Shown here: in pieces, positions 1 to 64,000 of the stretch
How positions within the stretch are numbered: position 1 is the first letter of the stretch
How the letters are laid out: every line of letters begins with the position of its first letter
NCBI GenBank assembly: GCA_025612375.1
Contig: JAAXKN010000006.1
Location: 62,001 to 126,000 of the forward strand
DNA: 64,000 bases
DNA from: Ignavibacteria bacterium
GTDB lineage: Bacteria; Bacteroidota; Ignavibacteria; Ignavibacteriales; SURF-24
Reading direction: 5' to 3'
Notes under the pieces: generated by a model
Seen by the model: only the letters and a program-made list of their open reading frames with translations
What the model was told of the DNA's origin: nothing
The model's database searches: none
Made by a program: the position numbers and the translations under genes

Positions 1-43
1 TTTCACTTGATTGTACTGTTGTCTGGTACATTGGGTTATTCAT
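1..43 (-). CDS. Possible start of sufS (cysteine desulfurase), cut by the window edge
   Basis: Downstream of sufD on the same strand, an ATG at 43 opens a frame that stays open to the edge and begins MNNPMYQTTVQSSE. Only 14 codons are visible, too few to identify a family. The call rests on context: sufS commonly follows sufBCD. The frame starts 16 bases after the sufD stop. The ribosome-binding site is weak (AGAAG just upstream). It could also be a different gene or chance. Confidence 0.3.
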   Translation of the reverse strand, partial: MNNPMYQTTVQSSE

Positions 44-59
44 CTTCTTTTAATTTTTC

Positions 60-1385
60 TTAAGAAACCTTTTTCAGCTTTTCAAGTATCTGACTGTTAA
101 CGGTTTCTTTTAATTGTTCAATATTAATTAAGTCTATCACGTCGCTTGCAAAAGCGTTTATTAAAATCGACTGGGCTTTCTCAATTCCCACGCCCCTCGA
201 CTGCAGATAGAAAAGTGCATCCTCATTTAACTGCCCCACGGTTGCACCGTGGCTGCATTTAACGTCGTCGGCAAAGATTTCAAGCTGAGGCTTTGTGTCT
301 ATTTTTGCAGTCCTTGAAAGCAGCAGGTTTTTATTCGACTGATATGCCTGCGTCTTCTGCGCGTCTTTTCTTACTATTACCTTGCCGTTAAATACTCCGC
401 GCCCTTTGCCGTCAAGTATACCTTTATAAATTTCATTGCTGCTGCAGTGCGGAACCGCGTGATCTATAACCGTGTGATTGTCAACGTGGCGCTTGCCTTC
501 AGCAAGATAAAGCCCGTTAAGATTTACTTCGGCATATTCGCCGCCGAGATACGAATTGAGGTCGTTTCTTACAAAGCCCCCTCCGTACGTAACGGCAAAT
601 GAATGAAACGTGCTCGTCCTTTCCTGCCTTACCTGCAGGCGGCTTATGTGGAAGGCTTCATCCGACTCGTTCTGCAGCTTATAATAGTTCACAACTGCAT
701 TTTCTTCCAAGACAACTTCTGTTACAGAATTAAACAGGTATGCCCTGTCAGAAGTGCTGTTGTGGCTTTCAATTATTTTTGCCTGGCTGTTTTTGCCCGC
801 AATTATAAATACACGGGGCTGAATTAAAACTTCCTCTGTGTCGCTTCCGGATAAGAACATGAGGTGAATCGGATCTTCAAGAATTTTGTCTTCAGGAATT
901 CTGATTACTGCACCGTCATTTAAGAAGGCCTTGTTTAACGCATTAAAGCCGTTTACAGGCTCCGATAAATATCTCGTTATCACTTCAGAATCATCATTTA
1001 TTACCGAAGAAAGATCTTCCGCCTGAAGAGTTTCTGCGCCTTTCCGCCTTACTGAAAGCTCTTCAATCATCCTGCCGTTTACAAATACGAATAAGTTAAC
1101 CGGCAGGTCTTTTATTAAATACTTTTCCACCGTTTCTTTTGAAAAATCCGCGTCCCCGGTTAAATGTGCCGGGACAAACGTGTGCTTTAGTATAGGAGCC
1201 GTATTGGTGTACTTCCACTCCTCGCTGTCTGTTGAGGGAAAACCTGTCTCCATGAACTGCTCCATTGCCTTTTTGCGTTCATTGTGCAGGCGGGTTTCCT
1301 TCAGGCCGTTTAGCGACTCTTCGAAAGTTTCGAAGTGCGCATGGTAGTAGTCCCTTAAATCTGTTTTTTCTATAGTTTCTGCCAT
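60..1385 (-). CDS. sufD: SufD, Fe-S cluster assembly scaffold subunit
   Basis: About 441 residues, normal for SufD. It partners SufB and SufC in the cytosolic SufBC2D complex that builds Fe-S clusters. The C-terminal half carries the SufB/SufD beta-helix pattern, with HTVIDHAVPHCSSNEIYKG and later CSHGATVGQLNEDALFYLQSRG. The latter is the conserved CxHGATxGxLdxdxxFYLxSRG block of SufD. A longer in-frame opening reaches 1529, but it would overlap the end of sufC and its first 48 residues are basic and unlike SufD. The ATG at 1385 (MAETIEKTDL) has an AGGAG about 12 bases upstream and sits 19 bases after the sufC stop, so I choose it. It is the third gene of a leftward sufB-sufC-sufD operon. Confidence 0.95.
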   Translation of the reverse strand: MAETIEKTDLRDYYHAHFETFEESLNGLKETRLHNERKKAMEQFMETGFPSTDSEEWKYTNTAPILKHTFVPAHLTGDADFSKETVEKYLIKDLPVNLFVFVNGRMIEELSVRRKGAETLQAEDLSSVINDDSEVITRYLSEPVNGFNALNKAFLNDGAVIRIPEDKILEDPIHLMFLSGSDTEEVLIQPRVFIIAGKNSQAKIIESHNSTSDRAYLFNSVTEVVLEENAVVNYYKLQNESDEAFHISRLQVRQERTSTFHSFAVTYGGGFVRNDLNSYLGGEYAEVNLNGLYLAEGKRHVDNHTVIDHAVPHCSSNEIYKGILDGKGRGVFNGKVIVRKDAQKTQAYQSNKNLLLSRTAKIDTKPQLEIFADDVKCSHGATVGQLNEDALFYLQSRGVGIEKAQSILINAFASDVIDLINIEQLKETVNSQILEKLKKVS

Positions 1386-1404
1386 ATCAGAATAAATTCT
1401 CCTC

Positions 1405-2178
1405 TTATTTCGTAGATGCCGGAATGTTGTTTTCCTCTTTAATCCAGTCGTAGCCTTTTGCTTCAAGTTCAAGCGCAAGCTCTTTGGTGCCCGACTTAAC
1501 GATGCGTCCGTTATAAAGGACGTGCACATAGTCAGGAACTATGTAGTCTAAAAGTCTTTGATAGTGTGTAACTACAACGACAGCTTTTTCCCTGCTCTGC
1601 TCTTTGAAAACATTCACCCCGTTTGCCACAATCTTAAGCGCATCTATGTCCAGACCTGAATCGGTCTCATCCAGTATTGCAAGCTTTGGATCTAAAACGG
1701 CAAGCTGGAATATTTCGTTCCTTTTCTTCTCACCGCCTGAGAACCCCTGGTTTACAGGACGGCTGAAGAGTGTCTGATCCATGCCTACTACTTTCATCTT
1801 GTCTCTTATGAGCGAAAGGAACTCCATTGCATCAAGTTCTTCCAGGCCCTTGTACTTGCGGATTTCATTTACCGCGGTCTTAAGAAAAGTTGCGTTGCTT
1901 ATGCCCGGTATTTCCACGGGATACTGGAATGCCAGGAATATTCCTTCTCTTGCCCTGTCCTCAGGCGGCATTGAAAGAAGGTCCTTGCCTTCAAAGGTCA
2001 CGCTTCCGCCTGTTACCGTGTAGCCTTCGCGCCCTGCAATTATGCTTGCCAGCGTGCTTTTTCCCGAACCGTTGGGGCCCATTATAGCATGAACTTCACC
2101 CGGATTGACTTTTAAGTTTATACCTTTTAAGATTTCTTTTCCTTCAATGGATGCATAGAGATCTTTAACAGTCAGCAT
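1405..2178 (-). CDS. sufC: SufC, Fe-S assembly ATPase
   Basis: 257-residue ABC-type ATPase that is not a transporter; it energises the SufB-SufD scaffold. Visible motifs are Walker A GPNGSGKST (residues 34-42), a signature FSGGEKKRNE in which GGEKKR is typical of SufC, and Walker B LAILDETDSGLD, where DETDSGLD is the SufC hallmark. The end LEAKGYDWIKEE also matches the family. It lies between sufB and sufD, 72 bases after sufB, all leftward, and is almost certainly on the same transcript. Confidence 0.97.
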   Translation of the reverse strand: MLTVKDLYASIEGKEILKGINLKVNPGEVHAIMGPNGSGKSTLASIIAGREGYTVTGGSVTFEGKDLLSMPPEDRAREGIFLAFQYPVEIPGISNATFLKTAVNEIRKYKGLEELDAMEFLSLIRDKMKVVGMDQTLFSRPVNQGFSGGEKKRNEIFQLAVLDPKLAILDETDSGLDIDALKIVANGVNVFKEQSREKAVVVVTHYQRLLDYIVPDYVHVLYNGRIVKSGTKELALELEAKGYDWIKEENNIPASTK

Positions 2179-2250
2179 TATTTTATTCCTCTTTTTGCAA
2201 TATTTTTTGTAAAAGCAGAAAACCCTGCTTCAATTGTGTTTACTTTAACA

Positions 2251-3696
2251 TTAACCTACGCTGCCTTCAAGGCTTACGCTTAAAAGGCGCTGCGCCTCAA
2301 CTGCGAACTCCATCGGGAGTTCCTTGAATACTTCCTTGCAGTAGCCGTTTACAATGAGGTTTACAGCGTCCTCGGTTTTGATTCCTCTTTGATTGAGGTA
2401 AAATATCTGGTCTTCACCGATCTTTGAAGTTGTTGCCTCGTGTTCAACGGTTGCAGTCGGGTTATCCACTTCAAGGTATGGGAAGGTGTGGGCTCCGCAC
2501 TTGTCGCCTAGAAGGAGCGAGTCGCACTGCGAATAGTTTCTGGCGCCTTCGGCCTTGGGACCTATTTTAACCAGTCCCCTGTATGAGTTCTGGCTGCGCC
2601 CGGCAGAAATGCCTTTTGAAACAATCGTGCTCCTGGTATTTTTTCCTATATGGATCATCTTTGTTCCTGTATCCGCCTGCTGCATATTATTAGTTAATGC
2701 AACCGAATAAAACTCCCCAATTGAGTTATCCCCCTGAAGTATGCAGCTTGGATATTTCCACGTAATGGACGAACCTGTTTCAACCTGCGTCCAGCTGATC
2801 TTTGAGCTTCTTCCCCTGCAGGCACCCCTTTTTGTAACAAAATTGTATATGCCGCCCACGCCGTTTACGTCGCCTGCGTACCAGTTCTGCACGGTTGAAT
2901 ATTTGATCTGCGACCTTTCGTGTGCAACAAGTTCAACAACAGCCGCGTGAAGCTGGTTGGTATCCCTCATAGGTGCCGTACAACCTTCCAGGTAGCTGAC
3001 GTATGCGTCGTCATCGGCAATAATAAGAGTCCTTTCAAACTGCCCTGTGTTCTCGGCATTAATTCTGAAATATGTGGACAGTTCCATCGGGCAGCGCACG
3101 CCTTTGGGTATGTATATAAAAGATCCGTCCGAGAAGACTGCTGAATTAAGTGAGGCGTAGAAGTTATCTGTATAAGGAACGACTGAACCGAGGTACTTCT
3201 TAACGAGGTCGGGATGGTTTTTAATTGCCTCCGACATAGAACAGAATATGATGCCAAGCTCTGAGAGCTTCTCCTTGTATGTTGTTGCAACAGAAACGCT
3301 GTCAAAAACCGCATCCACGGCCACTCCGGCCAGCATTTTCTGCTCTTCCAGGGGAATTCCAAGCTTGTCAAAGGTCTGCACCAGCTTCGGGTCCACTTCT
3401 TCCATGGAATTCAGTTTTTTCTTCTGTTTCGGGGCTGAATAGTAGACAATATCCTGGTAATCGATCGGTGGATACTTAACGTTCTGCCATTTAGGCTCCT
3501 TCATCGTAAGCCAGTGCCGGTAGGCTTTCAGTCTCCACTGAGTCATCCATTCGGGTTCCCCCTTTTTGGCCGAAATAAAGCGGATTATGTCCTCATTTAA
3601 GCCTTTCGGGGCCTCATCGGCCTCAATATCCGTAACAAAACCGTACTTATACTCCGTATTGGCCATCTTTTCAATGGTCTTTATCTCAGTGCTCAT
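2251..3696 (-). CDS. sufB: SufB, Fe-S cluster assembly scaffold
   Basis: 481 residues, the usual SufB length. SufB is the scaffold on which the nascent cluster is formed with SufC and SufD. The C-terminal beta-helix holds the diagnostic run [19 protein letters not shown] with Cys near residue 400, followed by [23 protein letters not shown], which contains a conserved His. The ATG at 3696 has AAGGAG seven bases upstream. It is the first gene of the operon, so its promoter must lie in the gap at 3697-4063. No SufR- or IscR-type regulator gene is present in the window. Confidence 0.97.
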
Positions 3697-4063
3697 ATAT
3701 CTCCTTCAAGATCAAATTCGTTTTTGAACTTATGAAAACTATACAATCTATATAAAAAAGTCAAGATTATTATTATAAATTTTAAGTACTCATACCATCA
3801 AAACATATTCCGTCGGGTTTTTGTTTCATTTTCGGGGCGAAAAGTTCAAGAGTCCTTGTCTCTTTCAGGAATAGACCAGACCCTGCGAGGAAGGTGATCC
3901 GGGATGCTTCCGGCATTTTTTTTGGGCCAGGTTACCCGCCATAAGTTGCACATTTTTTGCAGAGTCTATATATTTGCTTATAACTTACAATTATTCAGGA
4001 GGTTTTAAGGATTCTTTAGTTTTACAGTTTTATTTTATTTTCTTACTACTAAAGGAACCTTAA
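3697..4063. other. Divergent intergenic region between sufB and a TonB receptor
   Basis: No gene is visible. The half next to sufB is AT-rich and should contain the suf promoter. The half next to the receptor ends in AAAGGAACCTTAA just before the ATG at 4064. Between them lies a GC-richer stretch (about 3825-3925) with two hairpins: TTTTCG-GGG-CGAAAA near 3829-3845, and the terminator-like element described separately. I found no riboswitch consensus. Confidence 0.6.
3900..3924 (+). terminator. Terminator-like hairpin without an upstream gene
   Basis: CCGGGA-TGC-TTCCGG forms a 6-bp stem with one G-T pair. CA and eight T follow. It has the shape of a Rho-independent terminator on the + strand, but no + strand gene ends before it. 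It would therefore end a short leader or small RNA ahead of the receptor gene at 4064. Confidence 0.4.
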
Positions 4064-6444
4064 ATGCGCTCTATTATTGCTTTTGTATTCCTTATTACTT
4101 CTATTTGCTTTTCGCAAAATAAACCCCATACAGTTTCCGGCAAAATAGTCAACAAACGGGCAGAACTCCTATGCCGAACTGCAATGTGTCAGTTCATGGG
4201 ATAAACAGAGGTACTGTTTCCGATACCTCCGGGAATTTCATTCTTTATTTGCCCTCCGGAACCTACCAGCTCAAATTCAGCCACGTCGGCTTTAAGACAA
4301 AATTCCTGGACCTCAACGTCAACTCAGAGGGAAAACTTAAAAATCTGATAATTGAGATGGAAACCTCTTCAATACTGGAAAATGAGGTAACTGTAGTAGG
4401 TAAAAAGGAAAGGGCGACCTTAGAAAGGCAAAAGCTTGAAAGGCAGGATATCAGGAATATGCCGAACCTTTATTCCGATGCACTCAGAGGCGTACAGATC
4501 TTACCCGGGGTTACCTCAAATAATGAATTGAGCAGCAGTTATAACGTCCGCGGAGGCAATTTTGATGAGAACCTTATGTATCTTAACGGATTTCAGATTT
4601 ACCGCCCTTTTTTGCTAAAGCAAGGAGCCGAGGAAAACCAGACCCTTATTAACCCTGCAATGGTTAGGAATATGGATTTCTATGCCGGCGGTTTTCCTGC
4701 AAGACTGGGTGACAAAATGTCTTCGGCTCTTGAAATATCATACTTAAATGAATTTAGCGACAGCCTTCATGGCAGTTTTAGAAGTGATCTCATGAACCTT
4801 GCTGCTTCAGTTAACCATAGATACAAAAGCCTTAATTATGCTATTGGGACAAGATATGCCTATCCAGGCCTGTTCTTAAACAAACTGCATACAACCGGCA
4901 GTTATATGCCCTATTTTGCCGATATTCAGTCTTTCTTTCATTATAATTTTTCGCCTGACACCAAAGCCGAGCTTTTGCTGATATACGCCAATAACAAATA
5001 CAAATTCTCTCCTTATGAATTTGAAAGCAACTTTCAGCAGGCAGACATAGATGCTGAGGGAAATATGGGGAAGTATATCAGGGGAATTAAAATTAATTTT
5101 TCAGGAGTTAATGATTATAATTTTACCACGCGCTTTGCGGGTCTTAAATTGCAAAAAGTTTTATCGGATGTGGCTGAACTGTCGGCCGGCATTTCCGCAT
5201 ATAACACGAAAGAAACTGAATCGGGCAACACTTATTCCGATATTTATTATACGCCCGATCTGGAGTATTCAGCAAATCCAACGTATGAATATATAAAGTC
5301 CCGGGTTCAGCAATCTGATAACAGTATTGATTTTTCATCTTTTAACATTCAGCTAAACGGGAAATTCAAGCTGGCAGATCACAATCTTGATTTTGGATTT
5401 ATAGCAAATACTATTAAGATCGATAACCTGGTAAATGAGAACTCCTTTGAAATATCGGCAGCTTATTTAACAGATTTTCCTTATTCCAGGTACATTCATA
5501 CAAATATGAATTTTTCATCATATGCATTTTATGGACAAGATGAGGTACTCCTGGGTGAGGCAGTCCGCCTGAATTTTGGAGCGCGCTATTTGGTATATGA
5601 CTATACAAAAGAAAAGCTCTTTAGTCCAAGAGCCTCTCTTTACTTCTATCCTTCCGGCAGGCATACAATTAATTTGAGCTGGGGATATTATTATCAGCCC
5701 CCGATGTATTATGAATTCAGGAACAAAGTTTCTCCTGATGGCTCCTCTCTTAAATCCCAAAAGGCAATATTCTATGTGCTCGGATGGGACTACAAATTTA
5801 AGGAGAAAGTTAAATTTCAATTGCAGACATATTACAAGGATCTTGATAATCTCATTCCGTACTATGTTGAACAGCTGAAACTTGAATACGGCGCTAGCAA
5901 TAACATGAGGGGCTATGCCTACGGAGTAGATATTCAGTTTCAGGGAGAAATAACAAAAGACGTACAAAGCTGGATTGGATACAGCTACCTTAACACAAAA
6001 GAAAAATATAAAACAGATAACAGCACTTATCTTAGGCGCTTCCTGGATCAGTCCCATACGATACAGATATTCCTGCAGGATAAGTTTCCAAAGCACCCCA
6101 ACTGGCAGTCGCACCTCAGGATAATCTTTGGAAGCGGTTTTCTTTATCCTATGCGAAAAGCCGTTACAGATTCCACTACAGGAAAGCAGTCCATTACAAC
6201 TTTACTTGATCAGAGGGAAGTCTTCCCGTTTTACATGCGGGCCGATATGGGTTTAACCGTGAACATCAGCATCTTTAACAAGTATGATCTTCGGATTTTA
6301 GCTGAAGTGTTAAATGTTTTTGACAAACAGAACATCGCCAATTATATATGGGTACAAACTTTTAAGGAAGTAAAACAACCCGTTTGGATACCGCAGATGT
6401 ACAGCGAAAGGTTTTTTAATTTGGGATTCGAGCTGAATTTCTAG
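4064..6444 (+). CDS. TonB-dependent outer-membrane receptor with a one-base frame break near its start
   Basis: The main frame (4171-6444, 757 codons) holds the end of a carboxypeptidase-regulatory-like domain (NCNVSVHGINRGTVSDTSGNF), a TonB plug (LRGVQILPGVTSNNE, SSYNVRGGNFDENLMYLNG, FYAGGFPARLGDK) and a long beta-barrel ending in LGFELNF. It lacks a signal peptide. One is encoded just upstream in another frame from the ATG at 4064: MRSIIAFVFLITSICFSQ, then HTVSGKIVNK, which is the start of the same regulatory domain. Adding one A to the AAA run at 4154-4156 joins the parts as ..IVNKTGRTPMPNCNV.., an exact fit to the usual K-TG-P-P-NV pattern. AAAGGAA precedes the ATG at 4064. The substrate is unknown. 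The break is a real mutation, a slippage switch or a sequencing error. Confidence 0.85.
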
Positions 6445-6464
6445 AGAAGGCGTATGTAAATGAA

Positions 6465-6491
6465 GAGCCGGGAATACACGCTTCCCGGCTC
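6465..6491. terminator. Hairpin between convergent TonB receptor and nuoI
   Basis: A perfect 10-bp inverted repeat, GAGCCGGGAA...TTCCCGGCTC, with a 7-base loop sits between two convergent genes. There is no strong T run on either side. Its position suggests a shared bidirectional terminator. Confidence 0.65.
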
Positions 6492-6508
6492 TAAAGTGAA
6501 ATGTAATC

Positions 6509-7003
6509 TTATTTGAAGTTCCTGAGGAAGTCTATCCTGTCTTCTACCTGGCGCACAGGCACAAGAAGCTTGTCTTTTCCATAAATTGCATCATTTCTGT
6601 CCCTGAAGACGAGCTCGTAATCCTTGCTCATTACAATTGCCTCCTCTGGGCAGACCTCCTCGCAGAAGCCGCAGAAGATGCAGCGGAGCATGTTTATTTC
6701 AAACTTCTCAGGGTAACGCTCCTTTTCAAGCGGAGTCTCGGAAGCCTGTACCTCAATTGCAAGAGCCGGGCATACCCTTGCGCACAGGCCGCAGGCGACA
6801 CACCTTTCAGTCTCGTTTTCTTCCTTTACCAGTACCGGGCGCCCCCTGTAGGAGGCAGGCGGTATAAACTTTACTTCCGGGTATTCCATCGTAAACTTCG
6901 GACGGAACATGCTTTTTAATGTAAGCCCCAGCCCTTTTACGATCTCAGGTATATATAACTTTTCAGATAGTGTTAAGTCTTTTTTTCTTTTTTTAACCGG
7001 CAT
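6509..7003 (-). CDS. nuoI: NADH-quinone oxidoreductase subunit I
   Basis: 164 residues with two ferredoxin-type [4Fe-4S] motifs, [12 protein letters not shown] and [12 protein letters not shown]. These hold clusters N6a and N6b, which pass electrons from the peripheral arm of complex I toward quinone. The N-terminal part carries the amphipathic region ([17 protein letters not shown]) expected of NuoI. AAAGGAAAGG lies upstream of the ATG. It is the last gene of a leftward nuoG-nuoH-nuoI group, 15 bases after nuoH. Confidence 0.95.
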
Positions 7004-7018
7004 ACAATAACCTTTCCT

Positions 7019-8050
7019 TTATATTTTGAATATCATTATTAAAGCTGCAACCCATAAAAGGTTTAATAATGACAACGGGAACATCACTTTCCAGCCCAGA
7101 TTCATTAACTGATCGTACCTGAAGCGCGGTATCGACCAGCGCACCCAGATAAAGAAGAAGAGAATAAGTGCCATCTTTAAGAGGAACGACAAAATCTGAA
7201 TTCCAACTGTAAGCCATGCCGAAAGCCCGAACTTATCTATATAAGGAAACTGCCAGCCGCCTAAGTAAAGTGTTACTATCATTGCGCTTGCAATTATCAT
7301 GTTGGCATATTCGGCAAGGAAAAACCCTGCAAATTTCATACTGCTGTATTCGGTGTGGTAGCCTCCTACAAGCTCAGGCTCTGCCTCCGGTAAATCAAAA
7401 GGCAGGCGGTTTGTCTCGGCAAATGCCGAGACAAAAAATGTTATAAATCCTATCGGCTGAACGAGGGCATTCCACATAAAGCCGTACTGTGAGGCAACTA
7501 TTGCCGCAGGCCTCAGGCTTTCTGCAAGCATAATTACGCCTGCAATTGAAAATCCCATGGAGACTTCATAGGATATCATCTGTGCCGAGGAACGGATGCC
7601 GCCTAAAAGAGAGTATTTGCTGCCCGATGACCAGCCGGCAAATGTAAGTCCGTATACACCAAGCGAGGTCAGGGCCAGGACATATAAAACGCCTATATTC
7701 ACGTCGGCCAGTGCAAGCTGAATAGTCCTTCCGAAAAGCTGAATGTCAGGACCAAAAGGAATAACTGCATAAGTTGCAAATGAAACAAAAAGCGTGATAA
7801 ATGGTGCCAGAGAGTGAATGTATTTATTTGCGTTTGCAGGTACAATGTCTTCTTTTAAGAGGAGCTTGAACACGTCTGCAAAAGGCTGCAGAGCCCCATA
7901 TGGCCCTACACGGTTTGGGCCCCTTCTGTTCTGTATCCATGCCGAAATCTTCCTCTCAAAATACACGAGGTAAGACACCGTCAGGAGCATTACGGTTACA
8001 ACAATCAGAATTTTAGCAAGAGCTATCCCTGCTTGAATTAAAATTTCCAT
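7019..8050 (-). CDS. nuoH: NADH-quinone oxidoreductase subunit H
   Basis: 343-residue polytopic inner-membrane protein with about eight hydrophobic spans. Family landmarks are YFERKISAWIQNRRGPNRVGPYGALQPFADVFKLLLKE cut into shorter conserved blocks (ERKISAWIQNRRGPNRVGP; QPFADVFKLLLKE) and AETNRLPFDLPEAEPELVGG with the following EYSSMKFAGFFLAEY. These acidic and basic loops line the quinone-binding chamber next to NuoB and NuoD. It lies between nuoG and nuoI on the same strand. Confidence 0.97.
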   Translation of the reverse strand: MEILIQAGIALAKILIVVTVMLLTVSYLVYFERKISAWIQNRRGPNRVGPYGALQPFADVFKLLLKEDIVPANANKYIHSLAPFITLFVSFATYAVIPFGPDIQLFGRTIQLALADVNIGVLYVLALTSLGVYGLTFAGWSSGSKYSLLGGIRSSAQMISYEVSMGFSIAGVIMLAESLRPAAIVASQYGFMWNALVQPIGFITFFVSAFAETNRLPFDLPEAEPELVGGYHTEYSSMKFAGFFLAEYANMIIASAMIVTLYLGGWQFPYIDKFGLSAWLTVGIQILSFLLKMALILFFFIWVRWSIPRFRYDQLMNLGWKVMFPLSLLNLLWVAALIMIFKI

Positions 8051-8092
8051 GGCGATCCCGAAAATTAAGCTTTTTCTTAGTTATACGATTTC

Positions 8093-9772
8093 TTATTTTT
8101 TTACTTTTGCCGCTGTGTTAACTTTTATCTTAGCGCCGCTTTCACCTATTGCGTCATAGTCAAGGCCGCGGAAACAATCCAGCGAAGAAGCCATATCTTC
8201 AAATACTTCTTCTGCCATGGAATGCTTAATTTTAAGGCCCATCAAAGAGGCAACCGTTTCAAGCATCTTCCAGCTTGCACGGGCATCCACCCTGTTCTTC
8301 TTTGCCCATTTATCGAAGTCTGTACCAAATCTGTCCAGACGGCTCATTTCCATGCCCACCATGCTCCTGTCCATATCTATTGTGGATACGGCCGGCCTCA
8401 GCCTCTGAACCATTCCCTGGAAGTTTACCATTGTGCCGTTCTTCTCGGCATATGTTGAAGCCGGGAATACTATGTCGGCAAGTGCCGTAGTTTTATTGTG
8501 GTTTGTGGCATGAACGATCAAAAGATCGAGCTTTGAAAGGATATTTTCGTATTCAGGACTCATTGCTGCAATGTCGTCTTCCAGGCAGTAAAGGACCTTT
8601 ATTCTGCCTGAATTGACTGCATTCATGATTCCATCAAAATCAAGGCCTTCTGAACCGGGCCTTACTCCCGCGAGCTCGGCTCCAAGAGCGTTCGGAGTTT
8701 TATCTTCACGCCTTAAAATGTTGTCTCCGGAACCCGGAATAGTGTGCCTTGCAAAATCTATGTTCTTTACGTGGAAAGCTCCTTTTGCAAGCTTTGCCAG
8801 AGCGTAGTTGTCTTCGCACGTTGCAAAGGCGGAGCCCAGGAATGCTATTTCACCCGGACTGTAGGCCTTAAGCTGTGAGACTGTCTGAGCAACCGCTTCA
8901 TCATAGCCTGTTTTAACGAGCTGCCCGTCGCGCCTTACGTGCGGGCCGTCAACTCTTTCATTATTTATAAACTTAAATGTGTTAAGCCTTCCTTCGTCGC
9001 ACATCCAGTAGCTGTTGACTTCCTGGTTGTACCTCGGGGTAAGACGCATTACAATGTTATTCCTGACCCAGATCTCGTCGCTGCAGCCCCTGGAGCAGCC
9101 AGTGCAGATGGAGCTTGTCCTGGACATATCCCAAACTCTGGACTTGAAGCGGAAATCCCTGTTTGTAAGAGCACCCACGGGACAAATATCCGTTGTATTC
9201 AGTGAATACGGGTTGTCCAGATCTTCTCCGGGATAGGTTGAAACAGTAACCCTGTCGCCTCTTTTTGTAAATGTAAGCTCTTTTTCCCCTGCAACTTCAT
9301 CACAGAAGCGGATGCATCTTGAGCATGATATGCATCTTTCAGCATCAAACATTACAAAGGGTCCCAGCTCCACGCGCTTTTTGTTGTGAGATTTTTCCTC
9401 CTCAAAGCGGCTTTCGCCCGAACCGTACTTAAAGGCATAATCCTGAAGCTTGCATTCACCTGCCTGATCGCAAATCGGGCAGTCTAGCGGGTGATTGATT
9501 AGCATAAATTCCATTACTGCGTTGCGGGCGGAAACCGCCTTATCCGAATCGACGTTAACTACCATTCCGTCTGCTGCCAGTGTGGAACAGGCAATTGCCA
9601 GCTTGGGCATCTTTTCAATTTCCACGAGGCACATCCTGCAGTTACCCGAGACTGACAAAGCCGGGTGCCAGCAGAAATGCGGCACTGTAATACCGTTTTT
9701 GGTTGCAACTTCTATTACGGTCTGACCCGCCTTGAACTCTATTTCTTTTCCGTTAATTGTAATCTTAGGCAT
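8093..9772 (-). CDS. nuoG: NADH-quinone oxidoreductase subunit G
   Basis: 559 residues, shorter than the roughly 900-residue enterobacterial NuoG. The N-terminal [2Fe-2S] domain has Cys 34, 45, 48 and 62 (HFCWHPALSVSGNCRMC). The His/Cys motif HPLDCPICDQAGEC, the pair CISCSRCIRFCDEV and CPVG for [4Fe-4S] clusters, and CTGCSRGC at the start of the molybdopterin-oxidoreductase-like domain follow. That C-terminal domain is shortened and, as in other NuoG, probably binds no molybdenum. The subunit carries electrons from the NADH module to NuoI. No nuoE or nuoF precedes it; the upstream gene is an M16 peptidase. Confidence 0.95.
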   Translation of the reverse strand: MPKITINGKEIEFKAGQTVIEVATKNGITVPHFCWHPALSVSGNCRMCLVEIEKMPKLAIACSTLAADGMVVNVDSDKAVSARNAVMEFMLINHPLDCPICDQAGECKLQDYAFKYGSGESRFEEEKSHNKKRVELGPFVMFDAERCISCSRCIRFCDEVAGEKELTFTKRGDRVTVSTYPGEDLDNPYSLNTTDICPVGALTNRDFRFKSRVWDMSRTSSICTGCSRGCSDEIWVRNNIVMRLTPRYNQEVNSYWMCDEGRLNTFKFINNERVDGPHVRRDGQLVKTGYDEAVAQTVSQLKAYSPGEIAFLGSAFATCEDNYALAKLAKGAFHVKNIDFARHTIPGSGDNILRREDKTPNALGAELAGVRPGSEGLDFDGIMNAVNSGRIKVLYCLEDDIAAMSPEYENILSKLDLLIVHATNHNKTTALADIVFPASTYAEKNGTMVNFQGMVQRLRPAVSTIDMDRSMVGMEMSRLDRFGTDFDKWAKKNRVDARASWKMLETVASLMGLKIKHSMAEEVFEDMASSLDCFRGLDYDAIGESGAKIKVNTAAKVKK

Positions 9773-9835
9773 AAAATGTAAAATCCTGCTTCCTGATTTT
9801 TATTCCTGACCTGGTTACTTAAATTCTGTTTCTTT

Positions 9836-11068
9836 TTATTTTTCAGCTTTAATAACTATTTTGCTTAACACTTTCTCATCCAAAACTTCATTTGCTTTTT
9901 CAAGCACGTCTTCAGGGGTTACGGAATCTATATCCCTTATAGAATCCTCAATGGTTTTTATGTTGTTGAAGTAAATCTCCGACTGCGCCATGCGGAACAT
10001 GCGGTTTGTCATCCCCTCAAGGCTTAAGAGCATGCTCCCTTTTAAGTATTCCTTGGCTTTCTTTAGCTCCCTGTCTGAAACCTTCTTTTCAATTACTTTT
10101 TTGTACTCTTTTGTAATAAGGTCCAGCGACTTTTCGTAGAGCTTTTCGTTTGTGGAAAAGTAAACACCGAATGAGGAAACGTCATAAAAAGAGTTTAAGA
10201 ATGAATTCAGCTGATAGCAGATGCCATTCCTTTCCCTTACGGTCTGGAAAAGGCGTGAACTGCTCCCTTCACCAAGAATGTGTGAAAGAACGTTTACCTT
10301 TGTCCTTTCGAGGTCATCTTTATAACCGTAGGTTGCGCATCCTAAAATTGTATGCACCTGCTGGATTTCCTTATCCAGAACCACTTCCGAGGGCTTTCTC
10401 GGCGTAACTTTCTTTCTTCTAAAGGATTTCTTCCCCAGGTCTTTCTTTATGTACTTTTCGGCAAGCCTTACCAGTTCATCGTGCTCCACGGCACCGCTGG
10501 CTGCAATGGTGAGGTTATTAAGGCCGTATTTTTCTTCTATGAAGCTAAAGAGGTCATTACGGTTGAAGCCGCGTACGTTTTCCTCTGTACCTATTATCGG
10601 AAGCCCCAGAGGGTTTCCCGCAAAAAGGCTTTCTTCAAACTTGTCAAATATCAGCTCTTCCGGGTTGTCTTCAATGTCATATAGCTCATCTACAACCACA
10701 CCGGCTTCTTTTTTAATTTCATTTGCCTTAAATGCCGGGTCCTGTATCATATCGGCCAGAACGTCAAATGTGCGTTCAATATATTTCCGGAGGCCGCGCC
10801 CGTAGTAGCAGGTATGCTCTTTGGATGTAAATGCATTCAGATAACCGCCGTATCCTTCTATGTCTTCGGCAATTTTTCTCGGGGATCTTTTGTTCGTCCC
10901 CTTAAAGAGCATGTGCTCAATGAAATGTGTAATCCCGTTGTTTTTGCGGCTTTCGTCACGTGAACCCACATTAAACCAGAAGCCTAGCGAAAAGCTGTTC
11001 ACGTAGGGAACCTGTTCGGTTATAATCTTGATTCCGTTCGGAAGAATTGTCTTTTTATACTGATTCAA
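9836..11068 (-). CDS. M16 family zinc metallopeptidase (pitrilysin / processing-peptidase type)
   Basis: 410 residues, the size of one active M16B half. The inverted zinc motif HFIEH is at residues 48-52 in GITHFIEHMLFKGT, with a downstream acidic region (EAGVVVDELYDIEDNPEE) supplying the third ligand. The C-terminal half is the partner domain (HTILGCATYGYKDD, GEGSSSRLFQTVRERNGICYQ). The start is TTG at 11068, since no in-frame ATG occurs near it. No signal peptide is seen, so it is probably cytosolic. It lies 63 bases upstream of nuoG on the same strand and may be cotranscribed with it. Confidence 0.93.
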   Translation of the reverse strand: MNQYKKTILPNGIKIITEQVPYVNSFSLGFWFNVGSRDESRKNNGITHFIEHMLFKGTNKRSPRKIAEDIEGYGGYLNAFTSKEHTCYYGRGLRKYIERTFDVLADMIQDPAFKANEIKKEAGVVVDELYDIEDNPEELIFDKFEESLFAGNPLGLPIIGTEENVRGFNRNDLFSFIEEKYGLNNLTIAASGAVEHDELVRLAEKYIKKDLGKKSFRRKKVTPRKPSEVVLDKEIQQVHTILGCATYGYKDDLERTKVNVLSHILGEGSSSRLFQTVRERNGICYQLNSFLNSFYDVSSFGVYFSTNEKLYEKSLDLITKEYKKVIEKKVSDRELKKAKEYLKGSMLLSLEGMTNRMFRMAQSEIYFNNIKTIEDSIRDIDSVTPEDVLEKANEVLDEKVLSKIVIKAEK

Positions 11069-11149
11069 CCCGATAAACTCTTTATTTGTAAGTGTTTTTA
11101 CTTAAACCGTAAATATAGGCAAAAGGCGATATGTAGTCAAGAAATGAAA

Positions 11150-11197
11150 AACGGAAGATGAGGCTTCAATCTGCATTCTTAAAGCTCATCTTCCGTT
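11150..11197 (-). terminator. Rho-independent terminator after the aminotransferase gene
   Basis: A perfect 13-bp inverted repeat, AACGGAAGATGAG...CTCATCTTCCGTT, sits just past the stop at 11227. Read on the minus strand, a T run follows it. It separates the aminotransferase from the M16-nuo group. Confidence 0.85.
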
Positions 11198-11226
11198 AAT
11201 ATTAAAGAGGAAATATACTCTGCAGT

Positions 11227-12450
11227 TTATCCGACGTTAGCACCGGCATATTTTGCAGTATACTTCTCATAGAATTGTGCAATCTTGTTGTATGCTTTTT
11301 CAAGTATCTCTTCCTTAGGCAGGAACACAACCCTGAAGTGCTTTGTTCCGGGTACCTGTCCGAATCCGCTTCCGTGTACAAGCACAACGCCTGTTTCCCT
11401 GATCAGTTCTGAAACGAAGTGCAGGTCAGGCTGCTCGAGGTTGATCTTCGGGAAAGCATAGAATGCGCCTTCAGGCTTAACACAGCTGATGCCCGGGATG
11501 GCGTTGAGCATATTTACAGTTATATCCCTGCGTACTGTAAGTTTCTTTAAGGCTTCAGTCAGGTGTGCATGGTCGCCTTCCAAAGCTGGTTTAATTGCAT
11601 ACTGTTCGGGGTGGTTGGCTGACAAACGGGCCCTTAAGAGCTTGTTTATAGCTTCAATATATTTCTTCAGGCCTTCGCGGCGTCCTGAGATGATGCCCCA
11701 GCCGATTCTGAAGCCCGGAACCATATAGTTCTTTGAAAGTCCGCCGAAAGTAATGCAGGGGACGTCCTTATTTAAGGAAGCAATTGAAGTGTGCTTCTTT
11801 CCATCATAAAGGAGCTTGTCGTAAATTTCATCGGCAAAGATGACCAGGTTGTGCTCCAGCGCCAGGTCAACTATCTGGTGAAGAACTTCAGTTGAATAAA
11901 GAGCGCCGGTCGGGTTGTTCGGGTTAATTAAAATGATAGCACGGGTCTTATCATTAATCTTGCTTTTGATGTCTTCTATATCAGGCTGCCATCCGTTATC
12001 CTCATCCAGGTAATAGGGGTTTTCCATCATTCTCAGCTTGCTTGAAATTGCCGTGTAAAGAGGATATCCCGGGGTCGGAGTAAGCACGTTTTCCCCTTCG
12101 TTTACGAGTGAGGTCAGTGCAAGGTCAATAGCTTCGCTTGCGCCTGTTGTAACAAAAATATCCAGTACGTTGTCAATTCCCTTGCGGTTGGCTTCTGCTT
12201 CAATGGCCTGGACAGCGTCCTTAATGCCCGAGGAAGGAGAATATCCGTTCAGGTTCTTCAGCATTGCCTGGTATGTGGCATCGATCATATGTCTTGGGGG
12301 CTGAAAATCAAATATGTTCGGGTCCCCGATATTCAGATAGAGCATTTCCTTGCCGGTCTTGGCAATTTCATTAGCAATAACAACGACGTCCCTGACCGCA
12401 TAGGTGACATTTTCAGTCCTTTCGGCAGGTTTGACTTCAAAATTAGCCAT
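11227..12450 (-). CDS. PLP-dependent aminotransferase, class I/II (AlaA/aspartate-type)
   Basis: 407 residues of fold-type I aminotransferase. The PLP-binding lysine is K240 in GGLSKNYMVPGFRIGW, the phosphate-binding region is TTGASEAIDLAL, and NPNNPTGALYS and ADEIYDKLLYDG match the family. The C-terminal FRVVFLPKEE carries the conserved carboxylate-binding Arg. The sequence most resembles the alanine / broad-range transaminases grouped with AlaA, but the substrate cannot be fixed from sequence alone. It stands alone between two terminators. Confidence 0.92.
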   Translation of the reverse strand: MANFEVKPAERTENVTYAVRDVVVIANEIAKTGKEMLYLNIGDPNIFDFQPPRHMIDATYQAMLKNLNGYSPSSGIKDAVQAIEAEANRKGIDNVLDIFVTTGASEAIDLALTSLVNEGENVLTPTPGYPLYTAISSKLRMMENPYYLDEDNGWQPDIEDIKSKINDKTRAIILINPNNPTGALYSTEVLHQIVDLALEHNLVIFADEIYDKLLYDGKKHTSIASLNKDVPCITFGGLSKNYMVPGFRIGWGIISGRREGLKKYIEAINKLLRARLSANHPEQYAIKPALEGDHAHLTEALKKLTVRRDITVNMLNAIPGISCVKPEGAFYAFPKINLEQPDLHFVSELIRETGVVLVHGSGFGQVPGTKHFRVVFLPKEEILEKAYNKIAQFYEKYTAKYAGANVG

Positions 12451-12645
12451 TACAATTTTTCCTTCTGCTATTATCTATAAAGTTAAAAATTTCGAAAATT
12501 TTATGCTTAAAATTACCTCTTTAATCCGATACAATCAAATCCCTTTTCCCTCTTTTTCCTCAAAGGGAAGAGTATAAATATGGGCGAATTAAGGTTACTC
12601 ACCCCGGTCCAATTATGCAGCCGTGGTTTCTAGCTGCAGACTGAA

Positions 12646-12683
12646 AATAAAAAGCCGGATACTTCTTTATCAGAAGATCCGGC
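12646..12683 (-). terminator. Terminator after the second C25-HEAT gene
   Basis: GCCGGAT..CTTCT / AGAAG.ATCCGGC forms a long stem. Read on the minus strand it is followed by TTTTTATTTTC. It lies 39 bases beyond the stop at 12722. Confidence 0.85.
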
Positions 12684-12721
12684 ATTGTTGAAAGTTTATC
12701 TGCAAACTTATAAAATAAGTC

Positions 12722-14944
12722 TCATGAGGTTACGGGATTGTTGAAGCCTTCCTTAATTCTGTTTTTTGTTCTTAGAGCCTCATCTTTAACCTGCTGTGGC
12801 GTATCACCCATGCTCATAATCTCGTCGCAAGCTTTTAAGATCGCATCCCTGTTGTTTGAAAGTGAATACCAGCCCAGGGCCTCCAGCGTGGCTACCCTTA
12901 TTGCCACATCTTCCCTGCTGTTCTGTGCCAGCTGTAAAAGTTCAGGTACCGCCTGTATGTAATTGTATACTCTCAAAGACTCTATCTCCTTTACTTTCTT
13001 CCTGATCCTTAAAGAATCGTTCTTAATATTAGGGAGCAGCTCCTTATTCAGATGGTCGCTTGAATTCAGGATCGATCCCTTCATCATTTCCCTTAAATTT
13101 TCCTTGTCAGCCGCATCCGGCATCTGACTTAAAGATTTTTCCAGCTCTTCATAGCCTGCAACAGGATCAATAAAAGCTATCGACTTCTTCAGGTCGAAAA
13201 TAACCCTTTCCGACTCATCCGTTACAAGCTGCTTTGCCATAATAGTCAGGTAATCGCGGTTGCCGACTTTTCCCATCCAGACGGCTGAAACGCGCCTTAT
13301 AAATTCAAAAGGATCCTGAATCGACTCTTTTAGAACGCCCTGGAAAGACGGGGTATTCAGCTCTGCCAGTGCGGTCAATGCCTGGAGACGTACGTTAAAG
13401 GACTCGTCTGTCCTGTAGGCGCTTAAAAGCTCTGTCTCATAGGAAGCACCCCTGATCTTAAAGAGCATCTTAAGTGCAAGTGCGCGGAGTGAAGGCTCCT
13501 CGGCGTACCTCATCCTTTCCCATGATGCCGTGTCACTGACTCCCTGAGTGAGCATACTGTTCAGGTTGACTCTGGGATCGATTGTAGTAAAATGGAACGT
13601 CGGATCGCCAAAAAGGTGATTTTCCAACACATTGTTCATCTTGTGCCAGAGGCCTACTCTTGTGCCGTAGTTGAGCACGCCTGAGAATTCCTCTGCCCAC
13701 TGGTCCTGAAGCGTGGTAGTGCTGTTTGCTATGCCTGCAATTGTTGCGCCGTAACCAAATACGTACTCGCCTGCAAGATAAGGGCTTGTATGGAAAGCGC
13801 CATTATAGCATTCGTCAAAAAGTATAAGTTTTGCCTGCGGAGAGATCCTTCTTATATCGTCACCATAGATCGTCATCTTGCGCTCGCGCATTGAGTCGGC
13901 TGCAGCAACCCTGGGGTCAAACGCTCCGTCGAACCAGCTGTCGGGCACATTGTAGTCGCCTTTCAGGTCCTGCTTCTTTTCATCCACATTTTCGCCGCTC
14001 TTGCGCGCATCGCGCAGCTCTTTTCTTAAGTTGAGCTTAATGTTGTCGATGTTGTCATCAATGTCATTTGACCTGGGATAATCTATAAGGCTCTGCAGGT
14101 TATCATCGCCATGAGCATGGAATATTGCAAAGTCAAGCTTCGGATCCTGAATTTCGCTAAGGAGTATCCCTTTCATATAAGGGCTCATGGTGTGGTTTAA
14201 TTTCTTGAGCCTGCCGCCCGTCTTGAATACCTGCGGGAATTCCTCTCTTAATGAAAGCTGTTCGTCACCCCAGGCGCTCAGAGATTCTGAGAAATATCTA
14301 TAGCCTGTATAGACGAGCATGTTATCCAGCTTATTCTGCTCTTTTTTCTGTTTTACAACGCGCTGCAGATACTGATTAATGAGCGTATACTTGCTCTCGT
14401 CGTCCACTGAAGGCTTTATACGGGCGCTGTAGATGGTCTTGTTTACCTTCTGCGGAGAATCCGGCGTAAGGGAATAATAAAAGCAGAGCGGATGCTCACT
14501 GTCCTTGTGCAGGAACTGGAATTTCAGGTTAAAATCGTCGTAAAAACGGTCCGAAGGCACCGAAGAATAATAATATTCCGAAGAATTGTTCTCGTATTTG
14601 AACGAAGAAGTAAGATGTTCGGCATTCCTGAGCATAGGAATGGGAATGTCACCTATAAAGACAACGCCTTCTAACTGCGGCTTCTGGTTATAGAGCTTCA
14701 GGATCTCTTCTTTAATTTCGTCAGGGCTCTTCCAGTCGTCTACCAGAACGTAAGTAGAAAGTCCGTCATCCTCAACGGCATCGCGGTAGGCCAGAATGGC
14801 ATCTTTTGTCCTGCTGTATGTCTCCTCATCAACAATAATTGCAAAGGAAGTACCATGTTCCTTTGTCGGCTTTTTAATGTCGAGCCTTCCGTAAAGAAGC
14901 ACATTTCCAACTAACAAAATGATAAACAATAAACTTATCTTCAT
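12722..14944 (-). CDS. Secreted gingipain-like (C25, caspase-fold) cysteine peptidase with C-terminal HEAT repeats, copy 2
   Basis: About 740 residues from the ATG at 14944. It opens with a signal peptide (MKISLLFIILLVGNVLLYG). A longer reading to 14974 adds ten charged residues before it and is less likely. The peptidase domain (about 30-465) has a strand-turn start like C25 (FAIIVDEETY, LEGVVFIGDIPIPM), a catalytic His278 in FHAHGDD, a catalytic Cys379 in ILFDECYNGAF, and the closing HLFGDPTFHF typical of C25. Residues about 480-735 are helical HEAT-like repeats (SLRALALKMLFKIRG; AVWMGKVG; IRVATLEALGWYS). There is no T9SS tail; it ends GFNNPVTS. It is a close paralogue of the next gene upstream. 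Substrate unknown. Confidence 0.8.
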   Translation of the reverse strand: MKISLLFIILLVGNVLLYGRLDIKKPTKEHGTSFAIIVDEETYSRTKDAILAYRDAVEDDGLSTYVLVDDWKSPDEIKEEILKLYNQKPQLEGVVFIGDIPIPMLRNAEHLTSSFKYENNSSEYYYSSVPSDRFYDDFNLKFQFLHKDSEHPLCFYYSLTPDSPQKVNKTIYSARIKPSVDDESKYTLINQYLQRVVKQKKEQNKLDNMLVYTGYRYFSESLSAWGDEQLSLREEFPQVFKTGGRLKKLNHTMSPYMKGILLSEIQDPKLDFAIFHAHGDDNLQSLIDYPRSNDIDDNIDNIKLNLRKELRDARKSGENVDEKKQDLKGDYNVPDSWFDGAFDPRVAAADSMRERKMTIYGDDIRRISPQAKLILFDECYNGAFHTSPYLAGEYVFGYGATIAGIANSTTTLQDQWAEEFSGVLNYGTRVGLWHKMNNVLENHLFGDPTFHFTTIDPRVNLNSMLTQGVSDTASWERMRYAEEPSLRALALKMLFKIRGASYETELLSAYRTDESFNVRLQALTALAELNTPSFQGVLKESIQDPFEFIRRVSAVWMGKVGNRDYLTIMAKQLVTDESERVIFDLKKSIAFIDPVAGYEELEKSLSQMPDAADKENLREMMKGSILNSSDHLNKELLPNIKNDSLRIRKKVKEIESLRVYNYIQAVPELLQLAQNSREDVAIRVATLEALGWYSLSNNRDAILKACDEIMSMGDTPQQVKDEALRTKNRIKEGFNNPVTS

Positions 14945-15278
14945 CTTCTCTTTTCTACCTGGTCTTATCATCAAATATCAATACGGCTAATAATTAAACA
15001 TCATTACTCTGTAAAGACCGCAACTGGAGTGCCATATGACAAAAGCTCGATTTTAACTCATAAAAGGATATTCGGTTTTATTTGTTGAATTTTTATTGGC
15101 TAATATTGCACAATTGTTTACTTAATGCACAATATTTCGAGATTAGCTCTGCTTTAGGAAAGTCCGGGGAAGTATTTTATAATGCCCGGAACCCGTTAAA
15201 AACGGGTTCCGGTGCAGCGAACGAAGTAATAGTGAGTTATTTAATTGTGCTTCAGGGATCTCTGTAAAAAATTCTTTT
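14945..15278. other. Gap between the two C25-HEAT genes
   Basis: 334 bases with no convincing gene. The part near 14945 should hold the promoter of copy 2. The hairpin listed at 15186-15212 is the only clear structure. A 61-codon + strand open frame at 15082 has no ribosome-binding site and no family features. Confidence 0.6.
15186..15212 (-). terminator. Perfect hairpin after C25-HEAT copy 1
   Basis: CCGGAACCCGTT-AAA-AACGGGTTCCGG is a 12-bp perfect stem with a 3-base loop, 67 bases past the stop at 15279. The T run after the stem is poor, so it may act as a terminator or as an RNA end-stabilising hairpin. Confidence 0.6.
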
Positions 15279-17498
15279 TCAGGAAGTGATTGTATTGCTG
15301 TAGCCCTCAAGCAGCCTGTTTTTAGTCCTCAATGCCTCTTCTTTTACCTCAATCGGCGAATCTTCTCTCTTTATCAGCTCATCGCAGGCTTTTATAATTA
15401 TATCTCTGTTGTAGGCCATCGCATACCAGCCCAGAGCTTCCAGTATAGCTTTCCTGATCTCTTTGGGCTCTTTTCCATCTTTTGCAATTTCAATCAAGAC
15501 CGGCAGCGCCTGTATAAAATTATAATTCCTGAACGTCCTAATCTCTTTCAGCTTTTGCTTGGCTGCTAAAGTATCACTTTTTACATTAGGAATCAATTCC
15601 TCATTCAGCCACTTTTCCGAATTTAAGATGGAAATTTTTATCCCATTCTTCATTTTTTCCTTGTCCACCGTTGCCGGCAGGCTGTCTATGTACTTTATAC
15701 ATTCATTATAGGCAAGGAGAGGATCAATATAGACGACCGTCGACTTTACATTGTAGGATACCCTTTCAGATTCATCGTCAAACATCTGTCTGACCATTAA
15801 AGGTATGTACTCCTCCTTACCAATCTTACCCATCCATTCTGCCGTAATCCTTCTTATCAGCTCATAAGGATCGTTAATTGAGATCTTTACCACGTCCTCA
15901 AAGGCCTTGGTATTAAGTATTGAAAGATATTCAAGAGCGTGCATTCTTACGTTAAACGAAGGATCTGTTTTGTAAATGCTTACCAGTTCTTTTTCAAACT
16001 TTGCACCCAGGCACTTGAAGGTCATATAGATACCTAGTGAGCGGAGGTTAATGTCCTCGCTTTTTGCCATTTTTTGCCAGAATCTTACGTCCCTGGAATT
16101 TAAGACAATAAGTCGGTTCAGGTCCCCCTCATAAGCCGGGGTGTAATGAAAAGTGGGATCCCCTATCAGGTGGCTTTCCAGTAGGTTATCCATCCTGTGC
16201 CACTGCCCGAACCTGAGGCCGTAGCCTAAAAGCCCCATGAAAGAATCTATCCACTGGTCCTGCAGTGCGTTTGTTGTATTTGCAATTCCTGCAACTGTCT
16301 GCCCTTTGCCAAATACATATTCCCCGGCAATATATGGGCTGTGGTGGAATGAGCCGTTAAAGCACTCGTCAAAAATCACCAGTTCTGCCCCAGGAGCAAT
16401 TTGCCTTGCGTCCTCGGCGTGAATGTCCAGGCTGTAGTCGAGGAGTGAATCCGCCTTCACAACAGAATCTGCAAAGGCATCTTCCATCCATTCCACAGGT
16501 ACGTTATACTGCTTAACAAAGTATTTTTTCGCCTCATCCAGTGACATCTTTCTTCTTTTGGCCGACCTGAGTTTGCTCCTTAAATAAAGCTTTACTGATT
16601 CTATCTGTCCTGCCGGGTTCCCGGGATTTGGATAATCTATCAGGTACTGCCTGTCAATTTCACCATGCGCATGGAAGACAGCCATATCAAGCTCCGGCTT
16701 CTGGAGCTCTGAGAGGATAATCTCTTTCATCTGTGTGCTCATGCTGAAATTGAGCTTCTTGAGCCTCCCCCCGGTATTGTTGTAAAGCGCGGGCAGCTGT
16801 TCCCTCAAGGCCAGGTTCTCATCGCTCCATGCTGTCTGTGCCTGTGAGTTGTAGCCGTGACCCGTAAAAACCAGCATGTTGTCCAGCTTATTCTGCTTTT
16901 TCTTCTCTTCAGAAACCCTTAAGAGGTAGTTTTTAATTATTTCATATTTCGAATCATCCTCCACCGGAGCCTTAATGCGCCCGCTGTAGATATCCTTATC
17001 CACCCTCTGCGGTGAGTCAGGTGCAAGTGAGTAGTAATAGCAGAGCTTGTGCACAGTATCATGACTTATATAGTTAAACTTCAGGTCAAAGTCGTCATAA
17101 AACCTGTCCGTTGGAACAGAAGACTTGAACATTGCCGCATTTTCATCCAGCTTGAAGGCTGAAGTCATGTGCTGGGCGTTTCTTACCATCGGAATCGGTA
17201 CGTCGCCAATTAAGACAATCCCCTCTAAAGGAGACTTGCTGTGGTAAAGTTTCAGTATCTCGGAACGGATTTCATCGGGACTTTTCCAGTTGCTAATAAG
17301 AATGTATGCCGAAAGGCCGTCGTTTTCCACCGCATCCCTGTAGGTGTCAACTGCACCTGCGGTTTTCTCATAAGTCGCCTTATCTACAATAATTGCAAAC
17401 GAGGTAGGATTCTTCTTAATCGGTTTTTTAATTGTCACTTCTGCGCGTGTGCAGAATGCGGATAAGATCAAAGTTAGGACAATAAAACGTAATTTCAT
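15279..17498 (-). CDS. Secreted gingipain-like (C25) cysteine peptidase with C-terminal HEAT repeats, copy 1
   Basis: 739 residues starting with a signal peptide (MKLRFIVLTLILSAFCTRA). Layout and residue numbering match copy 2: His278 in VFHAHGE, Cys379 in VIFDECFNGSF, closing HLIGDPTFHY, then HEAT-like repeats to the end (INLRSLGIYMTFKCLG; AEWMGKIGKEEY; IRKAILEALGWYA), finishing GYSNTITS. The shared spacing of the catalytic pair shows the two genes arose by duplication and that both keep the active site. In C25 peptidases such as gingipains the pair cleaves after Arg or Lys; specificity here is unknown. No terminator is seen between this gene and the YCF48 gene 64 bases upstream. Confidence 0.8.
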   Translation of the reverse strand: MKLRFIVLTLILSAFCTRAEVTIKKPIKKNPTSFAIIVDKATYEKTAGAVDTYRDAVENDGLSAYILISNWKSPDEIRSEILKLYHSKSPLEGIVLIGDVPIPMVRNAQHMTSAFKLDENAAMFKSSVPTDRFYDDFDLKFNYISHDTVHKLCYYYSLAPDSPQRVDKDIYSGRIKAPVEDDSKYEIIKNYLLRVSEEKKKQNKLDNMLVFTGHGYNSQAQTAWSDENLALREQLPALYNNTGGRLKKLNFSMSTQMKEIILSELQKPELDMAVFHAHGEIDRQYLIDYPNPGNPAGQIESVKLYLRSKLRSAKRRKMSLDEAKKYFVKQYNVPVEWMEDAFADSVVKADSLLDYSLDIHAEDARQIAPGAELVIFDECFNGSFHHSPYIAGEYVFGKGQTVAGIANTTNALQDQWIDSFMGLLGYGLRFGQWHRMDNLLESHLIGDPTFHYTPAYEGDLNRLIVLNSRDVRFWQKMAKSEDINLRSLGIYMTFKCLGAKFEKELVSIYKTDPSFNVRMHALEYLSILNTKAFEDVVKISINDPYELIRRITAEWMGKIGKEEYIPLMVRQMFDDESERVSYNVKSTVVYIDPLLAYNECIKYIDSLPATVDKEKMKNGIKISILNSEKWLNEELIPNVKSDTLAAKQKLKEIRTFRNYNFIQALPVLIEIAKDGKEPKEIRKAILEALGWYAMAYNRDIIIKACDELIKREDSPIEVKEEALRTKNRLLEGYSNTITS

Positions 17499-17562
17499 TT
17501 ATATTCCGGGAAATAATTAGTGTTGTATATTTAATACGTTTGAATAAAAAGTTCGTGTAAAA

Positions 17563-19773
17563 CTATTTCAAAACTGTCATTTTTTTTGTTTGTGTAAAGG
17601 CTCCAGCTTTTAACTGGTAATAATAAACTCCGCTTGAGAGCCCCTGCGCGTTAAAGCTTACCAGCTGTGTGCCTGCTTTCAGGAACTGATCTACCGGTAC
17701 GCTTACTTCGCGCCCCAGCATGTCGTAGACCGTAAGCCTTACAAGGCCTCCTTCAGGAATTGTAAACCTTATTGAAGTAACCGGGTTAAAAGGGTTCGGG
17801 TAATTCTGCTCAAGCATAAATCCATTTGGGCTTACGTTACTATTTTCTCTTACTCCCACCCCGCCTTCAGTGGAAGAAATGATCTGCCCGTTTGAGGTCC
17901 CGAAATATATTTTTCCGTTTTCATCAAAAGCAGACGAATAAAAGTGATACTTGCCCTTCAGGCTCTCATCCAACTGCCAGCTTTTGCCTGAATCCGAAGT
18001 CTTAAGGACCGTTCCGTCATAACATGTTACGTATCCGGTTCCGTCGCTGCGGAATGCAAGTGTATAAAAAGTTGTATCTATATTCTTGATTCCATGGTCT
18101 ATATAGTTCCATGTAGCACCCTTGTCAGAAGAATAGTAAATCGCCTTTTCGCTGATAGCCCAGGCATTCTGGTTAACTACGCAGAGCTCCTTAAAGCCCG
18201 AGGTCTCAAGTCCTGCGGGTGCATTGCTGACCTTAACCGTATCCCACTTATCTCCGCCATTGGTTGTCCTTATCATCCATCCTTTCGGGCCCGCAATAAC
18301 TCCCGTTGAGGCGTCAAAAAAAGCAATGCCCCCTCCGATGTATCCGGGTCCCGGAATTGTAAGGATCTCATTCCATGTATTGCCGGCGTCGGCAGACTTT
18401 AGGATATGATATTCCGAGTAATCATTTATGCTCACCCATGCGTAGCCGGTCGAGGCATCAGGAAACGTAATTCCGCCAATTTTATTTTTGGCATTAAAGG
18501 CTACAGCTTCCAGCACCGGATTCCAGCTTTTACCCCCATCGGTGGTCTTAACAATGTGCCTGTTATCTTTAAGGACAAAGCCCGTGCTTGAACTGGTAAA
18601 TGCCATTGAGTACCCTTCCCATACCCCGGCAGATGATGTGAAATTCCAGAGGTTTCCCTTTCCGTCGTCATTTGTAAAAATGTCGCTTGAACGGCTTAAG
18701 GCAAAGCCCTTGCCGCCTGTAAACTGGATTGAGTAAATTGCAGTTGAAGCCTTCATCGGAAGAATGCTCCACGTTGAGCCAAGGTCTGTGGACTTAAAGA
18801 TGTGGTTTTCTGTTCCTATGGCGTAAACCACATTGTTAAAGCCTGTAACGGCCTGAAGGCTCACGGAAAAGCTGCCCATTGCAGGGCTCCATGTTTCCCC
18901 TCCGTCAGCTGTTTTCATTAAGAACATTTTGCTGAATCCGTTGCTGCCCACGCATATTCCCTCGGTGGAATTCTTGAAGTATGAATCCTTTACCCTGTCA
19001 TATGAACCTGTAGTCTTTTTAACCCAGGTCTTTCCCCCGTCTAAAGACTTATAGACCGGTGCAGGAAGGCCGGTAAAATCGTTCCCTTCACCCATCAAAA
19101 GGACCTCTTTTGAGCTCAGCCACCGTACCGACTTAATTACTCCGAACATATTGTCTGTAATGGGGGACAGGTTCCACGTCTTCCCGCCGTCTGTAGTGTA
19201 TTTAATCTTGTCTTTTTTATCTCCTGCAATTACGCCGTTGTTCTCATCGTAAAAAGAAACGTCGTACCACCTCTGCGAGACTGTTGAGACTAGCGAGTCC
19301 TCCTTTGTCCAGCTAAGCCCGCCGTCTGTAGTAAGGAAAAGGTACATAGCCTTGTCCTTTCCTGCAACAATGTGGCCTCTTGCAGAGCTTGTAAAGCACA
19401 AGGCATCGAAGTACGTAAACTTGATGTTTGGTACAAGTCCGGCAAAAATGCTTTCAGTCCATGAACCGCCGCCGTCTGTAGTCTTGAGGATGCTGCCTTC
19501 TGCGGTGCCGATCCATCCTGTGTTTTTATCCAGGAACAGAATTTTCTTTAGATTTTTTTTAGTGTTTGTCTGCTGGACGGCCCAGTCGGTGCCGCCGTTT
19601 GTAGTATGATATACGACGCCTGAATCGGCCGACATCCAGCCTTCCGTCTCAGACACAAAGAATATGTCGCTTACAGCCTGTTTCAAATCCGGCCCTGACA
19701 CCACCTTCCAGGTCTGCGCCCGGAACGTTGAAGCCGAAAGAAGAAGAGCTATAATAAGAAAGTATTTTTTCAT
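17563..19773 (-). CDS. Secreted YCF48/BNR-repeat protein with T9SS type A sorting domain
   Basis: 736 residues. It has a signal peptide (MKKYFLIIALLLSASTFRAQ), then about a dozen repeats around the motif TTDGGxTW / SxDxGxTW (for example TTNGGTDWAV, TTDGGGSWTE, TADGGETWSP, SADAGNTWNE), predicting one or two beta-propellers of the BNR / YCF48 kind. The last about 80 residues are a type IX secretion sorting domain: GFMLEQNYPNPFNPVTSIRF, then VYDMLGREV, ending KKMTVLK. It should cross the outer membrane by T9SS and stay at the surface or be released. Function unknown; such propellers often bind sugars or proteins. A paralogue lies at 25347. Confidence 0.88.
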   Translation of the reverse strand: MKKYFLIIALLLSASTFRAQTWKVVSGPDLKQAVSDIFFVSETEGWMSADSGVVYHTTNGGTDWAVQQTNTKKNLKKILFLDKNTGWIGTAEGSILKTTDGGGSWTESIFAGLVPNIKFTYFDALCFTSSARGHIVAGKDKAMYLFLTTDGGLSWTKEDSLVSTVSQRWYDVSFYDENNGVIAGDKKDKIKYTTDGGKTWNLSPITDNMFGVIKSVRWLSSKEVLLMGEGNDFTGLPAPVYKSLDGGKTWVKKTTGSYDRVKDSYFKNSTEGICVGSNGFSKMFLMKTADGGETWSPAMGSFSVSLQAVTGFNNVVYAIGTENHIFKSTDLGSTWSILPMKASTAIYSIQFTGGKGFALSRSSDIFTNDDGKGNLWNFTSSAGVWEGYSMAFTSSSTGFVLKDNRHIVKTTDGGKSWNPVLEAVAFNAKNKIGGITFPDASTGYAWVSINDYSEYHILKSADAGNTWNEILTIPGPGYIGGGIAFFDASTGVIAGPKGWMIRTTNGGDKWDTVKVSNAPAGLETSGFKELCVVNQNAWAISEKAIYYSSDKGATWNYIDHGIKNIDTTFYTLAFRSDGTGYVTCYDGTVLKTSDSGKSWQLDESLKGKYHFYSSAFDENGKIYFGTSNGQIISSTEGGVGVRENSNVSPNGFMLEQNYPNPFNPVTSIRFTIPEGGLVRLTVYDMLGREVSVPVDQFLKAGTQLVSFNAQGLSSGVYYYQLKAGAFTQTKKMTVLK

Positions 19774-19816
19774 TTTGTCTCCGGCAATTTAACCTGTTTA
19801 TAGTTTTTGTTTCAAA

Positions 19817-19864
19817 CTCAGTAAACCTTAAGCTCATTAAATCTTAAGCTCAATAAACCTTAAG
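19817..19864 (-). repeat. Three 16-bp tandem repeats across a stop codon
   Basis: On the minus strand the copies read CTTAAGGTTTATTGAG, CTTAAGATTTAATGAG and CTTAAGGTTTACTGAG. The first copy encodes the last residues and stop (L K V Y stop) of the outer-membrane protein gene. The others lie just past it, so the gene end has been duplicated twice by slippage. Confidence 0.85.
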
Positions 19865-21376
19865 CCTCAGCTCCAGGCTGGAAGTAAAGTCGTTTCTTTT
19901 AAGGCCGCTGAATAAACTTTCACTTGCAGCCTTTCTGCTGCTGTAGAAAAGATTAAGGTTTATTATGCCCCAGAGGCCTGGTTCAACACTAAGCCTTAAC
20001 GTTGCACGGTGCTGCTGAAAGTCAGCCTGGTAAGAGGCAATGTCCCTGATCCTGAAATCTGTGTAATAAGCTGTGGGTTCCGCTATTGAGAGCTTAATGT
20101 CATTTGCCCCATAGTTGCTGAAGCTGTAGGCAGTAAATGTGCTTATCAGGCTGTTCCACCTTATGCTGCAGCCGGCCGAGGCAAACGCCTCAACTCCTTT
20201 TACGCCCCAGCTTAAGGCGCTGTAGTAATCTTTATAGTCATACGACAGCTTTTCAATTCCACCCTCAAGCCCGAGTGTGACATTTGGGTTTAATATGTAC
20301 TGAAGTCCTGATGCGGCATAATGCCTTGGAATACTGTTCTCCATCATAAGGACACTGAAGGACGGGTGCCTGGCCCACATGCTTTCAGTTTTGAAACTGT
20401 AGTAAAGCCCCAGGCTTAATCTTTCACTTAGTGAAAGGAATGACTGAATGGCACCTTCATATGAGCTGTTTTTCCAGTATCCCTGCCTCTGCGGATCAAG
20501 TGCGTCATCCTTCAGGGTTATCTGTTCAAGGCCGGTGCCAAAGTATGCAGATGCCGCAAAGCCTTCTTTTATGAAAGAGGCCGTAAGGTATCCAAAGGCG
20601 CCGTTCTGATATGAGTAGCGCTCCTCTGTCTTCTTTTTATTTACAAAGGGGTAATCGTAACCCTTAAACTTAAGGAGCAGAATTTCCTTTGAGACGGCAC
20701 CCTCATCTTCTTTATAGCTCACTTCTTCGTTGTTGTCGTAGATTTTTCCCATAGCGCCCACCGTCAGTTCATCAGTTATGCGGCAGCCCAGGCCGAGCTT
20801 GATCATGATGTCGCGGTGTGCTGAGGTTGGCCTTGGCGCCACCTCCTTTAAGCCCTGATCCACCCCATAATTTAATTCAAAGCCGGCCAGGATTGTCTTC
20901 CACAGCTGTGCGGCATACTGTGCATTCATTATGATGCCGTTATAATGTGTGTCGCCCGTAGTGCTGTCGCCAAAAAGGAAGGGGTTGTCTGTTGAATAAT
21001 CCTTTGTCGCAAGCCAGCTCCAGTTCCTCCGCTCCTGCCTCTGGAAGCCGAAGCTTCCCTTGAAAGTCTGGAAGGAATCTATATCCTTTCTGCCTGTGGC
21101 CATCAGCTGATAGAGCCTCTCCTGGGCAGGATCGACAAACCTTCTGAAGTCGCCATCTTTGTTAAGGTATGACGACTCTACGGACAAGAGTTGTTCTTTG
21201 TTTTCATTTTCCCACTTCAGGAAGGCAGGGTTCTGCCCGGTGTAATATGAGTTAACGCTTCGTCCGGCCTCAAAAATGGTGCTGAAAAACCGTCCGGGCC
21301 TGTAGAGTTCCTGTGCGTTTGAGGCTCCTGAGGCCATCAGAATGCACATGAGTATTATATTTTTAGTTTTCTTCAT
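19850..21376 (-). CDS. Outer-membrane beta-barrel protein of unknown function (DUF6850-like)
   Basis: 508 residues with a signal peptide (MKKTKNIILMCILMASGASNAQ). A series of alternating amphipathic strands follows, ending LELRLKVY, consistent with an outer-membrane barrel. The conserved-looking start ELYRPGRFFSTIFEAGRS, with GQNPAFLKWEN, and the position after a TonB receptor and a lipoprotein recall the Bacteroidetes set TonB receptor, DUF4876 and DUF6850. That family name is from memory and not checked. It begins 15 bases after the lipoprotein gene and is surely cotranscribed. The role may be uptake or surface assembly; the substrate is unknown. Confidence 0.75.
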   Translation of the reverse strand: MKKTKNIILMCILMASGASNAQELYRPGRFFSTIFEAGRSVNSYYTGQNPAFLKWENENKEQLLSVESSYLNKDGDFRRFVDPAQERLYQLMATGRKDIDSFQTFKGSFGFQRQERRNWSWLATKDYSTDNPFLFGDSTTGDTHYNGIIMNAQYAAQLWKTILAGFELNYGVDQGLKEVAPRPTSAHRDIMIKLGLGCRITDELTVGAMGKIYDNNEEVSYKEDEGAVSKEILLLKFKGYDYPFVNKKKTEERYSYQNGAFGYLTASFIKEGFAASAYFGTGLEQITLKDDALDPQRQGYWKNSSYEGAIQSFLSLSERLSLGLYYSFKTESMWARHPSFSVLMMENSIPRHYAASGLQYILNPNVTLGLEGGIEKLSYDYKDYYSALSWGVKGVEAFASAGCSIRWNSLISTFTAYSFSNYGANDIKLSIAEPTAYYTDFRIRDIASYQADFQQHRATLRLSVEPGLWGIINLNLFYSSRKAASESLFSGLKRNDFTSSLELRLKVY

Positions 21377-21391
21377 CTTGATATACCGCTC

Positions 21392-22582
21392 TTAATAATG
21401 TGACTTGGGTGTAGGGTGGCTTAATACCCTGAAATCAAGCGATGAGTTGTTGTTATCCAGAAGCTTTAATGCGCCCGGAACAGTCATCATGATTCTTTCC
21501 ATCGATTTGCCGGTGTAGAACTGTATTCCTCCCGTAGTCCCGGCGTCTATCGAACGGTTCAGAATTTTCTTATCCAGCTTCGAGGGATCCTTCATATATT
21601 CCACCCCGTCAAGCACTGCCGAATAGGGAATAAGCATCTGGTTGTCGTAAGTCTTAAGATCTTTAGCCTCCATGCGGGCTATTACTACGCCTCCCAACTC
21701 ACCGCCCATTAACCAGTCGTTACCGGTGTTCTGGAATATTCTTATCATGTTCGGTACAGCGGGGTTATCCACGTCCGGGGCGTCATCTTTATAAAACTCG
21801 AAGTCCGCGTGCGACAGATCTACAGAATTTGGTGCGTTTGTCCTGTGGTCCATTGCGTCCTCAGCACACACAATAAACTCTCCCGGCCTTATCGGATAGT
21901 CCTTCCCCGTGCCCGGGAACATCCAGATGGACGTGCTGTGGACATAAGAGGGATCGTTCACATAGTTCAGGCCGTAAGAGCTGCTGCTGAAGACCAGGGC
22001 TACCATTACCTTATCCAGGTATACCGTAGAATCACTCTGATTGAATATCTCCAGGTACTTGTCGTGATAATAATTCCCCGCGCCCGATGGCCCGCAGGAA
22101 TATATCTCGCTTATTAACAGCGCTGATCCGCTAAAGACGGGGCTTAGGCAGACTGTCTTTGGTTCTGGAGAATCGGCCATAAGGCTGATTGTTCCGGCTT
22201 TTTTATTTATCAGCCTGTAGCCGCCTGCCTTATTGCCCGTAACCTGTTCCATCTCCTCCGGGCTCATTTGCCTTACAACGGAAATGTGGTATTCATCCGA
22301 AATGAACCCTTTTATGCTTACAACGCCTTCGCCGTCTGATGTGGCAGTATAAGTCGTTCCAAGCGAGTTCGATTTCAGAGTCACTTCGGCATTAGCTACC
22401 CTGTCGGTGCCGTAGAGCTTCTGCATATATCCGCTTGAATCCACGAGCACAATCTTAAACTCTGTCCCCCTTTCTAAAGATGAGGGTTTGTCTTCCGTAT
22501 CAATCAGCTTGTCGCAGCCGGATGAAAAGAGTGCCGAAGTTAAAGCCAGTACGGTAAATAATCTTTTTACAGTCAGTTTCAT
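21392..22582 (-). CDS. Surface lipoprotein of unknown function (DUF4876-like)
   Basis: 396 residues. The lipobox ..ALFSSGC places the acylated Cys at residue 23. The N-terminal third (VANAEVTLKSNSLGTTYTATSDGEG) resembles a carboxypeptidase-regulatory or Ig-like domain. The rest (SALLISEIYSCGPSGAGNYYHDKYLEIFNQSD) looks like a lamin-tail / DUF4876-type domain. It overlaps the upstream TonB receptor gene by four bases (ATGA), so the two are translationally coupled and probably act together at the outer membrane. Its ligand cannot be told. Confidence 0.75.
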   Translation of the reverse strand: MKLTVKRLFTVLALTSALFSSGCDKLIDTEDKPSSLERGTEFKIVLVDSSGYMQKLYGTDRVANAEVTLKSNSLGTTYTATSDGEGVVSIKGFISDEYHISVVRQMSPEEMEQVTGNKAGGYRLINKKAGTISLMADSPEPKTVCLSPVFSGSALLISEIYSCGPSGAGNYYHDKYLEIFNQSDSTVYLDKVMVALVFSSSSYGLNYVNDPSYVHSTSIWMFPGTGKDYPIRPGEFIVCAEDAMDHRTNAPNSVDLSHADFEFYKDDAPDVDNPAVPNMIRIFQNTGNDWLMGGELGGVVIARMEAKDLKTYDNQMLIPYSAVLDGVEYMKDPSKLDKKILNRSIDAGTTGGIQFYTGKSMERIMMTVPGALKLLDNNNSSLDFRVLSHPTPKSHY

Positions 22583-25257
22583 TTTGTAATACCTCCAAGG
22601 GCCGAACTGAATTCAATGCCGTAGTAAATGTCCGGATTTCTTCTTTCGTACGAAGGATAGTCCGGTGAACGCCTGCGGCTTTTATATAATGGCTGATTGT
22701 TAAGGAAATTGTTCACAAAGAAAGAGACCGAGGCTCCTTCCCACAACGACTTGCTGACCTTTACGTTTAAGAGCCACTTGTTCGGGCGGTCCTCATTATT
22801 CAGCTCAAAGGACTCAATGCTGCGCCTTAGCTCTGTGTATTTGGGGTTATCTCTTTCACCTGAAGGAATTCTCTGGAGCTCGCCTTTCTGTGTGTAGTAA
22901 CCTACGGCAAGCGTGTCCTCAAAATTCCGTCTTCCGTTTATGTCAACTGCAAGCTGCTGAATGTGAAGCGTGATCCACATGCCGAGCGTCTTTGTCTGTA
23001 TCTCAAAGCGGTAGTTCAAAAGGAGTCTTTTATTGAACTCCTCAACGTCGTTATACATCGGAACGACCCTTATTCCAAGAGCGCTGCTGAAACGGGGAGT
23101 TGAGAAGTAATACCCGTTTGTGCTCCCGTTTTCCTCATAGCTGTATGAGGCGTCAAACTTAAAGACAGTATTAATTACGGGAATTTTCCTGCTGCGGAAC
23201 GAAAGCTCAAGCCCCTTTACCCTTTCCCAGCCATTGTTCTGATAAGATGAATAGCTCTCCAGAACCGAATCCTTGATAAAGCTTTGAGACTGATCGGGCC
23301 ACGAAGGATATGACTTCTTATAGAATACCGTTGGCGCGTTCAGGCTCTGGAACATATTCTTTGAGTTGTTAAAGTATCCCGTCAGGGTAAAGCCGCCGAA
23401 GGAGAACTGCTCATCCAGGCTTGCCTCATACTTTTTCTGTGTATATCCCTTCAGGTATTCGTTTGCCTGAGGGCGGATATAGGTTGAAATAAGAGAAAAG
23501 TTGCTGTCGGCATAAGCCGGGTTTACAACGGAAACCGTATCAACGATGTCGTAATACTTGTCCTGCGCAAATATCATCCCCATGGGAGGTGCCTTTGAAG
23601 TTACTCCGTAGCTAAGGCGGATCTGCATGTCTTCAGAAAGACTCATTGAAAAGTTAATTCTGGGATTTGGGAAACTCCCGTTAAAGGATTCAATCAGGTC
23701 CCCCTTACCAATAAGCCCCTTTATGTTAAACCCGTTCGGGCGGTAGACCTCGTAGCGCAGTCCCAGCTGAAGAGTAAAAGGCTTAAAGAGCCTTCCTGTT
23801 ATCCTGTCCTCGGCGTAAAGGCTTACTATATTGTATTGCGGAAGCTCGTCGTAGCGCCTGAGTCTTGGAGCGGGTATTGTAGCTGAAGGCGGGAACAAGG
23901 GATTGAAAATGATCCCTTCACCCTTATTAAAATCGTCTCTCCAGTTAATGCCTGCAACCCAGCTGTGGAGGAGGTCATCGGTAAAGAAACGGAAATTATA
24001 ATTTGCATCCGCGTAAAGGTTCCAGACGTCACCCTTAATCCATTTTTCCCCCAGGTATGAACCGAAGACTATCCGGCCCGCTCCCGTTCCTTCAAAAGTC
24101 CTGTCTGTAATTACAGCGTTGTCGCGTGAGACTACGGCCTGGTTATGCGAGTTCTGCCTGGTGTAAGAGGCAGACATATTCAGGCTAAAGCTGCTGAAGG
24201 AGTTGAAGCTGCGGCTGAAGCTGCCTGTATATTTAAGATTAAGGTCCCTGTTATACCATGCCTCGCGCGAGGCGTATTCCGGCTTTTCCTTCATTTCGTC
24301 AATTGAGCGCGTGAGGTAAATAATATTTTTAATGCTGAATTCCCCGGTTTCCCTTTCGGCAGAAACCTGAGCTGCAATCCTGGTGTATCCGTCGCCTTCA
24401 ATTCTGACATCCCTGTCCGAGGAAGCAAGGTTCATATTCCCGTTAAAAATCCAGCTGCCCCAGGGAAGTCCGCCGCTGAAATTAAGCTCGTTTATCTGTG
24501 GGTTATATTTATACTTGGCGCGGAATGGCTCGGCAGTGCTCCTTGTTTTTACTATCATCAGCCCGTCTGCAAGGTCGCCATACTGTGCAGATGGAATGCC
24601 GCGGATAATTTCAACTTCTTTTATATTTTCTGCCGGGATGGATCTTAAATCTATTCCGCTGTTTGCCGTCGAGTATCCGATTCCCACCTGCATGTTTGCG
24701 TTATTTGTAACCGGCACGCCGTCTAAAACAATCTGTGTTCCAAGTGCGTCGCCGCCCCTTATTGAAGCCTTCTCAACGCTGTTTAGTGTGGGGTTGGTGG
24801 TTTCCACGCCCGGCGTCAGTTTCATCACGTCGTTCAGGCTAGCTGCCTGTATGTGCTCAATTTCGCCTGAGGAAACTGTTGTCTTTGTCTCGGGAGTGAC
24901 GGGTATGAATTCGTTGTTCGCCACCACCTCGATGCCGCCGATTAAAAACGAGGTGCTCTTAATGCGGAAGTTTTTCACTACTGTTCTTCCGCCAAGCGTA
25001 ACTTTTTCTGTAATTTTTTCATATCCCACAAATGACACTTCAAGCGTGTAAGTGCCCGCTTTTGCAAGAATAGAGTAGCTTCCGTTATTATCTGTAACAG
25101 AGCCGTTATTGGTCTCCTTTAACACTACGCTGGCAAATGAAAGTGCCTCGCCTTTTTCATCGGTAACTTTTCCCTTTAAAATTGTAAAGCCGCTCTGGGC
25201 AGGTATGGCAACTGTAAGCGAAAGGAGTAAAGATATTATTGAAATGAGTTTATACAT
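22579..25257 (-). CDS. TonB-dependent outer-membrane receptor
   Basis: 892 residues: a signal peptide ending AIPAQ, a carboxypeptidase-regulatory-like domain (about 27-105: LKGKVTDEKGEALSFASVVL, GSYSILAKAGTYTLEVSFVG), a plug (about 125-235: DVMKLTPGVETT, SIRGGDALGTQIVLDGVPV, VEIIRGIPSAQYGDLADGL) and a barrel ending GIEFSSALGGITK. It heads a coupled set with the lipoprotein and barrel genes downstream. The start lies only about 30 bases from the upstream terminator; TATAAT on the minus strand at 25278-25283 may be its -10 element, giving a very short leader. No Shine-Dalgarno site is evident. Confidence 0.92.
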   Translation of the reverse strand: MYKLISIISLLLSLTVAIPAQSGFTILKGKVTDEKGEALSFASVVLKETNNGSVTDNNGSYSILAKAGTYTLEVSFVGYEKITEKVTLGGRTVVKNFRIKSTSFLIGGIEVVANNEFIPVTPETKTTVSSGEIEHIQAASLNDVMKLTPGVETTNPTLNSVEKASIRGGDALGTQIVLDGVPVTNNANMQVGIGYSTANSGIDLRSIPAENIKEVEIIRGIPSAQYGDLADGLMIVKTRSTAEPFRAKYKYNPQINELNFSGGLPWGSWIFNGNMNLASSDRDVRIEGDGYTRIAAQVSAERETGEFSIKNIIYLTRSIDEMKEKPEYASREAWYNRDLNLKYTGSFSRSFNSFSSFSLNMSASYTRQNSHNQAVVSRDNAVITDRTFEGTGAGRIVFGSYLGEKWIKGDVWNLYADANYNFRFFTDDLLHSWVAGINWRDDFNKGEGIIFNPLFPPSATIPAPRLRRYDELPQYNIVSLYAEDRITGRLFKPFTLQLGLRYEVYRPNGFNIKGLIGKGDLIESFNGSFPNPRINFSMSLSEDMQIRLSYGVTSKAPPMGMIFAQDKYYDIVDTVSVVNPAYADSNFSLISTYIRPQANEYLKGYTQKKYEASLDEQFSFGGFTLTGYFNNSKNMFQSLNAPTVFYKKSYPSWPDQSQSFIKDSVLESYSSYQNNGWERVKGLELSFRSRKIPVINTVFKFDASYSYEENGSTNGYYFSTPRFSSALGIRVVPMYNDVEEFNKRLLLNYRFEIQTKTLGMWITLHIQQLAVDINGRRNFEDTLAVGYYTQKGELQRIPSGERDNPKYTELRRSIESFELNNEDRPNKWLLNVKVSKSLWEGASVSFFVNNFLNNQPLYKSRRRSPDYPSYERRNPDIYYGIEFSSALGGITK

Positions 25258-25285
25258 AGGGGATTTTTCTACCGTCTATTATATA

Positions 25286-25328
25286 GAAAAAATGCGGAGC
25301 ATGCGGCAAAAGCCGTACCTCCGCATTT
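25286..25328 (-). terminator. Terminator after the first YCF48 gene
   Basis: AAATGCGGAG...CTCCGCATTT forms a 10-bp outer stem with an inner CGGC-AAAA-GCCG stem. Read on the minus strand it ends in six T. It separates the gene at 25347 from the TonB receptor operon. Confidence 0.88.
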
Positions 25329-25346
25329 AATAATAATTAAAACAGA

Positions 25347-27488
25347 TTACTTTATGAGAAGCATCTTCTTTGTTTCAATCTGGCTGCCTGCTCTCAGCTC
25401 ATAGAAATAAATACCGCTTGAGAGCTTTGAAGCGTCAAATTTTACTGAATAAGTGCCGCGGGCCTGGTTTTCATTTACAAGGCTGGCAACTTCCTTTCCA
25501 AGAACGTTGTAAACCTTCAGGCTTACCATTGCTTCAGATGGAATTGAATATCTGATGACAGTGCTTGGGTTGAATGGGTTCGGATAATTCTGTGAAAGAG
25601 CAAAGTCCTTTGCAACCTGTGACTTTTCAGTCTCAACAGCTGAGGTCTGTACCTTTGCGTGCAGTATTATGCCGTTGTTTCCAACAGTCCAGATGTTATC
25701 ACCATATGCTGTAATGTCACTCAGAGTTGAAGTTGTCATTCCTTCAGAAACCTGCCATGTTTTACCGCTGTCGGCTGAATAGCAGACGTCGCCGTTTCCA
25801 GTTACTACCCATTCTGTTGTCTTACCGAATGCAATTCCCCATATAGCGGCTGAACTTGCAATGCTTGATGGCAGGCTGACTGCAGTCCAGGTTTTTCCGC
25901 CGTCAGTTGTTCTTGCAAGAGCTTTGCTTCCTCCTGCAACGTAACCGGTAGATGCATCCTTGAATTTGAGTGCAAACAAGCCGCCTGCAACGTTTGGAAC
26001 CAGTGCTTCCCAGGTTGTTCCGCCGTCTGTGGTTTTTGAAACCTTACCGGCAAGCGCGCTGAAGATTACGGTCTTTGAATCAAATACAGCCAGATCCCAT
26101 ATTGTGTTTGTTCCGGCATTGTTTGTAAGGTTCGTCCATGTCTGGCCGCCGTCAATGGTTTTTACCATCTTGCCTGAGTTGCCGACTGCATAGCCCGTAT
26201 CTTTGCCTCCAAAGGCTACTGAATAGAATACCATTGTTGCAACGCCTGTAACAGGGCTTGTAACCTTTGTCCAGTTCTTTCCTGCATCGATAGAGCGGAA
26301 GAGTCCGTTACCGGCACCAACAGCACACCAGACGTCAGGTGTAACAATTGCAAAACTGTAGAGCTGTACTTTGAACTGGTCTGAAAGCACGCCCCAGTTC
26401 TTTCCGCCGTCCGTGGTCTTAAGTATAAAGCCGAGGCTGTCAGCTGCTACGGCAGACCCGCCGCAGGCATATCCTGTATTGTCATCAACAAATGTAACCT
26501 GACGCAGATACTGCTGTGTAATTGCTGTATACTTTGCGTTCCAGGTCTTGCCCTTGTCGGCGCTTTTAAGAATAGTTCCTGCTGTACCGGCAATGAAGAT
26601 TGCGTTTGTATCGCCGTCAACAGCATTGAACTTCTGCAGAGGAATCTTTGTAGAAGTCCATGTCTTTCCCGAATCAGAGGTTGCAAATACGCTGCCTTTG
26701 GCGTCAACGGCATATCCGGTTGCTTTACTTGTAAAGAGGATATCATTGATATTTATGCTTGTTGCAGCACCGCCCTGCTTTGTCCATGTTGCACCGCCGT
26801 CAACTGACTTATAGATATCGTTGTTCGAGGTGCCCATAAAGCCTGTTGCTGAATCGGTGAATGTAACCGAGTAAACATTGTTTGTAAGGCCTGTAGGAGC
26901 AGAATTTACCCATGTTGTGCCGTAGTCATTTGATTTCATCAGCTTTTTGCCTGTTGTACCGTTTGCTATGAAAACATCTTTTGCGTTAACAATGAATACT
27001 TTATAGTTGGTACCTGTTCCGGTATTAGTGGAAGTCCAGGTTTTTCCTCCGTCTTTTGTCTTAAGTACGGTTCCTTTGCCGCCTACGACATAGCCTGTAT
27101 CGGAATCCATGAACTTAACGTCATAGAGGTCCTCCGCAACTTTGGAATCCAGATAGCTCCATGTCTTTCCTGCGTCTTTGGTCTGCATCAAAAGACCAGC
27201 GTTTCCGCAGATTATTCCATTGTTTTGATCCCAGAAATAAACAGAAAGTATATCCCTGGATACGGTGTCTGCCTTAATGACATCCCAGTTAAGGCCGCCA
27301 TCGACACTTTTCTGCACAATGCCTGCGCCGGCAACTGCAATTACCTTATCGGAGCCCAAATATTTAACATCATTCACGTCATTGCCGTGAGGTTTAGGAT
27401 TCTGCCACTCCCAGTTGTAAGTCTGTGCATTCGCCAGAGCAGAAATCATAATCAGTAAGAACAAGGTGTAGAATTTTTTCATCTGCAT
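25347..27488 (-). CDS. Secreted YCF48/BNR-repeat protein with T9SS type A sorting domain
   Basis: 713 residues. A signal peptide ends ALANAQ; the start may be M1 (27488) or M3 (27482), both placed after GGGAGAG. About thirteen repeats of the form KSVDGGxTW / KTKDGGKTW / KTTDGGTTW, with GYVVGG-type turns, predict a YCF48-like beta-propeller. The C-terminal tail is a T9SS sorting domain: FALSQNYPNPFNPSTVIRYS, VYNVLGKEV, GIYFYELRAG, ending KKMLLIK. It is a paralogue of the protein at 17563 but lies on its own transcript with its own terminator. Function unknown. Confidence 0.88.
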   Translation of the reverse strand: MQMKKFYTLFLLIMISALANAQTYNWEWQNPKPHGNDVNDVKYLGSDKVIAVAGAGIVQKSVDGGLNWDVIKADTVSRDILSVYFWDQNNGIICGNAGLLMQTKDAGKTWSYLDSKVAEDLYDVKFMDSDTGYVVGGKGTVLKTKDGGKTWTSTNTGTGTNYKVFIVNAKDVFIANGTTGKKLMKSNDYGTTWVNSAPTGLTNNVYSVTFTDSATGFMGTSNNDIYKSVDGGATWTKQGGAATSININDILFTSKATGYAVDAKGSVFATSDSGKTWTSTKIPLQKFNAVDGDTNAIFIAGTAGTILKSADKGKTWNAKYTAITQQYLRQVTFVDDNTGYACGGSAVAADSLGFILKTTDGGKNWGVLSDQFKVQLYSFAIVTPDVWCAVGAGNGLFRSIDAGKNWTKVTSPVTGVATMVFYSVAFGGKDTGYAVGNSGKMVKTIDGGQTWTNLTNNAGTNTIWDLAVFDSKTVIFSALAGKVSKTTDGGTTWEALVPNVAGGLFALKFKDASTGYVAGGSKALARTTDGGKTWTAVSLPSSIASSAAIWGIAFGKTTEWVVTGNGDVCYSADSGKTWQVSEGMTTSTLSDITAYGDNIWTVGNNGIILHAKVQTSAVETEKSQVAKDFALSQNYPNPFNPSTVIRYSIPSEAMVSLKVYNVLGKEVASLVNENQARGTYSVKFDASKLSSGIYFYELRAGSQIETKKMLLIK

Positions 27489-27821
27489 TACTCTCCCAAT
27501 TTAGTTAACATTTATGCCGGAAAAGGGAAAGCCTGCTAAAAATGAGTCTTCACGTACCCGGCCTGAAAAGCGTGAAAGACTGTTAAAAATCGCTTATGCA
27601 AAACAAATACGCCTGCTTTCCCTATTGTTATTACACATATAGGAAGGAAAAGTACTATACTTCTTTCTCTTCTGCCCTGCTCAAATAAAAAAGCATATTT
27701 AAGACAAGCTGTCTTTTACCTAAATGCTTTATCCATAAAAATTTACAAACTCAGAATATTTACTTATTTTCCCGTGACATATTATTTTTTTTGATATTTA
27801 TACTAATCCGGACTCAATTAA
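27489..27821. other. Divergent intergenic region
   Basis: 333 bases between the YCF48 gene (leftward) and the M28 peptidase gene (rightward). It is AT-rich and should carry both promoters, but I cannot place them with confidence. It holds one hairpin with a T run on the minus strand, listed next. No coding frame is convincing. Confidence 0.6.
27685..27729 (-). terminator. Terminator-like hairpin with no minus-strand gene before it
   Basis: An inner perfect stem AAGACA-AGC-TGTCTT sits inside an imperfect outer stem AAGCAT..TTTA / TAAATGCTT. Read on the minus strand it ends TTTTTTATTTG. Nothing on the minus strand ends upstream of it, so it may close an antisense or small RNA, or sit in a leader. 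Confidence 0.4.
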
Positions 27822-29228
27822 ATGAAAAAAATATTATTTTCTTTTTTATCTCTGCTACTTCTTCTTTCTACTTTGAAATGCCAGGTAAATAAAACCTGGT
27901 CTGAAATTACGGGGTCAGCATTCCTGGAAAACCGTTCATATGAGGCGTTCCGCAATATTTGCGATATGGCAGGCGGAAGACTCATTGGCTCTGAGGCCAA
28001 TGAAAAAGCCATGCAAATTTTAACAGGCGAACTTAAGTCGCTTGGCATAAGTGCCCGCAGTGAGTCTTTTAAGGTCCCGGGCTGGTTTAGAGGCGACGAT
28101 GAGGTCCAAATAACAAGCCCTCTTAACAGGAAGCTCCAGGCTATAGCTTTGGGATACGTTAATTCACACCCGGCTTTTGCCGCAGGTGTAGCCTACGCAG
28201 GCTTCGGCTTTGATGAAGACTATTCCGGAATTGACGTGAATAATAAAATAGCCCTCGTAACCTCGGAAGCCCCGAAAGGCAAAGAGCCCCTTTTAAGATA
28301 TGAGGCAATCGATATAGCCTCACGCCACGGGGCAAAAGCTATTCTTTTTATTTGTGAACACCCGGGCATGTATAACCTTGCCGGAACCGGAAACTTCCAG
28401 GGCACTAACACCCCTGTTCCAGCCTACAGCCTCACCTATGAAGAGGGAATGTGGCTTAAAAGACTTGTCACAGAGGGGAAAAATCCTGAAGTTAAAATTA
28501 CAACCAACTCTTACTGCAGGGAAGTTGAAACGGCAAACATTATATTTTCGCTTCCCGGCAAAGTCAAAGATAAGATCGTCATAGGAGCCCACTTCGACTC
28601 GTGGGACATCAGCCAGGGAGCGGTTGATAACGGGCAGGGTTCGGCAATTTTACTTGACGTGGCCCGCCTGATGAACACTTTCTCTGCGGATAATTATTAC
28701 TCAATCGACTTTGTATGGTTTAACGGCGAAGAGCTAGGACTCTGGGGCTCAAAGAAATATGCCGAAATGCATTCGGCTGAACCGATTGCTGCAATGATCA
28801 ATATGGATATGACAGGTTCTCCCAGGGGCTTTAACTGCATGGGCTTTGATGAATTCAAAGGCTTCTTTGAAAACCTTAGGAACTCCCTTAACGGCTTCGA
28901 CCTCTCCTCGGGCGTTGCAAGCGTGCCTTATACCAACAGCGACCACATACCTTTTATGTTTAAGGGTATACCGGCTTTCTCTGTGATGGGTCACCTGGAT
29001 GAGGAATCCGTAAAATACTATCATACATCGGGGGATGATTTCGACAAGGTAAATAAAAAACAGCTTTCTGAAGCCTCAGCCGTTGTATCGATTATGCTTC
29101 ATGAACTTGCTAATTATACCAGGCTTTCCGAAGGGCACAAGAACAGCCGGCAGATGGCCGACCTCTTCAGAAAGTTTCATCTGGATGAAAGATTAAAACG
29201 CCAGAAAGAGTGGATCTACAATAACTGA
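27822..29228 (+). CDS. Exported M28 family zinc aminopeptidase with PA domain
   Basis: 468 residues with an N-terminal export signal (MKKILFSFLSLLLLLSTLKC then Q21). The peptidase ligands are visible: His257 (IGAHFDSWD), Asp269 (GAVDNGQGSA, the bridging ligand), catalytic Glu303 with Glu304 (FNGEELG), Asp329 (NMDMTG) and His375 (NSDHIPF). Residues about 100-235 look like a protease-associated insert (VNNKIALVTSE, AKAILFICEH). Family members are Zn2 aminopeptidases or carboxypeptidases of the periplasm or surface. It is a single gene followed by a strong terminator. The Cys20 is not in a good lipobox, so I do not call it a lipoprotein. Confidence 0.92.
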   Translation: MKKILFSFLSLLLLLSTLKCQVNKTWSEITGSAFLENRSYEAFRNICDMAGGRLIGSEANEKAMQILTGELKSLGISARSESFKVPGWFRGDDEVQITSPLNRKLQAIALGYVNSHPAFAAGVAYAGFGFDEDYSGIDVNNKIALVTSEAPKGKEPLLRYEAIDIASRHGAKAILFICEHPGMYNLAGTGNFQGTNTPVPAYSLTYEEGMWLKRLVTEGKNPEVKITTNSYCREVETANIIFSLPGKVKDKIVIGAHFDSWDISQGAVDNGQGSAILLDVARLMNTFSADNYYSIDFVWFNGEELGLWGSKKYAEMHSAEPIAAMINMDMTGSPRGFNCMGFDEFKGFFENLRNSLNGFDLSSGVASVPYTNSDHIPFMFKGIPAFSVMGHLDEESVKYYHTSGDDFDKVNKKQLSEASAVVSIMLHELANYTRLSEGHKNSRQMADLFRKFHLDERLKRQKEWIYNN

Positions 29229-29258
29229 TCTTTTGTCCTGAGATGATAACTCTTACTG

Positions 29259-29305
29259 CGGCTCAGCCGGACTGCCCTGCGGCAATTCACTGAGCCGTTT
29301 TTTTT
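29259..29305 (+). terminator. Terminator after the M28 peptidase gene
   Basis: CGGCTCAG...CTGAGCCG forms an 8-bp stem, followed directly by eight T. It begins 31 bases past the stop. Confidence 0.88.
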
Positions 29306-29616
29306 GTTCGTTTTCCCTTCCTCTTAAGCTTTCATTTCAGCCCCTGAAAAAGAAAAAAATATTCAGAAAAAATAATTTGGACTTTAATAAAAAATTCTTT
29401 AACATTTACTGAATTTCTAATGCAGTTGATATTTAAGGATTCCTTTCGTATATCATATGTAGCTTTCTGGAGCCGTGGCTCTGAAAAATAAATATTGAAA
29501 GACTATACAGGCATTTTCAGAGCATCTGGCCTTAAGGCTGATACTTCACCGGGAACACTTTTGTTTTAGAGACAGGGCCCGGATGATTTAGTTTTCACAT
29601 AACTTGCATAAATAAA
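29306..29616 (+). other. Upstream region of the sensor kinase gene
   Basis: About 310 AT-rich bases with no convincing frame. It should hold the promoter of the kinase-regulator pair. A short stem AGCC-GT-GGCT near 29472 is the only visible structure. Confidence 0.5.
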
Positions 29617-31593
29617 ATGAACAGGACTTCCAAAAGAAAAACTGATATTGATCTGCCTCTGGTACTTCAGTCTTCGGACCATTTTTTCAATTTGTCGCAG
29701 GAGCTCCTTTGCCTTTGCAATTCAGAGGGCCTTATTAAGAGAGTTAATCCGGCCTGGCAGAAGACACTCGGCTATACTGAAAAAGAGCTGCTCGAAAGCA
29801 ACTTTTTCGAACTCCTGCACAGCGGCGATATTGAACTGATGAAGAGCATCCTCATGAGTCCGGATATAAATTTTCCCGTTAAGACAGAGATGAGACTCCG
29901 TAACAGAAGCGGCCATTACAGAATGGTTTCCTGGATTATTTCACGTTCAAGCGAAGAAGGGCTAATCTATTTGTCAGGCAATATATTTTTAACAGAAAAA
30001 GAACCTGAAAGACCAATACCCGACGGGGAGATCTATTTCAGGTCACTCATTGAAAACTCACTCGACGTTAAATCAATTTTTGATGAGGAAGGGGTCTTCC
30101 AGTATGTAAGCCCCTCGGTAGAGAAAATGCTGGGCTATAAACCCGGAGAACTTATCGGGAAAAACCTTATCCGGTTTACGCATCCTGAAGACATAACCAG
30201 GCTGATCAAGGTCTTCGGCAAGGTCGTCAAAACTCCCGAGAGCACCTCTTCAGTTGAGTTCCGCGTCAGGGACAAGGAATTCAAATGGCACTCTATTGAA
30301 AGCATGATGAGAAATATGCTGCATAACCCTTCGGTAAGAGGAGTTGTCGTAAACTCAAGAGATATTACACAGCGTAAAGACGCCGAAAATACAATCCATA
30401 CGCTCTTAAGCATCAGCAAGAAACTGAACTCCACGCTGAATGTGGATCTGCTCGTTGAGGCACTGGTAGAGGAGGCCCTTAAGCTTTCCGACTCCGAGAG
30501 CGGCTGCGCCGGGCTTAAGACGGCCGAAGGCATGGTATGTAAAAAGTTTTTCTTTAACGGGGTAGCACAGGATTTTGAATACTGCTGGACACCGGGCATG
30601 GGTATTGCAGGAAGGCTGATCGTTAATAAGAGCCCTTATATTACAAATAACGCGTTAAAAGACCCCATCATTCTCCCTGAAATCCGCGACAGGTTTTCTA
30701 TTAAATCAGGAGCATATGTTTCAATACTAAACTCACAGGGTGATGTGATCGGGTTCCTTTCGGTCTATAATAAGAAAAACGACATGAACTTTACCGAGGC
30801 CGATAAGGAAAAGCTTGTTGCCCTTGCACAGCTGGCTTCAACGGCAATCCAGAACGCAATTGCATACCAGAAGATACAGACCGCCGAGTTCCAGCTCAAA
30901 AACTCACGCGAGCAGCTTAGACGCCTTTCGGCCCATACTCAGTCGGCCAGGGAAGAAGAGCGCACAAGGATCTCAAGGGAAATCCATGACGAGCTCGGAC
31001 AGGCGCTTACCGGCCTCAAGATGGACCTTTCTTGGCTGGATAAGAAACTACAGGCTGAAGGACAGCCGGCAGAAGCTGTTACTGAAAAAATTAACGCAAT
31101 GTATTCTCTCATAAACGCTACAATTAAGTCTGTCCGCAAGATCTCCTCTGAACTCAGGCCGGGAGTGCTGGATTACCTTGGAATCTCGGCAGCCATTGAA
31201 TGGCAGGCGCAGGAATTCCAGAACAGGACAGGCATTGCGTGCAGGATTGTTGCAATGCCTAAGGAACTGGAGCTCGATCAGAACTTCTCTACGGCACTGT
31301 TCAGGATTTTCCAGGAAACCCTCACAAATATTGCCCGCCATGCCTCTGCAACTAAGATTGAGATCAGCCTCGTGCACGAAAGCGGCAATATTATACTCGC
31401 AATTAAAGACAACGGAAGGGGCATTACAGAAGAGGAAATCTTAAATACAAAGTCTTTTGGACTCCTTGGAATGCGCGAAAGAGCTTATCTTTTAGGCGGC
31501 GAGTTCTCAATTAAGGGTACGCCGGGCAAGGGTACCACTGTAACGGTTACAATACCTGTCGGAGATTTAAAAGATAAAGGGGGAGCAGTATGA
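29617..31593 (+). CDS. Soluble sensor histidine kinase, PAS-PAS-GAF-HisKA_3-HATPase (NarX/DegS type)
   Basis: 658 residues and no membrane span, so it is cytosolic. Domains in order: PAS about 18-130, PAS about 138-255 (FQYVSPSVEKMLGYKPGELI), GAF about 265-415, HisKA_3 dimerisation domain with the phosphorylated His457 in RISREIHDELGQALTGLKMD, and a HATPase domain about 555-650 (FQETLTNIARHA, IKDNGRG, GLLGMRERA). This kinase class always works with LuxR-type regulators, and its stop overlaps the start of one by four bases (ATGA). The signal could be redox, a small molecule or gas sensed by PAS/GAF; no cofactor-binding residue is clear. Confidence 0.93.
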   Translation: MNRTSKRKTDIDLPLVLQSSDHFFNLSQELLCLCNSEGLIKRVNPAWQKTLGYTEKELLESNFFELLHSGDIELMKSILMSPDINFPVKTEMRLRNRSGHYRMVSWIISRSSEEGLIYLSGNIFLTEKEPERPIPDGEIYFRSLIENSLDVKSIFDEEGVFQYVSPSVEKMLGYKPGELIGKNLIRFTHPEDITRLIKVFGKVVKTPESTSSVEFRVRDKEFKWHSIESMMRNMLHNPSVRGVVVNSRDITQRKDAENTIHTLLSISKKLNSTLNVDLLVEALVEEALKLSDSESGCAGLKTAEGMVCKKFFFNGVAQDFEYCWTPGMGIAGRLIVNKSPYITNNALKDPIILPEIRDRFSIKSGAYVSILNSQGDVIGFLSVYNKKNDMNFTEADKEKLVALAQLASTAIQNAIAYQKIQTAEFQLKNSREQLRRLSAHTQSAREEERTRISREIHDELGQALTGLKMDLSWLDKKLQAEGQPAEAVTEKINAMYSLINATIKSVRKISSELRPGVLDYLGISAAIEWQAQEFQNRTGIACRIVAMPKELELDQNFSTALFRIFQETLTNIARHASATKIEISLVHESGNIILAIKDNGRGITEEEILNTKSFGLLGMRERAYLLGGEFSIKGTPGKGTTVTVTIPVGDLKDKGGAV

Positions 31594-32222
31594 TAAAAAT
31601 TTTAATTGGCGACGACCATGCTATTGTAAGGCAGGGTCTAAAACAGATAATCTTTGAAGGCAAAGGCAAATGCACCTGCGGCGAGGCTGAAAACGGCCAG
31701 GTGGTCCTTGATATGCTGGATAAGGAAGACTGGGATGTTGTTATACTGGACATTTCAATGCCCGGAATGAGCGGGCTCGATATATTGAAGGAAATTAAGA
31801 AAACAAAACCACGCCTGCCGGTCCTGGTGCTCACCATGCATTCAGAGGACCAGTTTGCACTCCGCTCCATTAAAGCCGGAGCCTCTGGCTACCTGACAAA
31901 GGACAGCGCGCCCGAGGAACTCATTAAGGCAATCAATAAGGTTATGGATGGCGGCAAATACGTCAACCAGCAGCTGGCCGAAATCCTGGCCGCCGATATT
32001 GAAAGAAAAGCCGAAGGGCCCCTGCACGACACTCTTTCGGACAGGGAATACCAGGTAATGCGCCTTATTGCTTCCGGAAGAACGGCTAAACAGATCGCTG
32101 ATGAACTCGCCCTGAGCGTTAAGACCATCAGCACCTACAGGGCCAGACTCCTGGAAAAAATGAAAATGAAGACCAACGCGGAACTGACCTACTATGCTAT
32201 TCAGAATAAACTCGTTGAATAG
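31590..32222 (+). CDS. LuxR/NarL-type response regulator
   Basis: 210 residues: a receiver with the acidic pocket GDDH and phosphoacceptor Asp54 in VVILDISMPG, Lys at VKxISTY side and YLTKDSAP, then a LuxR helix-turn-helix (about 145-205: LSDREYQVMRLIASGRTAKQ and IADELALSVKTISTYRARL). It is translationally coupled to the sensor kinase by a four-base overlap and is its evident partner. Target genes are unknown. Confidence 0.95.
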   Translation: MIKILIGDDHAIVRQGLKQIIFEGKGKCTCGEAENGQVVLDMLDKEDWDVVILDISMPGMSGLDILKEIKKTKPRLPVLVLTMHSEDQFALRSIKAGASGYLTKDSAPEELIKAINKVMDGGKYVNQQLAEILAADIERKAEGPLHDTLSDREYQVMRLIASGRTAKQIADELALSVKTISTYRARLLEKMKMKTNAELTYYAIQNKLVE

Positions 32223-32458
32223 CTCCGGAATCCAGGTTTTCAGGCTCAGTCTTGTAGGTCTTATACTTACCTGATTATTGGCCAAAGACTGACAATTTAT
32301 TCAGTTTTTTTCCGATTTCAGGCAGGGAGAAATTTCTCTATATTAATATAGAGGTTTGCCCCCATTGAAATTTTGACCGGCATCACTTATTATATAATAA
32401 AGGGCACCTTCAGTAATAATTAATTTCAGAATTGAATGCAGTTTAACTAAACCGAAAA

Positions 32459-32896
32459 ATGATTAATAACTTAATGATAGGTTCAGGGACTTTTTCTACG
32501 TCACGTTACAATGTAAAGACAGATAAATTAAACGTTTTTATTTCGGATGATTCACCTGTTGTTCGTGTCCGCTTGGCTAATATGATTGCTGATATTGACG
32601 GCATAAGTCTGATTGGAGAAGCTGCGAACGTACAAGATTCAATCGAAAAGATAAATCAGCTCAGGCCTAATGCGGTCATACTGGATATCTGCATGCCCGG
32701 CGGCAGCGGTATTGATGTATTAAAGAAAGTCAGACAGCTGAATAGCTCTGCCATTATCATTGTACTTACAAACTACCCCTTCCCCCAGTACAGGAAGATC
32801 TGCATGGAAGCCGGGGCGGATTACTTTTTCGACAAGTCCAACGAATTTCATAAAGTGCTGGATATCTTTAAGAATCTGGCATCTCACCAGGACTAA
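32459..32896 (+). CDS. Stand-alone receiver-domain protein
   Basis: 145 residues consisting of one CheY-like receiver with a short N-terminal extension of about 22 residues. Acidic residues SDD (29-31) and the phosphoacceptor Asp76 in AVILDICMPGGSG are present, with the conserved Lys in FFDKSNEF. There is no output domain. It lies 236 bases after the LuxR-type regulator on the same strand. It could be a phosphate sink or a regulator of a kinase or motor by contact; the partner cannot be told. Confidence 0.88.
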   Translation: MINNLMIGSGTFSTSRYNVKTDKLNVFISDDSPVVRVRLANMIADIDGISLIGEAANVQDSIEKINQLRPNAVILDICMPGGSGIDVLKKVRQLNSSAIIIVLTNYPFPQYRKICMEAGADYFFDKSNEFHKVLDIFKNLASHQD

Positions 32897-33047
32897 CAAA
32901 CAGTTTCCCCTTTCTCTGATTTTCTGCAAAATGGCTTAAAAAATGAGCGGCAATTAAGACGCGCGGCAAAAGGTCTTTTCACAGGTTTTTCTTGATACTT
33001 ACCTGTAAAATTGCTTATATACCGGAGGAAAAAAAAGGAGCATTATC

Positions 33048-34061
33048 TTGATTGAACGCATTTTGAACCTTTCCTATTTCGGCAACACGGTTTCTGAATA
33101 CCTGACCTGCATAGGAATAATTGTAGCCGCTTCACTGATTATTAAAGTCCTCCGGGCCGTTTTCCTGAACAGGCTGAATATAAGGGCAAAGAAGACGAAG
33201 TCAAAAGTACTCGAATTCATTTCAATTAATACAGATAAGTTTTTAATCCCCCTTTTGTACCTGGCAGCAGTCTATACCGGAATTACTTTCCTCAACCTGC
33301 CCCGGTATTTAAGACGTGACGTTGACACAGCATCAATTGTTATTACAACCTTTTTTGCAGTCCGCTTTGTCATTTTGGTTATCAATTACTCCATCGGCTA
33401 TTTCTTCAAGGCAAGAAACGAGGGGGAGACAACAAGCCTGAAGGGAATTTCAACCTTTATCAGCATTGCCGCTTGGTTTATTGGACTCATGTTCCTCCTG
33501 GATAACCTCGGCTTTAAGATTTCAACCGTTATTGCGGGCCTTGGAATCGGCGGTATTGCCGTTGCCCTTGCCGCACAGGCTGTCCTGGGCGACTTTTTCA
33601 GCTATTTTGTAATTTTCTTCGACCGCCCATTTGAGATCGGGGACTATATTACCGTAGACGACAAGCAGGGTATGGTTGAAAAAATAGGCATTAAAACAAC
33701 ACGCCTTACCAGCCTTACGGGTGAAGAGATCATATTCCCGAACTCAAACCTTACTAATTCCAGAATACATAATTTCAAGAGAATGGAATCCAGGCGCGTC
33801 GCCTTTAAGACCAGTGTGGTAAACCAGGCCCCTGCGATGAGCCTGAAGGAGATACCGGATATAATAAAGAATATTATAGGTGAAGTTAAGGATGCAAAGT
33901 TCGACCGCTCAAACCTGCAGTCACTAGGCGACAGCAAGTTTAATTTTGAAACAGTGTACTACGTTTCCGGTCCGGACTATAAAAAATATATGGACATCCA
34001 GCAGGCAATAAATATTAGAATGTATGAGGAGTTTGAAAAAAGAGGCATAAAAATAGCCTGA
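33048..34061 (+). CDS. MscS-family mechanosensitive channel
   Basis: 337 residues. About four hydrophobic spans precede the pore-lining TM3 and beta domain: GLGIGGIAVALAAQAVLGDF (the Gly/Ala-rich pore helix), then FSYFVIFFDRPFEIGDYITV and the typical GMVEKIGIKTTRL and IIFPNSNLTN. It opens under membrane tension to release solutes after osmotic downshift. The start is TTG at 33048 with AAGGAG seven bases upstream. A hairpin follows the stop. Confidence 0.93.
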   Translation: MIERILNLSYFGNTVSEYLTCIGIIVAASLIIKVLRAVFLNRLNIRAKKTKSKVLEFISINTDKFLIPLLYLAAVYTGITFLNLPRYLRRDVDTASIVITTFFAVRFVILVINYSIGYFFKARNEGETTSLKGISTFISIAAWFIGLMFLLDNLGFKISTVIAGLGIGGIAVALAAQAVLGDFFSYFVIFFDRPFEIGDYITVDDKQGMVEKIGIKTTRLTSLTGEEIIFPNSNLTNSRIHNFKRMESRRVAFKTSVVNQAPAMSLKEIPDIIKNIIGEVKDAKFDRSNLQSLGDSKFNFETVYYVSGPDYKKYMDIQQAINIRMYEEFEKRGIKIA

Positions 34062-34070
34062 AGGTGCTTT

Positions 34071-34096
34071 GGCGGGAGCAGACTCGCGCTCCCGCC
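34071..34096. terminator. Hairpin between convergent MscS and PfkB genes
   Basis: GGCGGGAGC-AGACTCGC-GCTCCCGCC is a perfect 9-bp stem ten bases after the mscS-type stop. There is no clear T run. It is probably a shared terminator. Confidence 0.6.
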
Positions 34097-34141
34097 TGAT
34101 AATCCTGTTCAGAGGGCTTTAATTTAACGCCCGGCAAAGCT

Positions 34142-35101
34142 TTAACGCCCTATTAACATCTTAAAATCCGTGTAAAAATCATCATCCTTCGGCAGTGCGC
34201 CTTCTATCTGGCAGACACCTGAGGCAAACTCAGTTGCAATGCCGTTTATCCTCTTAATCGGCCAGCCTTGCAAATACCCTATTGCCAGTATTGCCGAATA
34301 CGCGTCCCCGGCGCCAACCGTATCTGCAATCTGCGACAGACTGGCCTTGTAGCTGTCCTTTTCATTCCCCTTGTATAGTGCCGCCCCCTGGGCCCCCATA
34401 GTAACGCATAGGAGCTCTATATGGAATTCCTCCATCAGCCTCAAGGCTGCGCTGTCCATTTCGAACAAACCGCCGTAAAGGAGCTCATAGATAAGCTCCA
34501 GCTCGCTTAAGTTTACTTTCAGCACATTGGAAGCTTTAAGCGATGAGGTTACAATCTCCTTGTCATAATAATGCTGGCGGATATTAATGTCGCAGAAGTA
34601 CTTTATGTTAAGCCCCCAGAGCGAGCGGATAGCGTCTCTTGAAACAGGGTTTCTCTGTGCCAGCGACCCAAAGTATAGCATTGAGGCATTTTTGCTCACA
34701 AACTCCCTTGTTTCACTGCTTACCTTTATAAAGTCATAAGCGCAGTTTTCTACAATCGTAAAGCACGGATCGCCGTTTTTATCTACCTTCACCGTTGCTG
34801 CACCGGTGGGGTGCAGAGGGTCCTTTTCCACGAAATCCCGTGGAATGCTGCTCCCTGCCATCTTTTCAATTATTTCATCTCCTGAACTGTCACTTCCAAC
34901 CTTTGAGATGAAATACCCCCGTCCCAGGAGTTTATTTATGTGATATATGAAGTTAAAAGGTGCGCCCCCGAGCCATCTGCAGCATGGGAATTCGTCAAAA
35001 AGGACTTCTCCTATTGCAGCGACACTTAAATTTTCTCTGCCCGTATTTTCTTTCCCGCCTTTTTCCAAGTTAAGCCTTTTTTTTAAGTTTCTGATATTCA
35101 T
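34142..35101 (-). CDS. PfkB-family carbohydrate kinase (fructokinase-like)
   Basis: 319 residues of the ribokinase fold. N-terminal substrate-binding glycines are in WLGGAPFNFIYHINKL; the C-terminal signature DTVGAGDAYSAILAIGYLQG has the catalytic Asp and anion hole. The recognisable domain begins with LSVAAIGEVLFDEFP at about residue 25, which is the fructokinase-like start; the basic leader before it may mean the true start is further in. The sugar cannot be fixed from sequence. It lies after the GYD gene on the same strand and faces mscS-type gene end to end. Confidence 0.9.
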   Translation of the reverse strand: MNIRNLKKRLNLEKGGKENTGRENLSVAAIGEVLFDEFPCCRWLGGAPFNFIYHINKLLGRGYFISKVGSDSSGDEIIEKMAGSSIPRDFVEKDPLHPTGAATVKVDKNGDPCFTIVENCAYDFIKVSSETREFVSKNASMLYFGSLAQRNPVSRDAIRSLWGLNIKYFCDINIRQHYYDKEIVTSSLKASNVLKVNLSELELIYELLYGGLFEMDSAALRLMEEFHIELLCVTMGAQGAALYKGNEKDSYKASLSQIADTVGAGDAYSAILAIGYLQGWPIKRINGIATEFASGVCQIEGALPKDDDFYTDFKMLIGR

Positions 35102-35164
35102 GGCCGGAAGTTACAACTTTAATTCCATAATTTCACCACCCCTTGGGGCTTCCGGCCTTAACGC

Positions 35165-35461
35165 TCAAAGATCTTTTGCTATTTCCAAAAACCTTTTATA
35201 GGGTATTGCGCTCCAGCTTTCGGCCTTAACGGCACCCTGCGACATGGTTATAAGCGATACCTTTGCCGCATCTTCCTCACTTGGAGCCTCATAAATATCC
35301 ATAAAATCAAACGGCCCCAGGAGTGCATAATGGTCTATCCATTTTACTTCAGGACATTTCTTCTTAACCTCTTCAAACCACTCACGCCCCATGGTTTCTC
35401 TTCTTTTAGGATTATGTTGGTTATCAACGGATAATTTTGTCAGCAGCACATAGGTGGACAT
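35165..35461 (-). CDS. GYD-domain protein
   Basis: 98 residues from the ATG at 35461, which has GGAGG five bases upstream; a longer reading to 35494 lacks such a site. The sequence STYVLLTKLS..., LLGPFDFMDIYEAPSEEDAA and AESWSAIPYKRF fits the small alpha-beta GYD family, related to dimeric ferredoxin-like proteins. The family's biochemical role is not known. Confidence 0.82.
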   Translation of the reverse strand: MSTYVLLTKLSVDNQHNPKRRETMGREWFEEVKKKCPEVKWIDHYALLGPFDFMDIYEAPSEEDAAKVSLITMSQGAVKAESWSAIPYKRFLEIAKDL

Positions 35462-35649
35462 ACGTACCTCCTTTAATAAACTGTTTTGACACAATCGGAT
35501 GGGATTTATTGTTATTGTAAGAATTTTAGGCTAAACCCGCAAGGCGAAGACTAAACAATAAGAAATGATTTACAAGGAAATGATTTACGGAATTCCGGAG
35601 GACGCCTCACAGGGAGTTAGTGGTAATTCCTTAGGCTGTATGCCGTAAT

Positions 35650-36270
35650 TTAATCAAACTCTGTCGTCCATTCGGCTTTGTGGTACTTGCTGAAGAACTT
35701 CCGGATCTGTTTAATTGTAACCCTTGCGTGCGATAACTCGGGTATTTCACTTTCGCTGAAAAATTCCACGCCGCTTGTTTCAATGCTTAAGGTTTCCTTG
35801 CCTCCCTGAAGCTCACAGAGGAAAAATATCTTGTAGACGTGAAAAGGATGAGGCGGATAGTGCCCCTGCTTGTCGCGGTCGTATAGGGCAAGAAGCCTGG
35901 TGGCTTTAACAATAAAGCCCGACTCTTCAAAGACTTCCCTTTCAACTGCCGTTGACGGGGGTTCATTCGGATCGGCCCAGCCTCCGGGAAGCGTCCACCG
36001 CCCGTCGGACTTCTCCTTTACCATTAGAATCCTGTCGTCCTTAAAAACCACGCCCCTTACGTCCACTCTCGGAGTTGCATAGCCTGTCTGCTCTGAAAAA
36101 AGCTCTTTTATCACCTCTTTTTTTACCAGTGAATGCTCCGAGAGTATCTCAGCGGCAACTTCCATTACAGACTTGTATCTTTCAATGTCAAATTCGTTTG
36201 TGGCGTATTCAAGCCCGTTCTGGGCAAGAGCCTGCAGGCTCTTGGCCCATTCCAGCCATTTAGGAATCAT
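35650..36270 (-). CDS. NUDIX hydrolase with N-terminal helical domain
   Basis: 206 residues. Residues about 1-60 are a helical extension of the kind found before ADP-sugar-type NUDIX enzymes (WLEWAKSLQALAQNGLEY). The catalytic NUDIX box is at about 97-119: GGWADPNEPPSTAVEREVFE then ESGF, with all of the G-E-REVFEE-G residues that bind Mg2+. It hydrolyses a nucleoside diphosphate linked to another moiety; the substrate is not evident. It is the last gene of a leftward group with aroK and aroB, 23 bases after aroB. Confidence 0.92.
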   Translation of the reverse strand: MIPKWLEWAKSLQALAQNGLEYATNEFDIERYKSVMEVAAEILSEHSLVKKEVIKELFSEQTGYATPRVDVRGVVFKDDRILMVKEKSDGRWTLPGGWADPNEPPSTAVEREVFEESGFIVKATRLLALYDRDKQGHYPPHPFHVYKIFFLCELQGGKETLSIETSGVEFFSESEIPELSHARVTIKQIRKFFSKYHKAEWTTEFD

Positions 36271-36293
36271 AATAATTCTCTTTTTTATACCCG

Positions 36294-37385
36294 TTAACTG
36301 AAAAACTCCCCTGCTTCCTTAAGTGTCTTAAGGACATCCTTTTTCCCGGCCTCAACGTCCGTCACAATCTCGCCTACGCCTTTTAAGAGCACAAACCTGA
36401 TCTTTCCGTTTTTGTTTTTCTTATCGCTAAGCATTGCATTATAAAGCGAGTTTAAGTTCAGTTTGCTGAACTTTATATCAGGATGAAAATCCCTCAGCAT
36501 TCGGGATATCTTCAGGAATTTTTCTTCATTTAAGTACCCAAGGCGGCGGGAGAGAATAAGGGCGCATGCAAGTCCTGCAATTACAGCCTCACCGTGCTTG
36601 ATTTTATAATCGAGCACGCTTTCGTATGCGTGCGCAAATGTGTGTCCCAGATTAAGTATCTTTCTTTTCCCGCCTTCTTTTTCGTCTTCTGAGACGACCT
36701 CTGTTTTTATCTTAACCGACTTTGCTGCGGCCTTTTCTACCACTTCCGGGTTCTTCTTAAGCAGTTTCCCCGTGTTAGCCTCAATGAACCTGTAGAAGGC
36801 CATGTCGGACAGATACGCATACTTCAGTATCTCCCCCGTTCCGCAGAGCACTTCTTTATGAGGAAGGCTCTTAATAAATTCCAGATCCGCCAGCACGAAC
36901 TCAGGCTGGTAGAAAGCCCCGATGATGTTCTTTATATTATTTAGATTTATTCCTGTCTTGCCTCCAATTGCGCTGTCACTTACGGCAAGGAGTGTGGTTG
37001 GCACCTGGATATATTTAACGCCGCGCATAAACGTGGCGGCAGCAAAGCCCGCAATGTCGCCAATAACCCCGCCTCCCATGGCAATGATAAGCGTATCCCT
37101 TGAGTATTTCTTTTTGAGGAGGAAAGAATATATTTTGTTCAGGTTTTCCTGCGATTTGGTATTCTCCCCGGGCTTCAGGACCAGTGTATTGAAATTCCCC
37201 TTAAAGCCCTCAAAAGCCTTTTCAACTTTCTTCCTGTAGAGGCGGTTTACATTGCCGTCTGTAATAAGGAGTATATTGCCTCTAAGCTTTCGTTTTTCAA
37301 TTTCGGACACAATTGTGCCGAAAATCCCACTGCCCAGGAGCACGGGGATTGTTCTGTCTTTTAATTCGATATTAAATTTCTTCAT
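36294..37385 (-). CDS. aroB: 3-dehydroquinate synthase
   Basis: 363 residues. It converts DAHP to 3-dehydroquinate, step two of the shikimate pathway, using NAD and Zn. Seen: the NAD-binding GGGVIGDIAGFAAATFMRGV, VPTTLLAVSDSAIGGKTGIN (Lys of the active site), FYQPEFVLADLEFIKSLP, GTGEILKYA (Glu ligand), and zinc ligands in LNLGHTFAHAYE and KHGEAVIAG. Its start overlaps the end of aroK by 14 bases, so they are coupled. Confidence 0.96.
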   Translation of the reverse strand: MKKFNIELKDRTIPVLLGSGIFGTIVSEIEKRKLRGNILLITDGNVNRLYRKKVEKAFEGFKGNFNTLVLKPGENTKSQENLNKIYSFLLKKKYSRDTLIIAMGGGVIGDIAGFAAATFMRGVKYIQVPTTLLAVSDSAIGGKTGINLNNIKNIIGAFYQPEFVLADLEFIKSLPHKEVLCGTGEILKYAYLSDMAFYRFIEANTGKLLKKNPEVVEKAAAKSVKIKTEVVSEDEKEGGKRKILNLGHTFAHAYESVLDYKIKHGEAVIAGLACALILSRRLGYLNEEKFLKISRMLRDFHPDIKFSKLNLNSLYNAMLSDKKNKNGKIRFVLLKGVGEIVTDVEAGKKDVLKTLKEAGEFFS

Positions 37386-37932
37386 TAATTTTCTTCAGTA
37401 GGGTTTTTGCAATTTTGTCGACGGTGAGTCCCAGCGGGTAGTCATCGGTATTTATCACCAGGTCGGCCTTCTCATAAAAAGGTGAACGCTGGCTTAAGAG
37501 GTTGCTTATCTTGGCTTTGAACTTTTCCTTATTGTCCTGCTCCTGTTCCGCATTAAACATCGGGCGGTCGCGCTTAAAGCGCAGCCTTTTATAAAGAGCC
37601 TCAGGAGAAGCCTTAAGATAGACTATCTTGCCGGTCTTGGTCAGAATTTCCATATTATTATTATGCACGGAAGTGCCGCCGCCAAGCGAGATGACAACTT
37701 CATGCATCCGGGAAAGCCTCCTCAGGGTTTCAGTTTCCTTTTCCCTGAAAAACTTCTCCCCTTCGTCCTTAAAGATATCCACAATCTTCTTGCCCATCTC
37801 CTCTTCAATCACCCTGTCCAGGTCGTAGAACTCCCAGCCCAAAGTATTAGCGAGAATAGGCCCGATAGTACTTTTGCCCGAAGCCATAAAACCGTTCAGA
37901 TATATAATTGTATTAGACATAGAAAATTGCAT
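37372..37932 (-). CDS. aroK: Shikimate kinase
   Basis: 186 residues. It phosphorylates shikimate with ATP. Walker A is GFMASGKST (residues 14-22), followed by DLDRVIEEEMGKKIVDIF (shikimate-binding Asp), EKETETLRRLS and the SLGGGT loop; the lid has RFKRDRPMF. M5 (37920) is an equally plausible start, as neither has a clear ribosome-binding site. It lies between a barrel protein and aroB. Confidence 0.95.
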   Translation of the reverse strand: MQFSMSNTIIYLNGFMASGKSTIGPILANTLGWEFYDLDRVIEEEMGKKIVDIFKDEGEKFFREKETETLRRLSRMHEVVISLGGGTSVHNNNMEILTKTGKIVYLKASPEALYKRLRFKRDRPMFNAEQEQDNKEKFKAKISNLLSQRSPFYEKADLVINTDDYPLGLTVDKIAKTLLKKINEEI

Positions 37933-37949
37933 TTTATAATAGCTGCTTT

Positions 37950-38675
37950 CTAAAAATGGAAAGCCATACCGAGTGTAAAAGTAACACCGTCAATATTAAT
38001 TTTAGATTGAAACGTATCCTGCGCCAGCACTATTGTAGAGCCCTCATAGTTTACGCGTTTATTTTTATATTTGCTTGTAACTTCCAGTTCCGGATCCCTG
38101 AACTTCATCTCACCCCTTAATGAAAGGAAGCTTGTGATCATATAGTCGGATGAAACCAGGGCCTGTATTCCGTAAGCAAATTCGCGCTTGAGGTTCGAAA
38201 CCTCCTCGTCGCCGAATTTTCTTAAGTGCTCACCGTAATAGTATGCCAGTCCTCCGCCCATTATGAACTTGAACTTTTCAGTTGAAAAGGGGAGGATGTA
38301 ATAAGCCGAAAGCTCAAAAGGGATAACCTTGAAGCCGTCTTCAACAATAATTGTCTGTGTCCCCCCGCTTCCAAGCACCGTCAGGTTTGGTCCCGCCTGC
38401 ACTTTCTTTATATATTCAACGTTAAGGCCGATCAGAATATCCTCAGTAAGCCTGTATCTCAGATCCGCCGACGGGCTGAAAATATCCTCCATATAGAAGG
38501 AATTGTTCCTTAATATCTCGTCGGGGGATTTTGGATTCAAAAATATTCTGGCCGTGGTGGTATAGTTATAGTTCAGGCTCAGGCTGAAATCCTTATACAT
38601 TTCCTGTCCGTGTGCACTGCCACTTAAGAGGCAGAAAGCCAGGCCAAGCATCACAAAGAAATACTTCCTTAACAT
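37950..38675 (-). CDS. Outer-membrane beta-barrel protein of unknown function
   Basis: 241 residues. The signal peptide MLRKYFFVMLGLAFCLLSGS ends at AHGQ, and the mature part is a set of alternating strands ending in TLGMAFHF. A terminal Phe after alternating hydrophobic residues is the usual signal for barrel insertion by the Bam complex. The size suggests an 8-10 strand barrel similar to OmpW/OmpX-like proteins. It lies 17 bases upstream of aroK, probably on the same transcript, with no obvious functional tie. Confidence 0.75.
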   Translation of the reverse strand: MLRKYFFVMLGLAFCLLSGSAHGQEMYKDFSLSLNYNYTTTARIFLNPKSPDEILRNNSFYMEDIFSPSADLRYRLTEDILIGLNVEYIKKVQAGPNLTVLGSGGTQTIIVEDGFKVIPFELSAYYILPFSTEKFKFIMGGGLAYYYGEHLRKFGDEEVSNLKREFAYGIQALVSSDYMITSFLSLRGEMKFRDPELEVTSKYKNKRVNYEGSTIVLAQDTFQSKINIDGVTFTLGMAFHF

Positions 38676-38744
38676 ATAAATCCAGGCATAATTGTCCCGT
38701 CAAATTATATTTAAAGATAACCTTTTCACGCCGAAAGTTCAATT

Positions 38745-38784
38745 TAAAAACAAAGAAGCCCCGCATGGTTAACCAGCAGGGCTT
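38745..38784 (-). terminator. Terminator after the TPR protein gene
   Basis: AAGCCC..GCATGGTTAACCAGC..GGGCTT forms a stem. Read on the minus strand it is followed by CTTTGTTTTTAAA. It lies 25 bases past the stop at 38809. Confidence 0.8.
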
Positions 38785-38808
38785 AAAATAAAATTAAGGA
38801 GGGGTAGT

Positions 38809-40323
38809 TTATTTGGTTCCTTTTGTCACAGTTGTCTGTGTTTTGTAGTGCGCTATGGCAAGATTCATGCTGTTCAGATTTGATTTATGGATTTTATCAA
38901 CCAGCTTTGCGGCCTTGTCTGTTTCTCCTTTTTTCTCATAGGCCTGCGACATGTAATACCAGTCGAAAGGATCCTGGATGTCGCCCTTTTGGAAATGCGC
39001 CAGGGCCTCATCATAATTGTTCTGCTTTAAGGCAAGGTATCCCATGAAGCTCTCATAATTCTTCTCAACACCGGGATCTGTTGAGCCTCCTATCAGCTTA
39101 TCTTTATTGTCCATCTCGCTTTTGGCTTCATCCGTCTTTCCCTGGGCCGTCATGCCGTAAACCCTGAGGAGATTAGCAAATGCTGTGAGATTCTTTTTCA
39201 GCTGATCAGGAAGATCTGAACTTTCAATTGTTTCCTTAGCCTTATCAAACTGCTTCATCGCTTCTTCAGGCTTTCCGCTTTCAACTAGAATAAATCCCTT
39301 ATTGCCATAGCTGGTTGCTGCAGCAACAGGATTACCTTCTTTTTCAGCAAGAGCTGCCCGTTTGTCCAGTTCCGTCAGAGCGTTATTGATATCGCCCTCA
39401 CGGACAAAGGAAGTCGCCTGATCAAACAAAGCTGCAAGTTTCCAGTTGGGAACCGTCGCCTTGTCGAAAAGCTGCTGATAGGTTTCTCTTGCTTTTGAAA
39501 AGTTATCCTTGAAAACATAGTTATTCCCCAGGCCCTCATACGAAGACCAGAAGTTCGGATCGATTTTAAGAGCTTTCTGATACTGTTTAATGGACTCATC
39601 ATACTTACCGTATTTCAGGAGCAGCTCGCCATAGGAGTCGTAAGGATTCGGGTTGTCAGGAATCAGTGATATGTACTTCTTGAATGCAGCCTCTGCTTTC
39701 TTAAAATCGTTCTTGGAGGAATAAGCATAGCCCATGATGTTATATACCGGAGCAAAGTTTTTGTCGATGGCAATTGCCTTCTGATAGTGGCTTATTGCGG
39801 CATCATAATCCTGCTTTACAAAGTTTTCAAAATTGCCGGCATATGTCTGTACCATCTTATCCTTCGGGAACATGCTTAAGAGCTTGTCCAGTGCTTCCTT
39901 TGCCTTTGCAGTATTTCCTTCAAACTGGGATTTTGTAAAAGTGACTAATTGTTTCTCTCCTTCGGATACCTTATCCATGAGGCTTTCAGCTTTGTCATAG
40001 TCCTGCTTTGAATCAGAGAATTTTCCCCTGGTCATGGCAAGTCCCATGTAACCAAGAGCAAAATCGGGATCTTTCTGAACGGCATCCTGGAAAGAGGCAC
40101 GGGCTTTATCGGCCTGAAGGTTCCACATAAACTGCATTCCCTCGAGATATTTCTGCCTGGCATCCTGTGATTTGGTTGTAACTGGGACCTCATCTTTGGA
40201 CATTGTCATCTGTGCCTTTACTTTCTTCTGCTGCTTCTGTTGCGGATAAGAAGGTCTGGAGACCATAACGAAAGAAAGCAGCGTTACAAAGAACACCACT
40301 AACCATCCGGATCTGAGTTTCAT
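38809..40323 (-). CDS. Exported tetratricopeptide-repeat protein
   Basis: About 504 residues from the ATG at 40323 (GGAGG five bases upstream). A hydrophobic N-terminal segment (WLVVFFVTLLSFVMVS) acts as signal or anchor. Many TPR units follow: AYNIMGYAYSSKNDFKKAEA, YDSYGELLLKYGKYDESIKQ, and YEGLGNNYVFKDNFSKARE, plus later GFILVESGKPEEAMKQFDKA. TPRs form a protein-binding superhelix. The partner and process are unknown. It is a single gene between a terminator and the end of the kdp group. Confidence 0.87.
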   Translation of the reverse strand: MKLRSGWLVVFFVTLLSFVMVSRPSYPQQKQQKKVKAQMTMSKDEVPVTTKSQDARQKYLEGMQFMWNLQADKARASFQDAVQKDPDFALGYMGLAMTRGKFSDSKQDYDKAESLMDKVSEGEKQLVTFTKSQFEGNTAKAKEALDKLLSMFPKDKMVQTYAGNFENFVKQDYDAAISHYQKAIAIDKNFAPVYNIMGYAYSSKNDFKKAEAAFKKYISLIPDNPNPYDSYGELLLKYGKYDESIKQYQKALKIDPNFWSSYEGLGNNYVFKDNFSKARETYQQLFDKATVPNWKLAALFDQATSFVREGDINNALTELDKRAALAEKEGNPVAAATSYGNKGFILVESGKPEEAMKQFDKAKETIESSDLPDQLKKNLTAFANLLRVYGMTAQGKTDEAKSEMDNKDKLIGGSTDPGVEKNYESFMGYLALKQNNYDEALAHFQKGDIQDPFDWYYMSQAYEKKGETDKAAKLVDKIHKSNLNSMNLAIAHYKTQTTVTKGTK

Positions 40324-40464
40324 ACAGCCCTCCAATATTGTGTGGGAATGAAAATTAAGAAAAGAACATGAGGAGTTTTAGATATGAAAAAGCTATTTTT
40401 TCCCTGCCTTTTATCAATGGTAAAACCTGTGCCCTTAATACGCCGCAAGCAGGTTCATTGGTAT

Positions 40465-40498
40465 GCAGGCCTTCGGGCGTTAACCCGGGGGGGCCTGC
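40465..40498 (-). terminator. Hairpin after the kdp-linked histidine kinase gene
   Basis: GCAGGCC...GGCCTGC encloses a second stem GGG..CCC. It stands 30 bases past the stop at 40528. No T run follows, so the terminator call is tentative. Confidence 0.5.
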
Positions 40499-40527
40499 CA
40501 AATGGATAGAATGAATAGACTGGCAAA

Positions 40528-42357
40528 TTATGCCGCAGGGAGCTTAAAGGAAAACGTGCTGCCGACGCCCATTTCACTTTCAGCCCAGATCTCGCCCGAC
40601 TGTGAAGTGACAAACTCCCTGGCAATTGCAAGCCCAAGCCCCCTTCCCCTGGGGTTACTTCCTATCTGAACAAACTTGTCGAATATTCTTTTGAGGTCCT
40701 CTTTCTCAATTCCCGGGCCCTGGTCGCTGACGGAAAACCTTACGAAATTTCCATCCTTTGTGCAGCAGATGCGCAGTGTCCCGTTTTCTGAAGTATAACG
40801 TACGGCATTCGTTATCAGGTTGACCAGAACCCATACAGTCTTCTCAACGTCGGCCTTTATGGGGGGAAGGTCAGCTTCAATGCTCGTATCAACCGCAATA
40901 TTCTTGTCGCTAATAAGCATCATTAAAGATGTAAGTGCATAGTCCATTATTTCATCGGCTTTGGTTAAGCCTATCTTGAGTCTGATGTTTCCCGATTCTG
41001 TCTGTGAATAATCCAGGAGCTCATTTACCATTTTGGAAAGCCTCAGTGTTTCCTGCCTTACAGTCTGCACGATCTTCTGATGCGCCGGGCTGAGGTCGCC
41101 CAACCTTTTGTCCTCCAATAGCTTGATGCTTAAGTTAATCGAGGAGAGAGGCGTCTTTAGCTCATGAGACACCGTTGCAATAAGATTGGTCTTTGCAGTA
41201 TCCCTTTCTTCGTACCTCGTAACATTCTTAAGTATAATTATAAATCCTATTGTGCTTTCAGGGCCGTTTTCATCATCCGACAGCCTGGTTTCAATTACTT
41301 CCTTTGTGAAGTACGCTTCTTTCTCCTTCAGTACAATCGGGATATAAGTGTTGGTATGATTGCCTTTTGTGTTGCCGGGGATGATCACTCCTTTTAATAT
41401 CTCGCGCATGAGGTCATTCGTAAGAGCGACTTCCTGCGCCGACTGGCCTGCCACGTCACTTTCTTTAAGCCCCGTAATCTCCTGTGCGGATTTATTCAGG
41501 TAAAGAAATTTCTTATCTTCGTCAATTATAAATATCGCGTCATTTAGGCCATAGATTATAGCCTCCATCCTTTTCTTCTCAACGAGGAGCTTGTGAAGGT
41601 TGTTAGCTTCATATTCCTTCAGTTTTGTAGACATGCTGTTAAATTCTTTTACCAGTATGCCTAGTTCATCGGCCGAGGTAAAAGGAAGCTTCTGGCCGTA
41701 GTCCCCCATGGATATTGCTTTTATTTTATTGGTCAGTTCGTAAATGGGGCGCAATATATAAACAGGGAAATATGCTATAAACCCGAGTGCCAGAATGAGG
41801 CTTAATCCCGTTAATATCATCATATAACGCGTAACCTGCCTGGCCGTAGAGGCAGCCTTATTGTTCTTATTTACTATAGCGTTTGAGTTTATCTTGTAAA
41901 TTCCTTCTATTGAGCTCCGCACGTCATCATACTTGTCCTTAAGCTGCAGGGCATAGTTTCTCTCTCCCGTCTTCTCCGCCTTTTCCATAATATCCAGAAA
42001 GCCGGCATAATCCTGTTTAAGAATACCTATTATTTCGTCCTCACCCGTTTCGGTTATATTTTTCTCCTCCGCATAAAGATTGTCATTAAACAGCTTCGTC
42101 AGCTTTTTCTGCCCGGTCTCATTTACAGCTGAGACATCGTGCCTGAGAAGGTCCCTTTCAGCGTGAAGCGTATAAAGCCCGTCCAGCGCTTTAAGCATGT
42201 TTGAGGTATATTCAATCGACTTGTAGTTATCCTTAATAATTTCCCCCGAGTCCCTGGAGAGAACTGAGATAAACTGCGAGCCCATGATTCCGAGCACCAG
42301 TATGATCAGGAAAATAAATGAAAGCAGCAGCAGTATTTTTGTTTTTAACTTATTCAT
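40528..42357 (-). CDS. Membrane sensor histidine kinase of the kdp locus
   Basis: 609 residues from the ATG at 42357. Two membrane spans (about 8-30 and 178-200) flank a helical extracytoplasmic domain. HAMP (about 200-252), PAS (about 262-378), HisKA with His398 in TVSHELKTPLSSINLS, and HATPase (NLITNAVRYTS, SDQGPGI, GLGLAIAREF) follow. Its ATG overlaps the last eight bases of the kdpD-like gene, so the two are translationally coupled. In enterobacteria KdpD is one protein with both sensory and kinase halves; here the kinase lacks the KdpD domains and carries its own membrane sensor. Its likely partner is the sigma-54 regulator at 48879. Confidence 0.92.
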   Translation of the reverse strand: MNKLKTKILLLLSFIFLIILVLGIMGSQFISVLSRDSGEIIKDNYKSIEYTSNMLKALDGLYTLHAERDLLRHDVSAVNETGQKKLTKLFNDNLYAEEKNITETGEDEIIGILKQDYAGFLDIMEKAEKTGERNYALQLKDKYDDVRSSIEGIYKINSNAIVNKNNKAASTARQVTRYMMILTGLSLILALGFIAYFPVYILRPIYELTNKIKAISMGDYGQKLPFTSADELGILVKEFNSMSTKLKEYEANNLHKLLVEKKRMEAIIYGLNDAIFIIDEDKKFLYLNKSAQEITGLKESDVAGQSAQEVALTNDLMREILKGVIIPGNTKGNHTNTYIPIVLKEKEAYFTKEVIETRLSDDENGPESTIGFIIILKNVTRYEERDTAKTNLIATVSHELKTPLSSINLSIKLLEDKRLGDLSPAHQKIVQTVRQETLRLSKMVNELLDYSQTESGNIRLKIGLTKADEIMDYALTSLMMLISDKNIAVDTSIEADLPPIKADVEKTVWVLVNLITNAVRYTSENGTLRICCTKDGNFVRFSVSDQGPGIEKEDLKRIFDKFVQIGSNPRGRGLGLAIAREFVTSQSGEIWAESEMGVGSTFSFKLPAA

Positions 42358-43498
42358 GATTAGATACAATAAAAATGTCTATGCTTAAATTTTTTATTAG
42401 CTTAAATAAATCTTTTAATATATTGTTTTTTGTCAGCTGTTCCCAAAAGCCTTGTTCCGGCCTCCCCAGCACGATGGTCCCTATCTCTTTATTCCTGGCA
42501 TATTCAGCTATTGCTTCCGGGACATTATTAGCCTTGATCCTGACCACTTCCGCATCCAGCTCAGTCGCCAGCTTGAAATTATTTATCAGGTGCCTCTGTT
42601 CAGAAGCTTCGATATTCTCGGGACTTTCCTTTTGAGTCTGGACATAAAGAACGTACCACTTTGAATTATTAATGGATGCCAGCCTGGCGGATTTCCTTAT
42701 AAGGTTTACACCCGACTTGCTGTTGCTGCTAAGGCATGTCAGTACTGCATTATTTCTTTTCGGCTGCTTTATCAGGTCCCTTTTTATTTTGCGCCCCACC
42801 TGACGGGTTGACTCTCTTAAGGCCAGTTCCCTCAGCTGCAGGAGCTTTTCGGTCTGGAAAAAATTATTAAGGGCCGTAGGAACCTTCCCCATGTCATAAA
42901 CTTTACCCTCCTTAATCCTTTCAATGAGATCATCTATGGCAAGGTCGACATTGACAATTTCATCTGCCATTTCAATTACGCTGTCGGGAACCCGTTCTTT
43001 TATTTCAACGCCCGTAATTCTTTCCACTTCCTTGTTGATGCTTTCAATGTGCTGTATATTCACAGTACTTATTACATTAATACCGTTATCAATTATCTGA
43101 ATAACGTCTTCCCACCTTTTAGTGTTTTTGGATCCGGGCATATTTGTGTGAGCCAGTTCGTCGACCAGCACAAGTTCCGGCTTTCTTATAAGAATCGCAT
43201 CAAGGTCCATCTCCTCCAGCATTCTGCCCTTATAGAAAGTTGATTTCCTTTGAATTTCAGGAAGTCCTGCTTTAAGCTTTTCTGTTTCAGACCTGCCATG
43301 AGATTCAATATATCCTATGCACACGTCAATACCGCTTTCCAGGAGCTGATGTGCCTCCTGAAGCATGCGGAAAGTTTTCCCCACTCCGGCCGCCATGCCG
43401 ATATAGATCTTGAACTTTCCCCTCCTGGAGGATTTAATCATCTGGAGAAAGTATTCAACCGATGCACTTCTTGTATCTTCAGCACTTTCCAAAGCCAA
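42350..43498 (-). CDS. kdpD: KdpD sensory half (KdpD + USP domains) without kinase
   Basis: 382 residues, against about 900 for full KdpD. The N-terminal KdpD domain has Walker A GMAAGVGKT and the conserved DVCIGYIESHGR, VDELAHTNMPGSK, KRWEDVIQIIDNGINVIST and NIQHIES. The second part is a universal-stress-protein-like domain (LTCLSSNSKSGVNLIRKSAR ... IVLGRPEQGFWEQL), the region that binds c-di-AMP in some KdpD proteins. It ends there, with no membrane or kinase part. The start is TTG at 43498 with GGGAG five bases upstream; there is no suitable ATG. It probably senses nucleotide or potassium status and controls the kinase whose gene it overlaps. Confidence 0.92.
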   Translation of the reverse strand: MALESAEDTRSASVEYFLQMIKSSRRGKFKIYIGMAAGVGKTFRMLQEAHQLLESGIDVCIGYIESHGRSETEKLKAGLPEIQRKSTFYKGRMLEEMDLDAILIRKPELVLVDELAHTNMPGSKNTKRWEDVIQIIDNGINVISTVNIQHIESINKEVERITGVEIKERVPDSVIEMADEIVNVDLAIDDLIERIKEGKVYDMGKVPTALNNFFQTEKLLQLRELALRESTRQVGRKIKRDLIKQPKRNNAVLTCLSSNSKSGVNLIRKSARLASINNSKWYVLYVQTQKESPENIEASEQRHLINNFKLATELDAEVVRIKANNVPEAIAEYARNKEIGTIVLGRPEQGFWEQLTKNNILKDLFKLIKNLSIDIFIVSNHE

Positions 43499-43511
43499 AT
43501 ATTCTCCCGTA

Positions 43512-43946
43512 CTATATTTTTCTTCTTATCACGTCTATTTTGTAGGTTTCGAAGTGCCAGTCATATCTGTCTTCCTGGCCACGGCTTTCGCCGGTCTGAT
43601 AAAAACCCAGGCTTTTAAGAACGCTTTTGACCTCACCTATGAGTTTCATATCACATTCTGATCTGGAATTGAATAGTTCCAGGGCCCCGAATTCATTGTA
43701 CTGCAATATAAGATGTTCCGGTATAAGTTGAATCACCATTATCGTATAATATTCATCCGTTTGGCTCTCAAGTTTGATTTTATCCAGGCGCGATCTGATA
43801 ATTAGGCCTGGGAATTCCTTCATCAGGCTTTCCCTTAAGACCACAATTGCAGCCTGTATATCGTCAATATCATCCTTTCCAAGCAGATACCTGAGGCGGT
43901 ATTTTTCATCTGCCTTTGAAAGGATTTCTTTTATTGTCTCTTTCAT
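43512..43946 (-). CDS. Unknown 144-residue protein inside the kdp operon
   Basis: I do not recognise a family. It begins MKETIKEILSKADEKYRLRY with a charged helical part. An alternating alpha-beta pattern follows (YYTIMVIQLIPEHLILQYNE, ELFNSRSECDMKLIGEVKSV) and ends in FETYKIDVIRRKI. There is no signal peptide, membrane span or metal motif, so it should be a soluble cytosolic protein. GGGAG lies ten bases upstream. It sits between kdpC (59 bases) and the kdpD-like gene (13 bases), where many Bacteroidetes have a porin-like gene, so a role in Kdp regulation or assembly is inferred from context only. Confidence 0.75.
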   Translation of the reverse strand: MKETIKEILSKADEKYRLRYLLGKDDIDDIQAAIVVLRESLMKEFPGLIIRSRLDKIKLESQTDEYYTIMVIQLIPEHLILQYNEFGALELFNSRSECDMKLIGEVKSVLKSLGFYQTGESRGQEDRYDWHFETYKIDVIRRKI

Positions 43947-44005
43947 CTTTTTATATCTCCCGTTAATAATTATATTATAAGTAACTGAAGACCCATAACC
44001 CTCAA

Positions 44006-44572
44006 CTATTTTATCTCTAATTTTTCAAGTGCCAGATTAAGCCTCAGTACATTAATGCGTTCCGGACCGAAAAGCCCCAGAAGCGGTTTTTCTTTATATT
44101 TTTCCACAAGCTCTCTAATTTTGTATTCCGGAATATCTCTTGCCCGTGAAATTCTTTTTACCTGAATAAGCGCGCCCTCCGGAGAAATATGAGGATCCAG
44201 GCCGCTGCCTGATGCTGTTACCATTTCAACAGGAATATCTGAGACCTTTATCCCGGGATTATGAACAAGAAACGTATCAACTCTTGCTTTAACTTCTTTC
44301 AGGTAATCAGGATTTGTTGGGCCCATATTGCTTGCAGATGTAGCTGCGGCATTATAATCAGAAGCTGAAGGCCGGCCCTGGAAATACTTATCTTTTGTGA
44401 ATTTCTGCCCCACATTTTCATAGCCAATTATCCTTCCGTCTTTCATGATTGGAAATCCTTCGGCAGCAGAGGGAAACAGCTGTGCTATTGCCCAGATAAC
44501 TAATGTGAATATTACACTGCAAAGAATGAGAAGTGTAAAATGTATGCCTAATATATTTCGTAATGTTTTCAT
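44006..44572 (-). CDS. kdpC: Potassium-transporting ATPase subunit C
   Basis: 188 residues with one N-terminal membrane span (FTLLILCSVIFTLVIWAIAQ) and a periplasmic domain. Family signs: GQKFTKDKYFQGRPSASDYN, ASNMGPTNPDY, VPVEMVTASGSGLDPHISPE variants (IPVEMVTASGSGLDPHISPE), VKRIARARDI-like VKRISRARDI, and LGPERINVLRLNLAL. KdpC stabilises the KdpFABC complex. It lies 75 bases after kdpB in the operon. Confidence 0.96.
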   Translation of the reverse strand: MKTLRNILGIHFTLLILCSVIFTLVIWAIAQLFPSAAEGFPIMKDGRIIGYENVGQKFTKDKYFQGRPSASDYNAAATSASNMGPTNPDYLKEVKARVDTFLVHNPGIKVSDIPVEMVTASGSGLDPHISPEGALIQVKRISRARDIPEYKIRELVEKYKEKPLLGLFGPERINVLRLNLALEKLEIK

Positions 44573-44647
44573 TTATTATCAATTTATTCAATTATTGAAT
44601 ATTTTAATTTAAGCCCAGAGGACAATACTCTCTAAGCCTTTCACAAA

Positions 44648-46705
44648 TCAGAAGAACAGGCTGATTACCATATCTATCAATTTAATTCCTATAAAAGGAG
44701 AAATAATACCGCCCAGGCCATAGATGAAAAGGTTTCTTCTTAACATGGCAGTGGCGCCGATAGCTTTATATTTAACTCCTTTTAGTGCCAGCGGAATGAG
44801 TGCCGGTATTACGAGTGCATTAAATATAACTGCTGAAAGTATTGCTGATTCAGATGAGCCCAGGCGCATAATATTAAGCGCGTTAAGGCCCGGAATTGCG
44901 GCTGCAAAAATGCCGGGAATAATTGCGAAGTATTTTGCAACGTCGTTTGCAAGTGAGAATGTTGTAACATTGCCTCTTGTAATAAGCATCTGTTTGCCTA
45001 TTTCAATTACTTCCAGGAGTTTTGTCGGGTCATTATCCAGGTCAACCATATTGGCTGCTTCCTTGGCTGCCTGTGTTCCTGTGTTCATTGCAACGGCAAC
45101 GTCAGCCTGTGCAAGAGCCGGGGCGTCATTTGTGCCGTCGCCCATCATTGCAACCAGCTTTCCTGATTTCTGTTCTTCCCTTATGTATCTAAGCTTGTCC
45201 TCGGGCTTTGCCTCTGCAATAAAGTCGTCAACTCCTGCCTTGTTTGCAATGTATTTAGCCGTCAGCGGGTTGTCCCCGGTAACCATTACGGTCTTAACTC
45301 CCATCTTTCTTAAACGTTCAAAGCGTTCCTGAATACCGGGTTTAATGATATCTTCCAGCTGTATGGCTCCCAGGGCTTTATGGTCAACAGCCACTGCCAG
45401 CGGCGTGCCCCCGTTTTCAGCAATGTGCCTTACATTCTTTTCTATTTCTTCAATTTCTGCCTTAGAGTTAAAGGAATAATGGCTATTGGACATTGCCTTA
45501 ATAGAATCCCAGGCACCCTTTCTGATCTCTATACCGCCCGGCAGGTCAATCCCGCTCATCCTGGTCTCAGCGGAAAATTTTATAAACCTGGCCCCCTGTA
45601 CGTCTTTCTCATTTATTTTAATGTTATTTTTTTCGCCCAGCTCAAGTATCGATTTCCCTTCCGGCGTCGAGTCGGCCATTGAACTCAGGAGGCAGTAGCG
45701 GATGAACTCTTCTTTTGAAAAGCCGTCTACCGGGTAGAAATTTGTAGCCTTGCGGTTGCCGATTGTAATTGTGCCTGTCTTATCGAGCAGTACAGTATCA
45801 ATATCTCCGGCATTTTCAACTGCCTTGCCGGATTTTGAGATCACGTTTGCCCTCAAGGCCCTGTCCATGCCGGCAATGCCGATTGCCGAGAGCAAAGCAC
45901 CGATTGTAGTTGGTATCAGACATACAAATAATGAGACCAGGGCTGCTATTGTTATGGAAGTTTTTGAATATTCAGCAAAAGGCTCGAGTGTTGCTGTCAC
46001 GAGCAGGAATACTATTGTAAAGCCCGCAAGAAGAATTGTAAGGGCTATTTCATTCGGGGTCTTTTTCCTGCTAGCGCCTTCCACCAGTGCTATCATTTTA
46101 TCCAGGAAGGTTTCACCGGGATTACTTGTTACCTGCACTTTTATTCTATCTGACAAAACCTTTGTTCCACCAACCACACCGGAGTGGTCGGTACCGGCTT
46201 CCCTGATGACCGGTGCTGATTCGCCGGTAATTGCGGATTCATCAATTGAAGCAAGTCCTTCAATTATCTCACCGTCAGCCGGAATTGTCTCTCCGGCTGA
46301 CGCAACAAATACGTCTCCTTTCTTTAGTTCTGAGGAGTTTATGAGCTTTACTTCCCCCGCAGGTAAGACGAGATTTGCCGGCGTTACCTCCCTTGTTTTC
46401 CTCAGTGAAGCCGCCTGTGCCTTCCCCCTTGCCTCTGCAATTGCCTCTGCAAAATTTCCAAAGAGGTTTGTAAGGAAGAGTAATACAGTAATAACTAAAT
46501 TATATAAAAAACTTCCCTGTCCGCTTTCAGGGTTAATTGCTGTTATTATTGTAACTGCAAGCATAACAAAGGTGCCTATTTCTACCGTAAACATTACGGG
46601 ATTCTTCATCATTACAGCAGGGTTATATTTAACAAAGGATTCTTTGAACGCGGCACTTAAAATTTCGGGTTCAAATAACTTTGCGGATTTTTTTCTTTTT
46701 CCCAT
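44648..46705 (-). CDS. kdpB: Potassium-transporting P-type ATPase subunit B
   Basis: 685 residues, normal length. This is the energising subunit of Kdp. P-type ATPase motifs are TGESAPV in the actuator domain, the phosphorylated Asp in LLDKTGTITIGNR, the nucleotide-binding KGA / HKALGAIQLEDIIK region, MVTGDNPLTAK and GDGTNDAPALAQADVAVAMN. Membrane spans surround them. The ATG at 46705 has GGTGA upstream. Gene order kdpA-kdpB-kdpC is conserved. A long + strand open frame opposite this gene is a reading shadow. Confidence 0.97.
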   Translation of the reverse strand: MGKRKKSAKLFEPEILSAAFKESFVKYNPAVMMKNPVMFTVEIGTFVMLAVTIITAINPESGQGSFLYNLVITVLLFLTNLFGNFAEAIAEARGKAQAASLRKTREVTPANLVLPAGEVKLINSSELKKGDVFVASAGETIPADGEIIEGLASIDESAITGESAPVIREAGTDHSGVVGGTKVLSDRIKVQVTSNPGETFLDKMIALVEGASRKKTPNEIALTILLAGFTIVFLLVTATLEPFAEYSKTSITIAALVSLFVCLIPTTIGALLSAIGIAGMDRALRANVISKSGKAVENAGDIDTVLLDKTGTITIGNRKATNFYPVDGFSKEEFIRYCLLSSMADSTPEGKSILELGEKNNIKINEKDVQGARFIKFSAETRMSGIDLPGGIEIRKGAWDSIKAMSNSHYSFNSKAEIEEIEKNVRHIAENGGTPLAVAVDHKALGAIQLEDIIKPGIQERFERLRKMGVKTVMVTGDNPLTAKYIANKAGVDDFIAEAKPEDKLRYIREEQKSGKLVAMMGDGTNDAPALAQADVAVAMNTGTQAAKEAANMVDLDNDPTKLLEVIEIGKQMLITRGNVTTFSLANDVAKYFAIIPGIFAAAIPGLNALNIMRLGSSESAILSAVIFNALVIPALIPLALKGVKYKAIGATAMLRRNLFIYGLGGIISPFIGIKLIDMVISLFF

Positions 46706-46729
46706 ATTTTCACCAATTAAATTTTATGC

Positions 46730-48421
46730 TTACATTGAAAAATATTCTGCAATAGGCCCTACGGCCAAGGCCGGGAAAAATGATAAAGCTGCAACTATTG
46801 CAATTACAGCAATTAGCACAATGCCGAATGTCAGGCTGTCGATTCTGAGTGTTCCGGCTGATTCGGGGATCTTCTTTTTCCTGGCCAGGAGCCCTGCAAT
46901 TGCAACCGGTCCTATTATCGGTATGAAGCGTGCCAGGAGCATAACAGTGCCGCACATGATATTCCAGAAATATGTATTATCCCCCAGACCTTCGAATCCC
47001 GAGCCGTTGTTTGCTGAGGAGGAAGTAAATTCATAAAGCATCTCTGAAAAGCCATGATATCCCGGGTTAGGTGTCCAGCCTATGGATGGGTTTATTGCAG
47101 AGATATGAGCAGCAATGGCTGTTCCAACAAGGATTAACAACGGATGCAGCAGCAGCACAACAGCGGCTATTTTTACTTCTTTCGCCTCTATCTTTTTGCC
47201 CAGCAGCTCAGGAGTGCGCCCAACCATAAGTCCGGCTATAAAGACAGCAATAACCAGGTAGATAAAAAAGTTTAAGAATCCAACCCCGACGCCTCCGAAT
47301 ATTGAATTTATCATCATATCAATCATAAACAGCCCGCCTGAAAGCGGCATAAAACTGTCGTGCATTGAATTTACAGAACCGTTTGATGTAGAAGTTGTTG
47401 TAACTCCCCAATAAGCTGAAGCCGCAGGACCAAAGCGCACTTCCTTGCCTTCCATGTTCGATGCCTGCTGTTGTGAGATCCCAATGGCTTTTATTTTCGG
47501 GTTGCCGTCAATTTCCCACCTGACAGTAAGAATAAGAAATAAAAGCATTATTGCAGCCATTACACTAAAGAAAATATATCCCAACTTCTTTTTCTCAAGA
47601 TAAAACCCGAAGGAGAAAACCAGCCCTATTGCAATAACTAATATTGAAATATTCTCAACCATATTAGTCAGGTAATTAGGATTTTCCAGCGGGTGAGCTG
47701 AATTTACTCCAAAAAATCCGCCGCCGTTTGTTCCCAACTGCTTTATAGCCACCATGCCGGCAGCAGGTCCCGTAGCAACACTTACCGTGTCACCCTGCAG
47801 TGTAATTATTTTTTGTGCACCGTTAAATGTCATTGGGGTGCCGTTTAACAATAAGATAACGGCAACAGCAACTGAAAGCGGAAGAAGTATTCTTGTGGTG
47901 CTTTTTACAACAAGGCAGTAGAAGTTTCCCAGATCACTCATTTGCCTCTGTACCAGGCCTTTAAACAACATCGCAAGAGCGGCAATACCTGTAGAGGCAC
48001 TTACAAACTGCATAAACATAAGAAGAAATATCTGTGTAAAATATGACGCACCGGTTTCACCTGAATAGTGCTGAAGATTCGTATTTGAGACAAAACTTGC
48101 AGCCGTATTAAATGCAAGAGAGGCCTCCATAGCCGGAATATCCATGGGATTTAAGAAAGGATGCCTTATCAGCAAAAGTACATATGCCCATAGGAAAAAA
48201 ACCACGTTTAGCAGAAGCATTGCTTTTAGACCTTCTTTCCAGTCCATAGGCTTTTCAGGATCAATTCCTGATATCCTGAAAATGAGCCTTTCGAACGGCT
48301 TTAAAAAGTCGCTCCAGACTTTCTCCCCCTTAAATACTTTTGCCATATACTTCCCTAAAGGGTAGGCAAATAGTACAGTAAGAATGAATGTTGCAGCAAT
48401 TCCAAAGATCTCTGTATTCAT
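46730..48421 (-). CDS. kdpA: Potassium-transporting ATPase subunit A
   Basis: 563 residues with about ten membrane spans. It is the K+-binding channel-like subunit. Selectivity-filter-like loops are visible: FVSNTNLQHYSGE, LGTNGGGFFGVNSAHP, WGVTTTSTSNGSVN and TSSSANNGSGFEGL. The start ATG at 48421 has AAGGA over the end of kdpF, 12 bases upstream. It is expected to be made only at low potassium. Confidence 0.97.
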   Translation of the reverse strand: MNTEIFGIAATFILTVLFAYPLGKYMAKVFKGEKVWSDFLKPFERLIFRISGIDPEKPMDWKEGLKAMLLLNVVFFLWAYVLLLIRHPFLNPMDIPAMEASLAFNTAASFVSNTNLQHYSGETGASYFTQIFLLMFMQFVSASTGIAALAMLFKGLVQRQMSDLGNFYCLVVKSTTRILLPLSVAVAVILLLNGTPMTFNGAQKIITLQGDTVSVATGPAAGMVAIKQLGTNGGGFFGVNSAHPLENPNYLTNMVENISILVIAIGLVFSFGFYLEKKKLGYIFFSVMAAIMLLFLILTVRWEIDGNPKIKAIGISQQQASNMEGKEVRFGPAASAYWGVTTTSTSNGSVNSMHDSFMPLSGGLFMIDMMINSIFGGVGVGFLNFFIYLVIAVFIAGLMVGRTPELLGKKIEAKEVKIAAVVLLLHPLLILVGTAIAAHISAINPSIGWTPNPGYHGFSEMLYEFTSSSANNGSGFEGLGDNTYFWNIMCGTVMLLARFIPIIGPVAIAGLLARKKKIPESAGTLRIDSLTFGIVLIAVIAIVAALSFFPALAVGPIAEYFSM

Positions 48422-48433
48422 AATAGTATATCC

Positions 48434-48511
48434 TTAAAATTTCTCCGGTTTTATTAAGGCATATGTTAAATATATTCCTACGGCAAAACAAAGAATCAGT
48501 AGTATTATCAT
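48434..48511 (-). CDS. kdpF: KdpF, small subunit of the Kdp ATPase
   Basis: A 25-residue frame that is easy to miss. It is one hydrophobic helix ending GIYLTYALIKPEKF, which matches the KdpF pattern (..GYLVYALINAEAF in E. coli). The ribosome-binding site GAGAGAGGG sits just before the ATG. Its stop lies 12 bases before kdpA, the usual place for kdpF. KdpF is a lipid-like stabiliser of KdpA in the membrane. Confidence 0.88.
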   Translation of the reverse strand: MIILLILCFAVGIYLTYALIKPEKF

Positions 48512-48529
48512 TTCCCTCTCTCCCGTCAA

Positions 48530-48616
48530 TTACATTTTGTCAAAAAAGTCAATAAACCTGATGTTTATGTAGAACAGCATTGAACCTAAAACAATCATTA
48601 GAAGACTTGTTAACAT
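48530..48616 (-). CDS. Undescribed 28-residue membrane peptide before kdpF
   Basis: An open frame of 28 codons starts at the ATG at 48616 with a good ribosome-binding site (GAGGTGATAAA). It encodes MLTSLLMIVLGSMLFYINIR then FIDFFDKM: one hydrophobic helix with a positively charged point and a charged tail. It ends 18 bases before the kdpF ATG. It is not KdpF itself, which is the next frame, and I know of no named family. It would be the first gene of the kdp operon. Short length leaves chance possible, but start site, spacing and composition all fit a real small subunit. Confidence 0.6.
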   Translation of the reverse strand: MLTSLLMIVLGSMLFYINIRFIDFFDKM

Positions 48617-48675
48617 TTTATCACCTCATTATTTTTTCAGGGGATTGTCTTTTTCTCCCTCCTTTAATTATAGAA

Positions 48676-48692
48676 ATCCAATTGCATGCCAA
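48676..48692 (-). promoter_or_regulatory. Candidate sigma-54-like promoter of the kdp operon
   Basis: On the minus strand the sequence reads TTGGCATGCAATTGGAT. The -24 part (TTGGCATG) is good, but the -12 part has GA where GC is expected. It would start RNA near 48664, giving about a 48-base leader to the first small frame. A TATAAT lies just downstream (TTCTATAATTAA), so a sigma-70-type promoter is also possible. Confidence 0.4.
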
Positions 48693-48701
48693 CTAATTGA
48701 C

Positions 48702-48729
48702 AAAAAAAAAGCCTGAATTTTCAGGCTTT
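48702..48729 (-). terminator. Terminator after the sigma-54 regulator gene
   Basis: AAAGCCTGA-AAAT-TCAGGCTTT (minus strand) is a perfect 9-bp stem, extended by six further T. It stands between the regulator gene (48879-50222) and the kdp operon, so kdp must have its own promoter. Confidence 0.88.
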
Positions 48730-48772
48730 CGGGCATAAATATAGGTGTACTTATATGTTTTCTGCTCTAAGG

Positions 48773-48808
48773 GTTGCCGAAATGGAAATCCGGCTCTCGA
48801 AATGAAAA
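48773..48808 (-). promoter_or_regulatory. Paired activator-type sites upstream of kdp
   Basis: Two degenerate palindromes on the + strand: GTTGCCGAAATGGAAAT (48773-48789) and CTCTCGAAATGAAAA (48794-48808), centres 20 bp apart. They match the perfect pair at 52277-52313 at 14 of 17 and 12 of 15 positions. They lie about 117-137 bp before the proposed kdp start of transcription, as expected for enhancers of a sigma-54 activator. Confidence 0.6.
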
Positions 48809-48878
48809 TGTTTGTTTATAAATGGATTGAATAGATAGTGTGGTCCCCTGGGAAGAGGAGCAAAAGCAATTGCCTGCT

Positions 48879-50222
48879 TTATAGCCCGTACTGCTGGAGT
48901 TTTCTATAGAGGGTTGTCAGACCAATGCCTAGCGTTTCAGCGGCTTTCTGCTTGTTTCCGCCGGCCTGGCTTAAGGCATCCAGTATGTGCTGCTTTTCAA
49001 ATTCATCAAGTGTCCGGCCCGCTTCCTTGCCTGCCCGGGAGGGGGTGCTGAATATAACTTCCCTTGGGAGATAAGAGGCTTTCAGCCTGCCCTCTTCGCT
49101 TATAATAACCGCACGCTCAACTATATTCCTCAGCTCCCTTATATTCCCGGGGAAGTCATACTGCCTGAGCTTCTCTATAAATTCAGGCTCAACTTCACTT
49201 ACCGTTTTATTAAGCCTGGCACTGAAATACTTAATGAATGAGTTTATGAGGGGGACAATATCCTCCCTTCTGTCCCTCAAGGAAGGGATTTCCAGCTTTA
49301 CCACGCTCAGCCTGTAGTAAAGGTCCTTTCTGAAACTTCCTTTTGAAACCTCTTCCTCAATATTCCTGTTTGTGGCAGCAATAATCCTTACATCCACATT
49401 CGTCGTCTTTGTATCACCCTGCTTTATGAAGGCATTAGTCTCCAGGACTCTTAAGAGTTTTGCCTGAAGCGAGACGTCCAGCTCTCCAATCTCGTCTAAA
49501 AGGAGCGTCCCTTTGTCCGCTTCCTCAAACAAGCCTTTTTTGTTCCTTACAGCTCCCGTAAAGGCACCTGCCTTATAGCCGAACATTTCAGACTCCAGGA
49601 GCTCCTTCGAAAATGAGCTGCAGTTGACGGCTATAAAGTGCTCATCTTTTCTTGGGCTGGCACTGTGGATTGCCTGTGCAAAAACTTCCTTGCCTGAACC
49701 GGTCTCTCCCATTAAAAGAACGGGCGCGTCAGTCTCAGCAATTTTCTTTGCAAATGAAACCGTATCCTTCATCATGTCCGAACACGCAATTACATTCTCA
49801 AAACCGTACTTCTCACTGATCCTTTTTTCAAGCTGCGTAATTTTTGTCTTAAGATTTACCTTTTCAACCGCCTTTTCAACCAGTGAAATGAGCCTGTTGT
49901 CCTCATCACCTTTTGTTATATAATCAAAGGCGCCCGACTGGATTGACCTTACCCCGTCTTTAATCGTTCCGTATGCAGTAATAACAATTATCTCGCAGAG
50001 GCTATTAATTGCCTTTATCTTTGGAATGAGGTCTATACCGTTGGCGTCCGGCAGTCTCACGTCGCTGATTACGGCATGCACATCCTCTCTTGAGAGAATT
50101 GAGAGCCCCTCTTCTGCAGTTCCGCTTTCAAAAACCCTGAAGCCTTCAAGCTCAAGCATCTGCCTTATAAGACCCCTTAAAGATTCCTCATCGTCAATAA
50201 CCAGTATATTTGCCTTTTCCAT
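48879..50222 (-). CDS. NtrC-family sigma-54-dependent response regulator of the potassium island
   Basis: 447 residues: a receiver (about 1-120, phosphoacceptor Asp54 in AVISDVRLPDANG), an AAA+ domain with Walker A GETGSGKE (172-179), the sigma-54 contact loop GAFTGA (219-224) in EMFGYKAGAFTGAVRNKKG, Walker B LLLDEIGEL, and a Fis-type helix-turn-helix at the end (GGNKQKAAETLGIGLTTLYR). It activates RNA polymerase with sigma-54 from enhancer sites. It lies between the KimA-like gene (47 bases upstream, same strand, probably cotranscribed) and kdp. The window has no KdpE (OmpR-type) gene, so this is the likely output of the kdp kinase. Confidence 0.94.
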   Translation of the reverse strand: MEKANILVIDDEESLRGLIRQMLELEGFRVFESGTAEEGLSILSREDVHAVISDVRLPDANGIDLIPKIKAINSLCEIIVITAYGTIKDGVRSIQSGAFDYITKGDEDNRLISLVEKAVEKVNLKTKITQLEKRISEKYGFENVIACSDMMKDTVSFAKKIAETDAPVLLMGETGSGKEVFAQAIHSASPRKDEHFIAVNCSSFSKELLESEMFGYKAGAFTGAVRNKKGLFEEADKGTLLLDEIGELDVSLQAKLLRVLETNAFIKQGDTKTTNVDVRIIAATNRNIEEEVSKGSFRKDLYYRLSVVKLEIPSLRDRREDIVPLINSFIKYFSARLNKTVSEVEPEFIEKLRQYDFPGNIRELRNIVERAVIISEEGRLKASYLPREVIFSTPSRAGKEAGRTLDEFEKQHILDALSQAGGNKQKAAETLGIGLTTLYRKLQQYGL

Positions 50223-50269
50223 AACCCCTTTTAAGTTTTACACCGTAATGTAATATTTTATTCCATAAC

Positions 50270-52120
50270 TTAAACTATTTCCTTGATTTTTTCCCTGACT
50301 GAGTATTCAATCACAAAGTTAAACTTCGGGAATTTCCTGGGCAGATTGATTATGTTATAGATCATTACACCGATCGACATCCTGTCTAGCCAGGACGACA
50401 ACGGCCAGCCGAAATGAATGTGCAGGCGCTTGTCCGGCGGCAACTCATAATCCAGAGTCTTAAGAAGCGCAATGATCATTCCGAAAAGATTCGTCTTTCT
50501 CTGAATTGACATCCAGAAATGATTCGGGCTTAAATTGTGAGGAGCCTCCTTTCTAGGGGAATAAAAACTCACATAAAGTGAATTTCCATCTTTATTCTTT
50601 TCACTCTCCGTAGGACGCCTGAAATAAAGGTGGACATCATCTTCCGGAACGTCAAGTATGGCGAAAAGAAGATCCATAGGGGTTCTTGTAGCCCTCCTGA
50701 CAGGAATCTCAGGTGCACGGAACTTGGCTATTTTAAGGCCTGCAATGAGGAATGTAACCGTAATTATGAACCAGAGCAGTGTGCCGAAGGGCCGGTGGAT
50801 AATAATGTAGGTAAACGTGCTCAAAAGGATGATAAAAAGAAGAAGCGTCCCCAGCCTTGAAGTGTGGTATGTAATCTCTTTAGTCCCTTTTGAATACCTG
50901 TATATGAGGAGTGAACCTGTATTTATGCAGAAGCTGGCAACAAGCCCTACGGCATACATCTCGGCCAGCATTGCCTGGCTGCCGCTGGTAATTAAAAGTA
51001 TTACGGTATAGAAAATACCATTAATAATATGTATTCTGTAGAGTGACTGTTTTTTATTGAGCTGTATGAGCCACTGGTAGTTGTACCTCTCTCCAACCTT
51101 TTCAATGAGCTCTGCCGAGGCAACCATGGCCGTATTGACCGCCATGATAAGCGTAATGCTCGCAAGTACGGCAACAACAATTCCAAAGATCTCTCCGTTT
51201 ACGCTTGCGGCAAAGGCCGGTATGAGGTCAGTTTCATGCTTACTGATATCAACATTTGATGAAAGTGCAAAAAGAGCAATAAGAGGGGTAACTATACCTA
51301 CTGTTACCGCCAGGAAAAGGTAGGCTCGTCTGATCTCTTTCCAGCTTTTTACAAGAGAAGCCGTCTGAAGAACCGACTCAATTCCTGAATAAGCCAGAAT
51401 ACAGCTCCCGATGCCGATAATTATATTCTGATAAGACCCAAATATGGACCCGTGGCTTATGTCCCCCCAGAAGCCCTTAAAACTCTCCCCAAGTTGTCCA
51501 ACGGTACCCGGGTGCATATTAGCTGCCCCGCCGATAATGAGATTTACCAGCACGAATGCTGCAAAGACAAATATCAGAAATGTAAACTTTGCATTCTCCT
51601 TTATTCCCACAATGTTAAGCCCTGTTATGGCCCATATGACGCCGAACTTCAGTATAAATCTTATCTCAGGCCCCATGGCAAGAAAAGACGTGCCGTTTTC
51701 CACGGCGCTTACGGTGGAGATTGTTGCCGTCAGGACATAATCAACTATGATCGAAGAGATTGCTATAAATGAAAAGCTTGGCCCCAGAACGAGGTAGGAA
51801 AAAGAATAAACTCCGCCCCCCTTAATATTATTTACTTCAAGTATCTCCGCAATCTCAACCATCCTGGTTGAAAGAAACCTTATGAGAATAGAAGTAAGAG
51901 CAATATAAACAATTGCCTTCAGCCCGATGAACCTGTAAGCCTCAAAAGGGGCATAGTAGATTGACGTCAGCTCATCCATGAGAGTGATTATACCTACTGC
52001 AATCCACGTCAGAAACCACCTGCCGTTAAACAGGTACGAAAGGTAGTCTTTCTTCGTCATGAGCTTAACAAAACCCGCAACGAGAAGAATATTTATAATA
52101 ATGTATAGAACAGTTGTCAT
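50270..52120 (-). CDS. APC-superfamily permease, KimA/KUP-like potassium importer
   Basis: 616 residues with about twelve membrane spans and a soluble C-terminal part of about 170 residues. Segments matching KimA/YdaO of Bacillus are GGGVYSFSYLVLGPSFSFIA and IIVDYVLTATISTVSAVENG, IGSCILAYSGIESVLQTASL and MYAVGLVASFCINTGSLLIY. KimA is a proton-coupled K+ importer. Substrate here is inferred from that likeness and from the kdp neighbours. An amino-acid permease remains possible. The gene has its own sigma-54 promoter and paired upstream sites, and precedes the sigma-54 regulator gene, which would make the pair autoregulated. Confidence 0.8.
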   Translation of the reverse strand: MTTVLYIIINILLVAGFVKLMTKKDYLSYLFNGRWFLTWIAVGIITLMDELTSIYYAPFEAYRFIGLKAIVYIALTSILIRFLSTRMVEIAEILEVNNIKGGGVYSFSYLVLGPSFSFIAISSIIVDYVLTATISTVSAVENGTSFLAMGPEIRFILKFGVIWAITGLNIVGIKENAKFTFLIFVFAAFVLVNLIIGGAANMHPGTVGQLGESFKGFWGDISHGSIFGSYQNIIIGIGSCILAYSGIESVLQTASLVKSWKEIRRAYLFLAVTVGIVTPLIALFALSSNVDISKHETDLIPAFAASVNGEIFGIVVAVLASITLIMAVNTAMVASAELIEKVGERYNYQWLIQLNKKQSLYRIHIINGIFYTVILLITSGSQAMLAEMYAVGLVASFCINTGSLLIYRYSKGTKEITYHTSRLGTLLLFIILLSTFTYIIIHRPFGTLLWFIITVTFLIAGLKIAKFRAPEIPVRRATRTPMDLLFAILDVPEDDVHLYFRRPTESEKNKDGNSLYVSFYSPRKEAPHNLSPNHFWMSIQRKTNLFGMIIALLKTLDYELPPDKRLHIHFGWPLSSWLDRMSIGVMIYNIINLPRKFPKFNFVIEYSVREKIKEIV

Positions 52121-52190
52121 ATTAAGTTTGCCTGGGAAATGGTTATGTTAGAATTAACCTGTTATTACAGGTATTGGCAATGTATAAAGC

Positions 52191-52207
52191 TGCTAAATAA
52201 GTGCCAG
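52191..52207 (-). promoter_or_regulatory. Sigma-54 promoter of the KimA-like permease gene
   Basis: Minus strand CTGGCACTTATTTAGCA. It has -24 TGGCAC and -12 TAGCA with exactly ten bases between the GG and the GC, as sigma-54 requires. Transcription should start near 52179, about 59 bases before the ATG at 52120. Confidence 0.82.
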
Positions 52208-52276
52208 AGTTTCAATGCCTAATTCTGCCTGTTTTCAGCCCCAAAAGGACATTTTCATCCTTTCAATAAAAGCAGG

Positions 52277-52313
52277 ATTTCCAAAATGGAAATGACGGTT
52301 TTCAAAATGAAAA
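52277..52313 (-). promoter_or_regulatory. Pair of perfect palindromes, probable sigma-54 activator enhancer
   Basis: ATTTCCAAAATGGAAAT (52277-52293) and TTTTCAAAATGAAAA (52299-52313) are each perfectly palindromic around an AAA centre. Their centres are 21 bp (two helix turns) apart, so dimers would lie on one face. They sit about 106-127 bp upstream of the predicted start of the permease transcript. A diverged copy of the pair stands before kdp. Confidence 0.7.
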
Positions 52314-52469
52314 GCCGCAGGCGGATGCCCGAACACGGTAGTGTAATTTTATTGCCACTTGAAATTTTTCATATTTCTTGAAAAATTGGCTGTGCGGCAG
52401 GCATTGCAAATAAATGGTTTTGCTGCAGGTTCAAATAAACTTAATATTTCCTTTTGAAAGGAGGATAAT

Positions 52470-52922
52470 ATGAAAGCAGGCAAAGTTGTAGAAGAATTTT
52501 TGACGGCAATTGAAAACAATGACTTTACGAAAGCTGATAATTTTCTCTCAAAAGATTTCAAGGTGGTTGGCGTCGGTCCCGATCCGCTGGGCAGCTACGA
52601 ATTCCTTGGCTTACATCGTGCTTTTAATAAAGGAATGCCTGACTTCCGCTTTAATTACAGGATTACCGAGGACAAGGGTGACCGCGTGTTTGTGAAAGTA
52701 AAACTTACAGGTACGCATACAAACACCCTACCTTCGCCAATCCCGGGAATCAAGGACATTCCGGCAACAAATAAAACCGTGAAAATGCCCGAAGAGCCGC
52801 TTGAAGTTACGGTTAAAGACAATAAGATAACAAAGCTGAAACTTACCCATGTTGAAGGCGGCGGGCTTCCCGGAGTCTTAAAACAGCTGGGCGTTGAAAT
52901 GCCGGTTGCAATACCTCATTAA
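52470..52922 (+). CDS. SnoaL-like / NTF2-fold protein
   Basis: 150 residues. The start KAGKVVEEFLTAIENNDFTK and DNFLSKDFKVVGVGP is the usual helix-strand opening of SnoaL-like ester-cyclase-type proteins (NTF2 fold); the middle DRVFVKVKLTGTHTN is the central sheet. A very strong ribosome-binding site (GAAAGGAGG) stands before the ATG. Cytosolic, function unknown; the family includes isomerases, cyclases and stress proteins. It diverges from the permease gene and is followed by its own terminator, so it is a single-gene unit. Confidence 0.78.
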   Translation: MKAGKVVEEFLTAIENNDFTKADNFLSKDFKVVGVGPDPLGSYEFLGLHRAFNKGMPDFRFNYRITEDKGDRVFVKVKLTGTHTNTLPSPIPGIKDIPATNKTVKMPEEPLEVTVKDNKITKLKLTHVEGGGLPGVLKQLGVEMPVAIPH

Positions 52923-52947
52923 TTAATATCAAATTGCAAAAATTTGC

Positions 52948-52990
52948 TCCCTGCCTGATTTAGTCACCAGCCTTCAGGCAGGGATTTTTT
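52948..52990 (+). terminator. Terminator after the SnoaL-like gene
   Basis: TCCCTGCCTGA...TTCAGGCAGGGA makes an 11-bp stem followed by six T. Confidence 0.88.
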
Positions 52991-53041
52991 CCGCCCTTAA
53001 GGCTTTACATTCCGGAACTTTCAAATAGTATGGAATAAAAC

Positions 53042-53069
53042 TTAACAATTAATTAACACCTAATGTCAC
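53042..53069 (+). promoter_or_regulatory. Pho-box-like direct repeats upstream of phoU
   Basis: TTAACA at 53042 and 53053 (N5 between, 11-bp period), with a weaker third copy TGTCAC in register at 53064. The repeat form equals the PhoP box of Bacillus (TTAACA-N5). It lies about 150 bases before the phoU ATG. Confidence 0.7.
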
Positions 53070-53215
53070 TGTGATTTGTTATTTTTAAGTTATGATATTG
53101 CTGCAATACTGAAATTTTGCTTACATTGTATGCACAATGTGGTCACTGGTCTTAAGCATACTGGCTAAACCCTATTAGTACAGCTAATTATTAATTATTA
53201 TTCGAGAGAAGAACT

Positions 53216-53899
53216 ATGCAGGAAAACTTCGTAAAAGAAACAGAGAGCTTAAAAGAAAACCTCATTAAAATGGCATCGCTCGTCGATGAACAGGTAGGAC
53301 GCGCAGCCAAGGCTCTTGAAACCGGAGACATTGAACTCTGCAAAGGCATGAAAGCCAGGGATAATGAAGTAGATGCCTACGACAACCTGATAAATACACA
53401 GTGCGAAAATATACTCGCCCTTTTCCAGCCCGTTGCAAGCGACCTGAGATTCATTCTCTCGGCACTTATGATCAATAACCAGCTGGAGCGCTGCGGCGAC
53501 ATTGCGGTTAATATTGCTCAGCGCGTAAAGAAGACCAAAGGCTTTCACGACCTCATTATTGAATCTAAAATTGTGGAAATGGGTGCCCAGGCCAGAAAAA
53601 TGGTGCAGGATGCCATAGACTCATTTATTAACAGAAGCACTGAACGCGCCCGCCAGGTGCTGGATTCAGATGACGTTGTAGACAAGCTCAATAAAGAAAC
53701 TTTTAAGTTCCTTGTAGCCAAAATGCAGGCGGACCCCTCGCTTATTGAACCTGCAAGCCACCTGATCGTCTTATCGCGGCATGTTGAACGCCTTGCCGAC
53801 CACGCCACAAATATTGCCGAAGACCTGGTCTTCTACGTGGATGCAGAGTTTATTACACACAAAAAGAAACTTGATAAAGGCGGCGAGCCGGTAGAATAG
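53216..53899 (+). CDS. phoU: PhoU, phosphate signalling protein
   Basis: 227 residues, all helical, made of two three-helix PhoU units. Conserved metal-binding acidic clusters are ..KARDNEVDAYDNLINTQCEN, DLRFILSALMINNQLERCGD (each with E/DxxxD and NQLERCGD) and in the second unit VLSRHVERLADHATNIAEDL. PhoU links Pst transport activity to PhoR/PhoB signalling and shuts off phosphate genes when phosphate is plentiful. It is transcribed alone and faces the pst operon end to end. A tandem Pho-box-like site lies upstream. Confidence 0.95.
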   Translation: MQENFVKETESLKENLIKMASLVDEQVGRAAKALETGDIELCKGMKARDNEVDAYDNLINTQCENILALFQPVASDLRFILSALMINNQLERCGDIAVNIAQRVKKTKGFHDLIIESKIVEMGAQARKMVQDAIDSFINRSTERARQVLDSDDVVDKLNKETFKFLVAKMQADPSLIEPASHLIVLSRHVERLADHATNIAEDLVFYVDAEFITHKKKLDKGGEPVE

Positions 53900-53930
53900 T
53901 TAGTCGAATAGTTAAAAGAAGATTTTTTTG

Positions 53931-53971
53931 AAGCAGGGTAGAGAAGTTTTCTTCTCTTACCCTGCTTTTTT
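53931..53971 (+). terminator. Terminator between convergent phoU and the pst operon
   Basis: AAGCAGGGTA(A)GAGAAG forms a 15-16-bp stem with a one-base bulge, followed by six T on the + strand. It mainly serves phoU, and may also stop the leftward pst transcript. Confidence 0.85.
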
Positions 53972-53985
53972 ATGGCTGGACGTGA

Positions 53986-54762
53986 TCAGCCATACTTTCC
54001 TGAAATATATTCTTCCGTCAGTTTGTCCTTGGGCTTTGTAAATATTGCCTTCGTATTGTTAAACTCTATCATTTTCCCCAGGAGCATATAACCCGTATAT
54101 TCCGAAACGCGGGCTGCCTGCTGCATGTTGTGTGTTACAATTACAATGGTGTAATTCTTCACCAGATCAAGCATCAGTTCTTCAACCTTCATTGTCGCAA
54201 TCGGGTCCAGAGCCGAGCACGGCTCATCCATCAGAATCACTTCAGGCTCCACTGCAAGCAGCCTTGCTATGCAGAGCCTCTGCTGCTGGTCCAGCGGGAG
54301 TTCAAGCGCCGGATGGTCAAGCTTATCCTTCACATAATCCCACATCCATGCGCCCTTAAGGCTTCTTTCGGCGGCTTCATCCAGAATCTTTCTGTTCCTG
54401 ACACCTGCCACCTTAAGCCCGTAGGTAACGTTCTCATAGATTGAAAGAGGAAAAGGGTTTGGCCTCTGAAAAACCATCCCCACGCGTTTTCTTAAGTCGG
54501 TTACTTGCATCTCCTGGCTGTAAACGTCCATGTCATCCAATGTTATGCTGCCTGTTACTTTTGTGCCCGGTATTAAATCATTCATGCGGTTAAGGCACCT
54601 GAGGAGAGTGGACTTACCGCAGCCCGACGGTCCGATTAAAGCCGTAATTTTATTTCTTTCTACCGGCATGGAAACTGATTTCAGCGCCTGAAACCTTGTG
54701 TAAAACAGGTCCAGATTTGAAACCTCCATTTTATTTTTTATGTCAGTTATTAAGTTTTCCAT
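53986..54762 (-). CDS. pstB: PstB-like phosphate ABC ATPase lacking the LSGGQ signature (heterodimer partner)
   Basis: 258 residues. Intact: A-loop Tyr21, Walker [10 protein letters not shown] (44-52), Q-loop Gln99 (VFQRPNPFP), Walker B ILMDEP with catalytic Glu180, switch His211 (IVTHNMQQA). Altered: the signature reads LPLDQ (155-159) where the family has LSGGQ; the next residues QQRLCIAR are normal, so this is a local substitution. In ABC dimers the signature acts on the ATP held by the other subunit. The adjoining ATPase at 54762 keeps LSGGQ but has lost the Q-loop and switch residues. The two together should form one complete site and one dead one. The start shares one base with that gene's stop. 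Confidence 0.9.
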
Positions 54763-55517
54763 CAGCCGAATCTTCCTGTAATATAATCATGAGTTTCCTG
54801 TTTTTTAGGGGCAGTAAATATCTGCCTTGTAAGCCCCATTTCTATCATTTCCCCCATAAGGAAATATGCCGTCTTGTCTGCCACGCGGGCAGCCTGTTTT
54901 GTATTATTTGTCACTAGTATAATTGTGTATTCTTTTTTAAGCACCGTAAGAGCGTCTTCTATCTTTGCCGTTGAAATTGGGTCCAGCCCCGAGCACGGCT
55001 CATCTAAAAGAATAACCTCGGGCTTCATTGCAAGCACGCGCGCCAGGCAGAGTCTCTGCTGCTGGCCACCGGAAAGCCTGAGACCCGAGAGCTTCAGGCG
55101 GTCCTTGACCTCATCCCATATAAAAGCCGCACTGAGGCTTTTTTCCACCAGTTCGTCAAGCTGTGCTTTGCTGCTTATGCCCGAGAGCCTCGGCCCGTAG
55201 ACAACGTTTTCATAAATGCTCATGGGAAGAGGAACGGGCATTGCAAAAACCATCCCCACTTTCTTTCTTAACGTAACCACGTCAACTTCAGCATTATAAA
55301 TGTTCTGCCCGTCCATCAGGATTTCACCTTCAGTCCTGCTGCCCGTTTCAAGTTCATTCATCCTGTTTAATGACCGGAGGAATGTGGTTTTTCCGGAACC
55401 CGCGGGCCCTATAACGCCAAGTATCTCCCGGTCGGTAATATCCATATTGATGCTCTTTAAGACCGGGTGACTGTTATTAAAAAAGCTGAAGTTCTTTATC
55501 TGAAATTTTGTACTCAT
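54762..55517 (-). CDS. pstB: PstB-like phosphate ABC ATPase lacking Q-loop Gln and switch His (heterodimer partner)
   Basis: 251 residues. Intact: Walker [10 protein letters not shown] (37-45), signature LSGGQ (148-152), Walker B ILLDEP with Glu173. Altered: Q-loop Gln is Ala92 (VFAMPVPLP where PstB has FQRPNPFP), the switch His is Asn204 (LVTNNTKQA), and the A-loop lacks the usual Tyr (NFSFFNN). Its own ATP site should be slow or dead, yet it supplies a good signature to the partner's site. It follows pstA by five bases and runs into the second ATPase gene. The frame is open and well conserved, so it is not a decaying copy. Confidence 0.9.
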
Positions 55518-55522
55518 TAAAA

Positions 55523-56359
55523 TTATCCTCTCCTTGCGATAAAACGGTTCATTACCCAGTATGCTGTAAGGTTAACAATCAGAACCGCAATGATCAGTGT
55601 AGCGGCAGTCCCGTAGGCGTTCTCCTGCGATATGCCCTCACGTGCAAGGAGATAGAAATGAACCGCCATTGTTCTTACTGAATCAAATGCCGTCGTCGGG
55701 ATCCTTAAGGACGATCCCGCCGTAAAAATTACGGCTGCAGTCTCCCCAATTGAACGCCCTATTGAAAGCATAACGCCTGTTACAATTCCAGGTAAGGCGT
55801 TCGGAAGAATTACTTTCCTTACAGTCTGCCAGCCCGAGGCCCCGAGCGAAAAGCTGACCTCACGGTAGACCTTGGGCACCGCACGAATGGCTTCTTCTGA
55901 AGTACGTATAATCGTAGGAAGCACCATTACGGCAAGCGTCAGGCTACCGGCTAAGATGGACCACCCCATCTGAAGCGTTATAACAAAAAATATGTAGCCG
56001 AACAGCCCGAATATGATTGAAGGAATCCCGGCCAGGCAGTCCGTTCCAAACCTGATGATTTTTGTAAGAAGCGTCTCTTTTGTGTACTCACTTAAATATA
56101 CAGATGTAAACACCCCAAGAGGGGTTGCAATAAGCAGTGCAACAAAAGTTAGAACTACTGTCCCTATGATAGTCGGGAAAATCCCTCCCGAGCGCCCCAT
56201 TTCCTGCGGGTTACTTGTAAGAAACTGAAGATTGATTACTGGGAGGCCTTTTTCAAGTATGAAAAATATTATAAAAACCAGTATCAACAGTACCAGGGCT
56301 GTTGCCCCGCCCAGTATGACAACGGCTGCTTTCTGTGTATGACGCGGATTTATTCTCAT
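55523..56359 (-). CDS. pstA: Phosphate ABC transporter permease PstA
   Basis: 278 residues with about six membrane spans. The BPD permease signature is in EEAIRAVPKVYREVSFSLGA and SGWQTVRKVILPNALPGIVT, the EAA-like loop that docks with the ATPase. GVFTSVYLSEYTK and AGIPSIIFGLFGYIFF are also PstA-typical. Its ATG overlaps the pstC stop by four bases. Inner membrane; works with PstC. Confidence 0.95.
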   Translation of the reverse strand: MRINPRHTQKAAVVILGGATALVLLILVFIIFFILEKGLPVINLQFLTSNPQEMGRSGGIFPTIIGTVVLTFVALLIATPLGVFTSVYLSEYTKETLLTKIIRFGTDCLAGIPSIIFGLFGYIFFVITLQMGWSILAGSLTLAVMVLPTIIRTSEEAIRAVPKVYREVSFSLGASGWQTVRKVILPNALPGIVTGVMLSIGRSIGETAAVIFTAGSSLRIPTTAFDSVRTMAVHFYLLAREGISQENAYGTAATLIIAVLIVNLTAYWVMNRFIARRG

Positions 56360-57213
56360 CTTTTCCCATTCCTTTTTCTGAGTGCAACGCTGGCAATTGA
56401 GTTAAGAATGATTATGCCTGTAAAGAGCACTACACCCGTTGCAAAAAGCGCCTGGCGGTGCATCCCTGTGGCATAACTCATCTCGAGGGCGATGTTTGCC
56501 GTAAGTGTCCTTACCGAGTCTGTTGCCGAGTGAGGTATATTAACCGAGTTTCCGGCAACCATAATGACAGCCATTGTTTCCCCGACAGCACGGCCAAGGC
56601 CAAGAATAATGCTTGCTATTATTCCCGACTTTGAGGCTTTAATTGTAACCATGTTAATTGTCTGCCACGTTGTGGCCCCAAGCGCAAGCGAGCCCTCACG
56701 GTAGCTCCTTGGAACAGCCATTATTGAATCGATGCTTATGCTTATTACTGTCGGCAGTATCATAATGCCAAGTATAATTGATCCCGCCAGAAGTGAGAGC
56801 CCCGGCCCCCCGAAGTAGCTCCTTATAAAGGGTGCCAGCACCACTACTCCAATAAAGCCGTAAACAACGGACGGGATTGCAGCCAGTAGCTCAATTGTGG
56901 GCTTTACCGCCTTCATCAATGGCCTTGGAGCATACTCTGCTAAAAAGAGCGCCACTGCAACGCCCAGAGGGGCCCCTATGATCATTGCACCAAATGTTAC
57001 CCAGAGCGAGGCGGCTATCATTGGAAATATGCCGAACTTCCCTGCCTGGGGGTCCCACTCAGAAGACAAAAGAAAGTTACCTGCCCCGTACTTGAAAATA
57101 AACGGGAGCCCTTCATTTATAATAAAGAGTGTTATCAGAAGCAGTGCCGAGATAGCAGAGAATGCTACCGCCATTAAAATCCGCTTTACACCCTTTTCAC
57201 CAACAAGTTTCAT
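56356..57213 (-). CDS. pstC: Phosphate ABC transporter permease PstC
   Basis: 285 residues with about six membrane spans. PstC features are GAPLGVAVALFLAEYAPRPL, LLAAIPSVVYGFIGVVVLAP and the ATPase-contact loop SIMAVPRSYREGSLALGATTW, then GLGRAVGETMAVIMVAGN. It lies 52 bases after pstS and overlaps pstA. A second, differently built PstC is at the right edge. Confidence 0.95.
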   Translation of the reverse strand: MKLVGEKGVKRILMAVAFSAISALLLITLFIINEGLPFIFKYGAGNFLLSSEWDPQAGKFGIFPMIAASLWVTFGAMIIGAPLGVAVALFLAEYAPRPLMKAVKPTIELLAAIPSVVYGFIGVVVLAPFIRSYFGGPGLSLLAGSIILGIMILPTVISISIDSIMAVPRSYREGSLALGATTWQTINMVTIKASKSGIIASIILGLGRAVGETMAVIMVAGNSVNIPHSATDSVRTLTANIALEMSYATGMHRQALFATGVVLFTGIIILNSIASVALRKRNGKR

Positions 57214-57265
57214 TAAAATTCCTGGAATCTGTTTTTAACCGTTTTAACAATTTCTGTTCTTCTTC

Positions 57266-58063
57266 TTAAGACTTTGCAGGTAAAAGCCCGTTATCTTTTA
57301 TTGTCTTCTGCCCTTCCGGAGAAAGTATATAGTCTATGAAATTCTTTATTTCTCCCTTCGGCTCTCCCTTTACAAGAAGGAATATCGGCCTTGAGAGTTT
57401 ATAGCTTCCGCCAACAATGTTATCAACCGTGGGCTGTATGCCGTCTAATGTAAGTGGCTTAACCTTCTCGTTTACAAGTCCGTGTGAAAGATAGCTGATG
57501 GAATTCGGATCATTTGATACGGTCTCGCGTATTGTGCCGTTTGAGTCCTGTATGAGGGCGTCTTTTTTAAGCTGAATGTTTCCGATGATCTTTTCAAAAG
57601 ATGATCTCGTGCCTGAACCGGCTTCTCTTGAGACCACGGTAATCGGAGCGTCCTGGCCGCCGACTTCCTTCCAGTTAGTGATCTTGCCGTTAAATATGTC
57701 GCGCACCTGGTCTGTTGTAAGATTTGTAATGGGGTTCTTTGGATTTACAACAATTGCAACCCCGTCCCTTGCAACTATAACCGAGGTCAGCCCTTTGGCC
57801 TCATCCGGCAGCTGAACCAGGTCAGCCATTCCCACCTGTGCGGCACCGGAGTTTGCGGACTGGATACCAACGGCTGAGCCGCCACCCTGGACAGTTATGT
57901 TTACGTTATTATGCGACTGCATGTACTGTTCTGCCAGTTTCTCGGCAAATGGCTGGAAGGCTGTAGACCCTGCCAGTGTAACGGAAGTTTTGGATCTTCC
58001 GCATCCGAAGACCATAAGAGCTGCCAGAACGGCTATTGAGGCTAAAACTGATTTTTTTGACAT
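57266..58063 (-). CDS. pstS: Phosphate-binding lipoprotein PstS, system 1
   Basis: 265 residues. The lipobox ALMVFGC gives a lipidated Cys21. The binding protein has the phosphate-type motifs LAGSTAFQPFAEKLAEQYM, GGGSAVGIQSANSG, VVSREAGSGTRSSFEKII and FIDYILSPEGQKTIKDNG. The AGSGTRSSFE loop contacts phosphate. It heads a leftward operon with pstC, pstA and two ATPases. A TTAACA-type repeat lies 145 bases upstream. Confidence 0.94.
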   Translation of the reverse strand: MSKKSVLASIAVLAALMVFGCGRSKTSVTLAGSTAFQPFAEKLAEQYMQSHNNVNITVQGGGSAVGIQSANSGAAQVGMADLVQLPDEAKGLTSVIVARDGVAIVVNPKNPITNLTTDQVRDIFNGKITNWKEVGGQDAPITVVSREAGSGTRSSFEKIIGNIQLKKDALIQDSNGTIRETVSNDPNSISYLSHGLVNEKVKPLTLDGIQPTVDNIVGGSYKLSRPIFLLVKGEPKGEIKNFIDYILSPEGQKTIKDNGLLPAKS

Positions 58064-58206
58064 TTGAATACTCCTGTTGTTTTCAATATTGCTATATCTT
58101 TAGATTTCTTTTTCAGTTATTTGTATTTTTACCCGGGTCAGGCCTAATTAATATTTCTATAGTAAAATTAAAAAAATTGAGGTTCGTTTTATATAGGCCT
58201 AAGCAA

Positions 58207-58225
58207 ACTTAACAATTTGTTAATA
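58207..58225 (-). promoter_or_regulatory. Pho-box-like repeats upstream of pstS (system 1)
   Basis: TTAACA-N5-TTAATA on the + strand (58209 and 58220). The same bases give TTAACA and TTAAGT in 11-bp register on the minus strand (58218-58223 and 58207-58212), and TTAACAA-T-TTGTTAA is also a perfect palindrome. It is weaker than the four-copy arrays but in the expected place, about 145 bases before pstS. Confidence 0.5.
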
Positions 58226-58324
58226 TAGGCTATGAAGAGAAATATGGATTTCTGCTGGCTTTCAGAATGCTGATTTTATGGCTTTTTGAAGGAGTTATCA
58301 CGCTCCCGGCGGTTCATTTTGGCT

Positions 58325-59029
58325 TCAAGCAGCCTTTTCATGGCTTCTAATGCGGTAGCCCACACCCTTAACTGTTTCTATCATTTCTGCATGAGGACCA
58401 AGTTTCTCGCGTATTTTCCTTATATGCACGTCTATTGTCCTTTCCGTTATATAGGAGTCCTCTCCCCATATCTCATTTAATATTGTTTCACGTGTCATAA
58501 CCCTGCCGGGCTTCATTGCTATGCAGGAAAGGATTTCAAACTCTTTTTTAAGGAAATGGGCATTTACGCCGTCAACACGGACTTCAAACTTCTCCCTGTC
58601 TATTTCCAGCGGGCCCAGTATTAAAACGGATGTCGTCCCGTTTTCCCCGCGGGAAAGTTTTTCTATCCATCTGAGGTTTGCCCTGATACGGGCAATAAGT
58701 TTTTTCGGGGAAATCGGTTTAGCCACAAAATCATCGGCTCCCATTTCAAGTCCCATAACCTCGTCAGACTCGGCGGACTTCGCAGTAAGAAATATCAGTG
58801 GGATGCGGCAGGTGTTTTTATCTTCACGAATTCTCCTGCAGGCCTCATAGCCGTCCATCTCCGGCATCATTACGTCCATTATTATCATGTCGGGCTTTTC
58901 CGTCAATCTTTCAAGTGCCTCGCGGCCGTTATTGGCACAGATCACCTGAAAACCCTCGCGCTCAATATTGTACTTTAATAATTCTACAATATCCTTTTCA
59001 TCATCAACGATCAAGATTTTACCTTTCAT
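58325..59029 (-). CDS. phoB: PhoB-type phosphate response regulator
   Basis: 234 residues from the ATG at 59029 (AGGAAAAT just upstream). A longer reading to 59092 would overlap the phosphoesterase gene. Receiver: acidic pair VDDEKD, phosphoacceptor Asp52 in MIIMDVMMPEMDGY, TAKSAESDEVMGLEMGADDF and KPISPKK. Output: an OmpR/PhoB winged helix (LILGPLEIDREKFEVRVDG, MTRETILNEIWGEDSYITER, TIDVHIRKIREKLG, IETVKGVGYRI). It probably binds the TTAACA arrays of this region. No phoR kinase is in the window. It lies 25 bases after the phosphoesterase gene and is cotranscribed with it. Confidence 0.93.
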   Translation of the reverse strand: MKGKILIVDDEKDIVELLKYNIEREGFQVICANNGREALERLTEKPDMIIMDVMMPEMDGYEACRRIREDKNTCRIPLIFLTAKSAESDEVMGLEMGADDFVAKPISPKKLIARIRANLRWIEKLSRGENGTTSVLILGPLEIDREKFEVRVDGVNAHFLKKEFEILSCIAMKPGRVMTRETILNEIWGEDSYITERTIDVHIRKIREKLGPHAEMIETVKGVGYRIRSHEKAA

Positions 59030-59054
59030 ATTTTCCTGTCTTTCGCCAGGTGAT

Positions 59055-59975
59055 CTAAAAACAAACCACCTGCATTTGGGGATAGCTCTCACGAAGCTTT
59101 AACTCTTTTTTATCCGGCAGTACTACGTTTTCTGTCATAATGGAAGCGCCATCTACGGTTATTGAATTATAACTGATCCTCTCAGGAAACCCGGGACGGA
59201 AAGTCTCACCCGCATTCAGGCATCTTATTCCCTTCTTTGAGTATTCAACAGATTCATGCACATGCCCGTGAAGGGCAAGTTTTACATTGCCGCTTTGCAG
59301 GAACTTCAAAAACTTTTTCCTTCCCCTCAGCTTCATCGCCTCATTTTCAATCCGTGCCCAGATACTGCTTTCGTTGCTGAAAGAAAAAAACGGCACTTTG
59401 TAAAAATGATGATGTACCAGTGCTACTGCCGTTTTATCCATATATTTTCCGGAACTGAATATTTCCCTGAGGCCATCGTACTGGCTTTCGGATATTTTCC
59501 CTTTTGAGGCAAAAAGATTTTTCATCTTCGAGTATTCGCTGATCGAGTTGATTCCCAGCAGGACAACTTCACCCAGGTCCTTGGCATATGGGAAGAAATC
59601 ATCTCCCGGTGCATATATCCTCTCAAACGCCTCGCGGAAGTATACTTCAAATTCCCTCAATTTCATTTTATAGTTGGTCCTGCTGCACTTTTCCGGAAAT
59701 CCGATTATGTCCTCGGCAAACTGTATCCCGCCGTATATGTCGTGATTTCCAATTACAACGGAAAGCTTATTTGTATCCAGAAGATTGAACTCTTCCAAAA
59801 GCTTCCTTATCAGCCTGAATTCTTTTTCATTACCGTTCTCGGTAATGTCCCCGGTAATTACTACGTGATCATAATTATTGTTTATTATGTGTTCCAAAAG
59901 TCTGCGTGCATTTTTTATATTACTGAAGTTCCGCCTGGTGCAGACATGTAAGTCTGAGATATGAGCTATTTTCAT
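59055..59975 (-). CDS. Calcineurin-like metallophosphoesterase
   Basis: 306 residues with the full metal set: DLHVCTRRN (D-x-H), VVITGDITENG (GD), VVIGNHDIYGG (GNHD), VHHHFYKVP and LHGHVHESVEYS (GHxH). No signal peptide, so cytosolic. Such enzymes cleave phosphomono- or diesters; the substrate is unknown. It forms an operon with phoB and has a four-copy Pho-type array directly upstream, so it should be made at low phosphate and may release phosphate from an internal ester. Confidence 0.9.
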   Translation of the reverse strand: MKIAHISDLHVCTRRNFSNIKNARRLLEHIINNNYDHVVITGDITENGNEKEFRLIRKLLEEFNLLDTNKLSVVIGNHDIYGGIQFAEDIIGFPEKCSRTNYKMKLREFEVYFREAFERIYAPGDDFFPYAKDLGEVVLLGINSISEYSKMKNLFASKGKISESQYDGLREIFSSGKYMDKTAVALVHHHFYKVPFFSFSNESSIWARIENEAMKLRGRKKFLKFLQSGNVKLALHGHVHESVEYSKKGIRCLNAGETFRPGFPERISYNSITVDGASIMTENVVLPDKKELKLRESYPQMQVVCF

Positions 59976-60015
59976 TTATTCCTTTTTTTTGTTTTTAACC
60001 AAAATAATGTTCCAA

Positions 60016-60054
60016 TGTTAACTAATTGTGAATTTAATGTTATTTCTGTATTAA
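60016..60054 (-). promoter_or_regulatory. Four-copy Pho-type array upstream of the phosphoesterase-phoB operon
   Basis: Minus strand reads TTAATA, ATAACA, TTCACA and TTAACA, each separated by five bases, with copies starting exactly 11 bp apart (+ strand 60016, 60027, 60038, 60049). It lies 41-79 bases before the ATG at 59975, and implies phoB autoregulation. Confidence 0.72.
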
Positions 60055-60058
60055 GTTT

Positions 60059-60823
60059 TCAGCCAAATCTTCCTGTAATATACTCCTCCGTTTTCCTCAG
60101 TGAAGGCTTGGTAAACATTGTTCTGGTCTTGCCGTATTCAATAAGCTCGCCCATGTAGAAAAACGCCGTATAATCGCTTACTCTTGAAGCCTGCTGCATA
60201 TTGTGTGTAACTATGACAATAGTGTACTTATGTTTCAGTTCAACCAGCAGCTCTTCAATCTTTGCCGTTGATATGGGGTCGAGCGCGCTTGCGGGCTCAT
60301 CTAAAAGAATTATCTCCGGATCAACGGCCAGGGCCCTTGCAATGCAGAGCCTCTGCTGCTGCCCGCCGGAAAGCCGAAGGGCATTTTCATTAAGCCTGTC
60401 TTTAACCTCGTCCCAAATGGCAGCCTGCCTTAATGTCCTTTCTACAATTTCATTTAATGTTTTCTTATCCTTTATCCCGTTTAATTTCGGTCCGAAGACC
60501 AGGTTGTCATAAACCGATCTCGGGAAAAGATTAGGCTTCTGAAAAACCATCCCCACCTTCTTTCTCAGTTCAACTATATCTATATTACCCTCATAGATGT
60601 TTACGCCGTCAATAACCACTTCCCCTTTTATTCTCACCCCTCCAATCAGGTCGTTCATCCTGTTTAGAGTTCTTAGGAATGTCGACTTTCCGCATCCGGA
60701 AGGGCCTATAAATGCCGTAATTTGGTTGGTAAAAATATCAAGCGAAATATCTTTTAACGCCTGCTTCTGCCCGTAAAAAAGATTAAGACTTCGGGTTTTG
60801 ACCTGTACTTTTTCTTCTTTCAT
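60059..60823 (-). CDS. pstB: Canonical phosphate ABC ATPase PstB
   Basis: 254 residues with all motifs intact: Tyr17, Walker [10 protein letters not shown] (40-48), Gln95 in [14 protein letters not shown] (151-155), ILLDEP with Glu176, and His207 in IVTHNMQQA. This makes the losses in the two other ATPases stand out. It is a single gene on the minus strand, divergent from a porin-pstS-pstC group that begins at 61106 and probably supplies that second Pst system. Two Pho-type repeats precede it. Confidence 0.95.
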
Positions 60824-60898
60824 AAAGATTTCTATGTTCCTGCTTTTTTCATGAATATTAATGTTCCTATAAAATTAAGATAATTTTACATCACCTTG

Positions 60899-60915
60899 TG
60901 TTAAGTTATTGTTAA
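60899..60915 (-). promoter_or_regulatory. Pho-type repeats upstream of pstB (third copy)
   Basis: Minus strand TTAACA-N5-TTAACA (+ strand TGTTAA at 60899 and 60910, 11 bp apart), 76-92 bases before the ATG at 60823. Confidence 0.68.
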
Positions 60916-60978
60916 ATAGGAAATGACAAAATTGCGTTTTCCCCCTGTAAACAAAGGGTTATATGAGTGTCCTTCCAT

Positions 60979-61017
60979 TTAACAGTTTCTTAACACTAAC
61001 TTAATACTCCTTTAACA
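60979..61017 (+). promoter_or_regulatory. Four-copy Pho-type array upstream of the porin-pstS-pstC operon
   Basis: TTAACA at 60979, TTAACA at 60990, TTAATA at 61001 and TTAACA at 61012, each with five bases between. This is an exact 11-bp period over four copies, the cleanest array in the window. The porin ATG is at 61106, so the array fits just before a promoter. Confidence 0.82.
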
Positions 61018-61105
61018 CATCTTTTTTAAGATTCTTATATGTTAAAAAAGTCAATATTTATTGGCAATTAAACGAACACAACAAAAACAATCACATTGGA
61101 AAACC

Positions 61106-62149
61106 ATGAAAAAAATAATTCTGTTTTCGGCACTAGTTCTGGTTCTCGCGAATTCCTTAGCAGCACAGGAGAAACCCTCTCCCAAACTAAGCGGACTTAT
61201 GTTCGGCGATTACTTTTATAACATCGACCAGAGGGATTCTTCAAAGAAGAACCTGAACGGTTTTCAGTTCAGAAGAATATATGTAACTGCAGATTATACT
61301 GTTTCGGAATCGTTCGACACAAGATTCCGCCTTGAGGCAGATCAGTCAGCCTCATCGCTTACCTCAGGCGGGAAGATCGGCGTTATGGTTAAGGACGCTT
61401 ACCTTAAATGGAAAAATATTTTCCCGGGCAGCGACTTCTATTTCGGCATCTCTCCTACACCTGAAATTGAAACAGCAGAATCGTTCTGGGGCTACAGATC
61501 ACTTGAAAAAACAATTACCGACTTAAACGGCATCGTCTCTTCACGCGATTTGGGTGTGGACCTCCGGGGTAAGTTTGATGAGGCCGGGGCAGTTAAATAC
61601 TGGGTTAAAGTAGGAAACAATTCCGGCAATGCACCTGAAGTAAATAAATATAAACGCTTCTATGGTATGCTCCAGTTTATCCCATTGAGCTTTTTCCAGT
61701 TCACCCTCTACGGCGACTATGCCTCATATGCACCTAAGGCTGATGCTCTGGACAAGAAATCAAAGAGCAATAACTCATTTGTTGGTGCACTCAACCTGAA
61801 CTTCTTCAGGAAAGACCTCTTTTCGGCTGGCATTGAAACATTCTATAAAACCCAGGAGAACAACTTTGCCATGGATAAGTTAAGCCCTCTTAAGACACAA
61901 AACGGCTACGGAGTTTCGGCATACGCATGGTACAGAATTCTTGACAGGGTCCGGCTGGTTGGCAGATACGACAAGTACAACCCTAATACTGACATGGATA
62001 AGAACGACAGGACGGACCTCATTCTTGGTGCCGTTGACTTCCAGGTTGACAAAAACGTAAGCATTATGCCTAACCTGGAGTCCGTAAAGTACTCGGGCAT
62101 TAAGGCAGGGGATCTTATTGGAAGAGTAACATTTTCTTATCAGTTCTAA
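61106..62149 (+). CDS. Phosphate-selective-type outer-membrane porin (OprO/OprP family)
   Basis: 347 residues from the ATG at 61106. The signal peptide is MKKIILFSALVLVLANSLAA then Q. An earlier reading from 61061 only adds polar residues before it. The mature part is a barrel (FQFRRIYVTADYTVSESFDT, YLKWKNIFPGSDFYFGISPT, ITDLNGIVSSRDLGVDLRGK) that ends LIGRVTFSYQF with terminal Phe. The pattern fits OprP-type porins. It is the first gene before pstS and pstC under the four-copy Pho array, so phosphate entry across the outer membrane is the likely role. Confidence 0.85.
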   Translation: MKKIILFSALVLVLANSLAAQEKPSPKLSGLMFGDYFYNIDQRDSSKKNLNGFQFRRIYVTADYTVSESFDTRFRLEADQSASSLTSGGKIGVMVKDAYLKWKNIFPGSDFYFGISPTPEIETAESFWGYRSLEKTITDLNGIVSSRDLGVDLRGKFDEAGAVKYWVKVGNNSGNAPEVNKYKRFYGMLQFIPLSFFQFTLYGDYASYAPKADALDKKSKSNNSFVGALNLNFFRKDLFSAGIETFYKTQENNFAMDKLSPLKTQNGYGVSAYAWYRILDRVRLVGRYDKYNPNTDMDKNDRTDLILGAVDFQVDKNVSIMPNLESVKYSGIKAGDLIGRVTFSYQF

Positions 62150-62178
62150 ATATTCCCAAAAACATTAAAGGAAAAACA

Positions 62179-63204
62179 ATGAAATCAAAGTTTTTAATAA
62201 TTCTCGGTATACTTCTGGTCTCATCTGTAATGAACGCACAGATGAAGCTTAACGGCGCAGGGGCTACTTTCCCATACGTTATTTATTCAAAATGGTTCGA
62301 TGTCTACCATCAGAAAACAGGCATTCAGTTTAACTACCAGTCGATTGGAAGCGGCGGAGGCATTAAGCAGGTAATTGAAGGCACAGTGGATTTCGGCGCC
62401 TCGGATGCCCCGATGTCGGACGAACAGCTGAAGGAAGCCCGTTCAAAGCAGGGCAGCGAAATTCTCCACATACCAACTGTAATGGGCGCTGTGGTTGTAA
62501 CTTACAACCTGCCTCAGACTGGCAAGGGTCTGAAACTCTCTCCTGAAGTGCTTGCAGACATTTTCCTTGGAAAAATCAAAAAGTGGAACGATTCCAGGAT
62601 CACCTCTATTAACAAGGGCATGAAGCTGCCCGACAAGGCAATATTTGTTGCCCACCGCTCCGACGGCAGCGGGACTTCAAACATTTTTACCGGATACCTT
62701 TCAAAGGTCAGCGGCGAGTGGAAAAGCAAGGTTGGACAGGGTACTTCTGTTAACTGGCCCGCCGGACTCGGCGGCAAAGGCAACGAAGGCGTTGCCGGAC
62801 TTGTAAAGCAGACACAAGGCGCAATTGGCTACGTTGAACTGGCCTACGCCGTGCAGAACGGACTGCCCTATGCGGCACTTAAGAATAAAGCCGGGAATTT
62901 TGTAGAACCAAATTTTGCCAATGTTTCTGAGGCCGCTGCAGGTTTTATCAAGAAAATGCCCGCGGACCTGAGAGTTGAAATAACAAATGCCGACGGGAAA
63001 AACTCCTATCCGATTTCAGGATTCACATGGCTTTTAATCTATAAAAATATGAAAGATAAAAACAAAGCAAAGGCCATTGCAGACTTCCTTAAATGGGCTG
63101 TTACAGAAGGGCAGAAATTTGCTCCTGGACTTTACTACGCTCCACTTCCAAAGGAAGTTGTAAAACTGGATGAAAAGAAAATTTCAAGCATCGCGGTGAA
63201 ATAA
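62179..63204 (+). CDS. pstS: Phosphate-binding protein PstS, system 2
   Basis: 341 residues, longer than the first PstS and of the E. coli type. Signal peptide MKSKFLIILGILLVSSVMNA then Q, no lipobox. Binding motifs are LNGAGATFPYVIYSKWFDVY, YQSIGSGGGIKQVIEGTVDF and GASDAPMSDEQL, HRSDGSGTSNIFTGYLSKVS, TSVNWPAGLGGKGNEGVAGL and YVELAYAVQNGLPYA. Periplasmic. It is 29 bases after the porin gene and two bases before pstC. Confidence 0.96.
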   Translation: MKSKFLIILGILLVSSVMNAQMKLNGAGATFPYVIYSKWFDVYHQKTGIQFNYQSIGSGGGIKQVIEGTVDFGASDAPMSDEQLKEARSKQGSEILHIPTVMGAVVVTYNLPQTGKGLKLSPEVLADIFLGKIKKWNDSRITSINKGMKLPDKAIFVAHRSDGSGTSNIFTGYLSKVSGEWKSKVGQGTSVNWPAGLGGKGNEGVAGLVKQTQGAIGYVELAYAVQNGLPYAALKNKAGNFVEPNFANVSEAAAGFIKKMPADLRVEITNADGKNSYPISGFTWLLIYKNMKDKNKAKAIADFLKWAVTEGQKFAPGLYYAPLPKEVVKLDEKKISSIAVK

Positions 63205-63206
63205 CT

Positions 63207-64000
63207 ATGAACGTGAAAAACAGGGGCCGGGAGGAAATAAGCCTTGAGCTGAAAGCAACCGGTCCCTTCAGGGGTAAATCTGACCTTGAGTCCATGCCTG
63301 GATTCAGGGGCGGTATTATTTTCAGGAAGAACCGCGGCGACTTTATCTTTGAAAACCTAACCAGGTTCTTTGCCTTTTTGATTTTTGTACTCGTATTCCT
63401 AATGGGCTACCATATGATCGTACAGTCCCTGCCCTCAATAAATAAGTTCGGCTGGAGTTTTATTACCTCAGAAACCTGGGACCCGGTTAAGGAAAACTTT
63501 GGCGCACTGCCCTTTATATTCGGTACACTTTTTTCATCACTTCTTGCCCTTATCATCTCTATTTTCTTAAGTATAGGCACTGCAGTATTCCTTTCCGAAC
63601 TTGCCCCGGCGTGGCTTGAAAAAACGGTATCCGTACTCATTGAGCTCCTGGCGGCAATACCAAGCATTGTATATGGACTCTTCGGCATCTTTGTCCTTGC
63701 CCCATGGCTCAGAGATTCGGTTGAACCGTGGCTTGGAGACCGCCTTGGTTTTCTCCCTCTTTTTAACGGGGCACCTTACGGATTCGGGATGCTTTCGGCA
63801 GTCCTTATTCTGACAATAATGATTCTGCCTATAATAACCTCAATTTCGAGGGACATTATGCGCTCAATCCCCATGGCGCAAAGAGAAGCAGCCTTTGCTC
63901 TTGGAGCCACCAAATGGGAAGTCGTGCTCGTCGTCTTATCAGCCGCGAAGTCGGGCATTCTTGGCGCTGCCCTTCTTGGCCTTGGACGCGCTCTGGGCGA
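63207..64000 (+). CDS. pstC: Phosphate ABC transporter permease PstC, system 2 (cut by window edge)
   Basis: 264 codons are visible from the ATG at 63207 with no stop before the edge. After a polar N-terminal stretch of about 55 residues come membrane spans and PstC landmarks: FGALPFIFGTLFSSLLALII, GTAVFLSELAPAWLEKTVSV, ELLAAIPSIVYGLFGIFVLA, ISRDIMRSIPMAQREAAFAL and GATKW (ATPase contact loop), GLGRALG at the edge. The long extra N-terminus and a GxPxFNGAP insert differ from the PstC of system 1. It starts two bases after the pstS stop, so it is coupled to it. pstA is expected beyond the edge. Confidence 0.93.
   Translation, partial: MNVKNRGREEISLELKATGPFRGKSDLESMPGFRGGIIFRKNRGDFIFENLTRFFAFLIFVLVFLMGYHMIVQSLPSINKFGWSFITSETWDPVKENFGALPFIFGTLFSSLLALIISIFLSIGTAVFLSELAPAWLEKTVSVLIELLAAIPSIVYGLFGIFVLAPWLRDSVEPWLGDRLGFLPLFNGAPYGFGMLSAVLILTIMILPIITSISRDIMRSIPMAQREAAFALGATKWEVVLVVLSAAKSGILGAALLGLGRALG

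Follow-up and report, generated by a model that had tools for sequence, protein, structure and literature searches.

Direct repeats with a period of about one helical turn are general to the OmpR/PhoB family of response regulators. The PhoP box of Bacillus subtilis consists of a TTAACA-like unit with an 11-bp period, often present in four copies. In Escherichia coli, PhoB sites overlap the -35 region of the promoter (PMC3348028), and in the structure of PhoB bound to DNA, Arg201 makes a bond to one guanine per half-site and Arg219 to bases lying between them (PMC3973317). The primary sigma factor of the Bacteroidetes recognizes a -7 box, TAnnTTTG (PMC7366714). According to the available text of three papers on members of this phylum, Bacteroides fragilis PhoB binds a pstC promoter fragment in an electrophoretic mobility shift assay (EMSA) (PMC3547664), low phosphate induces TonB receptors and PhoB within the phosphate regulon of Flavobacterium johnsoniae (PMC8115612), and Riemerella anatipestifer PhoP was studied by EMSA on a TonB-receptor promoter (PMC9603813).

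Here we describe TTAACA arrays in a pst locus of an Ignavibacteria genome. The window, by which we mean the whole 64,000-nucleotide stretch of DNA that was analysed, carries genes of two Pst systems, and the arrays are very probably, judging from their sequence and setting, the Pho boxes of a PhoB-type activator, positioned where the -33 promoter element would be, a constant 9 bp from TAnnTTTG.

TTAACA arrays in the pst locus

On the plus strand, a porin gene (61106-62149; PF07396, phosphate-selective porin O and P, E 5.5e-06) is followed by pstS (62179-63204; TIGR00975) and pstC (63207-63998, continuing beyond the end of the window; TIGR02138) of system 2. The minus strand carries pstB of system 2 (60059-60823; TIGR00972), a calcineurin-like phosphoesterase gene (59055-59975; PF00149), a gene for a PhoB-type response regulator (58325-59029; best models NF053854 and TIGR02154), and pstS of system 1, or pstS1 (57266-58063; TIGR02136); phoU lies on the plus strand (53216-53899; TIGR02135). 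Each of the Pst and PhoU assignments scores over the cut-off of its model. Curated models also name two PstBs of system 1, encoded on the minus strand at 53986-54762 and 54762-55517. One has intact Walker A, Q-loop, and H-switch motifs with the signature LPLDQ, and the other has an intact LSGGQ with VFAMP at the Q-loop and VTNN at the H-switch; this complementary-looking pair is kept in the related genomes G001, G003, and G004, and its motifs suggest an asymmetric heterodimeric ATPase.

Four units with a period of 11 bp lie upstream of porin-pstS-pstC at 60979-61017 on the plus strand, starting at 60979, 60990, 61001, and 61012 (TTAACA-gtttc-TTAACA-ctaac-TTAATA-ctcct-TTAACA). An earlier, sequence-only reading of this DNA had counted four exact copies here; the third is in fact TTAATA, so that three units are exact and one has a single mismatch. 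The array is most likely two adjacent Pho boxes, as predicted from its letters. The same reading placed a four-copy array on the minus strand before phosphoesterase-phoB, and this is indeed present at 60016-60054, but only one of its units is exact and three carry one mismatch each (TTAATA, ATAACA, TTCACA, TTAACA). The two-copy sites that it reported upstream of pstB of system 2 (60899-60915, minus strand) and of phoU (53042-53058, plus strand) are both exact. A weaker site had been proposed near 58207 before pstS1; a site is there, but on the opposite strand to that supposed. The plus strand gives the better fit (TTAACA-N5-TTAATA at 58209-58225, one mismatch, versus two for the minus-strand reading), and the units therefore point away from the gene. 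They overlap the palindrome TTAACAAATTGTTAA.

When both strands of the window were scored, four-unit scores at period 11 reached 23/24 and 21/24; the highest score in 300 dinucleotide-preserving shuffles was 19/24, and at the other periods from 7 to 22 the window never exceeded 18. The whole genome was examined by pattern searches with the reversed pattern as control, a genome-wide scan being the check that the sequence-only reading had proposed, and the outcome depended on stringency. Exact TTAACA-N5-TTAACA pairs are rare outside the locus: there are 6 in 5.23 Mb, compared with 0 for the control, and three of the six fall within 8 kb, in this pst locus (p near 1e-7 for three of six pairs in about 8 kb of 5.23 Mb, by our own arithmetic). 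A three-unit scan that allowed up to 3 mismatches stayed at control level (15 matches versus 14), as did a composite scan for array plus TAnnTTTG at 3 mismatches (12 versus 12). Since the three-unit matches equal the control at 3 mismatches, loose scans are uninformative, and they were not used as evidence. With at least two direct-repeat units of 11 nt, a position before phosphate-acquisition genes, and rarity elsewhere, the sites have the form and distribution of Pho boxes.

The fourth exact pair, on contig C33, lies between a PF01663 phosphodiesterase gene and a divergent TonB-receptor-like gene, and another is found about 400 bp ahead of a sulfhydrylase-like gene. The pair at C58:16203 (L270 in our list of sites, in G000) probably has nothing to do with the Pho signal: the genes around it are prophage-like, further TGTTAAC repeats occur among them, and the TTAACA and TGTTAAC repeats there are perhaps phage repressor operators.

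Conservation and promoter spacing in relatives

Fifty-nine related genomes were scanned for three units with at most one mismatch. This gave 87 matches versus 13 for the reversed control, and 38 of the 59 genomes had a match versus 8 for the control pattern. Merging left 63 distinct arrays, none of which (0/63) lies inside an open reading frame of at least 100 aa. The genes downstream encode TonB receptors (19 arrays), porins (15), glycosyltransferase-like proteins (5), PstS (4), PhnD (2), acyltransferases (2), PstB (1), a phosphoesterase (1), and a DUF47 protein (1), although the reference proteins for the TonB-receptor, glycosyltransferase, and acyltransferase classes were drawn from the arrays themselves, so that those three classes are descriptive and functional specificity can be claimed for only about 24 of the 50 assignments. 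Downstream of the remaining 13 of the 63 arrays, no gene of a phosphate type was recognised, and the 13 control sites lack genes of the array-linked classes altogether. The unit consensus is TTAACAWTNNC, with a conserved C present in 165 of 195 units. The unit is, as the earlier reading held, nearer to the Bacillus PhoP box than to the E. coli CTGTCAT.

Some of the arrays in relatives are near a glycosyltransferase-like gene and an orthologue of the window's phosphoesterase (L113, L116, L151), an arrangement that would fit phosphate-saving lipid remodelling. A different repeat was encountered in G003, where three reversed-control matches fall within 420 bp (C39:10031-10444; L258-L260) in the form of direct repeats of ACAATT with a period of 11, perhaps the sites of another regulator.

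G001, which belongs to the same genus, is syntenic over the whole locus, and the intergenic DNA has diverged except in blocks that coincide with the arrays: those at 60979 (porin), 60016 (strongly), 60899 (pstB), and 53042 (phoU) are all conserved. In G003, too, a three-unit array is directed towards pstB. The phoU site is conserved in G001 only, and was absent before PhoU orthologues outside the genus. The units at pstS1 (58209-58225, L240, L241) are directed away from it in G000, G001, and G004, overlapping the palindrome in two of the three genomes, and none was seen in G003.

The arrays in relatives also have a fixed position relative to the promoter. TAnnTTTG, matched at 5 or more of its 6 defined positions, follows the last unit at a distance of exactly 9 bp in 34 of the 63 arrays, and 22 of these matches are perfect; every other offset from 0 to 44 accounts for at most 3 arrays, and the background rate is 1.04%. 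Arrays in the relatives thus overlap the upstream element of the promoter and keep a constant distance from its core, while the -7 match is weaker in the window. There, the candidate -7 element TAAGATTC (61027-61034, plus strand) matches at 4/6 positions 9 bp after the 60979 array, and the candidate TATTTTGG (59999-60006, minus strand; contig match C6:121999-122032) at 5/6 positions 9 bp after the 60016 array. At the phoU (53042) and pstB (60899) sites, nothing at 9 bp matches the -7 element well, and TAnnTTTG is not enriched before the other genes of the window. In Flavobacterium-type phoB loci the same layout of array, 9 bp, and TAnnTTTG is found 21-32 bp before pstS, porin, TonB-receptor, and DUF47 genes; 1.14 Mb of such loci gave 33 pattern matches, some of them overlapping, versus 6 for the control. 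Sampled across the phylum, 69 of 395 genomes contain this layout at one mismatch.

Candidate regulators and alternative explanations

The genome encodes two PhoBs that are 61% identical, that of the window and a second (C3:203137-203844) on a contig other than the window's. The second adjoins a PhoR-type kinase, and most relatives checked likewise have phoB and phoR as a pair; the window PhoB has no adjoining kinase gene and is an orphan paralogue. Its closest named relatives are from Ignavibacteria metagenome-assembled genomes, and together with its G001 counterpart it branches separately within Ignavibacteria, with weak support for where the branch lies. A PhoB-type regulator and a PhoR-type kinase, the components on which a Pho box depends, are thus both encoded, all with scores below the curated NCBIfam cut-offs (for the window PhoB, 224.5 of 296.2 bits with TIGR02154 and 235.7 of 270 bits with NF053854). 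The PhoR kinase model matches the genome 86 times. The PhoB recognition helix is kept, and RTIDVHIRKIREKL is common to both paralogues. In the alignment of Bacteroidota PhoBs, the residue corresponding to E. coli 219 is invariably Lys; the one corresponding to 201 is Lys too, with the single exception of G011_L237, where it is Asn. Loss of the guanine contact made by Arg201 would fit the change from TGTCA to TTAACA, as a correlation only.

The sequence-only reading took the signal shared by these units to argue for direct PhoB control. The shared signal is borne out, in that the repeat is present at porin-pstS-pstC, phosphoesterase-phoB, pstB, and phoU, is rare elsewhere, and recurs at orthologues; the regulator that was implied is less straightforward, the phoB of the window being the orphan paralogue. 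We infer binding by a PhoB-type protein, with either paralogue a candidate. In the mechanism we propose, each TTAACA unit of the 11-bp direct repeats would be occupied by one subunit of a phosphorylated regulator, the subunits lying head-to-tail, and a four-unit array would accommodate two dimers. With its last unit 9 bp upstream of TAnnTTTG, the array would extend over the position of the -33 element, where the regulator would recruit RNA polymerase carrying the primary sigma factor, as class II activators do. The signal would be phosphate shortage and the direction of control activation, switching on the porin for outer-membrane uptake, PstSCAB, the phosphoesterase, and the locus's own PhoB.

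The arrays might instead be bound solely by the PhoB encoded in the locus, as a locus-specific regulator split off from the main phosphate regulon. The orphan phoB does sit behind the 60016 array, and both it and the whole locus are conserved in the same genus (PhoB is 73% identical in G001), yet most relatives checked have only the phoB-phoR type of PhoB, at the threshold used, and still carry arrays before porin-pstS. The recognition helices of the two PhoBs are nearly identical, which makes separate sites unlikely, and we regard this explanation as doubtful. Less probable still is that the repeats belong to another OmpR/PhoB-family regulator that is not specific for phosphate and acts near these genes by chance. 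The whole family uses direct repeats of about one turn, the 86 kinase-model matches point to many two-component systems in the genome, and a PhoP from Riemerella whose core motif is TTTAACA has been linked with aerotolerance and with membrane genes (PMC9603813). Against this, the genes downstream in relatives are mostly for phosphate, phosphonate, and outer-membrane uptake, and half of the exact pairs in the genome are in the pst locus.

That the repeats are phased AT-rich DNA, bent or acting as an UP-like element to stimulate the promoter without a specific protein, would agree with their composition and with a phasing near one helical turn. It is very improbable, however, given a specific unit with a conserved C in place of A-tracts, the failure of dinucleotide-keeping shuffles to reproduce the arrays, and a functionally specific gene context. 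Chance matches in AT-rich intergenic DNA, to which the control-level yield of the loose scans might seem to point, can be given almost no weight, being contradicted by the strict scans, the shuffles, the conservation, and the fixed spacing, all of which exceed the control.

Comparison with described Pho systems

Our preferred reading, Pho boxes of a PhoB-type activator, may extend well beyond this locus. On balance we favor a Pho promoter common to the Bacteroidota, Ignavibacteria included, in which an 11-bp TTAACA array 9 bp upstream of TAnnTTTG replaces the -33 element of an unusual primary sigma factor and is read by PhoBs with Lys for Arg201 and Arg219. This would show how operator and promoter are laid out for phosphate control in Bacteroidota, where promoters are unlike those of sigma-70. 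TTAACA-N5-TTAACA-N9-TAnnTTTG could serve as a search pattern to predict the phosphate regulons of uncultured Bacteroidota, and the proposed link between the change in box sequence and two PhoB residues is directly testable. Sites of this kind are already familiar; what has no match in the open-licence literature searched is the spacing rule across the phylum and the link to the two residues. The one counterpart that this literature yielded to a TTAACA Pho box in Bacteroidota was the Riemerella PhoP motif.

The arrays share the TTAACA-like unit and the period of 11 with the Bacillus PhoP box, whereas B. subtilis differs in having Gram-positive promoters and sigma factors and no outer-membrane targets. 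Within the phylum, the DAP-seq motif of R. anatipestifer PhoP is closest, its most conserved nucleotides being TTTAACA; the available text, however, likens that protein to ArcA and links it with aerotolerance and virulence, and it mentions neither an array at a fixed distance from TAnnTTTG nor pstS (PMC9603813). The searched text on B. fragilis (PMC3547664) and F. johnsoniae (PMC8115612) gives no box sequence. The overall plan is that of the E. coli PhoB regulon, with 11-nt direct repeats arranged head-to-tail, a PhoB-type winged helix, overlap with the -35 region, and pst targets (PMC4415409, PMC3348028). Unlike in E. coli, the unit is TTAACA rather than CTGTCAT, Lys replaces Arg201 and Arg219, the spacing is set relative to TAnnTTTG rather than to a sigma-70 -10 element, and porin and TonB-receptor genes are frequent targets in relatives.
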